A stretch of 64,000 nt of DNA from contig JAHQIY010000016.1 of NCBI GenBank assembly GCA_019054805.1, positions 1,116,001-1,180,000 of the forward strand. The letters run 5' to 3'. Below are positions 1 to 64,000 of this stretch, in pieces (position 1 is the stretch's first letter; the number at the start of each line of letters is the position of its first letter). The DNA is from Brachionus manjavacas. Lineage: Eukaryota; Rotifera; Eurotatoria; Ploima; Brachionidae. The position numbers and the translations under genes were made by a program. The notes under the pieces were generated by a model. That model saw only the letters and a list, made by a program, of their open reading frames with translations, ran no database searches and was not told where the DNA came from.

Positions 1-3000
1 TAAATAAAATGAAAAATGATCAAACGCTTCTTAAAAAGGAACCACTCGATTTTAATTAAATCTATTTTCTTATTTTTCTTGTTGTGATTAAAAGCTTATA
101 GTTTAAAATTTCATAACAAATATCGAAAATTTTTAAATTGTTTATCTAGAAAAAATTTGCAGATATTTCTCAAGCTGTTTTTTTCTTGGTCATTAATTAC
201 AGTCTCTAAAATTGAGGAAAAAAATTAATTAAATTTTAATTGTTTCTTTTTTTTTAATTTAAAATTTTTCTTTTAAAGTAAAATTAGCTCTAAAAAATGT
301 TCAGCTACTAAATATAATAAAAAAATTAATGCGTTGAAAATGTAGCGGCTTTATAAAATTAATATCAATTCTTTGGAGAAAAATAAATAGTTTTTTTTTT
401 TTTAAATTAGTTAACAAAAACAAGCGATAAGAAAACAAATTTGATTTTAAAATTGATTTTAAAATTTATGGCTTTTTTTGAAAATTTTAAATTATAAAGT
501 GTGTTTGATCTTTGCATCATTAGAAATCGATTTGAGCCTAAATGAATAGAACGATAATTACTTTTTATGATACTCACATTTATCATAAATATTTTCGAGC
601 CTATCGTCTTAGTTCTAAATCAAATTAAATGCTTATTTTTATTGAGATTTAAATGGCAAGGTGTTACTCGAAATAAAGAATTTCAATAATCGTAAAGTAA
701 TAAATAAAAACTATTCGTTTGATCTCTTAGATAGATCTTTTGCATCTCATTTAAAAAAGCTAATAAAATTTTTTTTTGATCTTGAAAGATATTTAGAAAC
801 TAATTAAATTAATTGCCGTACAAAATTTATTACTTTTCGATTTAGTCATAGAAATAAATTTAAATAAAGACCTGTTAAATAAACCGAATTTGGAAAATTA
901 ATCATTAAAATTTGATTTATTTTCTCTCGAGTCCTTACCGGTCAGCTGTTTTAGATTAGTTTTCATGGGCTTGATTAGCCGGAATCAATCATGTCTAAAT
1001 CGATTTTCACCTGTTGTGGTCCCTAAATGTTAAATAATATTAATCTTACATTCACTCAAGCTTTACAGAACAAAATTTGTCTAATTAATAAAAAGAGAAA
1101 TGGTCGATTTTTTATTCAATCTCTGAGATCTAATATAGAATGATAAATATAACAATAAAAAATTTATTTAATATTTTATTTTAAGTATCTTTAAAATTTG
1201 AACAAAAAATAGATTTTTTTAAATAGAAGAAAACTTACAATACTGATAGATCAAATTAAACTGATAAAAATAAACCAAATTATTTTCTCCAAAAATTAAA
1301 AAAATGACAATTTCTCGCACTACATTAAAAAAGTAGGTGATAATGCCTAAATTTTTATTGCTAATTTTTAGAAAATTTTTTGTTTACAGTTTTATCTAAA
1401 GCGTATATTTTTATAAAATAAACAATTTAATTACATTCTTTATATGGCACAGCCATGAACTATGGAAAAAGGTCTCTCCTAAAGCTGAGATAAAAAAATA
1501 ATTTCTACATAACTTCGATAAATTTACAATTTATTTTTTTATAAAATGAAATAAATTTCGCTCTGAAAAAAAAAACATGAATCAGGCATATACCTTTTTT
1601 ATTAATTATCTAATTGTCAAAAAATACTCAAACCTGGTTTGTGAGGTCTAAACTAAATGCTTTTAAAAATAAAAAAGATTCTAAATGAATGCAAATTTAT
1701 ACAGGCCCCGATGAGATTCCTAAATTTCAGCATCAAGTCTCTTTAGATTTCAGCGAAGGAGTAAACAATCTTATTTAATAACGTAATTAATATACGAAAA
1801 TATTTTCAACAATCTAGATGTCTGCGACAATATCTGCAAGTCTTAATCGCTCAAATAAAGACATTCGATTTATCGGTTTAGGCCTCACAAACCAGCAGAT
1901 AAAATGAAAATCATTTATCTCTTTTAGAAGTTATTAATATCAAAATCAGTTGTTATTTATTTTTGTAATATAAATAAAACATTTAAAAAACTTATCTTAT
2001 CCCCAGTCTAACTGGTCATTTATCTTTCGGAACTTTCTCTAAATTCTTGATCAAAAGAATAATTATAAATGTCATAGTGAGTAAGGCAGAGCAATTTGTT
2101 CTAGCTCTAGATAGAATCAATTTATTATACTGAAAATTGATCAATTTTATTACAGTTGTTTTCAAGATTTTAGAGCATAGATAAGATAGATTTATTATAG
2201 ATAATACTCATCTAAATGTACAAATATTGTAAATAGTGCCGACTAATTTGTTATCTCTCGAATATCAAGCGCTCCATTGACCGCTTCACTTCTAAATTAC
2301 ATAAATTTAAAATTCTAATTTAGCCGATTCACAAAGGTAATGAGTTTTTTCTCTATCAAAAAATATTATTTATATACCTAGATTAATGGGAAAATAAATC
2401 AACAACTGTGAAAATGTTTTTTATATTTTTCAAGTTTAAAAAACTTAATTTTATGAGTCATTAACATGTTTAATAGATCTTTAGACATTTAGATTAGACC
2501 AGTTGATTTCTTAACATTTTAATTTAAATAAACCGATTTTTAAGCTAATTTTCTACGACATTAAAAGTGATTTTTACTACAAACAAACAATTAATAAAAT
2601 AATTAAAAATTGGAGTCAATCTTAATTCCTTTTTGGTGAAAAATTCTTTTGGGATGTTGTTTCAGAAGAAAAATCATGATTTTTATGATTTTTTTAACTA
2701 AATAAAATAAAATGTTCATTCTATATAAATTTTATTAAATCTTAACACAGAATTATTGATAAAAATTGGATAAACAAAAAAAAATTTATTTAAAAAAATA
2801 TCTAATTAAGAGGGGGCGTTGAAGTTCCTTCCAGAAACATTAAAAAAAACAAAAATCTGCAATTCTATATAAAGTAATTATGCATTCGAATAGAATACTT
2901 TTTAATGGCAAGCAAAATACATGATGAATTTCAAAAATCTATTTTTGTGTTAACCTAAAAAATGTAACATTTTTTTTCAATTTATCTTTTCTATTTAAAA

Positions 3001-3576
3001 GCTATTCAAGTTTTCCTGAAGTGAAACGATTCTCCTCTGGTATATTTTGAAAAATGTCAAATTATGGTAAATTTAGACGTCCACCAGAAGCTAGCTAAAT
3101 TCTGGTGCAGCATAGGTGAAAAAATGATGCAGATTGTTTTATCTTTACTTTGTATTTCTTTGCATCAATAAATCTTTTCTAGAAATCTAAAATTTAAAGT
3201 TAGTTGATTCATCCAATTTAAAAACAAATCTAACAAAAATGAAGACTCATTAAAGTTGTTATATTTAATGTGGTGATCAGCTAATTTAATTTAAAAAAAA
3301 TTTCTGTTTGTTTGCCCTAAAATTATTTTCAATTTTATTAATCTATTTATAAAATATTTTTTTAAATTATCATCATTATCGAAAGTTAAGTTGTTTTTTT
3401 TTAAAGAGATTTTAATGAGATACGGGTTAGTTTCTTTTAGAAATAAAATTTTTTAATAATTTTGTAACAAAGATTCAATTTTTATAATTTCTTTTAGTTA
3501 ATTTATTTTTGAGCAGAAAAGTATTATATTCAAATATTATGTTTAGAGCGAGAAAAATTCTAAAAATTCATTTTAA
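1..3576. other. AT-rich intergenic region, no gene seen
   Basis: Long A/T runs with stops in all frames. I see no exon with splice sites and coding character. The only structured item is the inverted-repeat element at 1634-1895. The promoter and any 5' UTR of the gene starting at 3577 should lie at the right edge, but I recognise no core promoter motif. Confidence 0.6.
1634..1895. mobile_element. MITE-like element with 20-bp terminal inverted repeats
   Basis: The left end (1634-1653, CTGGTTTGTGAGGTCTAAAC) is matched in reverse complement by 1876-1895 with one mismatch. The interior (~220 bp) is non-coding and not palindromic. I find no clear target-site duplication beside the ends. A short non-autonomous DNA transposon is the simplest reading, but a single copy cannot prove mobility. 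Confidence 0.5.
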
Positions 3577-5175
3577 ATGACCTCTCCATCAATCTTATCA
3601 TTTTTGGAATGTGTGACAAAAATACCTGAAAACAGGACAGAAAATGTAAAATATTATTTCATTTTATTTAGTTTATTTTAAAAAATTTCCTAGGAATTGA
3701 TCTTAATATTCGAAAATCTCAAAAAACTTGAAACCTTAGCTTCATTTAAGGATTCGAGCATTCATTCAATGAGTCATACCATTAGACTAAAATTATATCA
3801 TAAAAATGATGCCATCTTCCGGTAAACTTAAAACAATTTAATCAATTATCTTTTCCATTTCTAAAAGCTGGTTTTAATAGAACAGGAGAATTTATTGTTC
3901 ACTGGTTTATCCTATATAGTGGTCTGATAAAAATTGGAGACCAACTGGTACAACCCATTACCAAGTATTAATGTTTTTTTTAGATTTTTTTCTAAAATAA
4001 ATTTAATTATTTAGATTTGGCCGAAAAACTCATTTTCATAATTTTAGATCAACCGACTCAATTTCCATTGAAGAGTCGCAAATCTTAATTGTAAAATTTT
4101 AATTTTTTTTATTGAAATTTAATTTTTTATTTTCAAGATTGATTACCAAGATGTTGAGATTCCATCAAATCATATTTTGCCAAATGTGGCAGCAAACACA
4201 AGCACCATTCCTGAAAAAGAAAATACTGAAAATATTCCGAACGAAGCTGAAGGCATTTCAAATAGTCAAGAAAATGATGACGAAATTATTGTTTTATCTG
4301 ATGACAATTCAAATTCTGAGCCTAAAAGCCAAAAAGAGAATGAATGCCTTAAAGATGCTGAAATTATTTGTCTCAGTGATGAAGAAAATAAAAAATGTTC
4401 TGAATTAAATCAACCTGAATCAGAAAATGATAAAGAAGAATTAGAGTGCATTGAATTGTATTCAATAGATAAAAAATTTCCTCTAAATCGATCAGATTTT
4501 GATTTTGAAGACCAAGAAGTAATTGATCGGTGGCGAATTAAGAAGAGAGCTGATCCGAATGTAAATTTGTCAATGTCAAATTATAGGCTCAGAGTTTTTG
4601 GTGACCAAGGCCCAAATAAGGAGCGAAAATTTAAGCCTAATATATTTTTTGACGAGTCTTTAAATGAAACAGAATTAACTGATGAAGAAAAGTTAAAATT
4701 GGATCAAGAGGCACTTGAGCAAAAATTTAATTCTTATTCCTCTAGATTTAATCAGATAATCAAAAATTATGAGGCTTCATTAAGGCAATATGCTGAAACT
4801 TTGGACCAAAAATTTCAGAAAAATATAAAGGAAATTTTGCATCATTTTAGCGATGAAAAAGATAAATTGGTTGAAAATAATGAGAATTGGTACCAAAATG
4901 AGCTGAAAAAAATAAATTTGGATCGAAATAAATTTTTAAATGGAGCTAAAAGTCAAAAAAGACAAGCTGAAAGAGCACTTAGGGACCTTTTTGATTCTGG
5001 TTGCTTTATTAAGGGAAAATTTAGCGAGTATTTGATACTTGAGACTAAGCAGCCTAGAGCTAAGCGGCGAGCTTATTTTGATTCTGGAAAAAGACATATG
5101 CTTCTACCCAAAAACCGAATCAAAAATATCCTTATAGAAGACATGATTTATGAATATTATTATGGCAAGCCTTGA
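3577..5175 (+). CDS. Chimeric protein: PDZ-GEF-type N-terminal cyclic-nucleotide-binding-like domain plus novel tail with tandem SIM-like motifs
   Basis: Five exons: 3577-3645, 3694-3821, 3881-3964, 4015-4090 and 4138-5175, 464 residues. Exons 1-4 (69, 128, 84, 76 nt) have the same lengths and phases as exons 1-4 of the PDZ-GEF gene on the opposite strand, and encode a similar cNBD-like fold (ENRTEN, LKKLETLASFKDSSIHS, HWFILYSGLIKIGD, KFGRKTH, SQILIIDY). From residue 120 the tail is unrelated. It is acidic, with two SUMO-interaction-like motifs (EIIVLSDD ~167-174; EIICLSDEE ~194-202), a helical/coiled-coil stretch (~300-400) and a basic C-terminus. There is no GEF domain, so it cannot act as a Rap exchange factor. 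The last exon has no in-frame ATG near its start and must be spliced from upstream; its acceptor is the weak TTTCAAG. Nuclear, SUMO-linked function is inference. The start is the ATG homologous to that of PDZ-GEF. Confidence 0.8.
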
Positions 5176-6438
5176 CAAAGGTGTTTATTTTTCTTGTTAA
5201 CTTAATTAATTTTGTAGATAAAAATCGTGAATATTGACCATATTTTTGGAATTTTCTTTCTTTTTTAATTTATTTTTAAGTGCATCAAGATATGAATATC
5301 AACTTGAAAATTATGAATTTTTCTATTAAAAAATAAAACAAAAAATTGATTTTTTTCACTACCAAATCTCAGATGTATTTAAATTTTATAGCAAATCATC
5401 AATAAAATAAATATTTTCAAGAATAACAAGAAACTACATATTATTCGGTGATAAATTGATAATTACTTTAGAATAAATAGTTTGAAATATAATCAATATA
5501 TTATGATCTAATTTTGTTGTCTTAAAATTTTAAACAAATTAATTTAAGAGATTTTAAGCAGCTTATATTATTTAAATAAAGTGTGGAATTTATTTTTAAA
5601 AAGCGCAATTAAAGTAAGTATAGAGTAGTGATATGATTTTCTGTTATTTTTTTTTTGATTTTCTTCTGTAAAATTACCAAAGTAAAAAAAAGTAAATTTA
5701 CCGGATTTTTCCCGAATTAACGTAAAATTACCGGAAATTACGTAAATTTTTGTAAAAAAGTAAAAATTCCAAAAATATTACTTTTTTTTAAGAATTTTGA
5801 CTTTTAAAAAAATAAAGATATAAATTGAATTATACTAAAAATCGATTGACAAAAAACTTAAATATTATTTTTTCGGCACTTTCTTTAAATTAAAAAAAAA
5901 TAATTTTAAATTTTTTATTCAAATTATCGTTTCAGTTTTTTTAAGATAAAACTTGAATTTTACAAAAAAATAATAAGCTATAAAAATAATTACATAGCGA
6001 TTTCGAATGTTTCTGATTGTAAATAAATTGGTAGAATTTAAAAAATTATAATCAAGGTACTTTATCTATTTAAATAAATATTAAATTGCACAAAAATAGC
6101 CTCTTTTTGTTTTAAAAACTCAGCCAGTAATTGCATATACCATTGAAACACGGAGAACTAGAATCGAAAAGCGTTCAAGCGGAACAATTCGGTTTTTAGT
6201 ACATGTCGATTGTTAATTAACAAATGGTACAAAATTTACAAACGAGCAGAAAGTTCTAAAGGAAAATTTCAAAAAAATATCAATGTTCAATTATAAAATT
6301 TACAATAATTTAAAAAAGTAATCAATAAAATTTTCAACAAAAATTTCTCTCAATATTATAAAAATTTTCGATAAAAATTTATAAAAAAAAATTTTATGAT
6401 GCACGATGATAGAAACAACATTAGAAGTGATTTAGTTC
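5176..6438. other. Convergent intergenic spacer
   Basis: This spacer separates the stop codons of the chimeric cNBD gene (+) and the PDZ-GEF gene (-). It should contain both 3' UTRs; AATAAA-like strings occur but none can be singled out in such AT-rich DNA. At ~5688-5765 lies one of the TTACGTAAATT-type islands described separately. Confidence 0.6.
5688..5765. repeat. CGTAAATT/ACCG-rich island (dispersed motif family)
   Basis: A short stretch in which GTAAAATTACCGG and TTACGTAAATT motifs recur every 10-20 bases. Similar islands lie at about 10683-10785, 13190-13245, 14341-14455, 14900-15085, 43750-43835, 47180-47265 and 47566-47675. It has no coding potential. Its nature is unknown; it may be a decayed satellite or element core. 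Confidence 0.45.
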
Positions 6439-9400
6439 TCACACGGCTGATATTTGATCTTCTTCATCTGAAAAATAAGTAAACTTAAACAATTCCTTAA
6501 TTAAACTTAAGCTAATTGCTACCTAAATTTGTATCTGTGATGACCGGTTTGGCCAAGTGCATTTCGCCATTTGAAGGATTTTTTTTAGTCTTGCATCTCG
6601 TGTTTTGTTCATGACCGAGATCTAAAAAAAACATAAAAAATTATTTTTGATTTTTATTTCAAATATTAACAAAAAAAAATAATTTACATTTAGTGACCAT
6701 AAAATTTCGCTGCTGAAAAATGGGTGAACATTGGTCCTGGTCAACATTCGATGCCATACTGGCCCGGCCCGAATCGGCATCGCCGTGGTGCAAACCGGAA
6801 GATTTGACCACTGCAGTGCCGTTGATTACAGTTGCATTCGAGCCTTTGGACTCATTGGGACACTTGGCATTTAGCTTGATGGTCGAGACACTAGCATTTT
6901 CGTTTGAAATTGAAAATTTGTTCAATGGTTGGGAGCTGCTGACCGATCTGAGTTTGGTCTTGGGTGAGAGTGGTACTGGTGGTGAAAAAGAGCCAACTGC
7001 ACTGTTATGCAAATTTGTATTTGTGATTGAAGACGATGAAGAGTTGAGCGCCAGCCGTGAGCTGCTCAAGTGCGACAGAGGAACTGATGAAGACGAAGAG
7101 GAATTTTTTACTGTTTTTGTTTTAGTCTCGGACAAAGCAAGAAGCTTTTTCATGGCTTCAGGTGAATGGGCACCTATTAGAAAAGAGTTAAAATTTTATT
7201 TTAAATTTTTCGTTAGCTCATGCTGGACAAAAAAAGGGTCTAAATCAAAGCAAAAAATCATTCAAAATTTTTTTTTAAATCCTTAAACCTTTGGTCATTC
7301 GAATGATGACGAGCTAGATGAGCTCATAAATGATTGTATTCTTAACCGAGTTTTTTTGCCTTCAAAATTAAAATTAAAAAAATTAATTATTTTTTTTTCC
7401 TACCGAAAAGAGAGCTTTTTTGCGAGTTTAGAATACCGTTACCGGTAGACACTCCGGCAATGGCGTTATTGACCATTGACCCAGTGGACATGTTGTGCAT
7501 GTTACTGTTGTTGAGCACGTTTATGCTACTAAGACTGTTTGCGTGCGAGCTGGATGGTGAGCCGCGTTTTCTCAGCGTGTTTCCATTTGTCGAGTTTTCC
7601 AAAGTAGATGAAAATAGCCTCAGGCGTTCTTCAGATGTTTCCAAATTTTTGGGCAAGTTGTTCAAATAGTGGCGAACTTTTCTCACCATCACGGACTAAA
7701 ATTTCAAACAAAATAAAAAATTTTGAATAAAAAATTTTATTAATACTTCTTCATAGAGTTTCTTTATGTGATCAGCTTTGATGTTGAGTCGGGTAAATTG
7801 GTGTGAGCTGAAGCCATAGCTGCGCTCAATTAGAGCGGGGTTGGTGCAGCCGAACAAGCTGAATATGACACTGTGGCTGGTGGGCACGTCTTTCATCGAT
7901 GTCAAATCGAATGGTGAACTGGTCATTTGCACAATTGAGCGGACTGTTTTGGAAATTTTTCTCAACTTTTCAAAATTTATTAGCTCATCTTCCAGTGTTC
8001 CACCAGATTCGTTTGTAAAATACAAGTCTTTTTGGCACACCGGAAAAAATGGAATCTGAAAAAAATAATTTAATTTTATAATTCAATTTTTTTTTGGGAA
8101 TATTATTTCCACACAATAAAAAATCTTTTCCACACAGTTCAAAGTATTATAAACACAATTTCAATATTTTTTAAAAAAACTTTTCAGCACAAAAAAAAAT
8201 TTAAATAATTTATTTTATTTAAAATAAAATATGAATTAAATAGTATTTAAACGTATCTTGAAAATGAAAAAAGTCAAGTGGATAGAAAAGGTACTAGCAG
8301 AGGAGATGAGCGCCTCCCCATTTATCCGCTTGGATAGAAAAGGGACAATTATACCACTTGTCAGCTAATTTAGTACATCCTCGTTTCGGCTTGTTTACAA
8401 AATGTTCATCTCTGATAAGGCCTAAAGAATTGATACAAAACTCCCATTAATTGTAAAATTTATAACTACAGCTCATTGTATCAATGCTTATTTCATATTC
8501 ACCTTTAAATTTATAACTAATTTGGGTTAACTTATTATCCCATTTAACCAAGGATTTAGAAAATTTAATCACTCTCTATGTAGGCCTTGTGTCAACTTCA
8601 AATTTTTCAAAAATCAATGCTTTATCAGCTATACACTTGACTTTTTTCATTTTCACAATACATTTGGCAAGATATTTATTTCATGAATACATTTTTTACC
8701 TTAAATTTAAATGGTATTTTTTTGTGTAAATTTTTTTTTTGACATATCAATAACACTATTAATCTTTTCATTCATTTAAATTTTTTTTTAATTTTTTTTT
8801 ATTGTTGATTTTTTAATAATCTTTCAAAAATCAACAATACAAAGTTTGAATACATATTTCAATATTTAGATTTAATTTTTCCATGAAAAATTAATTATAA
8901 AAATTATGCTCAAATCTACTAACAAAAATTGATTTTTCATGGAAAATTAAACCTAAAAAATTTTAAGAAATTTAAGTGAATGAAAAGATTAAAAGTATTA
9001 TTGACATGTAAAAAAAAAATTTTACTCAAAAAAATACCATAAAATTTAAGGTAATTTATTCATGAATAAAAATCTTGCCATTTAAATACTATTTAATTCA
9101 TATTTTATTTAAAATAAAATAAATTATTTAAACTTTTTTTTGATGCTGAAAAGTTTTTTTAAAAAATATTGAATATGTGTTGATAAGACTTTGAATTGTG
9201 GAGAAAAGATTTTTTATTGTGGGGTAAATTTAATCTAAAAATAAAATTTAGTTAAAAAAATTTACAATCGGGGCTTGGACTGATTCGCTTTTGAGCAAGT
9301 TGCGATACTTGCTCATGTTAAGTGAGGGATCCATGATGCCCTTGAGTTCGGAGAGGATTTTTTTGTTCTTGTTGGAAACTTTTTCCCAAGTTTCCTTCAA

Positions 9401-12400
9401 ACGAATCACGTTGGTATTGTCCAGACCGCTGACAATGGCAAATAGGGAATTGAAATTTTTGCATTTTTCGCACACATCTGCGATTTGAATGAAATTTTTA
9501 ATTATTTTAGCTCGTTTTAGTATGTTGGACTCGCGCAGAATTTCGTTTATGACCCAGTAGAGCTCTTGGTTGGAGAGTTCGGCAAAATTTTTTAAATTTT
9601 TAAATCCACTCTCGGTTTCTTTGTTGAATATTTTCTCAATGTACTCACTGGACTCGATCGATTTGAATATGCAATAGTCTCTAAGCGTTAGCTGAGCGGC
9701 CACTTCGATCGGGTCCAATTGTAGGAATGTTGTATTCCAGTCTTTCAGCAGCTCTTCGACTGCTGTCGAATCGCTCAGAAATTGTTCTGATGATGTGTTT
9801 GATTTCAAATAATAGCGGGCATTTAGCGGCAGCTTTTCGGCCAGGTTGTTTATTTGATCGGGCAAACGTTTTTGTTTTATAAGTCGATCTTGATCAACGC
9901 TCACTTCACACAGCGCATAGGCACTTAAATTATAATTCCTTTAAATTGAGTTTTTTTTTAATATTTTACCGAAAATTTCTATTTTCTTATTAATAATAAA
10001 ATTCAATTAAAAATATGCTTCCAGTTCCGTTGCATGGCATAACTGGAATGGACCAGTTGGTGGCATTAGAGGTCATCAGCTAAGGATGACTAAACACCTC
10101 ACCAAGTCAAAATTAAGAGAATTTCTCTTGATGTAGCTTATACTATTATTATCTTTATTATTTTTTTTGATATAAATTTAAAAAAATATTTACAGCTTGA
10201 AATGTATCAGCTCCTAAATAAAAGGCATTAACTCAAATTTAAAATCAGGATAATTTTCAATGGGAATTTTTTTTGGGTTTATTTTTGAGGTATCATATTA
10301 CTTTGACAAACAATTTAATAATTGATAAAATAATTGTTAAGTAAAGTTTAATTTAATAAAGAGAAATTTAACAAAATAAAGAAAAAAACATTAAAATATT
10401 CTTCGTAAAAATACGGATCAAGATTTATCGAATATACGACTCCATTGTGTAATTACTACTTTGTGATTTTTATTTTTTCCCTAAATCTTTAAACATTAAA
10501 AAAAATATAACATGTCACTCTTATTTCATTTTATCTATTTAATTTTATTCTTTGCTTCTCCAGAACTTCTCCAGAGCGGATGGACACAGACGAAGAGAAA
10601 TACGTCCATAATAGTAAATCTAGACTCAAAAATTAAAGAAGAATACAGCACTGTTTTGCTATGAGGATTTGAAGATTTTATACGTAAATTAACTTTATTT
10701 ATCGTAAATTATCGTAATTTTACAAAAGTCATTTTTCGTCATATTACGAAATTTATCGTAAAATTACATTTTTTAACGTAAAATAATTAAACAGGACCAA
10801 AGTGAATTAAAAATTGGACTCATGGGCCGTGGTGCTAAACGGCCAAGTGGAGTGTGTCCTGCTCGACTTGACTGTCAAAGTCTACAACTTCGGTGATCAG
10901 TAAAAACAAATCACTCATATCTTTAAGGACTTGTTACATGTGAACGTCAGTTATTATGGCGGCCAGGTGTATTTTTTGTCGTTCCATGCGGCTAATATGG
11001 CGGCCAGGTGTATTTTTTGCCGTTCCATGCAGCTATTATGGCGGCCACATGTATTTTTTGCCGTTCCATGCGGCTATTATGGCGGCCACATGTATTTTTT
11101 GCCGTTCCATGCGGCTATTATGGCGGTCAGGTGTATTTTTTGCTGATAGGAAAGGAAAAAAATCATGAGTTAAGATTTGTGACTTAAAAACAAGTCTGAA
11201 ACTAACTATTAGCCATACTATTTGCCAAATTAAAAAAAAATAAGACAAACTTACTTGCTTCCGATGTCGTCAATAATATTGAATTCATTTAGAGCCAACA
11301 TGACAACTTCTTTGGCCGTTGTTTCTTTGTGCACGACCAAGTACTTGAAAGTCTGATCGTTTTTGTAAATTTTGAGCACGTGTTCGCTCAAATACTGCTG
11401 CTGATCCTGTATGCTCATTTTAGCCAGACCGGCATCTACCTGGCCCGGCTCTTGGTTCAAATTACTGGCACTACTACTGCGGCTGATTGTGGCCGACAAA
11501 TCGCTTGCTCTGTGGATGCCGGTCACCGAACCGGTCAGACTGGACGCAGTGTTTGAGTGAAAGTTGGACAGAGAGGGAGAAGGCGATCGCGTTATGGATT
11601 TGAGAGAGGGAGCGGACGCGTCGCCATGAGACAGCGACTCAAGCTCCTTGGAATGAGCCTTGCGATTCAGCCTGCCCAGAAACTTCTTAAACTGATTGGC
11701 CTGACCGCCTGTTTCTTTGTGATTAATCATTTTGAAGTGGTTTTTGTCGCGGGACTTGTTGCGCGGCGTCATGCTGCTGGGCGGCAAAGGCGGCATGGCG
11801 CCTATTGACTTTTTGGCCGGCTCATTCGGCGTCGACTCGCTACTTCCACTCTCCTTTTTCTCCTGCACATAATCGACCAAATACGAGCCGTTCGCATAGG
11901 TCTTTTTGTTCCGGTGCGGCGATTTCTCCGGATGCAGCATCATCTCGGCGAAGCCGATCGGGTTGTACTTGAGTCTGATGCTCGAGTGGGTCGACGACTT
12001 GAGCACTTCGATGGCACTCGCGAGCGCTATGTGCTGGAACGAGTGCGAGTTCACCTCGAGTATTTGGTCGCCCTTTCTCATGCCCAGCTCGTACGCCTTG
12101 CACTCTCTGTCCACTTTGGACACGAAAATTCCGTAGCCCTTCTCCCAGCCGCCCTGGATCGAGAACATCAGGCTCTCGTCTCGCTTGGAGCGCGCCAACG
12201 TCACCAGTCTAGGCCTCGACTTGGTCGATATGGCTATGTTCAGCACCCGGTACTGATCGTGCATCTTCTCCCTGCTCAACTGCTCCTGGAACGTGTCCAC
12301 GAACTCGTACAACTGGCCGTTTTTCTCAAAGTCATTGAAGTGGTTTGTTATCCATTCGAGTACGATGCGGTAGACCTTTTTCTTGACGGCGATCTGAGCC

Positions 12401-15400
12401 GACGAGCCAAAGTAATCGCTCAGCTTGTTGGACACGTACACCGCGTTCTTGATGAATACTCGGTAGGTGAGCAAAAAGTCCTGGATGTAGGTCGGGTCGA
12501 CTAGCGAGTACGAGTCGTCCATGATCAACCGTTCGATTAGCTTGTCCGGCGTCGCCTTCAGCACTATCTCGCCTGTCTTCTCGCTTGAATTGTTTATCGG
12601 CCTGAATTCACATATCATGGCCAGCTTGTTGTTCTCATAGTAGCACTTGGTGTTCTCCTTGCTCTTGCTCAGAATTTCGTAGTAGTCATTTTGTTTCACT
12701 AGGACAAATTGGCAGTCGTCGCATTTTGTGCGCATTACTCCTTCGTGATAGACCGAGTCAAGGACTGGCGCCGTTCCGAAGCTAAATTCAAATGTTAGAT
12801 TTTTTTTTTTTTTTTTGAATTTTTATTACTGATCACCGACGTTGTAGACTTTGACAGTCGAGTCGGGCAGGACACACTCGACTTGGCCGTTGAGCACCAC
12901 GGCCCATGAGTCCAATTTTTCGTTATTGTCCAGCACAATTGTGTCCGCTTTATCCACTATTCCCAGCACCATACAAGAGCATAGTTTTCGCGTGATAGGC
13001 TCCGTCAAATTGCTGAACGCCTTTAGGTTGAAGAAAAAAATGGTTTTTAATTTTAGCAACAGAAAAGGGCTAGGAGGAAATTGAAATTATTTTTTTAGAG
13101 ATTCATTTGTTTGTTTGTACTGAGATAAAGCCACTTCAGATTGGTAAAATATTAGGAAAATTTTTACCATTTAAAAGTAAAATTTCTAAAAAAGATTGAG
13201 GTTTTTACGATATTTCACGATATTCACGTAAATTTCCGTAAAATTGAAAAAGTTCTTGAAAAATTTTAATTTTTAATTATTTTTTTTTTAATAAAAATTT
13301 TATTAAAAAAATTTTTTTTGTCAAATTTGGTAAATTTTCGTACCAAGATATTTTTTAGTAAAAAAATTAAAAATCAATTAATTCAATTTTTTTTTATTAC
13401 TAACAAATACAGAAATAGGAAAAAAAATTCGGATTTCACCTAAAATTTTTTCAGCTTAAATTCAAAATGAATTTAAAAAAGCAATACACAAGTAATATTG
13501 TTTTGAAAATGAGGAAGAAGTTTTTGATCGTTGTTCAGGGTCATTATCTTAAAGTTTAGATCGTACGCTTGTGCGCCAAAAGGAAGTAAATAAGCACCAA
13601 AATACACTGCACATTAAGTTCGGTAAATCCTCGTGAGGTGCTGGAATTTAATAAAACAAAATTTAAGTCCATAAATTTAATCATTATTTCTTATTTAAAA
13701 TTTGATTCTAAAGGTTCGACTTTTAGAGAGTCGCGGTAAAAGCTGCACATAGCCTAAAAGAAGATATACCTGATAAACTTGATTAATTTTATTTGCAAAA
13801 TCCTAAAAAAAATTTGTATTCTTCAAATTCAAAATTTTAACTATAATTCTTCGCCTTTATTTCGTTATTTTCGGTGTTTATAATAAAAAAAAATTTAACC
13901 TAATGTAAAAACTTCTAATAACTCTGGCTTTACAAGTTGAAAATGAAGATGTTAGAAGAAGCAACAAAACTTTTTGAAAAATTAAATTTGAACATAAATA
14001 TTTTTTTACTATTTGAATAATTGACTTTTTTTTATTTTTTTTTATTTTTATTAATAAATGGAGAGTTAATCAGTTTTAGCAAGACAGGGGCACTAGCCTA
14101 TTTATTAACCTTGAAATTGAAATTCAAAAATTGAAAATTTTAATTATAATTATTCGCCTTTATTTCGTTATTTTCTGTGTTTGTTTGTAATAAAAAAAAT
14201 AAACATAATGTAAAAACTTCTAAAAAATACATTTTTTTTTCAAAAACTTGCAAAATTTTATAAAAAAAATTCATAATTATTTTCAAAATATAAAAAAAAA
14301 TTAAAAACTTAAATTTTTCAAGATTTTTGGCATCTATTTTTTTTGCGTTAATTTTCGTGATATGACGAAATTTAACGATAATTCACGTAAATTACCGTAA
14401 AGTATAAAAATAAAAAATATACCAATTTATGGTTACTTACATTAATTATCGTAAAATTTTGTCAAATCACTACTGTTGATTTTTGGAAATTTTGAGCGAC
14501 TAAATTAATCCCAGATTTGCAAGAGCTTAATTATTCAGTGTTTATAGAAAACTTGGCTCAACTGATATTAGATTAAAAAAGAGTTGTGAGTGGAACAAAT
14601 TACAAGAATAAATTAATAATGAAAAATGTCTTAACAGTTTCAAAGCAAAGATTGATGGGTGGTTGAAGACTGCTTTAGCTTTTTGAAGCTCCGCTTTGAG
14701 AATCTTCAAGTCGGAATTAATTTTCCTACAAATACTACTTCTACTACTAAAATGGTAATTCATGGAAAATTTGTGTAAAAAGTGTAAAAGTTGCACTTAA
14801 ATAAAATCTTTAGACATTCGAGGATCAGTTAGCTTAAAAAAAATAAGAAATGCATAAATGTTTTTTAAACCATTTTTTATTTTGAATTTTTTTACACTAA
14901 TTTACCATTTTGAAATAAAAATTTACGTAAAATTAAGCTTAAAAAATTATTTATTTGTTACATGAATTCAAGGCAAAAAATTAAAGTTGATCAAATTCAC
15001 CAAAATTTTTTACTGAAAATTACATAATTTTCGATAAAATCCGGAAAATTTAAAATTTAGTAATTTGACGTAAATTTTGGTAGAAACAAAAATCGTGGCA
15101 ATGTCATGAACTGAAATGAGCAATGACTTATTTTGTTAGCTGAGACAGGGGAGAATAAAATCCAAAATAGATTCAACTAAAGATTTATAAAGTTTTCCTT
15201 AAGTTTCATGATTAAGACCCCATTTTCCAAAATGCCAGACAAATTTATGACATAATCTGAATTAAACTTAGCCTTGAATTAGAACCTTTTTTAATCTTAA
15301 CTACCATTTTAATTAAAATTTAATTTAGAATAAATATTCATGTGTCTTATTTCCACTAATTTTAATGTTTAAATAAGAATTTTCCTTATTGTATTTTGAA

Positions 15401-18400
15401 AAGAGCATTGAACAAAACTTTTAATCTAACATCTTCATTTTCCACTTGTAAAGTCAGAGTTCTAATTTATCCAAGTACTTATTGATCTTATTTTCTAGAT
15501 TTCCCTGTTTCTTATAAATAAAAAAGTGATAATGGGGATTAACGAAAGATTAGCCTAATGACTATTGAAAGAGAGAGAGAAAGTGGACACAAAGGCTTAT
15601 GGGCCTCTCGATCAATGTGTTTCTATCAAATAAATAAAAATAAATTTTTATTAATTTAATAAACTGCTAACAATGCAATTAAATTGCTTAATTGGAAATA
15701 AATGCTTAATTTGTGGTCAAATAAATAAAGAGTTAACTTTTTTGTTGTCGTTTCGAATGGCTTAAATTTAGATCACTTAATATGTTGACACTTCCTAATG
15801 ATTAATTTCAAATACGACATGACCTGAATAGAGCATAGATTTTTTTAAAAGTTAATTCTAATAGCCAAAGAATTTTTGAGAGCGATTTTGGCATTTTGCA
15901 TTTCGGCGGAAATTAAGCGTTCAGACTTATTTAAAAGATAATTGAACATATTTATAAGTAATTGGTTTTTTTAACTTTTTGGTCTGGATAATTTTTGGCT
16001 GCCGTCTCTATTTAGAGATTAAGCTAAATTAACAATTAATCATTAAATCAACTGTAATTTTGCCCACAACTAATTTTTTTATTTATTAATATCTTTTTTT
16101 TTGTAATGTTTAGCTTAAAATCTTCGTTTAGAACATTATCTCAAAAAACACCAAGCCATTGTGAATTTTAGATCACAAAAGCAAATAAAAATTTAATTTT
16201 TTTACAGACCCAATTTTAATCTTTTGAATTATTTTTTTATTTTTTTCTTAAATTCACAAGTTACAAAAGGGTCGTTGCTAACAATTTGACCAAAAATGCT
16301 TCCTTTTTTTTTGGTTTATTTAAATTAAATATAAGATTTTTTTACTTGAAATTTTAATTTAATAAAAAGATTGTTGTCCATTGTGTATTGAAAAGAGGGG
16401 TCTGTTAATCGGGATTGCCTTGGACATATTTCTAAAATCATTATTTAAATTTAAACCTAAAATAATTAAATTAAATTTAAATGAAAAAATCTTAGGCACA
16501 CCAAATCAATATGGTCTTTAAAGCCAATTTTTCCTGACTGAAAAAATTCATATTATTCATTTTTCCCTGTGAAACACTCTCAATTATTATCATTTATTTA
16601 TTTTGAGGATCTGCTTTAAAATTGAAAATAAATATTTATAAAAGTAAATCAAAATAAAAAAATAAAAATCAATATTGTATCATTTAGATTTTAAAACAAT
16701 TGCCAATTAATAATTTTAAAAAAAATGAAGTTTTAATCAAGTGTAGCAACAAAAGTAAGCCGATTTCATTGCTACTACATTTCTAATTCTAGGATGGAAT
16801 AGGGACAATTATACATTTCCAATTCTTTTGACAGTAACTAATGATGATGTATAGCTATTAGAATTAAATTAAAGTAACGCCATTTTTTATTGAGCCGTAG
16901 GTACATTGATATGACGAAGTATTGAATGACCGCTATTTGAAGATTTTAAAATATTTTTACGAGGAATGAGAAAGATTATTGAAAAAAAATAATTTAATTT
17001 TTAAAATTTAGATTACTAAGAGTGGGATCTAATTAACCCTTTGGACCACGTTTAGTAATACTAAATATGGTAAAAAAGGAAATTGGTTGAAAGAAGATAC
17101 GTAAGTTAATCCTTAGCTTATTTGCAAAGTTGGTTTTATTAAGTCTTAGCCTTTAAAAACGTGTATTAATTTTTTAATTTATTTTCATAAAATTTAAGTG
17201 AGATAATAGGCTCGCTTTTATCAAGCTAAATATTTATTTTGGTTCATAATAATTCAATTAAAATTTAATACCATTTGATACTTGTTTAACCAGATATGCT
17301 TGCATTCAACTATTTGGATGGTATTAAATTAATTTTCTAATTTTTTTAGAATTTTTTAAATTAAATTCAAAAAATTAAAAAAAAATTGAAAAAAATTGAT
17401 AAGTTTTTTATATGGTTTATGTTTGAGGTTTTGACTTGGGATCAAAATTTTCAGATTGCTGAAAAAGCTTTAGCTAGGTGAATTTATTTTTTTATTTGTT
17501 TATTTGTAGCGAGCTAATATTTCTTCAGAATAAAAAGTATATGAAAAAAATTTAAAATAAAGTTAATTAAGATAAAACAAAATACAAAATAAATAAAAAG
17601 TTAAAATTATTAAATAGATAATAACTTTAGCAAGAAAAATAGAAGCATTTGAGTGTAAAGTACAATTTGGGAAATAGTGTAGCTAATAATTTTCCTGGTT
17701 TAAAAAGTGAAAAAATTTGACTTAACAAGTTAATTATTTTATATTCTATTCGCATTTATCACATTTATTCAAAAAATCATTTATTCGACATTGTTTTGAG
17801 GTAGCAAATATTTTTATATTTCAATATTTTTATATTCTCTTAGGAATCTCGTTTTGTCAAAGGAATTTAGAGCTTTTGAATTAATAATAATTGTTTACAG
17901 CAGTTTAAATTTTTGAGATTTATGAATATTTAATAAATTTAAGACTTTAATTTCAAAATTGCTTCCAACTTATAGATCCCGGTTCTTCTACATTCCAAGT
18001 GAATAATTTAAATTACCACGTTTTAATTAATTTACAAGGGATCAAAAAAAAAATTATTTTAAAGATTTCATAATTGTAATAAAAAATTTCAGTTTTTTCA
18101 AAAAATTACAAAAATCCTTAGGGTTTCTATCAATTACTTTAAAAAAATTTTTTATTTTTATTTACTTTAGTTAAAGTTTTATGGACAGATTGAAATATTT
18201 GATTTAAAATAAAGGGAAAAATTTTAAATATCTGTAATTTTCATTCCAGTATGAAATTAATTTCATAATTTACACAAAAGGTTTACTTCTACTCAATTTA
18301 TTTAAAATAAAATCTATACATGGTTTAAAAGATGATCATGGACTTTAAATCAATTAAATAAATAAATAAAATATCTTCATTTAAATACTATAATATTTTA

Positions 18401-21400
18401 TCTGCCATTCAAGCTGCATAATTTGTCCAATGTAAATTTTTGAGTTATTAAAAGCAAAAATAAGATACATACAGAAATATTCGATTTAGTTGGCTCGGAC
18501 AAAAAAAATCTGGAATTGATAATCTCTGGTACAAAGTCACAAATTATGTGTTTGAAAATTTAAACTTTTAACTTTATAAAAACCAGTTCAAGAACCGATA
18601 CGACGTTTTCCGGTCTTGTACCCAAACTACCGTTCCATAGGCACCACAAACAATTTTATTATTTATTCGTTTTATTTTTTTATTCTTGCAAAAATTATTT
18701 AACTTTTTTTAACCCTAAAATTTTTATTGTATATTTCTATCAGTGTTTTATCTCATTATGTGCAACGAGCTACCATAGGCGACCTCTCATGTAGGACACC
18801 TCCGCAAGCTAGTCTTGCTGTAGCTTTTTTATAATAAAATAATAATAATAATAATAATAAAAAAAAATGTTACTACTTTTTTGCCTAAAATAATTCTTCT
18901 AATAATTAAATAAGACAAAAAATCAATAAGATCTAAATTGATTTTTGATTTGTTTTAGGCATTGTGAATTTCGGTACAAAAAACAAAAACAAAATGCCAA
19001 AGTTCTGAAAGACCAAAACATGTTCTGTTAATTGTAGCAACCGATAAATCCTTTGAACCATCAATGTACCGATTCTGCAAAACTCAGAATATTGGATATA
19101 ATATTATACTAAAAATCCAACTCAACTTTAAGTAGTATCAGTTGCTACAATTTACAGAACATGTTTTAAGTCGATCTGAATTAAAGCTTTGGCGTTTTTT
19201 ATATTTTGTTTTCGTCTTATGTACTAAAATTCACAATTTTCTCAAATTTGAAGAATTTTGGAACAAAGGATGTATCGGTTGCTACAATTTACAGAACATG
19301 TTTTGGTCTTTCAGAACTTAAGCTCTGGCATTTTTTTATTTTGTTTTTGTACCACAATTCTCAATTTCTTTGATTTAGTAAAAAAAAAAAAAAGAAATAA
19401 AGATTTTATTTTAGGTAAGAAAAGGTGTAGCAGTATTTTTTTAAACAATTTATTATCTCTAATCTTAGTTTATCACAAAAGGAAGAATTTTTGTTCAATT
19501 TGTATTTGAATTTCACAGCGCCTTCTTTTAACCCAAAAAATATCTCTTAATTTATATGATTTTTATCAAAGATTATATTAAATCGAACAACGCAAATCAG
19601 CTCTAAAATGAAACATGCGTGCCTATGAGCTATTCGAATAAAAGAAATGTTAGGCCGAGAGTTCAGTCGAAGCGTATGACCTGTTGGTCTTCTAGCTATA
19701 AAGAGTTAAACGAGCATTTTAAATTGTTCAGCTACTTAAATCAAGTGGTTGTATGATGTTAAATTAAATTTGATTTATTTATCATTAAAATTTAAAAAAA
19801 TCCTCAGACTTACGATCAGTTTTAGAAAATTCAAGCAAATTTTTTAATTTATTTTTTCACTTAAAAAGATAAGAATCAAAAATTCTAGACAAATGTTTTA
19901 TGCTAGCTTTTACATTACTCTGTTTATCATAGCATACCATCTCCCTCTCTCAACAACAACAAAAAAATTTAATCAAAAACAAACAATAATTGTTTTTAAT
20001 AAACAACAACAACAAAAAAGTACTTACGGGCAGTGTTTGCATAAACTCGACCAAATTGTCCACATCTTCATCACAGCGGTCCTTGGGGTCCTTTTCGAGC
20101 ACTTCTCTGACCGCGTCTTTGGTAATCATTTGAATGGATGACTGCTCAGAAGCGTCGTCATTGATGCTATTGCTATTCGAAGCAGTAATACCAGTAGTGT
20201 TGTATCCACCATGCAAACTGACCGTGTTCGCTGACGAACAGGACAGCATGGACGCTTGATTTTGATGCATTAAATTGTGACTATTTACAATGTTGGATAT
20301 TAGAGAGGAGGATTTAGACGAGCAAATTGAGGACGAACACGAATGATCGTGTTGTTGTTTGAACATGCGCTTGGCGCTAATTGCCTCATCTAGAGTGTCT
20401 ATGGTGTTTATACTAGCATTTATGTTTGTACAACTACTAATTGTTTGTTGACTTGTGTCTAATGTTAATGACTCGTTATGAGTCGATGTGAACGCTTTGG
20501 CTTTGGATGATTGTTTGGGCTTGCTAGCCGACTTGCTCAAATTGCCTGTTAGAATACAAATGGACTTTAGTTGCTGGTCTTTGGGCACCGACTCGTTCAG
20601 GTCGAATTCGGTGTGGTCGGTGCAAGCGATGTTGAGGATGTGCGCGTCCTCTTCGTCGTCCTCGTGCATCGAGTTGGTGATCAGAATGGGGCTGTTGGAC
20701 GACGAGGCCAGTGTCTTGAATGTGGTCAAGTGCTTGCTCTCTTGCTGGTGATGGCTTATCTGCTGCTGCTCTTCTGTGAACATGTACTTGCGGAACGACT
20801 TGTGATGCGACTGCATTTGCTGTGATTGTATTTGTATAGTGGTCACTTGATTGAGTATTGTCGAATCGTTTTGTTCATTTGGTTTCGGGTAATCGATCTA
20901 GACATAACATAATTAGTGTAACCCAATAGCGTTGTTTAAGATAAGTTGAAATTTTAGATTTGAACAAGTTTGCTAGTCGAATGCAAAATATGTCATTAGA
21001 AAATTCAAGTAGATAATAGAAACAAGCTCGACTTTGAATTCTAAAAATGACATATAGCTCTTCTTCTTAATCAGATAATTTAGCTTTTTTTTTCAAGTTT
21101 TTTTTTGTGTAATTAATAGTCGCCTAGCTCTGAATAAATGGCTGTTTGAAACGCTCATCAAATGTATTCAAGTCGTTTGCGCTCTTTTTTTTGTTTAAGA
21201 TAAAAAATTTCTCCTTTTTAAAATTGATAAACTAATTTCGAAAAATAAATTTTAATAAATTTTTTTTTTTTTGCTGCCTAGTTTTTGTTTGATTTAATAA
21301 GACTTCTTATTTTTTGTGTAAATAACAACTCTACCTTTTGATTTATGAATAATTTTTGAATAGTTTTCAAAAGTCACGTCCGCTACAAACACATGAAACT

Positions 21401-24400
21401 ATATCCCACATAAATGATCACACTTGTATGCAAGAAAAATTAATTTAGCACTTACATTCGAGTTAATGAAAAAAATAGTTTTATCATTTTGAAGTTTTAG
21501 CTCAAAACAAACCAACAAAGAACTTCAGAACATTGCAGACAACTGAACTAAAACACCTTAAATTTTTTACTCTTCAATATTTATATTTTTATTTCTAGTT
21601 TTTGATTTTATTTTACTTATTTTTTTAATTTTTATTTTTTTATCTTTATTCTGAAGGAGCTCAAGCTCGGAACAGTTAACAAATAAATAAATATTTATCT
21701 TAGCTCATTTTTTAGACATAAATAATTGTTATTCTGCGCAAAACCGCTTTGTCACATCAAATAGTGCCCCTAATATTTAATTTAATTTTATTAATGAAAA
21801 AATTATTTTTAATATATTTTTAAACAAAGATAAGAAAATATCAAAGATATCTTCAACCAAGAACAATTAAATGATAGTGATTAAGAAATAGGAGAAATAG
21901 CGAAACCGAAAATTGAAAGTCAAAACGTAATTAATGTGCTCGATTTTTTTGTTCATAAAAGAAAATTTTATTATCAAAAACAAGCCAACTCTATGATTAA
22001 TTCTGTAAAAAAATATTGTTTTTTGTTTAATTTTACTTAAATAAATATTTTTTTTGTTTTTAATTTTTAATTATCTTTTATATGATAATTTTCTACAAAA
22101 TTTCGCTAAATTTTTTACATTGCATCGTGACTATAGGGTTTAAACGAAGGCTAAAGCTATTCGGACAAACCCTGGGGAAACCCTAAATTATTCAATAAAT
22201 AAAAAAAAAAGTTATTTGATATTAAAAAAATTTCAATCTTTCATGTTGGAAGAAATTGAATACCAGTAAGTTTCTGTAGGGCAAAATTTTCGCCTGACTT
22301 GACTCTCATGGTCGAGTTTTTTTACTTAAAAATAAATTATTACTTTTTCATTAAAATTTTTAATAGAGTTTTATTAATATTAAAGTTTGTTGAAAGTAAA
22401 ACGATAAAAAAAAAACTTATAAAAATAAACATAATTTGCAATTATTACGAAATTTCGAATTTTAATTTAAATACAAAATAGAATGGCATACTGAAAAAAA
22501 TAGGATAGAACTTAACTGAGTCCACTTGACTGTGATAAAAGTGCAACAACATTGAAACAAAGACTTAACTACAATACAAACTTTATTGTTCAGAATTCGA
22601 TTTAATAATGATAAACCATGAAAAATGATTTGTTTATTATCAATACAAAATTAAGATCTATTCCATGGCTAAATTTAAATTAATTAGAATATTTTGGCAT
22701 CCAGCTTCCTTCGAACAAAGATTAATGTCTATTCAAATTTTTAATTATGGCATTTTTATTTATAAAAAAAATTAAAAAAAAAGAAAATATTTTTAGTAAA
22801 ATGATGCTGCTCCTAAGTGAGCTCGGCAGTTATTTTCACACATCAAAAAACCTTAAGCAAGGCGTTGTTCTAGTTCGAGAATTTAGGTTACAAAACAAAG
22901 AGTCCGATTAAGACGGATTAGCAATTTGGGTCACAGTAAGCACCAGCTATGAAGTGCTCGGCACATGTTAGAAAAAGCTCTTGTTTAAAACACAGTGCGT
23001 CACAAAAAATAATTTTGGCACGCACTATTTATTTCCTTTTCTGAATCAAATTCAATTAAATTAAAAAAAGAATGCAGTATGCATTACATCACTGTGTTGA
23101 TTAATTTCCTCCAGATTACTAAAATATTTCAAGTGGTCTGCATTCGACAGAGACATTAGAAACAAAAAAGCGCTTACAACTAGCATCTCGGAGGTCTCTA
23201 GCACTAAGCAGTCGTGTACTCGTAGCAATTGACCAGTTGATCTTCGTCCAAATCTAAAACTCAACAATTAAGACAGACCTGAAAGTTTATTTTAAAAAAA
23301 AGCTTACCCAGATCGGGGCAAAAACATAGAACCGTCTATGAACACAGATCCAGATAGTAGAATATACCAACAGTTAATTACATCTCCAGATCTAGAAAAA
23401 AAAACAAAAGTTATTTTTTAAATTAGCACAAATAGAGCTTTTTCAAAAGGCCCTAACCTTCTGATTGCTTTTAAAAAAGAAATAAAGAAAAAAAGCTCAG
23501 AATAATGACCAGACAAGTTTTGTATCTTTCAAAAAATAAATAGAAATTTGGTTAGTAATTAGAACTTGAACTAGAGCTCAAAACTCATAAAAATGTTGTG
23601 TTGAATGATTTCGATGATAAAATTTAGATTAGATTTTTGAATAGATTAGCTCGCGGATTAGGCGAATAAATAGAAAAATATTTTAAAATTTAAATTTGTC
23701 AACTTTAAATTTTCTAGATCCGAAAAACAATTAGGTTGTATAATATCCTTCCGCGAACCATTGTGCGTTATGTAATCCTTTTGTTAGAGTCAAGTATTAA
23801 AACAAGATATCTTGACAAATCGGAGCCAAAATGGTTAATTAAATTTTTTCATTGTTGTTTCTATTTTTAATTGACCACTTTTTGCCAGTTGCTTCGGCAT
23901 CCCAGTTGCATAACTAGAGAGTATTGTCAAATTTTATTAACACCTTAAAACGGTGCGCCCATGAATGGCTTCAGTTTATTCTATTGCCAAGCTATTCAAG
24001 TCATAAATTGGATTTATCATAATTTAGCATTGTAGAATGCAACGCAAATAAAGCTAATATTTGCTGTTCAAGTCATCATGTTCACCTAATCAGGTAACTA
24101 AGCCTACATGGATTCAGCTCGTTTAAGTCTTTAAAGAAAATTAAATGCAACTAAATTTTTATTGTGCATTAACGAAATCTTTGTTTTTGTGAACAATTTT
24201 TTTTAAATTTATGATTTTATTTTTAAGAATAAACTTGGTCTATAATCTCATAAAATTTTTCATTTTTCTTTTTTTTCATCCTCTAAAGTTGGGCTATTGT
24301 TGTAAAAGACAAATTTTGGTGGACGTGGTCTTGTCAATATTAATACTTTGAGTTTTTGCAATACTTTAATTTTTAAAATGCTTGAAACTAGATTGAATCT

Positions 24401-26713
24401 TGGATTAGGAGAGGAATCGATTTCTTTCTTAAAACATTTGAGACTTCAGATGTTACTAAAAGCTTAAAAAATTTTTTTTTTTTTCAAAAGCTTTGCTGAT
24501 GTAATTTAATAAGCTAAATCATTATTTGAATTAGAATTATTGTTTCTCAATAAAAAAAAATTTCTCCAATTTTCAATTCCTTAGAGAAAATATGTTTTAC
24601 AATGATTTCTTTGACGCAATTAATTAAATTATTTCAATGGAACGGATAATTCAAATTTTTGTTAAAACAGCCGCCTGACGAACTAAGCAATCTTATGCTT
24701 GATTTATTAAAAAAAGATCATTTTTTATACAAGGTTGACAGCGTTACACTGCTACAAATATTTAAATATCTTCTTTCCAGGGCTAAAAAAATTGGTAAAT
24801 ATTTTCTAAACAAGAATCTAATCTTTTCACTCAACAAAAAAATAATATCCAAACTTTAATACTTTAACTTTTAATTAAGAATAAATCAAACACTAATGAA
24901 TAATTTTAAATGTAAATATTGCCAACTTGAAAAGGATTAAGTTTTCGTGACTGGTACAAAAAGAACAATTATAAAGGATTAATTTAGTTTAAACAAACAT
25001 CGTATTTTTTTTCAAAAATTTATTAATTCTCAGCGTACGAAAAAAGCTAGACGCGAAATCTTATCAACTACTTTTAATTATTTAGTTTAAACTAATAAAT
25101 AATTTCAAAATGTACTGAAATTAATTTTTGTATTAAAATTTTAGTAGAGAGCTAATGCTATTATGTCTACTATTGTTTTGTTGATTTATTGAAAAAAATT
25201 TAAGCCGACTTTTTGATAATATAAATCAGTAGACTTTTAGAAAATATTCATTTTCTGAGAATTGTCAGACAAAAAAAAATCCCCGCAATATTTAATATTT
25301 TTTTTCAGAAAAATTTTCTACAACTCTTAATTTTATTTTATTTAATTGAAATTTAATAGCAATTTATATAAATTTTAGTTTTATTATCATTAATTATTAA
25401 CTTTAATGTAGTAAAAAAAATAATCTTTTTTATAATCGATCCTTTTCGAGTGTAAAATTTTAAAATTTTAGTTATTAAAAAAATAATAATTTGACTAATT
25501 TGGGTTTTTTTATTCTCACAAATGCCAAAATTGATAATTTATTTTTTTCAAAATTTATTAAAATAAAAATGTATTCTAAGATAAGTCATGTTTTTTTTTA
25601 TACTAAACTAGTACTTTATTATAATTCAGAAATAGAGTTATTTGAAATCATCGATCTTTTTCGGTTTTTGGGTGGAATTTATAAAAAAAAATAATCAGTT
25701 TGACTTTTTGGATTTAAAAAAAATTAAAAAATTTGAAAAAAAATTTTCTGAGATTTAACTAATACTTAATTATAATTCTTAAAAAGGGTTCCAAGGGTTC
25801 TTTAAATTATCGATCCTTTTCGAATGGAATTATTTAATAAAGGATAAAAATATTAATAATTTAGACTTTTTGAATTTAGGAAAAAATTAAAATTTTTAAA
25901 AAGAATTTTTTTTTGAGATTTAACAAATAATTTATTAAAATTTTCAAAAAGAGATGCTTAAAATCATCGATTCTTTTCGCTTTTCGGAAAGAATTAGAAA
26001 ATATTAAATAAAATAATCATCTAGACTTTTTGGATTTGAATAAAAAATAAAAATTTTTAAAAGAAATTTTTTTAGATTTAACTAATACTTTATTTTGATT
26101 CCTTTAAAGTTTTTTTTGAAATCATCGATCCTTTTCGGTATTCGGAAGAAATTTTTCTAAAAAAAAATTAAAAAATAGTCATTTAGAATTTTTTGTATTT
26201 AAAAAGAAAGAAAATATTTTAATTTACTGAATAAATAATAATAATAATTTTAAAAGATTTCTTTATTGAGATTTAACTAATACTTTATTAAAATTTTTAA
26301 AAGAGGTTCTTAAATCGTCAACATTTAAAGAATGGAATAATTCAAAAATTTAATCAAAAAAAAATCACTTGACTTAAAAATTATTTTCAAATCTGTCAGA
26401 CAAAAAAGTGACAAGACTATAAAATTAAAAAATATATTAAAATTTTCAAAGATGACTCACCTGTATAACACATCGTTAGCTTCGTGTTTTTCGTATTTGA
26501 TTGTTTTGCATAGAGATCTGATAGCCGAGTCGCGCAAAGAGGACAATGCCTCGAGGCTTTTTAAATTAGCGTTTATCAGCGACAAATCCTAGTGAACAAA
26601 AAAATTAAAAATATGTCTTAACTTGTGGGCCTTTGAGCGCGTACTTGTTGGGTTCGTTCGTGGACCGATCGGAGCAGGCTCTCACGAAACGCCGGATCTA
26701 TATACGAAGCCAT
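6439..26713 (-). CDS. RAPGEF2: Rap guanine nucleotide exchange factor of the PDZ-GEF family (RapGEF2/6, Gef26-like), 13 exons
   Basis: Exons (transcript order): 26645-26713, 26461-26588, 23308-23391, 23178-23253, 20028-20897, 12830-13020, 11255-12781, 9266-9923, 7747-8055, 7404-7695, 6688-7173, 6523-6621, 6439-6467. All join in phase with GT-AG sites, giving 1605 residues. Order: cNBD 1 (~20-119), Gln/His/Ser-rich linker, cNBD 2 (~395-515), REM (~543-634), PDZ (~641-726, KGYGIFVSKVD, GDQILEVN), RA (~938-1025), CDC25/RasGEF (~1045-1300, FNSLFAIVSGLDNTNV, DPSLNMSKYRN), Ser-rich tail and a final class-I PDZ ligand ISAV. The family activates Rap1/Rap2 by GDP-GTP exchange at the membrane and at junctions. 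The start, MASYIDPAF, matches the family. The cNBDs lack a convincing canonical cAMP-binding cassette, as in known PDZ-GEFs. Introns 2, 4, 5, 7 and 8 are large and repeat-filled. Confidence 0.95.
8253..8661. mobile_element. Nested MITE-like element inserted in the left arm of the foldback
   Basis: The 28-bp ends 8253-8280 and 8634-8661 are inverted repeats with two mismatches (core AAAATGAAAAAAGTCAAGTG). The ~350-bp interior is absent from the matching position of the right arm at ~9077, which acts as an empty-site reference. The interior is non-coding. The target duplication is unclear, because the flanking bases (TTTAAAC / ATTTGG) do not give a clean direct repeat. Confidence 0.75.
8803..8839. 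repeat. Small hairpin inside the foldback's left arm
   Basis: ATTGTTGATTTTT and AAAAATCAACAAT form an inverted pair around a ~10-base loop. This segment appears as extra sequence relative to the right arm, suggesting a small insertion in one arm. Confidence 0.5.
10021..10170. repeat. GC-richer block ending in a TTATTATTAT-type tail, possible retroelement 3' end
   Basis: A ~120-bp block of higher GC than its surroundings (around CCAGTTGGTGGCATTAGAGG) is followed by GTAGCTTATACTATTATTATC and simple A/T sequence. This resembles the blocks at 18770-18868 and 60580-60629, which also end in TAA-type simple repeats, a pattern typical of some non-LTR retroelement 3' ends. No coding remnant is visible. 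Confidence 0.3.
10811..10906 (+). pseudogene. Inverted partial copy of PDZ-GEF exon 6, including its splice donor
   Basis: This ~96-bp + strand segment matches the minus-strand end of PDZ-GEF exon 6 (12830-12920) with about five substitutions, continuing into the GTAA of the donor. It would encode KLDSWAVVLNGQVECVLLD and the following cNBD-2 residues, with replacements such as VGDQ to FGDQ. It lies in intron 7 in the opposite orientation to the gene, so it cannot be spliced as an alternative exon. It ends 45 bp before the 41-bp tandem repeats. Confidence 0.85.
10951..11143. repeat. 41-bp minisatellite, about 5 copies
   Basis: Successive ATGGCGG landmarks fall at 10956, 10997, 11038, 11079 and 11120, an exact 41-bp period. 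The unit contains GGCGGCCACATGTATTTTTT followed by GCCGTTCCATGCGGCTATT, with one or two variants per copy. Its GC content is far above the flanks. The period is not a multiple of three and stop-free frames on both strands are a by-product, so I do not call it coding. Confidence 0.9.
13815..14225. repeat. Direct duplication (~110-bp copies, ~295 bp apart)
   Basis: 13815-13925 and 14105-14225 share CGCCTTTATTTCGTTATTTT and AATGTAAAAACTTCTA with small indels. The sequence just after the first copy (13920-13960, containing CATCTTCATTTTC in reverse complement) recurs inverted at ~15425-15470. Together this suggests a fragmented repeat family within the intron. Confidence 0.6.
15570..15650 (+). repeat. 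Possible retroelement 3' tail
   Basis: A GC-richer segment (GGCTTATGGGCCTCTCGATC) is followed directly by CAAATAAATAAAAATAAA. Unrelated GC-rich segments with the same AAATAAATAA ending occur at 21646-21710, 22120-22210 and, on the minus strand, 54360-54440. This is consistent with 3' ends of retroposed sequences, but no coding part remains. Confidence 0.3.
18770..18868 (+). repeat. GC-richer block with (TAA)n tail, probable non-LTR retroelement 3' end
   Basis: AGCTACCATAGGCGACCTCT and GCAAGCTAGTCTTGCTGTAG precede an uninterrupted TAA run (about 18838-18863). A terminal (TAA)n after a conserved-looking 3' UTR is characteristic of several LINE/SINE families. No reverse-transcriptase remnant is visible upstream. 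Confidence 0.4.
18961..19362. repeat. Foldback repeat: one arm plus two inverted copies of a ~95-bp unit
   Basis: The unit at 18961-19055 (AAAATGCCAAAGTTCTGAAA, ACATGTTCTGT, ATTGTAGCAACCGAT) is found inverted at 19138-19237 and again at 19272-19362. The outer pair is the closer match. The internal inverted copy suggests a tandem duplication of the right arm, and any transcript could fold in two alternative ways. It sits in PDZ-GEF intron 5. Confidence 0.75.
20898..23177. other. PDZ-GEF intron 4
   Basis: A 2.3-kb intron. The donor at its 5' end (GTAAGC) matches the exon-4 boundary of the paralogous gene at 4090, which fixes the exon end. The interior is A/T-rich, with two GC-richer, A-rich-tailed blocks (21646-21710 and 22120-22210) and a slightly GC-richer unexplained stretch at 22795-23000. 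No further exon is supported. Confidence 0.65.
24671..24794 (+). other. Isolated exon-like ORF on the strand opposite to PDZ-GEF
   Basis: After an AAAACAG acceptor-like site there is a 41-codon open frame, PPDELSNLMLDLLKKDHFLY then VDSVTLLQIFKYLLSRAKK, ending at a GTAAAT donor-like site. Composition and helical periodicity look more like coding DNA than the surrounding intron. Upstream at ~24379 a short ATG frame (MLETRLNLGLGEESISFLKH) might be another exon, but no joined reading frame could be built. I do not recognise the family. It could be a nested gene, a relic exon or chance. Confidence 0.3.
25400..26340. repeat. Tandem satellite, period ~158 bp, 5-6 copies
   Basis: The landmark ATCGATCCTTTTCG (variants) recurs at 25435, 25650, 25809, 25966 and 26124, with a degenerate copy near 26313. 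Spacings are 215, 159, 157, 158 and ~189. Each unit also carries AGACTTTTTGGATTT and GATTTAACTAATACTTTAT. The 215 and 189 spacings are one unit plus an insertion. It lies entirely in PDZ-GEF intron 2. Confidence 0.85.
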
Positions 26714-29700
26714 GTTCGTGGTCAGTACTAATTCATATTGATACAATAAAACAAGGCAACAATAGCAACAAAATAAAACTATTTTTTGAACTAAATTTCT
26801 AATCTAAACGAAACAAAGCGACTTTAAATGGCAACATATTTTGTATTAATATCCACAAGAAGATATGCGTGCTATTTATTGTTTAAACTCGTTTGTAGCT
26901 TCTCTTGGATATTTTGAGTATTGTTTTCAAACACACACACACACGTAATATTGAGTGTGTATGTGTGGGACTTATATAATTTGTATATGACAATTAGCAA
27001 ACGGTTTACACAATCAACATAACGGTACAAGCCGGATTCCGTGGAGAACAAGAAAAACAAAAATTATAATAGGAATCATCAACACCTAAATTATGATTAA
27101 CATCAAGCATATTAAAATAAAAGAGTAAAAAAGTGTTTTTATAATTTTGATTTTTTCTCTTCTATTTCAAACGCATATTGAGCTTTATTCGCATAAAATT
27201 TAACATTTTAATAAAGTGACTTTGATTAAGTCTTTGTCGAATCAAGGTCAAACAAGATGACCTCCTAAAAAAATCATCCGCTACACACATATTTTATTCA
27301 CCCTTCAGTGTATTTATTTAATTAAATATGCTCTCTTTAAGCTCAAACTCCTTACACTCATTAATTGAAATTTAATTTACTTTGCGGTAAACAAAACATA
27401 TTTTTGATTTCTTTTGTTGCTGAGAAAATTGTTTGAAAATGGTTTTTGTAAAAATAAAATACCAAGCCAAAACCAAGAGTAAAAATTTAAATTTTTGAAT
27501 TAATTTTTTCCATTCAAATTATCACCAAGCTTAATAGACCCTCATAAAAATCAAAGTAATAAAATTTTTAAAACCTTTTTTTTCCATTTAACTTAAATAA
27601 AAAAAACGAGAAAAAAATCTCATTTTGTCTTTTTAAAAAATGCATTAATTGTTGTCTTTTTGATTGTCGGACAAAAAGAAGATAAAGAAAAACAGGACTC
27701 TCCTGATAAAGCAGAAAACGGAATGCAAAAAATGTTCAAATTATCATGTATTATGTAAAAATTAACTAATTTTAAAATATTTTTGCCTATTGCGCTTGCA
27801 CTCACCTCTTGAACACCCAAAAAAGTCTCTTGTGCATTTTATGCTATTATTTTTGATTGAAATAACAGCAAAGTTCAAATCTAAATTTTGATAAAATTTT
27901 CGAACTCCTCATTTTATTTTGAAATAAGAAAATATTTTCTGAAAGAAAAATTGAAACTGTATTGGAAAAATGATGTAAAACCCCGAAACAAAAGTGAAAA
28001 ATTTTATATCAATTACCATCAAAGATTTTCAAAGTCTTTAAGAATATTGAAAATTTCATTATCATCTTTTTTTAAGAGCTAATTGTCCATTATTTAATAA
28101 TTTTAGTTTAGAAAATAAATCCACAACTGTTTTCTGAAATTTTTTAAAAAGTCACAAAAAGAAGAATTTCCACTAAGGATTAATTTAGGGAACATTTTAT
28201 CGGAAATGTAATGCGGGATTCCAGCTCTCTAGGGACAACCTAAAAACTCAAATTTATTTATTAAAAAAATGAAAGCTTATCATTTATTGAAATAAAAGAT
28301 AAACTTTAAAATTTTTTTTTTTATATGTAATTCTGGACCAGCAGGAAATGAGACAGGTTAAAAAATTAAAAATCGACCTGTTGAAGATAATAAAGAATGA
28401 TTTTTTTAGCTTTTGTTTATATCAAAAATTTGAATCAATAATGTTAATGAGAATTAGCCTTAAGAAAATTTTATTTATTTTTATTTTAAAAACTAAGATC
28501 TGAATTTTGTGCTAAAAAATAAAAATACAAAACGGTGGGAAAATAAAGCTCAAAGCAAACAAATGTCAAAATGTTAATGTGACTGATCAACTAATTCTAT
28601 TTTTTAATAAAAAAAATCATTTTTTTTTGATTAAAGATCATTATTTTTAAACTAGAAAAAGTAATACAAAAAATTCAATAAGTATAAACAAATAAAAAAA
28701 TATTTGTTAAATTAAATTTTGAAAAATATGAACAAAAATAAGTAGCTATAATTTTTACTTTCAAGGGCTATTTAGAAGTTGATTCAACTCACTCTGTACT
28801 TAATCACCGAGTAATTTTCTTTACCTAGTCATTAAACTAGTACGATTCTTTAAATATCCCAAATTAGTTATTAGTGCCAAAGAATTATTTTCAAACAAAT
28901 ATGCTTGATCTTAATCCAACAAAAATTTCGAAAAACTTTTACAAGAACCATTTTCAAAAAGAATGGCTCAATTTTGACTAACCTTTAGTTTGAAGACCAT
29001 CTATTCGAAGAGAAACCACCTTATAAAGTTACCTTTCATTATATTTGATAATTTTTTTTTTCAAAATGAAATAGGGCATTATTTGAAGAAATAGAAAATT
29101 AATTAATTTCCTTTTAGGCTGAAAGAAACAAAATTGTTATTTGATTAGAATTGACCGCTCATAAAAAATGCAAAAATCATTCAATTACAAATGCTTAAAG
29201 GTACTTATTATTATTTTGGTTAAATATATGTTTATATTATTCCTTAACTATAAAGATAATCTAGATTTATTTTATTTGTTGCAGCAATTGATGACCAAGT
29301 GAAAAATCAGCTTTAATTAAAGCTGAACTGGCAAAAATTGAAAAAATCGCCTAGACAACAAATTGAGGCAAAGATCTTGCTTTTTTTGTCTAATAAATTC
29401 TTAAACAATTATTTCTCTAAAAAAAAAATATTTGTTAATTTTTATTTTTAAGAAAACATATCAAGCTAAGTCAAAAATACATTTTAGAACTCAAGTCAAA
29501 AACAATCCTGCCGAGAATTTGAACTATGATTATTTCTTCTCACTCTTTTTCTATCGTAAAATAAACTTATAAAATATTCTTGTTAAAACTAAAATAGATG
29601 GACGAAAGGAAAATATTCATAAAGATCAGATTAGAATCTTGATAATGAAGCGAGGTAGAATTTGAAAATTTTTCCTTAATACACTAGAACAGTGACCCGA

Positions 29701-32694
29701 GAGAATTGTTTGGTATCTTAAATATGCCAAAGTTATGATTGTCTCAATGATTAATGCGAATATTTAGCTAAGAATTTAGAATCAAATGAAAAATTTTTAA
29801 GTTACTGCATAGATAGTAATCTAAGGTTAAAAACTAGCTTCGTAATGATTTATTGCTTGATTCGGCATTTAAAAAACCTACTGGTATTTTATCTAATATT
29901 GCCATATTTTAACCTTAACAAGCGATAAGGAAACACTTGATTTGTATAACATATAAATTAAATTAAATGCTCTGAATATTTTTTTTTATTTTTTTTTTAA
30001 AACAAATAAATTATTTGGGAAAATTGATTAGAAAAAAGTAACAATTTTTAATTTCAAGGGTTTTTTGGTTGATGAATTTTAATTAAAAAATACTTCCTTA
30101 AAAAAATTAATTTTTATTCTTTTAACTCGATGATTGTAAACTTAGATTTAAAATATTGATTTAAAAAAACTGATTTTTATCTTAATTTTTTACAGTTAAG
30201 TAAATATATAAGCAGCGTCTAGCTTTTTTTTTCTTATCCAAACTTTAAAAAACATATCATCCCTTCATTTACTTAAAATTTATTCAGATTTAATAAAAAT
30301 TTTTAAAATAATTTAAAAATGACTCAAAAAATTAAAGTTTTAATTAAAGGAATTATGGGAATTTAATTTAATCAATGTCAAAAACAATCAAAGTAGAAAA
30401 AAAAATTTGTACAATATGAAAACTTAGAACATTTATTTGAAAAAAAAAGATACACTAATTGATCTTTTTTTTTTTTTTTTTCTATTTTTACAATGAAATG
30501 CAACAAATAAATAATTAAATTAAAATTTGGTTTGATTTTTTGTGTTTGAATTACAAAATGTATCCAATGTTAAAATAACATTGAAAAAGTGCGATGTTGC
30601 AAATAAAAAACAATTTTAAGTGAATATTGCAAGCTTTTCATATTTGAAATTAATCTTTTTGTTGAAATAGAACGAGTTTAATTTTTATTTGAAAAATTGA
30701 AAAAAAATAGTGAAAATTCATCACTATTACGGCAAATAAGAAATTTTGGCCAGTTTAATTATTGTATCTTTTGAAAAATGTCACCAAATAGTTGATCAAT
30801 AATCGAAATAAGGAAAGGGTTTTAAAAAGCTGTATTTTAACTGATGTTAAAATAAAGAATTTTAAGCTGAACTGAACAAATACTACAAACAAGCCTTAAA
30901 AAATTTATATGTTAATTAATCACCAAATTTATTTTATCAACGATATTTTTATTGTAAAATATCATTCAAAAGGTTTTTTGTTTGTAAATTTTAATTTTAT
31001 TATAAAAAACACCAAATAAATACTTTCAATATTTTTATTAAGGCTATAAGAACTGTCTCTGAATTCTTAAATGAATAACTAATTTTCGTTTCATTAGCAA
31101 GCATTTTTATACCAGGTTTCTTTAACAGGAATTTCGTACAATTAGCGAATTCATTAAAAATTATTTCAAAACTTTATTCTTAAAAAGAAAAACTTTTCGA
31201 AAAGAAGTCAATAATATGATTTCACAAATGAAAAAATAAGATCTTTTTCCTGAAGCTAGTTCAATTAAGTTTCAAGTTAAAGTTTCAAGGTTAATCAACA
31301 GGATAGTGCCCCTGTCCATAAAAGACCGATTTACTCTTCATTTATTCAAAATAAAATTAAAATTTAATACATTTTTAATACAAAAGAATAAAATTAAAAT
31401 TTAGTTTAATTGTGTATAAAAATAAATTAGCTCAAAAAAATTAAACAATTTAATGTTTAAATTAAAATTTTTAATTTTTTTTATAAAATCTGAAAAAATT
31501 AAGTTAATATTATTAAATATTGAAAGCTTAAATGTAGAAAATTTTAACATTGATCTCTTGATCACAAAGCTATTAATTAATCTCGAATAAATATATCCAA
31601 ATATTTTTTCTCCTTTAATTGAATTTGACATTGGTTCGATTAGATTAACACTTTTCCTCAAATTATAACTAAAATTTCTTGAGTCATTTCTTGTAAATTG
31701 AACTTATAGATAGCTGAATTATGATAAACAATATTTTATAAGATGATTATATGAATGACTAATTGTCGTATCATTAGCAAGCATTTTTATACCAGGTTTC
31801 TTTAACATCAATGAATTCATTAAAAATTATTTCAAACTTTAATTTTTATTTATTTTTAAAAAAATTAATAGCTTTGTTATCAAGAGATCAGTTTTAAAAT
31901 TTTCTACATTTAAGCTTTCAATATTTAATAATATTAACTTAATTTTTTCAAAAATTTTTCGAAAAGATTTCACAAATGAAAAAATAAGATCTTGTTCCTG
32001 ATGCTATTTCAATCGAAAAGTTTTTGGGCTGTTTGACTCCGAAAATTTATGAGGGGGTTTGTCTAGTTCGATTGAAGAGCTAGCTGATTAGCGGTACTGA
32101 ATTTTCAATTTGAAAGAATTTGACTTAACTTCAATTCAAGTGAAATCAATTGTGCCGCTGGTCTAAGCAAAGCTAAGAAAAATCGGTCACGATGCAATTT
32201 TTTCTCAATTCAAAATTCGAAATTCTTTTAAAAAATAAATTCTTTGAATTATACAACAGCAAAAAATTTAATATCATTTTTATTTTTGAAGATATTAACT
32301 TTTAACTTTTGTCTCTTTCCTTTAGTTAACTTTAAATCACTATGGTATTCATGAAGTGCAGTTTGGCAAGAATATCCATTTCTAAAAGAAAGAAATTAGT
32401 TTCTTCTAAGTAAATTTAAAATTTGGATCTAATTTTAAATAATATATGAGAATAAAAACCCGATGGAAAAATATAAGACAAATTTTTTGCAACATTAAAA
32501 TGCTCTTTCAAACAAAAAAAAGTCTATATACACATCTTGAAAATATTTTACTGTAAATTATATACATTAACATAAAATTGCATCGCCATTCTATTCCAAC
32601 ATTTAATTCAAATTATGATACAATAAACAAATATTTATAAGCTCAAAAAGTTAAATAGAAGAAAAAATTCAAATAAAAAATAAATAAATTTCAG
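26714..32694. other. Gene-poor intergenic region upstream of PDZ-GEF
   Basis: The first few hundred bases should hold the PDZ-GEF promoter and 5' UTR. They include an (AC)n microsatellite at about 26931-26945; no core promoter motif is identifiable. The rest is A/T-rich with no supported ORF. The structured part is the set of direct and inverted duplications at 31070-32015. The left half of the NF-YC promoter region lies at the right end. Confidence 0.55.
31070..32015. repeat. Rearranged duplication with direct and inverted copies
   Basis: 31070-31127 and 31750-31806 are direct copies (TAGCAAGCATTTTTATACCA). 31195-31265 and 31950-32015 share TTTCACAAATGAAAAAATAA. Between them, 31493-31578 and 31862-31950 are nearly perfect inverted copies (~87 bp; TATTGAAAGCTTAAATGTAG in one strand). 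The pattern suggests duplication followed by partial inversion, or a composite element. No coding capacity is seen. Confidence 0.75.
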
Positions 32695-32713
32695 AATTCT
32701 TGAATTTGTCAGA

Positions 32714-33578
32714 ATGGAGTATGCATCAGGAGCTTCTAGCGAGGCGATCGGCTTGTTGGAGAATTTCTGGCCGCGAATGACTCGAGAAGTGCAGAATTTA
32801 GCTTCTGTAAGAAGTTTTGAAATTTTTTTCTCTAAATTTTTACATTTTTCTCTTAGTCCGACTTCAAAAACCCCGAATTGCCGCTGGCTAGAATAAAAAA
32901 AATAATGAAACTTGACGATGAAGTGAAAATGATCAGCGCCGAGGCGCCAATTATATTTGCCAAAGCGGCAGAAATGTTCATTCAAGAAGTGACTATTAGG
33001 TCTTGGTTGCACACAGAAGATAACAAGAGAAGAACTCTACAAGTTAAATTTTAATACAATTTCGAAAAACTTTTTTTTTATTTTTATTTTAGCGTAATGA
33101 CGTAGCCTTGGCTATTTCCAAATACGACCAGTTTGATTTTTTGATAGATATAGTACCTAGAGAGGAAATAAAACCGGCCAAAAAAGAGTCACATTCTCCC
33201 AATGCAACTTCAACGGCAACCAGCGCCAACCTGCAAAACGCCACTGTTCTTAATTCATTAGACACGAATACCGCCAATCTTCTATCGGCCATAAATGGTT
33301 CGAGCAACAATTCAGTGTCCGCTGGCTCAAATCAGACAAATAATGGAAATATTCAGTATTTTTTTGCCGTGCCGGCCAATGGCACAAATTCAGCTTCTAA
33401 TTCTGCATCTTCAATGCCTGTCCAATTTCAGTCGATCCAAGGGCTGCCAAACAATATCCAAGGACTACAAACTATACAAGGTCTACAAGGTATTCAAGGC
33501 TTACAAGGCGCTCAGATCATTCTGGGCTCATCAAATGGACAGCCAGCAATGTTTTCTGTCGCAAATAGAGACAGCTAG
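32714..33578 (+). CDS. NFYC: Nuclear transcription factor Y subunit gamma (NF-YC / HAP5)
   Basis: Three exons, 32714-32806, 32857-33042 and 33093-33578, separated by two 50-bp introns; 254 residues. The histone-fold core spans about residues 17-110 and is strongly conserved: [74 protein letters not shown] dimerises with NF-YB, and the pair recruits NF-YA to bind CCAAT boxes in promoters. The C-terminal half is Gln/Asn/Ser-rich, with short LQGIQGLQ-type repeats that probably act in transactivation. A TTTCAG acceptor at 32691-32694 just before the ATG implies an upstream non-coding exon that I could not locate. The gene faces PWP1, with 255 bp between stop codons. Confidence 0.96.
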
Positions 33579-33833
33579 ATCTTACTAATCAATCCGATGC
33601 AATTGATTTTAAAATGTTAAAATCATGGTGTAAATAGTTGTTTTTTTCGTTTTGCTGACAGACAAAAACTATCGGCGAGTTTTAAAGAAATTAAAATTTT
33701 TTTCTGGAAATTCAATGTCTTTGATTAATTTCACTATTTTTTTTTAATTTTTATATTTTTTTCAAATTAAAAAAAAGTATTTTAATAGACACATTTTTCA
33801 ATTAATTAAAGCCCAACTAGCTGCATAATACAT

Positions 33834-35582
33834 TTATTTATTAAATTTGCGTTTATTATTTTTGAAATTTTTAAATTTAATAGCTCGTTCTCTTCGTTTA
33901 GAGACTTTTTGCTCCATCTTTTCCTCTTCTTCGGCCAAGTTGATGTTCATGCGTTCATAAAATCTTTCTCTCACTTCTTTTATTTCACGAATGTCCCACA
34001 CTCTTGGCTCATTGCATTTTGTCCCCGCAAAAGAGAATACAAATGCTGAATCCGGCGACGATTCTACACAAGTCACTTCTCCCTGAAAAAAATTAAATAA
34101 TTTTTTTCCTCTTTAGCTTAATAAATATCTTACAGTCTTAAGTTTGTCCTCGTAGATTTTCTCAAAGCTGTGATCTTTTATGTCCCAAATTTTGACTATT
34201 TCATCTTCACAAGCTGAAACTAAAAGCCCCGGCACCTTTGAGCTCAATGCGAGCCCGGATACAGAAGAGTCATGAGCTTTTATTGTAGCTACAGCCTTAT
34301 CACTTCTTATATCAATTAAATTAATTGTTCCCTCATCATCAGAACTCTTAAAAATTCAAAGAATATTTCTAAACCATCAAAAAAATTGAATCTTACTAAA
34401 AAATAGTTTGGATCCAAAGTGTTCCATAAAACCCTTTCAATGTCATTTTCAAGTTTCCATATTTTCTTGTTAGTCTTCGGATTTCGGCAGTCGTACAAAG
34501 CCACTGTTGAATCACACGAGCCGGACAAGAGAGAAAAAGCCTCAATCGGATGAAATTCAATTGCCTGAACTCTATCTTTGTGATTTTTGATTTTAGTGGC
34601 TTGTTTCATTTGTTCCAAATTCCACAAAACTATGCTTTTATCAGCCGATGCACTTGCTAAAATATTCCTGTTCAAATTGTTATAAGACAAGTCTAAAACG
34701 GCGTCTGTGTGACCGGCTATTTTCGGCTTTTTTCCCAGTTCTGTCTTTAATTTTTTCTTTTTTATTTTTTTGGTCGAGCCCAGAGTAAATTCGGGCTCCA
34801 AACTGTCCATTAGATCAAGGTCCCATATCTCGATCCACGGATTCATTGTTCCAATAGCCAAATAGTTCACTGCAGAGTCTGCATTGGTCGGGTCAAAGTC
34901 AAGCCATTCAACACAAACAGGCACCGAGGATAGCAACAAGTCATGATGAATATAGAAGTTTCCTTCATCTTCGTTATAAACTAAAAGATTAAAATTAAAA
35001 AAACTTAAAAAAGAAAATATTTTTAAAACTAACCAAATATGTTCAATGAACTATCATCTTCGTCAACTGTGCCACACACTAGCAAATTGTCGCTTGACTT
35101 GATCTCAATATCTTCTTCATCCGAATCTTCACCCTGTTTTGTTTTTTTTTATTTAATTGTTTTTATACAAAGTTTTAATACGAAATTACGTCATCTTTTT
35201 TAGTTAATAAAATATCTTCCGCATTTGTCGGAAAACAAGCCAAAGAATTCAATTGTTCCAATTTAAGTTCACTATCTAATATTTTAAAGCTTTACAAAAA
35301 AAATTTACTTTTATTCAGCCAACCTTCATTATCATAGTTGTCTAAATTGTATTTTTTATCAATATTTTCCTCTTCATTTTGCAACTCGCTTTTATTATCC
35401 TCATGCTCAGTTATGTCTGCCGCATCTTTCAGCTCATTTTCGGACTCACTTTCCTCACACTCTTCTTCTTTCGGACCCATTTCGGAAAATAGCTGTTTCA
35501 TTTCATTTTCGTCAATTTTTATCCTAACAGGTGTTTTGCTAACACCTTTTTTGACCCATGTCATGCTCGATATAAAGCGCAT
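33834..35582 (-). CDS. PWP1: PWP1 homologue, WD-repeat protein of ribosome biogenesis
   Basis: Six exons, in transcript order: 35324-35582, 35190-35275, 35034-35133, 34397-34980, 34134-34346, 33834-34082. All join in frame to 496 residues, the usual family length. The N-terminus starts with the family-typical ISSMTWVKKGVSK and continues into an acidic region. Diagnostic stretches are SSDNLLVCGTVDEDD, FYIHHDLLLSSVPVCVEWLD, PWIEIWDLDLMDSLEPEFTL and the WD repeats GHTDAVLDLSYN...SADKSIVLWN, FHPIEAF...STVALYD and EDEIVKIWDI. PWP1 is a nuclear/nucleolar WD40 protein linked to rDNA chromatin and pre-rRNA transcription. The first intron boundary is chosen as 48 bp (35276-35323) because it keeps the conserved YDNE-D junction; a 33-bp alternative also stays in frame. 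Confidence 0.96.
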
Positions 35583-36880
35583 TTTTTATAAGTTTTTATT
35601 TTTTTAATTTTTGAATTAATTCAGCAAGGTCTAGTAACAAAAATATTCAAATTCATGTACTTGGAGCAAATTATTTTTTAAAGTTTGTTCTGAATTCAGA
35701 GGTATTGGCAAGATTTTGGGATTAATTCTCTCCAAAAAGGATAATTTTTTTCAATAAAAACAATAAAATTATTTTCTCCTCTTTCACAGTCAGCCGGATG
35801 CTGCATTTTTTCATAATAAAATCATCTATTGGCTTTATATGAACTGTTTTTATTTAATTGAGAATTTTTAAATTTTAATATAGAAAAAGCAATATTGAAT
35901 TATAGTTCTTAATTTTTTAAATTTAATGAAACAATCTGATTTTTGATTAATTTAAGTAGCGTTCTAGAATATCCGTTAATGCAAATCAAATATTTGCAAT
36001 TCGATCCCCTGCATTGATTTCTTGCTGATCTTTGATTCAAGAGATGCATCTAGTATCTGTCTGGTTAGAGATAAAATTTTTCAACTCGGCACATGCAGTT
36101 AAATATTCATTAATTTGTTATCTATAAATTATTTTTTTTGGATTAATTATTAGCCGAGTTTATAAAAACTATTGCTTTTTTGTTTATTAAATAATTTTAT
36201 TTTTTCCTTGATGAATAAAAAAATTCCAATAGTTATCAATTTTTATCTCTCAAGCGAAATAGAGCTAAAAATCATGCCAATAATTTTTCAAAAACTGTCA
36301 TTTAGAGAACAACTGAAGCTCTTTTAATTTGTTTAGAATTATTACAATTGACAGAAAGAGTTGAACCTTGTGTTTTATTTAAAAAAGTGTATTAGATAAT
36401 TTTTTCCACTCATTGCCTGATAAAAGACACATAACTAAACACAGTTTTTATCTATCATTCTATCATTTACGAAACAAGCTTTCACCAGTCAAAAATAAGT
36501 TTTTTTTCAGCTAAGCAAGTTGGTTAGATTAATGGTGTACAATGAAAAACAGATATCTTGTAAACAATTTTCTAAAAGATAAAAGTTAAAATGGTAGCAA
36601 AAAGTATTAATCAAAATAGAAATCTGAACACGTTTTGATTTTAATCTTCTAAAGAGCTTATGCCAACTTTGCTATAAACTCAATATTTTTGTAATTCATT
36701 TTAAAAGAGGCTTTAAATCTGTTCTAATCACGCCAATCTTCATGACTTCTTCATTGCAAGATAATTTAACTTTAGATAAAACAAAAGCATGATTAATGAT
36801 TCTCGGTTCTGAAAAAATCAATGATAAAAATCTTTGCTTTAACTTTTTGAACACAATTGGGAATTTGTATACAAGCATCC
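35583..36880. other. Divergent intergenic region between PWP1 and the Ly6-like gene
   Basis: This should contain both promoters. It is A/T-rich with scattered slightly GC-richer patches (e.g. 36030-36080 and 36460-36500), but no recognisable motif or ORF. A 60-codon minus frame at 36696-36878 starts just 2 bp from the Ly6-like ATG and has no supporting features. Confidence 0.6.
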
Positions 36881-37301
36881 ATGTTTAAATCAATTTTAAA
36901 ATTTTTATTTTTAATAATTTTAATAATATTAGGCATTACGGCAAGTAAGTTGACAAGATTGATTTTCTGTGTGTTTTTTTTTAAAATTTTTATTTAAAGT
37001 TGAAGCATTGAAGTGTTTTAATTGCAATAGCTTTGACGATCCTAAGTGTCTGCACCCTGACTCAAATCTGCTGGTAACATGTGGTCTAAATTACACCGCG
37101 TGCGCCAAATATGTTCAAGTAAATGGTGGATACATTGAAAACGTAGCTAGAGTATGCGCTAATAATTTACTAGAAAACAATTGCGCTGGAGACGGCATTT
37201 GTATATACTGGTGTGATCATGATAGCTGTAATTATTCACCAAAAGTCAAAAATAGTCTTTTGATAAATGTTTTTTTACTCATTTTAGTTAAAATTTTTTG
37301 A
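36881..37301 (+). CDS. Small Ly6/uPAR-superfamily (quiver-like) GPI-anchor-type protein
   Basis: Two exons, 36881-36944 and 37000-37301, with a 55-bp GTAAGT...AAAG intron; 121 residues. Exon 1 encodes a strongly hydrophobic signal peptide (KFLFLIILIILGITA). The mature domain begins LKCFNCNSFDDPKC and has ten cysteines, ending in CIYWCDHDSCN, the C-x-N-type close of the three-finger fold. A C-terminal hydrophobic segment (LLINVFLLILVKIF) fits a GPI-attachment signal. The arrangement resembles invertebrate quiver/sleepless-type Ly6 proteins, which modulate membrane channels and receptors. That functional link is inference, since the family is sequence-diverse. NYT (~52-54) is a possible N-glycosylation site. 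Confidence 0.82.
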
Positions 37302-38417
37302 TTTTTGATTTTTCTGTGAAAACCAAATAAAATATTAAAATAATTTTTTTTTCTAGGCTGATATAATCTAAATATAATAAAGTTAAAGAGTATTTTAGCT
37401 AACAAAAAAACATTTGCCTAGTGTTTGATCAGAATAAATTTATTCCGAAGAAAATCAATATTTAATATCGTAAAAGAACCGTACCAGAAAATTCAGGTTT
37501 AAAACAATAAGTGTATTAACTCAAATTTTCTAAAATAATTTTTAAAAAAATTATTAAAAGATCAATTTTTGCTGGTTATTTAAACTTAAATTTATTATCT
37601 CAATAAAAAAACACATTTTTTAGTCCATTTATTTTATTGTGTAGTTTTATGTTTTACGAAAAATTAATTATCCTTAAATAAAGCTGCTTTAAAAGATAAA
37701 TATTTTTTAAAAGTCTTTTCTTTTACAATGATCTTAAAATAAATAATCTGTTTTGGAAATAAAAAATTAAAATAAATTAACTAACAGGTTTCAATTCTCA
37801 AATAATAAGGTGCTTTAGATCAAGTAATTTTTAATTTATTTAATTCGGTTTAATGTTTATTTTTTGTTAAAAAAAAATTCGTGACATTTTTTAAAACCTT
37901 ATTTTTTTGATTTTTTATTTTTTTAATTTCAAGTTTAAATGGTAGTAAGCATTAAATTTAGATTTCTAATAATCTTATATTCGCATATTAAATGTCAAGT
38001 CTTGACATAAATTTTTAATTTCAAATTTTTTATGGCATTTCGAATAACTATCGGATTTTAAATGCCATAAAAAAACTTCAAATTAAAATTTTAGGAGCTA
38101 AACAAATATTTACACTTAATATTTTTCGGGAAATTCAGCTTGGTAAAGCAAAGTAATCTTTGATTCAATTTAAACAGTCTGCTGTTCTAATCACAAAAAA
38201 CAAAATTTAAATTTGATTTAAAAAAACCGTCATAAAAATAACTAGAAATTAATTCTAAAAAAATATATCAATCAAAAATTTTATTTAACAAAAAAATCTA
38301 TTAAATATTGTTTACTAAAAACTTATTAATTAAATATAAAATTTATTAGAAAAAAATAATTTTATTAAATAAATTCGTCAAAATTTTATTTCAAAAATTA
38401 TTTAAAAAAATTTAAAC
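37302..38417. other. Convergent spacer containing a hairpin
   Basis: A/T-rich, no ORF. It holds a perfect 8-bp-arm palindrome at 37992-38008 (ATGTCAAG-T-CTTGACAT). Next to it is a ~31-bp imperfect inverted repeat, 38010-38040 against 38060-38092, meeting around TTTTTTATGGCATTT. This may be a small MITE or an RNA 3'-end structure. Confidence 0.6.
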
Positions 38418-41400
38418 TTAGAATCCCATCAGTGTGAATAAGAAAAAGCTAATAAATGTTGGGCTGAATTTTAGCATCATTGAATCAGAACTTGTTGTAA
38501 TTGTTGGAGTTGTTGAAGTTTTTTGAGTCGAAGAATCTTCTGCTACTCCTGTAGTCGTAGAACTATTACTTGCTGAATTTTGTTCATTACCAGATTCTGT
38601 TGGATTCTGATCACTACTGCTCATAAACGCAGCGATTCTTTGAGCTGAAACTTCGAGAGCTCTTGAAATATCTTGCATTGCCAAAAAATCAGCTAATTGA
38701 ATCAAAAATGTAATATTAGAGCTACGCATTGCATTATCCGTTTGGTTAATCACCAAAGCTAATTCTCTCAAATTCTCTGGATTTATTACCACTACCAATT
38801 CAGGATATTTGATTACACAGTCACCCATTTGTTCCAAGTCGGACATTTTTTCACCAACACAAATACTCATGTTACTAATAAAGCTAACATTTTTTAGCAA
38901 TTCTTCAAAATTGATATCTATTATTTCACTATAAAAAGTTGTAAGTATAAAATCAAGTGACACATCTATTTGAAAATATTTGATCAAGTCTAATGTAAAT
39001 GTTCTTAAATTAGCACTGGAAACATAATCAATATATTCAATTATTAGTTCGATGTCATAGCCAGATCCGAGAAGAGGAAAAAGAAAAATTGAAATTACAC
39101 ATTGATTGATTTCATTTGGATTCATCAATTGATTATAAACACAATAGGTAGCCTCATTAAAGAGCAAGTTTTCTGCCATTTCCTCAAAATTAGATTGCTC
39201 AATGAGCATAAGTAAAAGTTGACGAAGATTCATATTCATTAATGAACCATCCAAAGTAACATTGAAAGGAATAGCTAGATTTAATTGACTCAAAAAATTG
39301 CTCAAATATAGATCTAAAGCTGGACCTAGATTAAATGGATTGTCCAAGTATATTCCAAGATTTGACTGATCCAATAAACTGCCTAATGACACATCCAAAA
39401 TGAAACTTAGGTTAAAATGGTTGAGTAAACTGTTCAATGTAGCATTCAAAGGTAATCCTTGGTAAAATTGATTAAGTAAAATGTTCAATGGTACATCCAT
39501 GGGTAGACTAAGATTTAACTGATTAAACAAACTGATTAGAGTTGCATTCAAATAAATTCCTAGATTTAAATGGTCCTTTAAGCCGTTCAAAGGTGCATCC
39601 AACAGTACATTCAAATTATACTGATGTAATAGACTGTTCAACGAATGATTCAGCGGCAGACCTAGGTTAAACGAATTCAATAAATTGGCCAATGTTCCAT
39701 TCAAAGGTATTCCTAGGTTTAGCTGATCCAATAAATTGTTCAAAGGAACATCCAAAGGTAGACTTAAATTATAATGATACAATACATTGTTTAAAGTATA
39801 ATCCAAAGGCAAAGTTAAATTCAATCGAGTGAGAAAACTGATAAAAGTTTCATTAGGAGATATTCCAAGATTTAATTGCTCCAATAAATTGTTCAAAGGA
39901 ACATCCAAAGGTAGACTTAAATTATAATGATACAATACATTGTTTAAAGTATAATCCAAAGGCAAAGTTAAATTCAATCGAGTGAGAAAACTGATAAAAG
40001 TCCCATTAGCAGATATTCCAAGATCCAATTGCTCTAATAAATTGTTCAGGGGTACATCCAAAGGTAGACTTAAATTATACTGATGCAATAGATTGTTCAA
40101 AGTTAAATTGAAGAGCACTTCTACATTCCAATCATCCAATAAATTGCTAAAAGGAACATCCAAAGGAATATTCAGCTGATACTGATTCAACAAACTGTTT
40201 AGGGTAAAATTCATGGATAACGCTTGGTCTAACTGATTTAACAAAGTGTTCAATGGTACATCCATAAGGAGACTTACATTATAATATTCCAAAAGATTGC
40301 TCAAAGTTGTATTCATATAAATTCCTAGATCAAACTGATTTAATAAATTCTCTAATGGTAAATCAAAAGGTAAATATGGGCCAAATGAATGCAATAAACT
40401 ACTCAAGGGTACATCCAACGGAAGGCTCAAATTAAATTGCTCAAATAAATTATTTAAAGTTGCATTCATAGGCAGTCCTTGGTAATAATGATCCAATATA
40501 TTGCTCAAAGGAGCATCCAAAAGTAGACTTAAATTAAACTGATCCAAATAGTTGTTCAAAGTTGAATTAAAATGCAATCCCTGGTTGAACTGAATTATTA
40601 AAGTGTTCAGTGGAATATCCAAAGTCGAATTGAGATTAAGCTGATTTAACAGAGTTCTCAAAGTTGCATTCAAATAAATTGCTAGATCCAACTGGTCTAT
40701 TAAATTCTCTAATGGTAAATCAAAAGGTAAATATGGGCCAAATGAATGCAATAAACTACTCAAGGGTACATCCAACGGAAGGCTCAAATTAAATTGCTCA
40801 AATATATTATTTAAAGTTGCATTCATAGGCAGTCCTTGGTAATAATGATCCAATATATTGCTCAAAGACACGTCCAAAATGAAACTTTGATTAAGCTGGT
40901 TTAACAAACTGTTCAAAGTTGTATTCAAAGTTAGTCCTTGGTTAAATTGATTCAGTAAGTTGTTCAATGGTACATCTAAAGGAAGACCTAGATTGAACTG
41001 ATAGAACAAATTGTTCAAAGAATCTTCCAGTGGAAGACTTAAATTAAATTGATCTAATAGATTGTTTAAAGTTGAATTAAAAGGTAATCCTTGATAAAGC
41101 TCATCCACAAATCGGTCAACACAATTTTGATTAAAATTTGAATCAATTAAACAATAAGATAGATTTTTTATACCATCAAAATCCAAAATTGGTTGAAAAA
41201 TCTCCGCTTGAAGCAAATAATTGATGCCAATTTTTAAGTTAAAATTTAAAATTGTATCTGCCAAGAGCAAATTTTCGCTAACATTTCCGATTGAGTTAAA
41301 TAGAGCTATCACCAATGTTTCATTTGCCATGCATGGATTCAATGCTGTTGTATCTTCCAATTGATCTATTAGGCAAGAAACCACATTTTTGGTTATTGTT

Positions 41401-42188
41401 AAATTCATATATTCAGAAAAGTAGAAGTTTACGAAACCAGATACTTGACTGCTTATATTTAATGATGAAATTAAGTCGGATAGCTTTAAAGCGGGAATTT
41501 GTAAAATTAGAGTGTTCAAGTTCTTGAATTTGCTAAAATCTACACCATTGGCAAATTCTAATATGGCTCTGACAACATCTTCTGTATTCAAATTGTTCAA
41601 TTGATTGTTTAAATCGAACAAAAATGTTAAATTTATGTACTGAGTCATATTTAGTTCACCGATTAAGTCCATTAGCTCCTTCATGGCTTCTTCGGTGTTA
41701 ATATTTTTGAGTTGATTTGTTAAATCATTTAAAAAATTAGGATCTATGTACTGAGTCACACCAAATCCATTGATTATGTCCATAAGTTGCATGATAGCTT
41801 CATCTTTATTCAAATTTTTTAGTTGATTTGTAGAATTAATTAAATAATTTAGATCTATATTATTTAAGTTTATTAGCTGATTGTCATTGAGACTTTTTAT
41901 CATATTGTCCAAAAACATTGCAATAGAATTTTCTACATTTGAATTAGTGAGCTGTTTTACCAAATCGTTCAGAATACTTTGGTCCATATTGAGATTGATT
42001 GAATTTAAGTCAATGTTTTGGATGAATCCTGACAAGTCGGCATATTGAGGATTTTGGTTCAGAATGTTGGAAAGCTGAGAGCTAAAATCATTTAAATTTT
42101 TCTGGCCTAGTAATGATCTTTTGACTGATTTTGTCTGGCCAATATACACTAGGCAAAAACCCAACAAAATTAACAAAATCTTTTTCAT
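38418..42188 (-). CDS. Novel secreted repeat glycoprotein with ~36 tandem 17-residue repeats, probable GPI anchor
   Basis: A single uninterrupted frame of 1256 residues. The signal peptide is MKKILLILLGFCLVYIGQTK. Residues ~90-230 contain about three ~44-residue repeats (NQLKNLN...EEAM.ELMD...TQYI). Residues ~364-986 are about 36 units of 17 residues, consensus FNLSLPLDVPLNNLLNQ. Units with an Asn-x-Thr/Ser sequon at position 8 (e.g. YYQGLPMNATLNNLFEQ) tend to alternate with units carrying LDVPL, so heavy N-glycosylation is expected. C-x13-C motifs flank the repeats. The Ser/Thr-rich C-terminus ends in a hydrophobic tail (LKFSPTFISFFLFTLMGF), consistent with GPI attachment. I recognise no domain family. 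The leucine spacing suggests an amphipathic, solenoid-like fold; an extracellular coat, cuticle or mucus role is speculative. Confidence 0.88.
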   Translation of the reverse strand: MKKILLILLGFCLVYIGQTKSVKRSLLGQKNLNDFSSQLSNILNQNPQYADLSGFIQNIDLNSINLNMDQSILNDLVKQLTNSNVENSIAMFLDNMIKSLNDNQLINLNNIDLNYLINSTNQLKNLNKDEAIMQLMDIINGFGVTQYIDPNFLNDLTNQLKNINTEEAMKELMDLIGELNMTQYINLTFLFDLNNQLNNLNTEDVVRAILEFANGVDFSKFKNLNTLILQIPALKLSDLISSLNISSQVSGFVNFYFSEYMNLTITKNVVSCLIDQLEDTTALNPCMANETLVIALFNSIGNVSENLLLADTILNFNLKIGINYLLQAEIFQPILDFDGIKNLSYCLIDSNFNQNCVDRFVDELYQGLPFNSTLNNLLDQFNLSLPLEDSLNNLFYQFNLGLPLDVPLNNLLNQFNQGLTLNTTLNSLLNQLNQSFILDVSLSNILDHYYQGLPMNATLNNIFEQFNLSLPLDVPLSSLLHSFGPYLPFDLPLENLIDQLDLAIYLNATLRTLLNQLNLNSTLDIPLNTLIIQFNQGLHFNSTLNNYLDQFNLSLLLDAPLSNILDHYYQGLPMNATLNNLFEQFNLSLPLDVPLSSLLHSFGPYLPFDLPLENLLNQFDLGIYMNTTLSNLLEYYNVSLLMDVPLNTLLNQLDQALSMNFTLNSLLNQYQLNIPLDVPFSNLLDDWNVEVLFNLTLNNLLHQYNLSLPLDVPLNNLLEQLDLGISANGTFISFLTRLNLTLPLDYTLNNVLYHYNLSLPLDVPLNNLLEQLNLGISPNETFISFLTRLNLTLPLDYTLNNVLYHYNLSLPLDVPLNNLLDQLNLGIPLNGTLANLLNSFNLGLPLNHSLNSLLHQYNLNVLLDAPLNGLKDHLNLGIYLNATLISLFNQLNLSLPMDVPLNILLNQFYQGLPLNATLNSLLNHFNLSFILDVSLGSLLDQSNLGIYLDNPFNLGPALDLYLSNFLSQLNLAIPFNVTLDGSLMNMNLRQLLLMLIEQSNFEEMAENLLFNEATYCVYNQLMNPNEINQCVISIFLFPLLGSGYDIELIIEYIDYVSSANLRTFTLDLIKYFQIDVSLDFILTTFYSEIIDINFEELLKNVSFISNMSICVGEKMSDLEQMGDCVIKYPELVVVINPENLRELALVINQTDNAMRSSNITFLIQLADFLAMQDISRALEVSAQRIAAFMSSSDQNPTESGNEQNSASNSSTTTGVAEDSSTQKTSTTPTITTSSDSMMLKFSPTFISFFLFTLMGF
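39235..41100 (-). repeat. 51-bp coding tandem repeat array
   Basis: The DNA behind the 17-residue units, about 36 copies of 51 bp. Most copies have diverged. Two blocks are recent: 40769-40866 nearly repeats 40410-40510 (357 bp, seven units apart), and a three-unit block near 39740-39890 nearly repeats ~39893-40043 (153 bp apart). Both shifts are whole units, so the frame and repeat phase are preserved. Confidence 0.88.
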
Positions 42189-44366
42189 ATTTCTTAATTT
42201 TAAAAAATGATATGTTTTTTTTTTAATTTATACTTTTTTTTATTTAAAAATAGAAAATAGTTTCTGAAAAAAAATTGGCAATATACCGTATGACGAAAAA
42301 ACAGCTTTTAATACGTCAAAGAAAGCTAATTTAAGAATAGAAGGATTTCACTTAAATACTTAGAAACTGATATTTGAACAATGATTTTAGAATAATTTTC
42401 AAACTTGATTTTAAAGGTATAAACTCTTGTATAACTAGATAAATTATTGCGAAATTTTTCTAAAAATGTCGGTGATTAAAATTCTGAAATTTTTTTGTTA
42501 CATAAATATTTAAAAATGTGTTTGCTGACTGTTGATAAACACAATCCGAATCGATTTTTAAATTTTTTCTTTAATTCTACCTTTTAAAAAGTGTAACATG
42601 ATATTTTACACTAGTTTCTACTTTATCCGTCATTTTTCTAAATAGAAAATGTTTCGAACTATTATTTGAATCAAAATATTTTCAAAATTTATTTCTGCAA
42701 ATGCTCATTCTAGTTAGGCAGCAATTACTAATCATTTTCTTTAATAAATAAATGATTTTTAATTTAATTCCTTACTTTGGCTGGTTTCTAATCTCCAAAA
42801 AAATATTATTAATCTAATATTTATTAAATTCATTTTTCAGATAACTTTAATTATTTTCCAAATTTTGCAGATAATTAAAAAGGTAAAAAAATATTAAATA
42901 AATATAGTTGTCCAATTCACTGTAGCATAAATTCTATCATCATCTAATTTATACATTAATAATAAATCACTGACGCATCCCATCGACCAATTCAATAATA
43001 TATGCTCCTAAAAACGATTGAATAAAACAATTTTATAAAAATTGGTTCCAAAATTTTTAATTGAAAATTTGCATTTAAAAGCAATGATTCCTAATTTCAA
43101 ATTTTTCGAATTTTTTAGATACCTATTCATAGTACTTTCTAATTTTAACGCTGATGTTTAATTTTATTTACTAATTCAGTGATATAGACAAAGATATCTC
43201 TATGCCGCAAATTCTGCCTACAAAAGGTACTTTAATTAGTCTTCTGGGGATGACTGAGTCCAAATGTGCTAATGTAAGCATCACAACAAGTTTTGAAATT
43301 AAAAAAATTTTTTTTTAAAATCATTAATTGGAAATTAACATTCCAAAGTTATGAGTCTTAAATTTCAAAATCATGATTTTTTTCATAAATAATTTGTAAC
43401 TTTTGTTTTAGATCATACAAATTAACGTATTCCTAGACATTTTAAGAAAAGATTAAAATATCCATTTATTTGGAAAATTAATTGTATACAAAATAATTAA
43501 AAGAATAAATAAAATATGATAGACTCTCTCAAGTTATTACCAAAATTTTCAAGTATTCAGGGTGGATATTTTTTTTCACTTTTTGTTCCTAATGAAAAAA
43601 ATAAAAATGAAATGAAAAAATAATATTCAAATGCGATTTTTATCTCTTAAATTTTATTTTCATCACCCAAAAGGCAACCTCAACAGAAAATAAATTCATA
43701 AATACAATGGTTAATATTCGACAGAAGAATTTAACAATTTACTTAATTAATTCATGTAAAATACCGTAGAATCTTTATAGTAAAAATTGAGATTTTACTA
43801 AAATTTTCGAAAATAACGTCATTTTACGTTAATTTACTTAATTTTAAAAAAAAAAATTAAAACTGACGATTTATCGGAGATGAAATTTGTAATAATCTTG
43901 GTTTTTAAAAAATTTAATGTAATTATTTATTTTGTAATAAATAAATTTTAACAAAAATTTTATTTTTTTACTGATAAATGACTGTTTCATCAAATCTTAT
44001 CAAAAATAAGCAAAACGAAAAAAAAATTTTCAAAATACGTTGGAATTGTTATTTAATCATATTTGTTATAAATTGAAACCTATTTTATTTGTACTGAAAA
44101 GTAAATAAAAAAATGCCATTCAGAATTCTAAAAAAATGTGATTTTTAAAAATACAATTAAATTTGAAATGTTCTTTTATTTTAATTACTTTTCCCAAAAA
44201 AGTTATTTTTGTGAAAACAAGAGAAATTAGAAAGATGCATGTTATCAAGTCAAGAAATGCTCACAATTTTAAAGATACAATCAATCAAGCTTTAAAATTT
44301 ATTCAAATGTTCAATTCCAAAACATTTTACCAAGAATATAAAAAAAATTAATATTAATCAAAAAAA
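42189..44366. other. Intergenic region between the two secreted-protein genes
   Basis: Contains the promoter side of the 1256-residue gene. It is A/T-rich, with one CGTAAATT-type island at ~43750-43835. A 62-codon + frame at 44163-44351 has no homology signal and lies at the 3' end of the next gene; I leave it out as a gene. Confidence 0.6.
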
Positions 44367-45815
44367 CTATTCAACAAATTTAAGAATAAAAATAAAATAA
44401 AAATACACATAAAAAATTTTCTTAATTTTAATAGCATTGTTTTTTGTCTCAATTGTTGTTAAAAACGCACTAGTTGTTTGAGTTAAAGTCTTATTAAAGT
44501 GATTTACCAAAGTGATCAATTGATCAAAATTATTGATAAAATTAGTCCAAAATTGATTTAAATTAGTTTCATTTCTGTTAGAAAAATCAAAAATTGCTTG
44601 CATCATTAGTGTCGTATTTTTGTAATAGCCCGGCAGCGATTCCAAACATTCTAATGGATTCGAATTGTTATTTGAACACCTTGTTAAATTCAATAAATCT
44701 AAATAACTTGAATTTAAATTTAAAAAATTTATAATTTTCGTGTCATTTTGGAAACACAATTCCATTTTATCTATTTCATTCATGTTGTCTCTCATACATA
44801 ATAAAAAATTTTCAAATAAATCACTGATAAAAAATGTACCAATAGGTGTTTTGGCATCATTCAACTGTGACAGCCTTTCCAAATTCGTTGAGATATGATC
44901 CACCAAGTCTGATCTGCCTATAAAAGCCGAAAACTGGTCCATTAATTTGGATAATTTAACCAAAAAATTTTTATTAGTTAAGATCGAATAACTAAAAACA
45001 CATTTTTGATAAAAATTTGGCTCGATTAAAAATGCAGTCAAGCAAATAAAAAAATTCATTTGTCTATGATCATCTAGAAAAATCGATTCAATTTTTTTGA
45101 GAATGGATTTTGTATCTAAGCTTAAAATTATTTCCACTTTAGAGACAGAATCTAAAAGGTCTTCTATAGACTTATTTTCAATAAAATCAAATAAAAATTT
45201 GTTATCAACTAAACAAGAGAAAAAGGTTCTTTCTCTAAGACATAGAGTAAAAATATCCAATTGATATTGTTTGGTATAAATGGCAAAATTTTGGTTAATT
45301 GAGCTAAAAAAGCCCATGTTTTTAATGAAAGAAGCAGCTAATGGACTCATAAATTGATTCCAACATGTCTTGTCCGTATTAGGCTCAAGAACTTGCTCCA
45401 AAAAGCATATTGAAATTTTTTTAAGCTCTAAATTGTCTACATTAATTTGGTGAAGAAGCGATATTATTTTATTGCTTGAATTAGTGGTCAAAAAGCCCTG
45501 TAAATTTGCTCGAATGTCAACAATGGTCGACGTGAATTTTTCCATTGTGTCAAGAAGTTCTTTCACCGGTAGACTAGTGTTAAACAAATATAAGATGTCT
45601 AATAGATAAATTTTATCTTGTAAGAATGGTTCCAAAGGCGATAGATCTAATGAACTCTTTGGTCGATTGCCATATTCGTTTTGGTCATTTTGGATTGATT
45701 CTAATAGAGAATCTATTGTATCAAATTGGGAATTGCTTTGGTCATTCAGACAATGCGAGAATTTGCTTTTAAAAATAAAAAAGAAAATTAATGCTGTTAA
45801 AATGTTCAATTGCAT
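44367..45815 (-). CDS. Secreted protein sharing the C-x13-C signature of the 1256-residue neighbour
   Basis: A single frame of 482 residues beginning with a signal peptide (MQLNILTALIFFFIFKSKFS) and ending in a hydrophobic stretch (FYVYFYFIFILKFVE), possibly a GPI or membrane anchor. It lacks the 17-residue repeats. It does contain several cysteine pairs with the spacing of the downstream neighbour: CFLEQVLEPNTDKTC, CLTAFLIEPNFYQKC and CMRDNMNEIDKMELC (all C-x13-C), plus CLRERTFFSC (x8) and CSNNNSNPLEC (x9). NxT/S sequons are present. Same strand, intronless, about 2.2 kb upstream of the large gene: they look like tandem members of one unrecognised secreted family. No function can be assigned. 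Confidence 0.8.
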   Translation of the reverse strand: MQLNILTALIFFFIFKSKFSHCLNDQSNSQFDTIDSLLESIQNDQNEYGNRPKSSLDLSPLEPFLQDKIYLLDILYLFNTSLPVKELLDTMEKFTSTIVDIRANLQGFLTTNSSNKIISLLHQINVDNLELKKISICFLEQVLEPNTDKTCWNQFMSPLAASFIKNMGFFSSINQNFAIYTKQYQLDIFTLCLRERTFFSCLVDNKFLFDFIENKSIEDLLDSVSKVEIILSLDTKSILKKIESIFLDDHRQMNFFICLTAFLIEPNFYQKCVFSYSILTNKNFLVKLSKLMDQFSAFIGRSDLVDHISTNLERLSQLNDAKTPIGTFFISDLFENFLLCMRDNMNEIDKMELCFQNDTKIINFLNLNSSYLDLLNLTRCSNNNSNPLECLESLPGYYKNTTLMMQAIFDFSNRNETNLNQFWTNFINNFDQLITLVNHFNKTLTQTTSAFLTTIETKNNAIKIKKIFYVYFYFIFILKFVE

Positions 45816-46399
45816 CTTTTGAGATTTTTTTTAAATATCAGCTTAAAAAGATTTATATCTATGAATCAAGTATAATTTAAATGAAAAAAGTGTCAATTTG
45901 TTAATAGTTTTTTAATGTTTTTGTTTAATGGTTTATTTATTTCTTTTCTCATTTCAGATATTTCAGAATTTGAATTTTTTTAAATGGCAGCTTTTTGAAT
46001 TCACATCTTTTACTTAAGAATGATGGTTTCTACCGCGAATATTGATCGAAGTAAATTTTTGATTATCGATGTCTCGAATTTCTGTAAAAAACAAAATTTT
46101 TATTAACACATTTAAGTGGAATTTTTTTTTGAAGAAAATTTCGAAATTTGTCGAAATTTTAATTAAAATTGTATTCTTCTTTTATTACTTATTTAAAAAA
46201 ATATTTCAATTTGAAAAATAATGTTATTAATTATTGTAGCCGAAAAGTGAGAAAAAACCTTGAATTCTAATTCTATTAAATTAAGAAATTTTGGAAAATG
46301 AATTCTTAAATAAATTTGATGAAGCAAGTGTTTATTCAAGTGAAAGTTAATTGAATTTTATATTAGTAATTCAAACGACGTAAACACTTCGAAAAAATC

Positions 46400-46850
46400 A
46401 TGTCTGAAGAATCCTTTCAAGTTATTCGCTTGGTAACATCGAGTAAAGGATATGCTATAAAAGGTATCCATTTATTTAGGATAATCTTATCATGTTTATA
46501 ATTAATTCGAGTTCGAATAAATTTCTCTTGAAAACGGATTGAATTTATTTTAAAATAATTTTCATCTTGTCAATGGCCAAAATTATTCCACAATTTTGGC
46601 CATTGACAAGATGATCTAAAACAATGTTTCTTAACACAATCCAAACAAAAATTTAAAATAAACTTTATGACCGACTTCAAAAGTAACTAGTTTCTAATCT
46701 CCAAATTAAAATTTAGAATCTAAATAAATGCTAGAAATGCTGATCGATTTCATAATTCCCTTCTTTTATTTTTAAAGAATATTGGACTATTCAGAAAGAA
46801 CACACAAAAATGGACTTTTTATAATAGATGTTCTTTGGTATTTTCATAAA
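46400..46850 (+). pseudogene. Possible FLYWCH-type zinc-finger remnant
   Basis: A candidate first exon, 46400-46463 (MSEESFQVIRLVTSSKGYAI), ends at a GTATCC donor. After an AAAG at 46779 one frame reads GLFRKNTQKWTFYNRCS. These resemble the start and the W..YxRC core of the FLYWCH zinc finger. The two parts do not join in frame with the visible splice sites, and the second half of the finger is missing. I read this as a decayed copy; a real gene with unseen exons is possible. Confidence 0.35.
46563..46613. repeat. Perfect 22-bp inverted repeat with 7-base loop
   Basis: 46563-46584 and 46592-46613 are exact reverse complements around ATTCCAC. The arms contain TTGTCAATGGCCAAAA. It sits in the middle of the FLYWCH-like remnant region. 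It could be a small-RNA-type hairpin, a palindromic element end or a recent foldback; perfect pairing is unusual for a conserved miRNA precursor. Confidence 0.85.
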
Positions 46851-47065
46851 GATATCGATGAGCTGATTCAGGATAGTTGGTTAGCTTAATCATGTGTCAG
46901 TTAAATCAGGCAATTTGGCGCCTTAAAGTTTCAAAGAATGAAAAACCTATTAGACCTATTAGAGAATTTGAAAAAACAATTACGCCATATAAATATAAAA
47001 GATATATTGATCACTTAAAAAAGGTATTATTTAATATAAAAGATATTCATTTTATATTCCTTTAA

Positions 47066-48779
47066 AAGTTATTAATTCTAAGGGAATTAAAATAGTCATT
47101 GAGAAAAACGGTGACTGGTCGGATCATTAGTAATTGCATTGAAGTTGTGTTTTTTTTAATATTTTTTTTCTCGTTTTTTTACTACAATTTACTAAAATTT
47201 ACCATTTTTCCCATTTAATAAAATAAAAAATTTACGTAAATTTTCGAAAAATTTCGTAATTTTTTTTTTTCAATTTTCTAAAAAAATTGAAAAACAAAAT
47301 CAATAGATCCAAGTCGAATCAATTGATTCTTAAAGAATTGAGTATTTATCTTCTGTTAAATATTTTATTAAATTAATTTTTTTCTTTGTCTCACTAATTC
47401 ACAATTTTAGCATAAAAGACTTGTACTTTTGGAAAAAAATAAAAAATAAATAAAAGTATTTAGTTCGGACTTTTGAAAAAAAAGTCTGGACTTGGACTTG
47501 ACTCGACTATAAATCTATGGGTCATAGGGGTCCTCGAGGTCACAAATATGTACAGTACGATAAACTGTTTTTACGTAATTTTACGTAATTTTTCGGAAAT
47601 TTACTTTTTTTAACTTTAGTAATTTCACGTAAATTTACGGAAAATCACTTAAAATTTCGAAAAATTACGTAAAATAATTCATAGGTGTCATAGGTGTCAG
47701 TTATAAGTCTAAGTCACAAAAGTTTGAATCAAAATAATGACTTAAATTAAATATTTTTTTTTAAAGTTTAAGTCACCGGCTCTATCAACACTTGCACAAA
47801 AATTTTAATCAATATCTGCTTCATCAGGGCCAGTTTAAAGGCTTTTCCCTAAATCTGGTTAAATAAAAATGAATAGAAAATAAAATACTTTTATTTACAA
47901 AATTCATAAAATTTGTATACTATTTTTATTACTGATCATTTACAGCTGAAACTCTTCTTGTAATTTTTTTCTTAAAATTTAATATACCTATTATGAACAA
48001 AAAAATTCCTAAAATTGAATATATAAAAATTTTTTTTATCTTTTTGTTAACTTTTATTTTTGAATTGTAAAAATAATTATTCAATATTTAAATATTTAAA
48101 TATTAAATAAGAAAATTCGACATTAATTTAAATTAATTTCAAAAATTATTTTTTATTCATTAATTATATTCTAATTAACTCTTTTTCTATAATAATTTGA
48201 AAAAAATTTATTTCTATTGTATGAAATAAAAAATTCATTTCCTCGTTTTGTATTAATATTATTAAATTTTATTATTTCTTTCAGTCTTAAAACCTGAAGA
48301 AGGCTATTTGGTGGAGACGCCTCGTAACAAATTTACTTTTTATTCGAAAATTTTTTTAAAATAAATATCATTAAAAAAAAATCGTTATTTCTAATAATTA
48401 TAACTTTCCTTTATATTTTTAATATACAATTTAATTTAATAAAAAATATGAAAAAAACTATGTATTGAAATTTACTTTATTTAAAAAAATATTGACTTGA
48501 CTTAAGACTTGTGACTTATAACCAAGTCTTATAATATTGTATTTCAATTTTTCAATGGGACTTAAACTTTAATTATTTAAATAAAATAAAGATAAAAAAT
48601 ATTTATTATTTCAGTGTAAGAATGATAATGGAAAATCAATTCTTATTTATTGATTTTTGTCTTTAAAGAGGTCTAGTGATCGGAGAAACTTTGAAAAGAT
48701 GGGGAGGACTTTTGCCAATTTAGTGATGCAGAGTTCGTTTCCGATCACTTTCTTGTTGTTGGAACATTGTAGCTAAATT
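47066..48779. other. AT-rich stretch with two CGTAAATT islands
   Basis: No ORF is supported. Islands of TTTTACGTAATT-type sequence occur at 47180-47265 and 47566-47675. A GC-richer snippet at 48290-48330 (CCTGAAGAAGGCTATTTGG) may be a retroelement relic, but it is too short to assign. Confidence 0.5.
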
Positions 48780-49880
48780 TGTAATGTACAATGCAAAATA
48801 CTTCTGCAAATGGATAATCTCAATGAAAGAAATGGATGTTCTCAAAGAATCATATTGTAATGCAGTTGATACCACACTAGCATATCAGAGTGAATCTAAG
48901 AGAGAATCGATTAGCAATGAAACTCAGGTGAAAGTTTAATGGAAGATACATGAAAGTTCAGACATCAAGACATAACAAATCCGTTCAAAATCTAAAGGCA
49001 TAAAGGGCATGATTAAATAAGAGAATAGTAACAAAAATAAAGATGTAAAAATAAGCGCAAGACAAGATTAAAGAGCCTTTATCAAACAAAAAATAAATGA
49101 AGCAGATGGATCAGCGGAATGAGAGACTTGAGTATAACATCGTCGCTGGTGATATATAAAGAATGAATAAACCTTACCACAATGGAAAGATGGAGTATTT
49201 AAAGAAATTCAACGAAATTTTAAATCAATAGAAATTCGATGAAACAATATTACTGCCACATCCTGAAGTTGATTCTGACATAAACACTGATGGAATTAAA
49301 GTTTAAATGCTTAAAATTGACAAAGCAACATCTGTCTCTGTAATGTTTGACTTATTTCTTTAATCTGGATCGAAGAGATAATTCAAACAGATTGATCAAA
49401 AAAACTTCTTTCTAATAATACTTAGTAATCTTGATAATCTACCTAATAATCTTAGTAACAATATTTTTGATTTGTCCTCACCTAAAAAGGATGATCTCTC
49501 CAAATGCGAAGATTCGCGTGGAATAACCTTGATTTAGGTTCCAAGTAAAGTATTCTGCGGAATTATCTTCATTCATATACACTCTTTTGAGGTTGTATTG
49601 ATCAAATTTTTGAAGCATCGAAGTGCATTGAGTGGAACGCCTCCCTTCTAACTTCATGAATTTCAAGAAGGCATTTGAATACGATGCGCAGAAGACAACT
49701 TAAATGGCTTGGACATGTTTTAAGAATGCCATCGGACAGATTAATTGTACTTTCGGACACCACAATGAAAGAGGAATGCAGAAAGACCAAAAATGACCTG
49801 GAGGAGAACATGACGAAACAGGCAGAAATTGCTGCAAGATAGAATGAAAGGGAAGTGTGAATTCCTTATGTTTCACAGGG
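48780..49880 (+). pseudogene. Decayed non-LTR retrotransposon ORF2 (linker, reverse transcriptase and C-terminal region)
   Basis: Translating across stops and frame changes gives recognisable LINE (RTE/CR1-like) sequence in the right order. The pre-RT linker (YCNAVDTTLAYQSESKRES, ~48850) comes first, then a region with FNEILNQ and LPHPEVDSDINTDG (~49210-49290). RT motif DDLSKCEDSRGITLI then VPSKVFCGIIF follows at ~49485-49570, and finally MRRRQLKWLGHVLRMPSDR (49684-49740) running into KEECRKTKNDLEENM. The catalytic part of RT between ~49650 and 49684 is deleted, and multiple stops are present, so the copy is dead. The endonuclease is not visible. Confidence 0.8.
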
Positions 49881-50760
49881 AATTGAAGATAGAGAAAGAA
49901 CATATTTAAATATTTTAAGTTCCCTTTGTCTATTCGAAAAATGTTTTTTGAAAAGAAAAACTTCGATATCGGAATACAACCTTTCTCTCGGCTTTCGGTA
50001 AGTTTAAACTCATGCACGAAAGAATGATTTTTTCTCTAAGTTGAAGATTCATGTCAAAAAACAAAAATGTTTATTTAATTTTTTTATTAACTAATTATTA
50101 TTTTTTTTTACAAATTTTAAACCCCATGAGAAAATTGAAAATTCAAAAAGAATAACTAACTAAACTACAAACATAATTACAAACTGAGAAAAAAAAATTT
50201 AGGTAATAAAGTCAAAAAAAAAAGACTGAAAGTGCTCAGATAGTTTTGAATATTCAAATATGTATTTCAAATACCAGATTTAAAATTTCTATTAATTCTT
50301 AATTATTTATTATAGAGATCAAAAGCTAACTGAGACAAGTGTTAATCTATCATATTAAAACATAATTTCAAAGCTATTTCTTTATGTTCTAATTTTTATT
50401 TGAGCCATTCATTACTTGAAGCAATTTTACAAAAATTCTAAATCGAAATAAAAAAAGCATAAAAATTTATAACAAAAATTTAATATTAAAAAAAAGATAA
50501 GAAAATTTAATGCAGAAAATTACCTGTAAGATTTTTTAAATTTTTTACAAATTCATTTGAATTTGTTTTAAAGAAAAATTATTATTAAAAAAGTTAATAA
50601 AACGATTTTTTCAATTTAGAATTAAAATGTCTAATTTTTTGAATTTATACAAAATATTACATTTACGATTAAACTTCAATTTCAATACACCTAGTAGATT
50701 AAGGAATTATTAACTATTTGTTAAATTAATCTAAACTATGGTACAATCATTTAAAGTAAT
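49881..50760. other. AT-rich intergenic stretch
   Basis: After the LINE relic the sequence is A/T-rich without a supported ORF, RNA gene or repeat. It includes the presumed 3' flank of the minus-strand orphan ending at 50761. Confidence 0.55.
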
Positions 50761-51270
50761 TTAAAAGTAAAGTATGTAAAATAGGAATACAATGTAGATA
50801 CACATAATATAAACCATGAGGGAATATGAATAAACCAAATTGAACATTTCTAAGTTAAAACAACTGAATTGCTTGAAGATATCGTAGTGCTTACTTAGGT
50901 GATAATGCTTCAAAATAATTTCAACGCCAAACTTGGATTTCTCATGATTAATATGTCTGTATACTTCATAGATACTTCTCAAGTCAGTATTTTCGACTTC
51001 TTTTGAGAAGTGAAAATTCTTGGCAATTTTTTTGTGCTTTTTGAGCCATTCGAGCATCTCTTTGTAGAAAAAAGCGAATTTGGACTGCACATAAAGCACG
51101 CCGAGTTCGCTTAAGTCTTCACAAATTTCATTTGAAGAAAGCAAATTTCTTTTGATCTGATCGAAATTCAAATTAAAAAATTGCTTAATAGAGTCTGTTT
51201 CCATTTTTTTAAATTGATTTTGCTCAAAAAATCGCGCATTGTTGATTAGCCATAGTTTGGTGCACATCAT
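50761..51270 (-). CDS. Orphan 169-residue protein with C-terminal hydrophobic segment
   Basis: An intact frame starting MMCTKLWLINNARFFEQNQF, with GC-richer, coding-like composition over the first ~140 codons. The body is charged and mostly helical in appearance (MLEWLKKHKKIAKNFHFSK, IYEVYRHINHEKSKFGVEI). The last ~25 residues (YSLMVYIMCIYIVFLFYIL) form one hydrophobic segment, which would make it a tail-anchored membrane protein. Because the DNA there is A/T-rich, the tail may instead be read-through into an intron. I recognise no family. Confidence 0.5.
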   Translation of the reverse strand: MMCTKLWLINNARFFEQNQFKKMETDSIKQFFNLNFDQIKRNLLSSNEICEDLSELGVLYVQSKFAFFYKEMLEWLKKHKKIAKNFHFSKEVENTDLRSIYEVYRHINHEKSKFGVEIILKHYHLSKHYDIFKQFSCFNLEMFNLVYSYSLMVYIMCIYIVFLFYILYF

Positions 51271-53285
51271 TTTGGAATTTTTCTTGGTAATTTGGTATCA
51301 AGCGCTTTTTCTTATTTTAAATTTGATTAATTACATAAAATATAAATGAACGGTGCTCTATCGAATTTTGTAGTTCAGCTGGGTATTTTGCTGGATAAAT
51401 GCATGAATCTTGGTTTTTTGTTAGCTTTTTTTTGACTTCTATTTAAACTAATGTGAAAAATCTGAGTTTTGGTTAAAAAATTTTTTATTTTCAATACTTT
51501 TAATCTTTTTATATGAGATTTAAAAAAAAAATATGATTCACTATGACAGTCAGAACTTTTATTTTGAATTTAATATATTGTGAATTTACTGGTATTTTAA
51601 GTAAAAAATTTTGGCTAGTTACTTGTTTACATCAATTGAATAAGAGGTAAAATGGTAACTACAATTTCATCACAACTTGTAAAAGGTACAATTAATTTTA
51701 GAATAAAGCATTTTAATCAAAGAAAATTTTTAAAATCATATTTTAACACCGTTTCTCTGAAAAATCATAGTGATTTTTATTTATTGATTTCAAAAAACAC
51801 TCATTAGGTGATCAAGAAAAGAAAATAAAACTTTAAAATATTGAATTTTATCTGATTTATTCAACTTTAATTAAATTTTTGACATAAAAAGTCATTTATT
51901 TATATACACAGTATATAAATAAAATTTATGATTAACTTGCGTTGTATCATTTTTTTCCATGTTTCTAATCGATCAAGTGATTTTTTACATTGGAAATAAG
52001 CGCACGATAATTAATTAGAGTTATGCGAATTCAATATTTTTTTTTTTCAAAAATTAGTTTTATTTAAATTTTTCGAGAGATTTTCAATTTTTTTTTTATA
52101 ATTTAGGATAGTTATCTCCCCCGGCTTATCCGAGCGGCAAAAAAGCCCGCTTGCTCAAAATTATTTCTTAGAAAAATTGAAATGTATAAATGGATACAAT
52201 GAATAAAAAATTAAAAAAGTTTAAAAATAAGTGCTTATCTAATTAATTCTTTAATAAAAAAGTTTTGGATGTTTGATGCAAAGATTTTCACTTGATCTTG
52301 ATAAAATATTAGCTTAATAATAATAATTATTAGCTACTGCAGGAAATTTGCGGTGAAGTCTTATACGGAAGACTACTATGGTATCTTTTACACCTTTTAT
52401 TCAACTAAACATTAGGCTACTGTCTTAAATAAATACATAATAAAGCATAACCCAGATAAATTAATTAAAATAATTCATAATTATCCAATATAAATTAATT
52501 AATATTGTTCAAAGCATTCCCAAAATGGATCAGTCCATATCATACTTTCGATGAAAATATTGTAGCTTCAATCCAATTACCAACTCTCAACCGATAGAAT
52601 ATGTACCAAACGGATAGCTTGATGAAAAAATTTTAAATATTACACAGAATTTTTTATTTTCTATTTTAATAATTTTTCGATACATCCTAGGCAGTTAAAA
52701 ATGGATATAAAATTTTTCTTTACGGCGAAATTTTTGAATCAAAAATATAATAAAACATGAAAATCAGCATTTTTTGAATGATTTCTATTTATTCCAATTT
52801 AAATTATCACAATAAAGGTGCTGTTTTTTAAATATGTTTAAATAAGATAAAAAATTACTTTTTATGGCCAACTATTAAAAATTTTTCAACAAAAATTACA
52901 TAAAACAAATTGAATAAAATTTTAATTTAAAAAATCTCTTCTCTTTTAACTAATTATTTAGTTAATTTAGTTAACTTAGTTAAGGATTTAGTAAATCATT
53001 TGAGATTTTATTTATTTGTTTCAATTAAAATTAAAGCTAAAATTAAAACTTACAATTAAAGACAATTAAAAGAAATTAATTGAGATTAATAGAATTTTTT
53101 TAAATTCAACACCTTGTCATTATCTCTCTACATGTAGCTGATATATACTTTTGGTTCCGAACTGTCGAGGTCTATACCTGAACTATATTTTTAATAAAAA
53201 ATATCAATAAATAGTTTATATCCAGATCAATAAATTTCCTAGTAGTAGCATGAAGAAGAAAAATTTAACATATTAAGCCCTATTC
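51271..53285. other. Intergenic region, no gene seen
   Basis: Mostly A/T-rich. A short GC-rich patch at 52108-52150 (CCCCCGGCTTATCCGAGCGG) can form a small stem with the CCCGCTTGCTC that follows; it is not a tRNA. No ORF is supported. Confidence 0.55.
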
Positions 53286-53720
53286 AGTTAGTTCTTTCGT
53301 GATTGTTGACCTTCATTTTATTGCTGGTCGTTTAACTTTCAATCGCCATTGGAGATCCATTGAAGGGCTCTGTTTATTATAGGTGTTCTTTTCATTCTGA
53401 GTACATGTCCAAGCCATCACTGTCTTTTAATCTTGATGCATTGACTTATTGGTTCGGAATTCGTTCTTTTGAATAGTTCAGCATTTGAAAATAGCTGAGG
53501 TCATTGTATTCGAAGAATCCTACTTAGTCTTCCAATATGTAAAGTGCTTAGACTTTTTCAATCAGTCTCAGTTATCCATCAGCATTCATTCTGTACATCA
53601 GTATTGGTTTTATTTCACTGCTGTGCAGCAAAGTCTTAATCTTCGTCAGTCGATCAGAATTAGGAATAGATACGGAAAGAAACGCAGCAACTGATTCCTT
53701 TGCAAACCTTGAAGCTCTCA
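53286..53720 (-). pseudogene. Second decayed LINE fragment: C-terminal part of ORF2
   Basis: The minus-strand translation, broken by stops, gives LLHSSEIKPILMYRMNADG, then IGRLSRILRIQ, NAELFKRTNSEPISQCIKI and WLGHVLRMKRTP. These follow the order of the post-RT region of RTE/CR1-type LINEs (thumb plus the conserved WLGHVLRM). It shares WLGHVLRM with the + strand relic at 49684-49740 but differs elsewhere, so it is a separate insertion or family member. Not functional. Confidence 0.75.
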
Positions 53721-54359
53721 GTTTTTCCTTTTTCCAGAAATCCTTTAATCTTACTCTTTATCATCTTAGTGCGTTTATTAAATAGATCCCACAAATGTCA
53801 TTTTTTAATTTTTTTATTAAAAACATAATTTTAGGAAACTAGACAGGTGGAATTGAAATTAGCCTCCCTCTCAGCAACATTTTTGTGAGTTTATAATTAA
53901 GAAAATTTATATTTTCTAGACAATAAACATTCATTAAAAGTCTAAAAAAGTAAGCTTTTATTTTTTTTCGAATTTTTATCATAGATTCTTAAAATTAGAA
54001 TGATAGATTTAGATAAGTCTTTCGTTAAAATATTTTAAAACTTTTTTTTTGCTCTTCTATTCTTAATAAGGAAAAAACACTTTAATTTTTAAATTTATTC
54101 AACTAGGCTTTTTTTACTTTTAATTAGAAAAATAATAAAAATTAGTTTTTATCAAAATTTTATCATAGAGCTTGAAAGAATGTCTAAGTTTTGTATTTAT
54201 AATTTCTAAAATAGATGGATTAAAAAAAATGTTTAATAAAGTCGATTCGATTCCACTCATCACAGGGTTTGTGAACATATGATCACATTTGTCTCATTTC
54301 AAGATAATAAATTGTTTTTTAATTTTTTTTAAATCAAAAAGTAAAGTTATTTGTTATAT

Positions 54360-54742
54360 ATTTATTTATTTAAATAAGAAAGCCGCAACTAGGGCGATTT
54401 TGGGAGTTGGAGCGTCAATCGCGGACCTCCAGTACTCTTATTAAAATTACTAGTATATTTACAATTGTTCAAAAGTAATTATAAAATTTGCCAAGTAAAA
54501 TACCAATAAAAATATAAAAAAATATATAAAAAAATAGTTTGAAAGTCTATTGTGCACATTTGTTTATCTATTTTTTCAGCTACTGATTAGTACTCGATGT
54601 GTAGCAACTGATTCAACCTTATTCTCCTTTTGTCTCCTTCTATCTCCAATGCCTCCATTATATCTTTGACTTCATCATCTTTCCTGCACTCTACAATTCT
54701 TCTAACTGTTTGCCTGACTATTTCATTTCCACATTTTATCAT
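54360..54742 (-). mobile_element. Possible retroelement 3' end with short terminal ORF
   Basis: Minus-strand frame 54742-54587 encodes 51 residues (MIKCGNEIVRQTVRRIVECR then KDDEVKDIMEALEIEGDKRR) with coding-like composition. It is followed by a GC-richer stretch (TAGTTGCGGCTTTCTTATTT) and AAATAAATAAATA near 54365-54385. The ORF-UTR-AAATAAATAA layout suggests the 3' end of a non-LTR element. The protein piece is not one I can place. Confidence 0.4.
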
Positions 54743-55344
54743 TTCATAAATTTGTTATATATTTGAAAGCAAAAAACCACAAGGTTCTTTCAAATGACAT
54801 TTATTTTTTTAGATACTTACTAAAACGAAATTAAGATAAAAATTTAATTTAAGTTAAAAAAAAGTGTTGAATAAAAAACATCAAGTTTCAAGTTTAATTG
54901 ACAGGCTATTGTTCCTATCTTGTAGACTGATTAACACATTTATTTATATTCTATATAAAAGCTTTCATTTAAAATTTTTAATTATAATAAAATAAAAAAA
55001 AATATGCATCCAAGATTATTTGAAAAAACTTTAACAACAAAATATTCAAGTTAAACAATTCAAATTTTCCCACAAATTCTAAAAAATCCAATTAATGCTT
55101 TTGAAAATTTACAACTTAAATTTTCAAAACTTCAACATTTTTTGATTTTTTAATCGGTTCAAATTTATATAAGTTAAAATTAATTCTTTTATTTTTATGT
55201 GTAGCTAAAACTTCATGTTTTACATTTTTTTTATTTTACTTGATTATCGCATGGAAATATATTTATCAAAAAGAGATGAAAACTAAAATTTTATTTTTAA
55301 CAAAAAATTCTTGATTTTTTTTTAAATAAAAACTACTCAGTCAA

Positions 55345-55672
55345 TATTCATTCCCAGAAGGAAGTCTCCATCGCTGTTGAACTGCTCATTCTTACTCCTA
55401 ATTCGGTTTAAGTTTAAAAAATAAAGCAAAGAACACAATGAACAACAATTATCGAAATTAAAAACAAGATACGTGTGCATCAATTTAAAATGTTATGCAA
55501 GTTTGACTTTAAAAGGAGACCAAGTTATAAAATTGAGAGGACTACATTATCACGACCCTTTAACAGATTCACACGTTTTAATAGTAAAAGCAAGGCCTCA
55601 TTTGTTTGTTGAAATGGAAGGAGAAGAGCAAGATTTTGAATTACCAGAACTAAAATTATCCTTTCCGGGATA
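55345..55672 (+). pseudogene. FLYWCH-type zinc-finger domain, probably degenerate
   Basis: One frame reads IRFKFKK, a stop, SKEHNEQQLSKLKTRYVCIN, then LKCYASLTLKGDQVIKLRGL and HYHDPLTDSHV. The Y-x-C...C-x-A-x-L...H-x-H-x-P pattern is the second half of a FLYWCH finger. The preceding bases (IPRRKSPSLL) resemble the finger's start but need a frame change. An acidic stretch (EMEGEEQDFELPELKLSF) follows before the stop at 55671. An in-frame stop inside the finger and further broken coding-like sequence to ~55950 argue for a pseudogene or transposase relic. A spliced functional gene is less likely. Confidence 0.5.
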
Positions 55673-55959
55673 AATTTATCTTTACCGGAACAAAAATATT
55701 CCTAATATTCCATCCGAATTAACTTATGCGAATTCAGAAACTGTCAGAAACTTAGCAAATTATTCAGCGGAATAGGATTTGAGTGATAATTCGGATATCA
55801 AGAATGAAGCATAGGATAGCAAGAGGCAATGGGCTAAATAAATAAAAAATAACATTAATAAACAACGTGTATCAAAAATTGACCGGAAATTAGCAAAAGC
55901 AAGTTTGATCAGTAGAATTATAACTGACGAAAATCAAAGAAAACACTAAGATTTTTTGG

Positions 55960-58900
55960 ACAGATGTTCAAGTAACCCTAACTATTAGAAGTAGTAAATT
56001 TTTCTAATGAATTTAAATTATTATAGAACGAATTTTTTTTTTCTAAATAAATAAAAGTTTTCTTAATTATTTTATTATCTTTATTTCGGAAAAAATAGAA
56101 GGGATTATATTCTCATTTATATTCTCATTCTCATTTTAAAATTAAAAATAGAAGGTAATAATTTTTTAAATTTTCCATGTTGAAACGAATAAAAACCGTA
56201 ATTTTCTAAAAAGTTGTTCATTTCATTAAAGGTATTGGCTTTAAACTTTAAATTTAAAAGTTTATAGAGATATGATATCTGACATGTATTCAGAATTGAA
56301 TGTTCTTTCCATAGAAAAAATTGTGCAAAATGTTTTTTTTAAAAAAAACAGTGATTTTAGTTATTAATGGAAAAATTTGACTCCGATGAAGCATTTTAAG
56401 ATATTTATTTGGGAAAATAAATTTTGTATCATCTGCAAACATTTTGACATCAATGTAATTAAATAAAGATGGTCAGTCATTGACAAAAATAAGAAAACGC
56501 GGCGCACTTAAACCCTTTTTTAAAAATTAAAAATAAATAAATAAGCCCTTGCGGTAATTCCAATTTCATTTTTTAAGGTATTGATAATTCAGTGGCAACA
56601 CGAATCGTTTAAAATTATTTGAAAGAAGGCCTAAAAATATCAAAACCAAAAGGAAAAAGTTATAACAATAATAAATTCAAGTCTATTACATCAAGTGCCA
56701 CATTAGACAATTGTTTATTTTCTTTCTTAGGCTTTATTCGATTCACTAACACATTGACATTAATGTTCAGATCTAAAGCCATTTTTAGAAGAAATTAAGA
56801 TATCAAAAAAAAAAAAATTTCAAATTTATTTTTAACTTTTTTTGATTACACAAAAACTTTCTATTTTTTTCTATAGCAAAATCAGATGGGGACTAAAAAG
56901 AAGGCATGAAGCTGTTCGAGAGAATCCCAGGACTATATCCCTCAAAATTTTTGTTTAAATAAAATCAAAAAAATAAAAAGTTTAGACTCACTTTTAAAAA
57001 TTTGATTTCATTTTTAGACTTAAATCATCTCCGATGAATAATTGTATTGAGAATTAGTTTGATTTTGATTAGAGAGTTAAATAATAACTCCAAAATTAAA
57101 ACAGGAATTTAATCGATGGCGAAAACAATTTCAATTGAAGCTTTAATAAGTGAGAGTGAAAGAGTGCCTCTAGTATTAATCTCACTGAAGATAAGATAAA
57201 TTACCAAAGAAAAAAAATAATTTGAATTTTTCTCTTCCTCTAAACTTACCTAAATAAATATTTTGGCAAAGAAAGCTCATTCAACTAACCGATTTCTAAT
57301 TTGATTAATACTGATTTAAAGACGGAAAATTGAGCTTGAAAAATATTCCAAGATAAGGTTCTCTTTGAGCGCCTAGATCACTAATTGATTCTTTTACATT
57401 AAAAATCACTGATTAAAAATCAATATTTGATTGATAAAATTTAAAAAATAAAAAAATCCTCCCATTGAACTAAATCATTTGGAATATGAGCATTTTTTAT
57501 CTAATTGATTAAGCCCGCAGAGATAACAAGATAATGAAATATTTGCAAGCATATACTTTGATAGAGATAAATCATTTTGGTGCTATTTACAATTTATTTC
57601 TATCTAATTTAACTAAGTGTTTCTCATGGTTACAAGCTTAAAAAAGACATATTTCAAATTAGAACTATCTATATAGGCTGTTTGATATGATACTTTCAAT
57701 TATATCTTTATCTAAAAAAGCACCAGTAAATCTCAGCACGATGCCAAAGCACTTAACACATTTTAATACTGCTTGATTGCGTTACAAACTGCTTATTTTG
57801 ATACAGAGCCTTGCTGACAGACTCATATTGATAATTGACTTGAATTTTGTCTATTCTATCAATAGATAAACTGTAATTAGTTTTTCCTGTGTCATAGACA
57901 ATCTATGCAGCGTATTATCTCTCAGACTTGGATGTAGTTATCTGCACTCTGGGTGATCTGGCATAGATTTGATAATTATTGTTTATAAGTCAAATTGAGA
58001 ACTTTTATTCTATGAATTAATGATGTAATGATGTAATGAATTTCAAGTCAAGTAAAAAATCGAATCAGGCTTTTAATTCGATCAATTTAACCATCATTAA
58101 TTTGCTTTCCATTAAATTTAAGTTTGATTTAAATATGGAGAAGTTTATCTATTTTTTTGACAATTTTTCTTTCTTTTTTGTTAGAAAAGAATATTTAGAA
58201 TTTTTTTAAAATAAACAAGAATGCAAAACTGAGTATGATTTTTTTAAAGTGTTTAAATTTAATTTGAAAAAAGAAATTACTTTTTTTTTAATTTAAAAAA
58301 TATAGAAACGATGCTTTTTTTTGTTTTAAAATATCTTAAATTTTTTAATGATGTTAATGCAAGACATTTGATTAATTTTAATTTTTTTTATCTCTTTAGA
58401 AGACAAAATATTTTCATTTTTATTTTTAATTTTTAAACTTGTATGTGAAACAGAAATCTAGAGTTGATTATTGTAAAATGGTAAGATGTTATCTAAAAAA
58501 AAAATTTTTTTTTAAATCAAAAAATCTTTCAAATTTTTTATTTATTTTAAAATTACAAATTTTAGTTAGTGAAAAAAATGATTCTTATTTATTCCACTTA
58601 ATGCAAAACACATGGATCAATTTTAAAAAATTTAATAAAGTTAATTAAACCCACTAATAATTAAAGTTTTTATTAATTTTTAGAAAGAAAATACAAATTT
58701 TTTTCAGATTTTTAAAAATTTGAGAGCAGTTTTAGCCAGGCTCAATTTGGAATTAAAAATTTTTTAATACTTGTCAAATTTTTTCCTGTCGATGAGAAAA
58801 AATTTGTAAAACTTGTTAAAATATTTTTAATTAAATAATCTTAAGAGAAAAATATAAAGGACTTAAGAAGAAAAAAATATTTTTTTTCATTACGAGTATA

Positions 58901-61900
58901 TTAAGTATCATAACACCTTAGATAATCTAGTGCAATTAAATGTAAATATTTTGCTCTTATTTGAGTAAACGATTTTAAAATTCCGATTCACGAGGAAACG
59001 TAACGTGTTTATTGAATTTTAAGATTTTCAAGTGAATAAACACTTCCTAGTACAAATTGAGTTCGAAAATTAGCAAAAATTCCAAAATTATGATGCCACT
59101 TACTTAACTAGCCAAGTCCAATTGATTGCTAAAAGTTAAAATGTGTAAACACTAGCTTTAATCAACTAATATTTACAGTCTTATGCCATCTCATCTCTTA
59201 ATAGCCTTTTAAGAAAAATAGATAGTTTAAACTCACACAGGTATAATATTTGTTAGACTAATTTAAATTTTATTTTTAAATATTTGTTTGCAATTAAGAC
59301 AACTTAATTATTTTGATTGGCCATGTTTCTTAATTTAAATGATTAAAATATTGATTTCTATTCGAAAATTGATTTAAAATCAAAAATCCCCAGTGATTTA
59401 TCGAACAATAAAAATAAATACATTTATATTTTTTTATAGCTTGACAATTTTTTTAGGTAATTAAGCTATAAATAGATAAGTAATAACAAGCTGTGTGTCG
59501 TCACTAATCAGTCGTATCTTTACGACATTCTAGGCTTGTTGATTTTTAGATAAAAATAATGGGCTTTAGCTCAACTCCGATAAGTGTCCCAAACTAAGAT
59601 CAGCACTTCACTATTAGTTTTATGCAAAAATTTTGTTATCAAATGTTCAAGGTGTAATTTTAATTAAACTATTAAATTCGTAGTTTATTGATAGTTTCAG
59701 TTATCACATAAATGTTCGGAATAACATAAAAAAGTGACTGGGACAATTTATTTAATCTTTATTTAAAATTAGTACGGATTTAAAATTTTTTAGAGGTAGA
59801 AGATAAAAAATACTTTTTTCTTTCCTGTTAATAATTGATTAAATTATTTGAAATTAATAATTAAATGACATTCACAGACTTTAAAAGTGATTTTTAGCAC
59901 AATATCTGTGCCATTTAATAAACCATTATTATAAAAATAGTTAATTTAAAATATTTTAATTTTTATTAATTAGTTATAATAATAAGGTTGGTATTGGGTG
60001 TTTAGTCTTTGTACGAAATCGGATGTTGGAAATATAAATTTTTGAGAACAATTGTTAAAAATTAGCGAAAAGCATGTTGTAATCTTTTTTTAAATATTTA
60101 TCATTTTATTTAGTTAATATCTGTGATGGGTTTATTTTTTTACTTAATTTATTGGATTATTTTAATTTTTGGCAGCAAAGAAGATTCTGAAAATGAAAGT
60201 TTTTAATTAAATTAAAAGATAATTGTCCCTAAAACCGGAATTTTACTAGAAAATCCCGGACATGTATTCTATTTTAATAAATTACTAATCAGTATCATTA
60301 GTTTAATTATTTTCTGTACTTTTAAAAAATTAAAATAAAGATTTTAATTAATTAATAGTTTAAATATTAATTTCAATTTAATTTTAACTAATAATTTTCT
60401 AATCTACAAAATAGCCGAATCCCTAAACCAGGGCTCCGTCCCGGACATCGTTAATTTTTAATATAATCTTTTTCTTCTTTTTCAAAACTTTAGAAAACCA
60501 AAAAAAAAGAAAAGAAAGACAAAACTTAACTTTACTTTACTTTACTTTATTTTATTATACTTTTTATATTTTCTTTACATCACCCTTGCGGTGTTTATTG
60601 AATAAATAATAATAATAATAATAATAATGATTTATATAACCAAAAAGTTCAAAAATTAAATTTTTTTTAATTAAATATTCTTGTCAACCCATGGTATCCT
60701 TTAATACATTTTTTAATATTATTTTGTACAACTAGATTTTCATAAATTAGAAAAGTTGTTTTTTCGATTCAAATACTTTTGGAGATTTGCAATCTCCTTT
60801 GCGAGTTAAAAGTTCCAGGAGAATAATTATAAAATATTTTAAAAAAATAATTTATTTATTAGAATCTATAATGCAAAAAAGAAAGGTTTTTTTTAATCCG
60901 AGTTATATTTTATTTATTAAAAATATAATTCGGGTTATACCTTTGTAGTTTTGAATGGATCTGAGCCCTTCATTTCAGTCCAATGTTTTTAGCTCATGCT
61001 TAAAAAAGGACATAAATAATTATATAAAATAGTTAAAAATATATATTAATCCGAGTTAATTAAGTTAAAATGGTTCGAAATTTAAAATAACCCTATCAAT
61101 TAATTTTTTGATTAAAAAGTTAAATGAATTCCACTAAGAGTGAGGTTTAAAGTTTTAAAAAACAGGAAAGTCAAAAAAATTTAAAAATTCTCCTGATTAA
61201 TAAAAGAGTTCATATCTGATAAAAACACGAGTAATAAAATCAAGAATTAAAAAAATTTAAAACAAAGTTAAATTTTAATGCAAAAATGTTTTTTTTTTAT
61301 TCAAAAAACATAATATTTATTTAATTTTTTCCTTGATCAAAAAGAAAAACAATAATAACGAGTTACAATTTAAATTTTGAATTTTTTAAGAGTTAATTAA
61401 AAGTTTGACTTGTCTTGTGACTCTTAATTAACTCTATTTTAAAATTAAAAAATTTATTTTTTTTTGTAGAAAATTTTAAATAATTAAGCATAGTCAAGGC
61501 TCGTTAGGACTTTTTTCATTAATTTTGTAGAAATTCAATAGCTAATTTTTAAATTAATTAATTTGATGCAAAATGCGTTTGTCAATTTAAATTTAAAAAA
61601 AATTAAAAACTTCATAAATTAACCTGTTGTCAATTAAATAATTAAAAAATTAATTTATTTTAAATGTGCTTGATTATTTTCAAACAAAAAATCCAAGAAG
61701 CTCATAGAAAAATTCTGACCATGTAAGACTAGCGGAATTATGGAAGAGATAGTCGAACTTGTGCATTGACTGGCGCCAGAAGATCAAAGCCAAATCAGTT
61801 GAGTTGTTTGTCAAGCTAGTAGATAAAGCGTGAACTGAAAAAATAAAATGAGTGAAAACTATTAAGCATCTAGCATCATGTGAGATAACAAAAAGCCCAG

Positions 61901-62641
61901 TCAGGTTTGAACCGTATTCGTTTGAAATGTGATGAATTTCGTTAAGGTGTTTATGAGGACTGCTTTTGAAATTGTTTACGCGAAAACAAGTTGTATAATT
62001 CCACAAACAACTAGTACTCAATATAGCCTGGATTAGCGAAATTCATTAAAGCTTAACTAAGTCTCTAAGCGGCGGCGCCACTTTATCTCCAAACTGGAAA
62101 TATTTATAAAACTGACTAAATTTTTCCAACTTGTCAAACTATTTCAACAAACATCAGACTTAAAACTTCAGCAGCAGCAAAGAAAAAAAGTGTTGTTTGA
62201 TAAATACTAAAAGATAACAGTTTTGTGCTCTTTGGCCTAGCCGATTGCAACCATCTATAAATTGGACATTTACAATTTTAATTTTTGTCCACTAATACAT
62301 TTTGCGAATGTGTCCACAAAGTGTCAATGCAAATTGGTGCCAATTACTATCGCCGAGCACAGCTTGCACACACATCATTTTTGCTCATTTAAAATAAGAA
62401 ATGAACTTCATGCGCAGATAATCATTTGTCAATAGTAGATAATAAGACATGCAGTGGCGACTGAGCACTAAATCTGGACTTGTACACTTACGTAACCATT
62501 TTATCTAGAGCTGCAATTTTTCAATTACTGATAAACGAATTCCACCAGCGATAGATTAGGGGACAAATTATCTTAATCTTCTTAAGCAATAAACTATTTA
62601 AACAAAAATATTTTTTTCATATTTTTTTAATTTAATTTTAG
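55960..62641. other. Gene-poor intergenic region upstream of the zinc-finger gene
   Basis: A/T-rich with no convincing gene. It contains the simple-repeat block at 60530-60630. A minus frame of 113 codons at 61680-62021 lies in slightly GC-richer DNA but shows no recognisable domain or signal. From ~62040 to 62640 the sequence is more complex (GCGGCGGCGCCACTTTATCT) and probably holds the promoter and 5' UTR exon of the zinc-finger gene. Confidence 0.55.
60530..60630 (+). repeat. (TTTAC)n and (TAA)n simple repeats around a possible retroelement 3' end
   Basis: TTTAC is repeated about four times at 60531-60550. CATCACCCTTGCGGTGTTTA and TTGAATAAATAATAATAATA then follow, up to ~60629. A short GC-richer hairpin (CACCC..GCGGTG) before a TAA run resembles the block at 18770-18868. 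Confidence 0.45.
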
Positions 62642-62654
62642 ATAATTAACAAAA

Positions 62655-64000
62655 ATGAGTCTAAACGAGTTGATTTACCAAAATTTTGCCCAGATCAATT
62701 CCCAGTACATGAAGCCGGACGAAGAGCACGAGTCCACCACCACCAATGAGACTTCTTCATCCAATTTGCAGTCAGATGTGTCCGTGGCCGAGTCGGACGC
62801 CGAAGACAGACAAGAAAAGAACACCGTGAACAGCGAGGACGAGGAGGAAGCGCACAGACAAGAGCTTCCCGGAATAGGCCAACTCTACCAGCAAAACATG
62901 GTCTCGTCCCAAATGATGCAGTTGATCCAGGCGCAGAAGAGTGACAAAATCGAAATAGAAAAAGAAAATGCGCCCATATGCAAATACTGCAACAAAATAT
63001 TTGCCAATGTGTCAAATTTGAACCATCACGTGAGCGCCATTCATCTGAATCAATCCAAATGGATTTGCAGCCAGTGTGGCAAGATATGCTCGAGCAAATC
63101 TAACCTAAAGGTGCACTTGAGAGTGCATTTGAGAGTGAAGCCGTACCATTGCCGCTGGTGTTCGTACAGTTGCATGCACCATAGCTCCATTAGGGACCAT
63201 TTGGCCAAAGTTCATCCGGACAAAAGCCACACTCCACTCCAGCCCGGCTATTTGTTCAACTCCCAGGCTGTGCCAGAGCCCGAGGTGTTCAACTCGATGG
63301 GATACAATGGCGGTGCGCCTTCAACCGACCTGACCAAACCAAAAAGAGTCAGCTCAGAGGTCGAGAGTGGTTTTCAGAGCCCGGAAAAAAATCGAACATC
63401 CAAGAAAATGCGAGTTGAAAAACAGTCGCCGGTGCGCTCCGGCCAACAGACCGTTTACCCGACCGCCCAAGCATCACCAGCTCAGAATTTTCAACCAAAT
63501 CAAATGTCCAGTTTTTACAGTGCTTACATGGCCAGAATGTTGCCGTTCATGTACAATCCATTACAGTATGCTGCTGCTTTGTCGAATAGTCAATCGACGG
63601 CCAGTTCTCAATTTTTGGGCATGCTCAACCAAGGCTTTCAAATGGGCCAAGGGCATCAATCACGACAAAATCACCAATCCCACACAAAAGATGGCGTCTT
63701 TTCTTCGCTGTTATCCGGCTCGTCTTCCTCGGACGAGCACCAGACCAACAGCAGTGGAAATTATAGCTACAGTGGATCAAGTAGAAGCTCGAGTATGTCA
63801 CCGTCGAACAAAGTCAACAGCCAGACAAGCACTGCGGCAGATCAGGAGAGTCAGGTGCGAATACTTTCGCCGCGATCGGAACCCTATGTCAAAACAAAAA
63901 AGACTCTCTCGATCGAACAAATGTTGAACACCAAGGCTGACAAAGAAACGCAAACGGAATCGTCTTGTCTGTCGTGTCCGTACTGTTCGGGCAGTCAATC
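62655..64000 (+). CDS. C2H2 zinc-finger transcription factor, 5' part (runs off the window)
   Basis: An uninterrupted frame of 448 codons from MSLNELIYQNFAQINSQYMK to the window end. The acidic N-terminus is followed by three adjacent C2H2 fingers: C109/C112/H125/H130, C138/C141/H154/H158 and C166/C169/H182/H187 (CKYCNKIFANVSNL, CSQCGKICSSKSNL, CRWCSYSCMHHSSI). Only finger 2 leads into a TGEKP-like linker (LRVKPY). A long Ser/Gln/Asn-rich region with a Lys/Arg patch (KNRTSKKMRVEK) follows. CLSCPYCSGS at the very end looks like the first half of a fourth finger, so more fingers are likely beyond the window. An ATTTTAG acceptor at 62641 and the AACAAAAATG start context imply a spliced 5' UTR. 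A nuclear DNA-binding role is expected; the specific orthologue is not recognised. Confidence 0.88.
   Translation, partial: MSLNELIYQNFAQINSQYMKPDEEHESTTTNETSSSNLQSDVSVAESDAEDRQEKNTVNSEDEEEAHRQELPGIGQLYQQNMVSSQMMQLIQAQKSDKIEIEKENAPICKYCNKIFANVSNLNHHVSAIHLNQSKWICSQCGKICSSKSNLKVHLRVHLRVKPYHCRWCSYSCMHHSSIRDHLAKVHPDKSHTPLQPGYLFNSQAVPEPEVFNSMGYNGGAPSTDLTKPKRVSSEVESGFQSPEKNRTSKKMRVEKQSPVRSGQQTVYPTAQASPAQNFQPNQMSSFYSAYMARMLPFMYNPLQYAAALSNSQSTASSQFLGMLNQGFQMGQGHQSRQNHQSHTKDGVFSSLLSGSSSSDEHQTNSSGNYSYSGSSRSSSMSPSNKVNSQTSTAADQESQVRILSPRSEPYVKTKKTLSIEQMLNTKADKETQTESSCLSCPYCSGSQ

Follow-up and report, generated by a model that had tools for sequence, protein, structure and literature searches.

A sequon-rich array of 17-residue units in a probable surface-coat protein of Brachionus manjavacas

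A single open frame in the rotifer Brachionus manjavacas raises the question of what a protein built largely from 17-residue, leucine-rich units might be, and of how such an array arose. The frame lies in the window analysed here, a stretch of 64,000 nucleotides from contig JAHQIY010000016.1, and it coincides exactly with the span reported earlier (Table 1). The genome contains an exact copy of a published mmr-b primer, as a Brachionus rotifer should. Its description as intronless holds in the sense of one uninterrupted open frame, and the original prediction of a secreted-looking, repeat-rich, sequon-rich and probably surface-anchored protein is borne out by the sequence features, including, on a by-eye reading, those expected of a signal peptide and a probable GPI tail. 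The best reading of these features, which we favour with moderate confidence, is that of a rotifer-lineage surface-coat protein that is probably GPI-anchored and bears N-glycans.

Table 1. Features of the repeat protein gene and of its two candidate relatives (window positions unless a locus is named)
Feature	Position	Strand	Basis
Coding frame, 1256 aa	38418..42188	-	open frame; unit-to-unit pS and pN
Signal-peptide-like N-terminus, residues 1-21	42126..42188	-	by-eye reading of sequence
N-terminal 37-residue repeat, 3 copies, residues 120-230	41499..41831	-	copy identities 21/37, 10/37, 10/37
Cys pair C-x13-C, residues 272-286	41331..41375	-	Cys spacing common to C27 paralogue
Cys pair C-x9-C, residues 346-356	41121..41153	-	Cys spacing
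Array, 34 indel-free 17-residue units, residues 371-948	39345..41078	-	unit profile
Array end, shortened unit and two divergent units, residues 949-982	39243..39344	-	assigned by eye
C-terminal domain, two C-x13-C pairs (1016-1030, 1110-1124)	38622..39242	-	Cys spacing
Ser/Thr-rich stalk, residues 1190-1236	38481..38621	-	composition of residues 1167-1256; limits by eye
Hydrophobic GPI-signal-like tail, residues 1237-1256	38421..38480	-	by-eye reading
Neighbour, probable relative without array, 482 aa, signal-peptide-like start, three C-x13-C pairs	44367..45815	-	weak similarity and matching Cys spacing
C27 paralogue, 270 aa, without array, stalk or GPI-like tail	L002:1441-2253		

The 17-residue units and their caps

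The claim of ~36 repeats of 17 residues is well founded. Identity at lags of 17, 34 and 51 residues reaches 0.215, 0.251 and 0.246, where the best of the three lags in 2000 shuffles has a mean of 0.103 and a maximum of 0.127. A unit profile, trained on 34 units plus the stretch at residue 949 (which itself scores -3.5), recognises those same 34 consecutive units at 22-38 bits each with zero indels. The array then closes with a unit cut down to 10 residues, DNPFNLGPAL, and two more that are divergent, giving a total of ~36-37 when these irregular units are counted. Mean identity among the 34 units is 42%, and 32 of them are distinct. Over its 612 residues the array consists of 29% Leu and 16% Asn and has a net charge of -42, with Lys and Arg nearly absent (one and three residues, respectively). 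In the N-terminal region (residues 24-366), a lag of 37 is the only one between 15 and 89 to exceed a cut of 0.16.

The underlying 51-bp tandem DNA has block duplications, with TRF reporting blocks of 153 and 357 bp, and the array is known from one genome only; it might accordingly be thought a coding minisatellite of little function, or one that is unexpressed. We regard this as highly improbable, given the 1256 open codons, a unit length that stays constant at a mean DNA identity of 61%, second codon positions that are the most conserved among units, and a pS well above pN between units (0.62 versus 0.33, pooled pairs of the 34 units). Since changes between units favour silent sites in this way, the array is very probably translated. 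For a 119-residue block duplication, of which 85 residues were compared, pS is hardly above pN (0.135 versus 0.118), and thus there is little constraint in that recent block.

Sequons are abundant both in the protein at large (43 in residues 23-1230, against 21.0 in shuffles) and in the array, where residues 371-982 hold 30 against 10.5, approximately three times the expectation. Within the 34 units they begin at position 1 (15 units), position 12 (13) or position 14 (1), and an exit sequon accompanies 11 of the 15 profile units that have a cap sequon as against 2 of the 20 others. The residue at position 3 depends on the cap, Asn caps being paired with Ser/Thr in 15 cases and with Pro in none, with Pro predominating at Asp/Glu caps (5/14; P 1e-5), and neighbouring units switch between glycan-cap and Asp-cap types in 27 of 33 cases (shuffled mean 16.7, P about 1e-4), although these P values overstate the evidence because the units are related by duplication. 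The proposed alternation between sequon and LDVPL-type units is therefore a real tendency but not a strict rule, as the 15 Asn-cap units occupy eight odd and seven even positions. This switching of the Asn caps between parities also led us to abandon a model of a two-unit solenoid with its glycans along one side. Asn at the cap could also serve in helix capping without being glycosylated.

Fold and comparison with known repeat families

Each unit is envisaged as a short amphipathic helix (~residues 4-11), entered through the Asn or Asp cap and leading into a short extended segment. The hydrophobic moment peaks at 100 degrees in columns 4-12 and at 180 degrees in columns 11-17. The structure prediction of six to eight units suggested originally did not yield a confident model: AlphaFold2 gave a pLDDT of 35.9 for eight units, the input being a 4-row alignment built from segments of the protein itself (in which MAFFT shifts rows by whole units, with no gaps inside rows), and of 32.5 for residues 371-982 alone, both too low to sustain a fold search. 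These low scores weigh against a regular solenoid, alpha or alpha/extended, with a ligand bound along one of its faces, as do the lack of a two-unit phase among the glycan-cap units and the Pro that 18 of 35 profile units have at position 16, which argues against a continuous beta sheet. The run of 34 units without an indel, the amphipathic pattern and the helix that even the low-confidence model places at positions 5-9 in >90% of the 34 units would suit such a solenoid, which we nevertheless consider rather unlikely. A bolder proposal, and a decidedly long shot, is that the unit represents a novel fold for extracellular repeats, whose helix cap doubles as a glycosylation site, Asn-x-Thr and Asp-x-Pro switching the glycan on and off with the fold unchanged; such an array may carry N-glycans that are needed for male recognition of females and are not obviously supplied by the sequon-free mate-recognition gene.

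Neither Pfam, searched with the whole protein and with a 204-residue part of the array, nor NCBIfam holds a model that scores above its own cut-off, and the repeat protein has no match among PDB sequences. The designation 'previously unrecognised' stands to that extent, and reaches as far as these libraries and the literature searched, mostly outside subscription journals, in which the terms '17-residue repeat' and '17-amino acid repeat' were absent from the papers listed and the phrase '17 amino acids' occurred once in each of two papers, on unrelated proteins to judge by their titles. LRRs are likewise leucine-rich, and LRR proteins are often extracellular and N-glycosylated. However, the shortest LRRs have ~20 residues against the array's period of 17, and the LxxLxLxx[NC] core is depleted in the array (one occurrence over 612 residues, where shuffles have 8.3). 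No LRR model is among the Pfam matches listed at E up to 1 for the whole protein or the 204-residue part, a listing from which the HMMER filters remove most of those weaker than about 0.1, and the stated lack of an LRR match is upheld.

The 34-residue helical repeats of the TPR, PPR and TALE families offer another likeness, in that two units make 34 residues, with short amphipathic segments and Asn, Asp, Thr or Pro caps. Identity is indeed higher at lag 34 than at lag 17, yet both cap types occur on both parities without a two-unit phase, and the array's own model is of low confidence. A 34-column profile drew two matches from PDB sequences, the better one (E 0.54) to an unrelated enzyme, and the earlier statement that the units do not match TPR agrees with the absence of any TPR, PPR or TALE model from the Pfam (E up to 1) and NCBIfam listings.

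Three sub-threshold matches were set aside and are taken as chance, the product of Leu/Asn-rich sequence summed over repeats: YukD (whole-protein E 2e-5, yet its 25.6 bits fall short of the required 27 and no single stretch passes), the exonuclease VII small-subunit model (18.2 bits where 77 are required, E 0.0015) and a Dzip-like model (E 0.037). In IMG/VR one or other of six peptide patterns matched 14 stretches, and the GTDB genomes gave 31 stretches, none of which was confirmed; rotifers are not expected in either collection. Rfam has no match in the window. No copy of a bdelloid spliced-leader sequence was seen, a negative of little weight as the letters of the query were provisional.

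Relatives of the gene and growth of the array

The C27 paralogue matches the repeat protein at E 1.5e-15. The flank before the array scores 203.5 against it (54 +/- 8.6 in 1000 shuffles) and the Cys gaps of 14/60/10 are identical in the two proteins; on these alignments the flank is homologous to the paralogue, with conserved Cys spacing. The flank on the C-terminal side is only weakly similar (106.5 against 63.7 +/- 10.6, with a maximum of 107 in 1000 shuffles). A unit-like stretch at residue 147 of the paralogue scores 9.5, higher than any of 200 shuffles of the paralogue (maximum 8.1), although it was missed by the unit HMM (E up to 1) and by a genome-wide array search (E up to 10). A 50-residue stretch that takes in part of this unit-like stretch is 40% identical to residues running from the last part of the array into the C-terminal domain, with an E of only 0.033. 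As the same flank and Cys spacing thus accompany approximately one unit-like stretch in place of the array, the array probably grew in place, probably as 51-bp units, and later blocks of three and seven units, were duplicated in frame. The two genes, with ~one and ~36 units, form a likely before-and-after pair within one genome, and would thus illustrate how a lineage-specific surface protein came by a new repeat array. Read by eye, sequence resembling the repeat protein seems to run on past the paralogue's stop codon. In the 10 kb flanking the paralogue on either side and beyond (L018-L021), and in the 20 kb flanking the window on either side (L024-L027), no further ORF matched the unit HMM, the next best E being 0.76, and other matches in the same genome (L008, L009, L012 and L013, E 0.09 to 7.7) were rejected on by-eye reading of their ORFs.

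The neighbouring gene is a probable tandem relative of the array gene. BLASTP gives an E of 8e-4 in a single-protein comparison, but tblastn against the window gives 0.38; the C-terminal part scores 111.5 (73.8 +/- 10.8 in shuffles, maximum 118.5), whereas the N-terminal part and the comparison of neighbour with paralogue lie at the shuffled mean. Its three C-x13-C pairs have a P of 0.0006, or 0.015 over any distance of 3-30. The spacing is not rare, with at least one instance in 13 ORFs of at least 90 aa in the window and eight loci, of which, besides the repeat gene and the neighbour, two have two pairs and none has three.

Anchorage, N-glycans and mate recognition

In GPI signals a stalk is usually followed by an uncharged hydrophobic C-terminus that lacks a basic cytosolic tail, as in the repeat protein. 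This counts against a secreted, unanchored structural protein of the egg envelope, mucus or lorica matrix, whose hydrophobic tail would be a weak anchor or remain unprocessed. Such a protein would fit the array's composition, which would suit an insoluble, trypsin-resistant matrix, and the frame of the C27 paralogue stops before any stalk or anchor; the GPI-like tail, moreover, was judged by eye only. We give this alternative a small but appreciable chance. If the preferred reading of an anchored coat protein is correct, the protein would be secreted, its tail would be replaced by a GPI anchor, many of its sequons would carry glycans, and the array would act as a long acidic spacer or scaffold holding them at roughly regular distances above the membrane within the surface coat.

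In PMC2746195 the MMR surface glycoproteins of rotifers are described as intronless and acidic, with a signal peptide and tandem repeats. Going by PMC2746195 and PMC3495898, MMR-A and MMR-B of Brachionus resemble the repeat protein in these respects, in the head-to-tail order of their repeats, in being predicted helical and in lacking a Pfam match, but their repeats have 87-92 residues and are nearly identical, whereas the array units are short and divergent. By this analogy the protein might serve in recognition or adhesion on the female surface, its glycan array providing the signal. N-glycanase and lectins lowered the attractiveness of females to males, according to PMC2746195, and the genome carries two intact MMR-B genes with no sequons in either, against the 43 of the repeat protein; the lack of sequons in MMR-B is already remarked on in that paper, and mature MMR-B3 is also without Cys. 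Against a recognition role, the array units are old and divergent where MMR units are nearly identical, the 2009 authors allow for unusual glycosylation of MMR-B itself (PMC2746195), and even MMR may have another, constitutive function, as PMC3701536 suggests. Nor is there a sequence relation to MMR-B3, to which the comparison was confined: neither the whole protein (77, shuffled maximum 84.5) nor the array, the neighbour or the paralogue exceeded its own maximum in 300 shuffles, the neighbour coming close (68.0 against a maximum of 69.5, mean 43.7, sd 7.3). Taken together, we think a recognition role improbable. The repeat gene puts a name to a heavily sequon-loaded, probably surface-anchored protein in a rotifer whose mating depends on N-glycans of unclear carrier. 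CRISPR editing in B. manjavacas is reported in PMC10395877, and the array gene is therefore testable in this species.

A single-frame array of 17-residue units

The original prediction of a 1256-residue protein at 38418..42188 agrees exactly with the reading of the window, in which one frame of 1256 codons fills this interval on the minus strand. Self-identity of this repeat-array protein reaches 0.215, 0.251 and 0.246 at lags of 17, 34 and 51 residues, and the best of these lags never exceeded 0.127 in 2000 shuffles. This autocorrelation is the independent test of the 17-residue repeat. Profile scores describe regularity only, because these units also served to train the unit profile (35 stretches from residues 371 to 949, the last scoring only -3.5); by this measure 34 consecutive units score 22-38 bits without insertion or deletion and, with the close of the array listed in the table, the predicted count of about 36 holds. 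In the array DNA, TRF detects blocks of 153 and 357 bp.

Pooling all pairs of the 34 units gives pS 0.62 against pN 0.33, and at the five lags examined the second codon position differs least. An excess of pS over pN between units is very probably the mark of a translated, constrained protein. It recurs in two 85-residue comparisons at lag 51 (0.33 vs 0.10 and 0.34 vs 0.14), while a lag-119 duplication (pS 0.135, pN 0.118 over 85 residues compared) suggests hardly any constraint yet.

Family searches found nothing above cut-off for the protein among Pfam and NCBIfam models and no match among PDB sequences, against which the unit profile reached best E values of only 0.54 and 2.7. Leucine-rich repeats, from which the unit had been said to differ in length and pattern, are ruled out by both motif and profile. 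YukD, the best sub-threshold family (25.6 bits against a cut-off of 27, E 2e-5), has no single stretch over it and is read here as chance summed over repeats.

Coordinates of features (unprefixed positions lie in the window; C-numbers are contigs of the same genome, L-numbers pieces of them)
Feature	Location	Strand	Remark
Repeat-array gene	38418-42188	-	
Array close: 10-residue shortened unit, two divergent units	after the 34 clean units		assigned by eye
Second tandem repeat, 37 residues, three copies	41499-41831	-	N-terminal part of repeat-array protein
Neighbouring gene	44367-45815	-	
Continuation of C27 paralogue past its stop	L002:2254-2460		
Piece in weak Cys-region match (L007)	C16:1154697-1154933		
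Piece in weak Cys-region match (L015)	C27:385579-385821		
Intact MMR-B genes	L028:1453-2304; L029 (C7)		
Quiver/Ly-6-like ORF	36969-37301	+	
PDZ-GEF-like gene	9251-13086	-	
Its domain-bearing exon	11251-12735		

Unit anatomy and sequon placement

The unit consensus from the profile is [N/D]-x-[T/P]-L-N-N-L-L-x-Q-[F/L/Y]-N-[L/Q]-[G/S]-L-P-L. By hydrophobic moment, columns 4-12 are helix-like and columns 11-17 resemble an extended segment; AlphaFold2 places a helix at positions 5-9 in >90% of units at pLDDT 32, which weakly suggests a helix there. The array (612 residues) holds one Lys and three Arg and has a net charge of -42; Lys accounts for 13 of 343 residues in the N-terminal part and 30 of 460 in the neighbouring protein.

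Residues 371-982 contain 30 sequons against 10.5 in shuffles, an enrichment that is not significant in the N-terminal (8 vs 6.2) or C-terminal part (4 vs 2.0). Within the 34 clean units they fall at position 1, the cap (15), position 12, the exit (13), and position 14 (1); when letters were re-dealt within columns, 8.8 cap and 8.6 exit sequons were expected. Ser or Thr occupies position 3 in 15/15 Asn-cap units vs 5/19 Asp/Glu-cap units (shortened 35th unit excluded), and an exit sequon occurs in 11/15 units with a cap sequon vs 2/20 without (35 units), although P values on such counts overstate the evidence, the units being related by duplication and so not independent. Of the predicted alternation between sequons and LDVPL, the avoidance of adjacent Asn-cap units survives (1 pair vs 6.2 expected). 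A two-unit register does not: Asn caps use odd and even positions about equally often, which makes the alternation a habit of spacing.

Relatives and growth of the array

When the genome was searched with the complete protein, with parts of it and with the paralogue itself, one clear paralogue (C27:385477, E 1.5e-15) and no second 17-residue array emerged, search counts being lower bounds. The Cys gaps of the paralogue, 14, 60 and 10, equal those ahead of the array, and past them lies a single unit-like stretch, LLRQFNLNLPFIDNLNNSLLNMNL. This stretch outscores every one of 200 shuffles; it was recovered neither by the array search of the genome (E up to 10) nor by the unit HMM (E up to 1) with that gene part among the searched sequence. 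The sequence beyond resembles that past the array (40% over 50 residues, E 0.033), the full C-side score lying just below the shuffled maximum. On the simplest reading, the array probably grew in place from about one unit; it may instead have been lost in the paralogue.

The paralogue's frame continues past its stop to a second stop, by eye like the repeat-array protein, and the gene may be truncated or decaying. The Cys module may have undergone internal duplication, as there is a weak match (E 0.06 and 0.045) between the C-terminal Cys domain of the repeat-array protein and the first Cys region of the paralogue. The neighbouring gene is a probable relative: it matches the C-part (E 8e-4 one-to-one, 0.38 against the whole window) and shares three C-x13-C pairs. 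Similarity in the N-part is not significant, and the neighbour has no significant similarity to the paralogue and no match elsewhere in the genome.

Mate-recognition genes and proposed role

The closest known kind are the rotifer MMR proteins, described as likewise intronless and acidic, with a signal peptide and tandem repeats (PMC2746195); MMR-B3 has no sequence similarity to the repeat-array protein. In the 114-Mb genome, the mmr-b primer of Table 1 (PMC2746195) has an exact match at C7:5027191 and two further matches with a single mismatch each, whereas the reversed control primer has none. The exact place and one mismatch place start intact genes of 283 residues (three repeats) and 457 residues (five), with 87-residue repeats, like MMR-B3 (849 bases) and MMR-B5 (PMC2746195); at the third place, no ORF reaches 80 aa. 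Since the first two repeats of the 283-residue gene are 98.1% identical and those of published MMR-B3 differ at one position (PMC2746195), it is, judged by sequence, not the same allele. By these genes the host belongs to Brachionus, most likely to the B. plicatilis complex and possibly to B. manjavacas. Gly-Lys-Arg stands at all internal repeat boundaries of both intact genes (2/2 and 4/4). The motif resembles an amidation or dibasic cleavage site, and cleavage there might free the repeats as individual peptides.

The repeat-array protein would most likely be a GPI-anchored, N-glycosylated surface-coat protein, in which the array would form an extended acidic scaffold. We infer that the protein is secreted and anchored and that its sequons carry glycans. 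The two intact MMR-B genes have no sequon, yet N-glycanase treatment makes females less attractive to males (PMC2746195), so the glycans may sit on a different surface protein. Speculatively, the repeat-array protein is a candidate carrier of those mating-relevant N-glycans.

Beside the repeat-array gene lies an exon-like, Quiver/Ly-6-like ORF below cut-off (QVR 25.2 bits vs 27.3). Elsewhere in the window, an exon with RasGEF_N, PDZ and RA domains above cut-off belongs to a gene that resembles a Rap exchange factor of the PDZ-GEF type, its further exons judged by eye. A 1.22-Mb contig of the assembly, C21 (L022, L023), carries by eye a bacterial cytochrome o oxidase operon; with a COX1 family match in a 667-aa open frame and GC of 0.32 over 8 kb, it is probably bacterial, perhaps from a symbiont.
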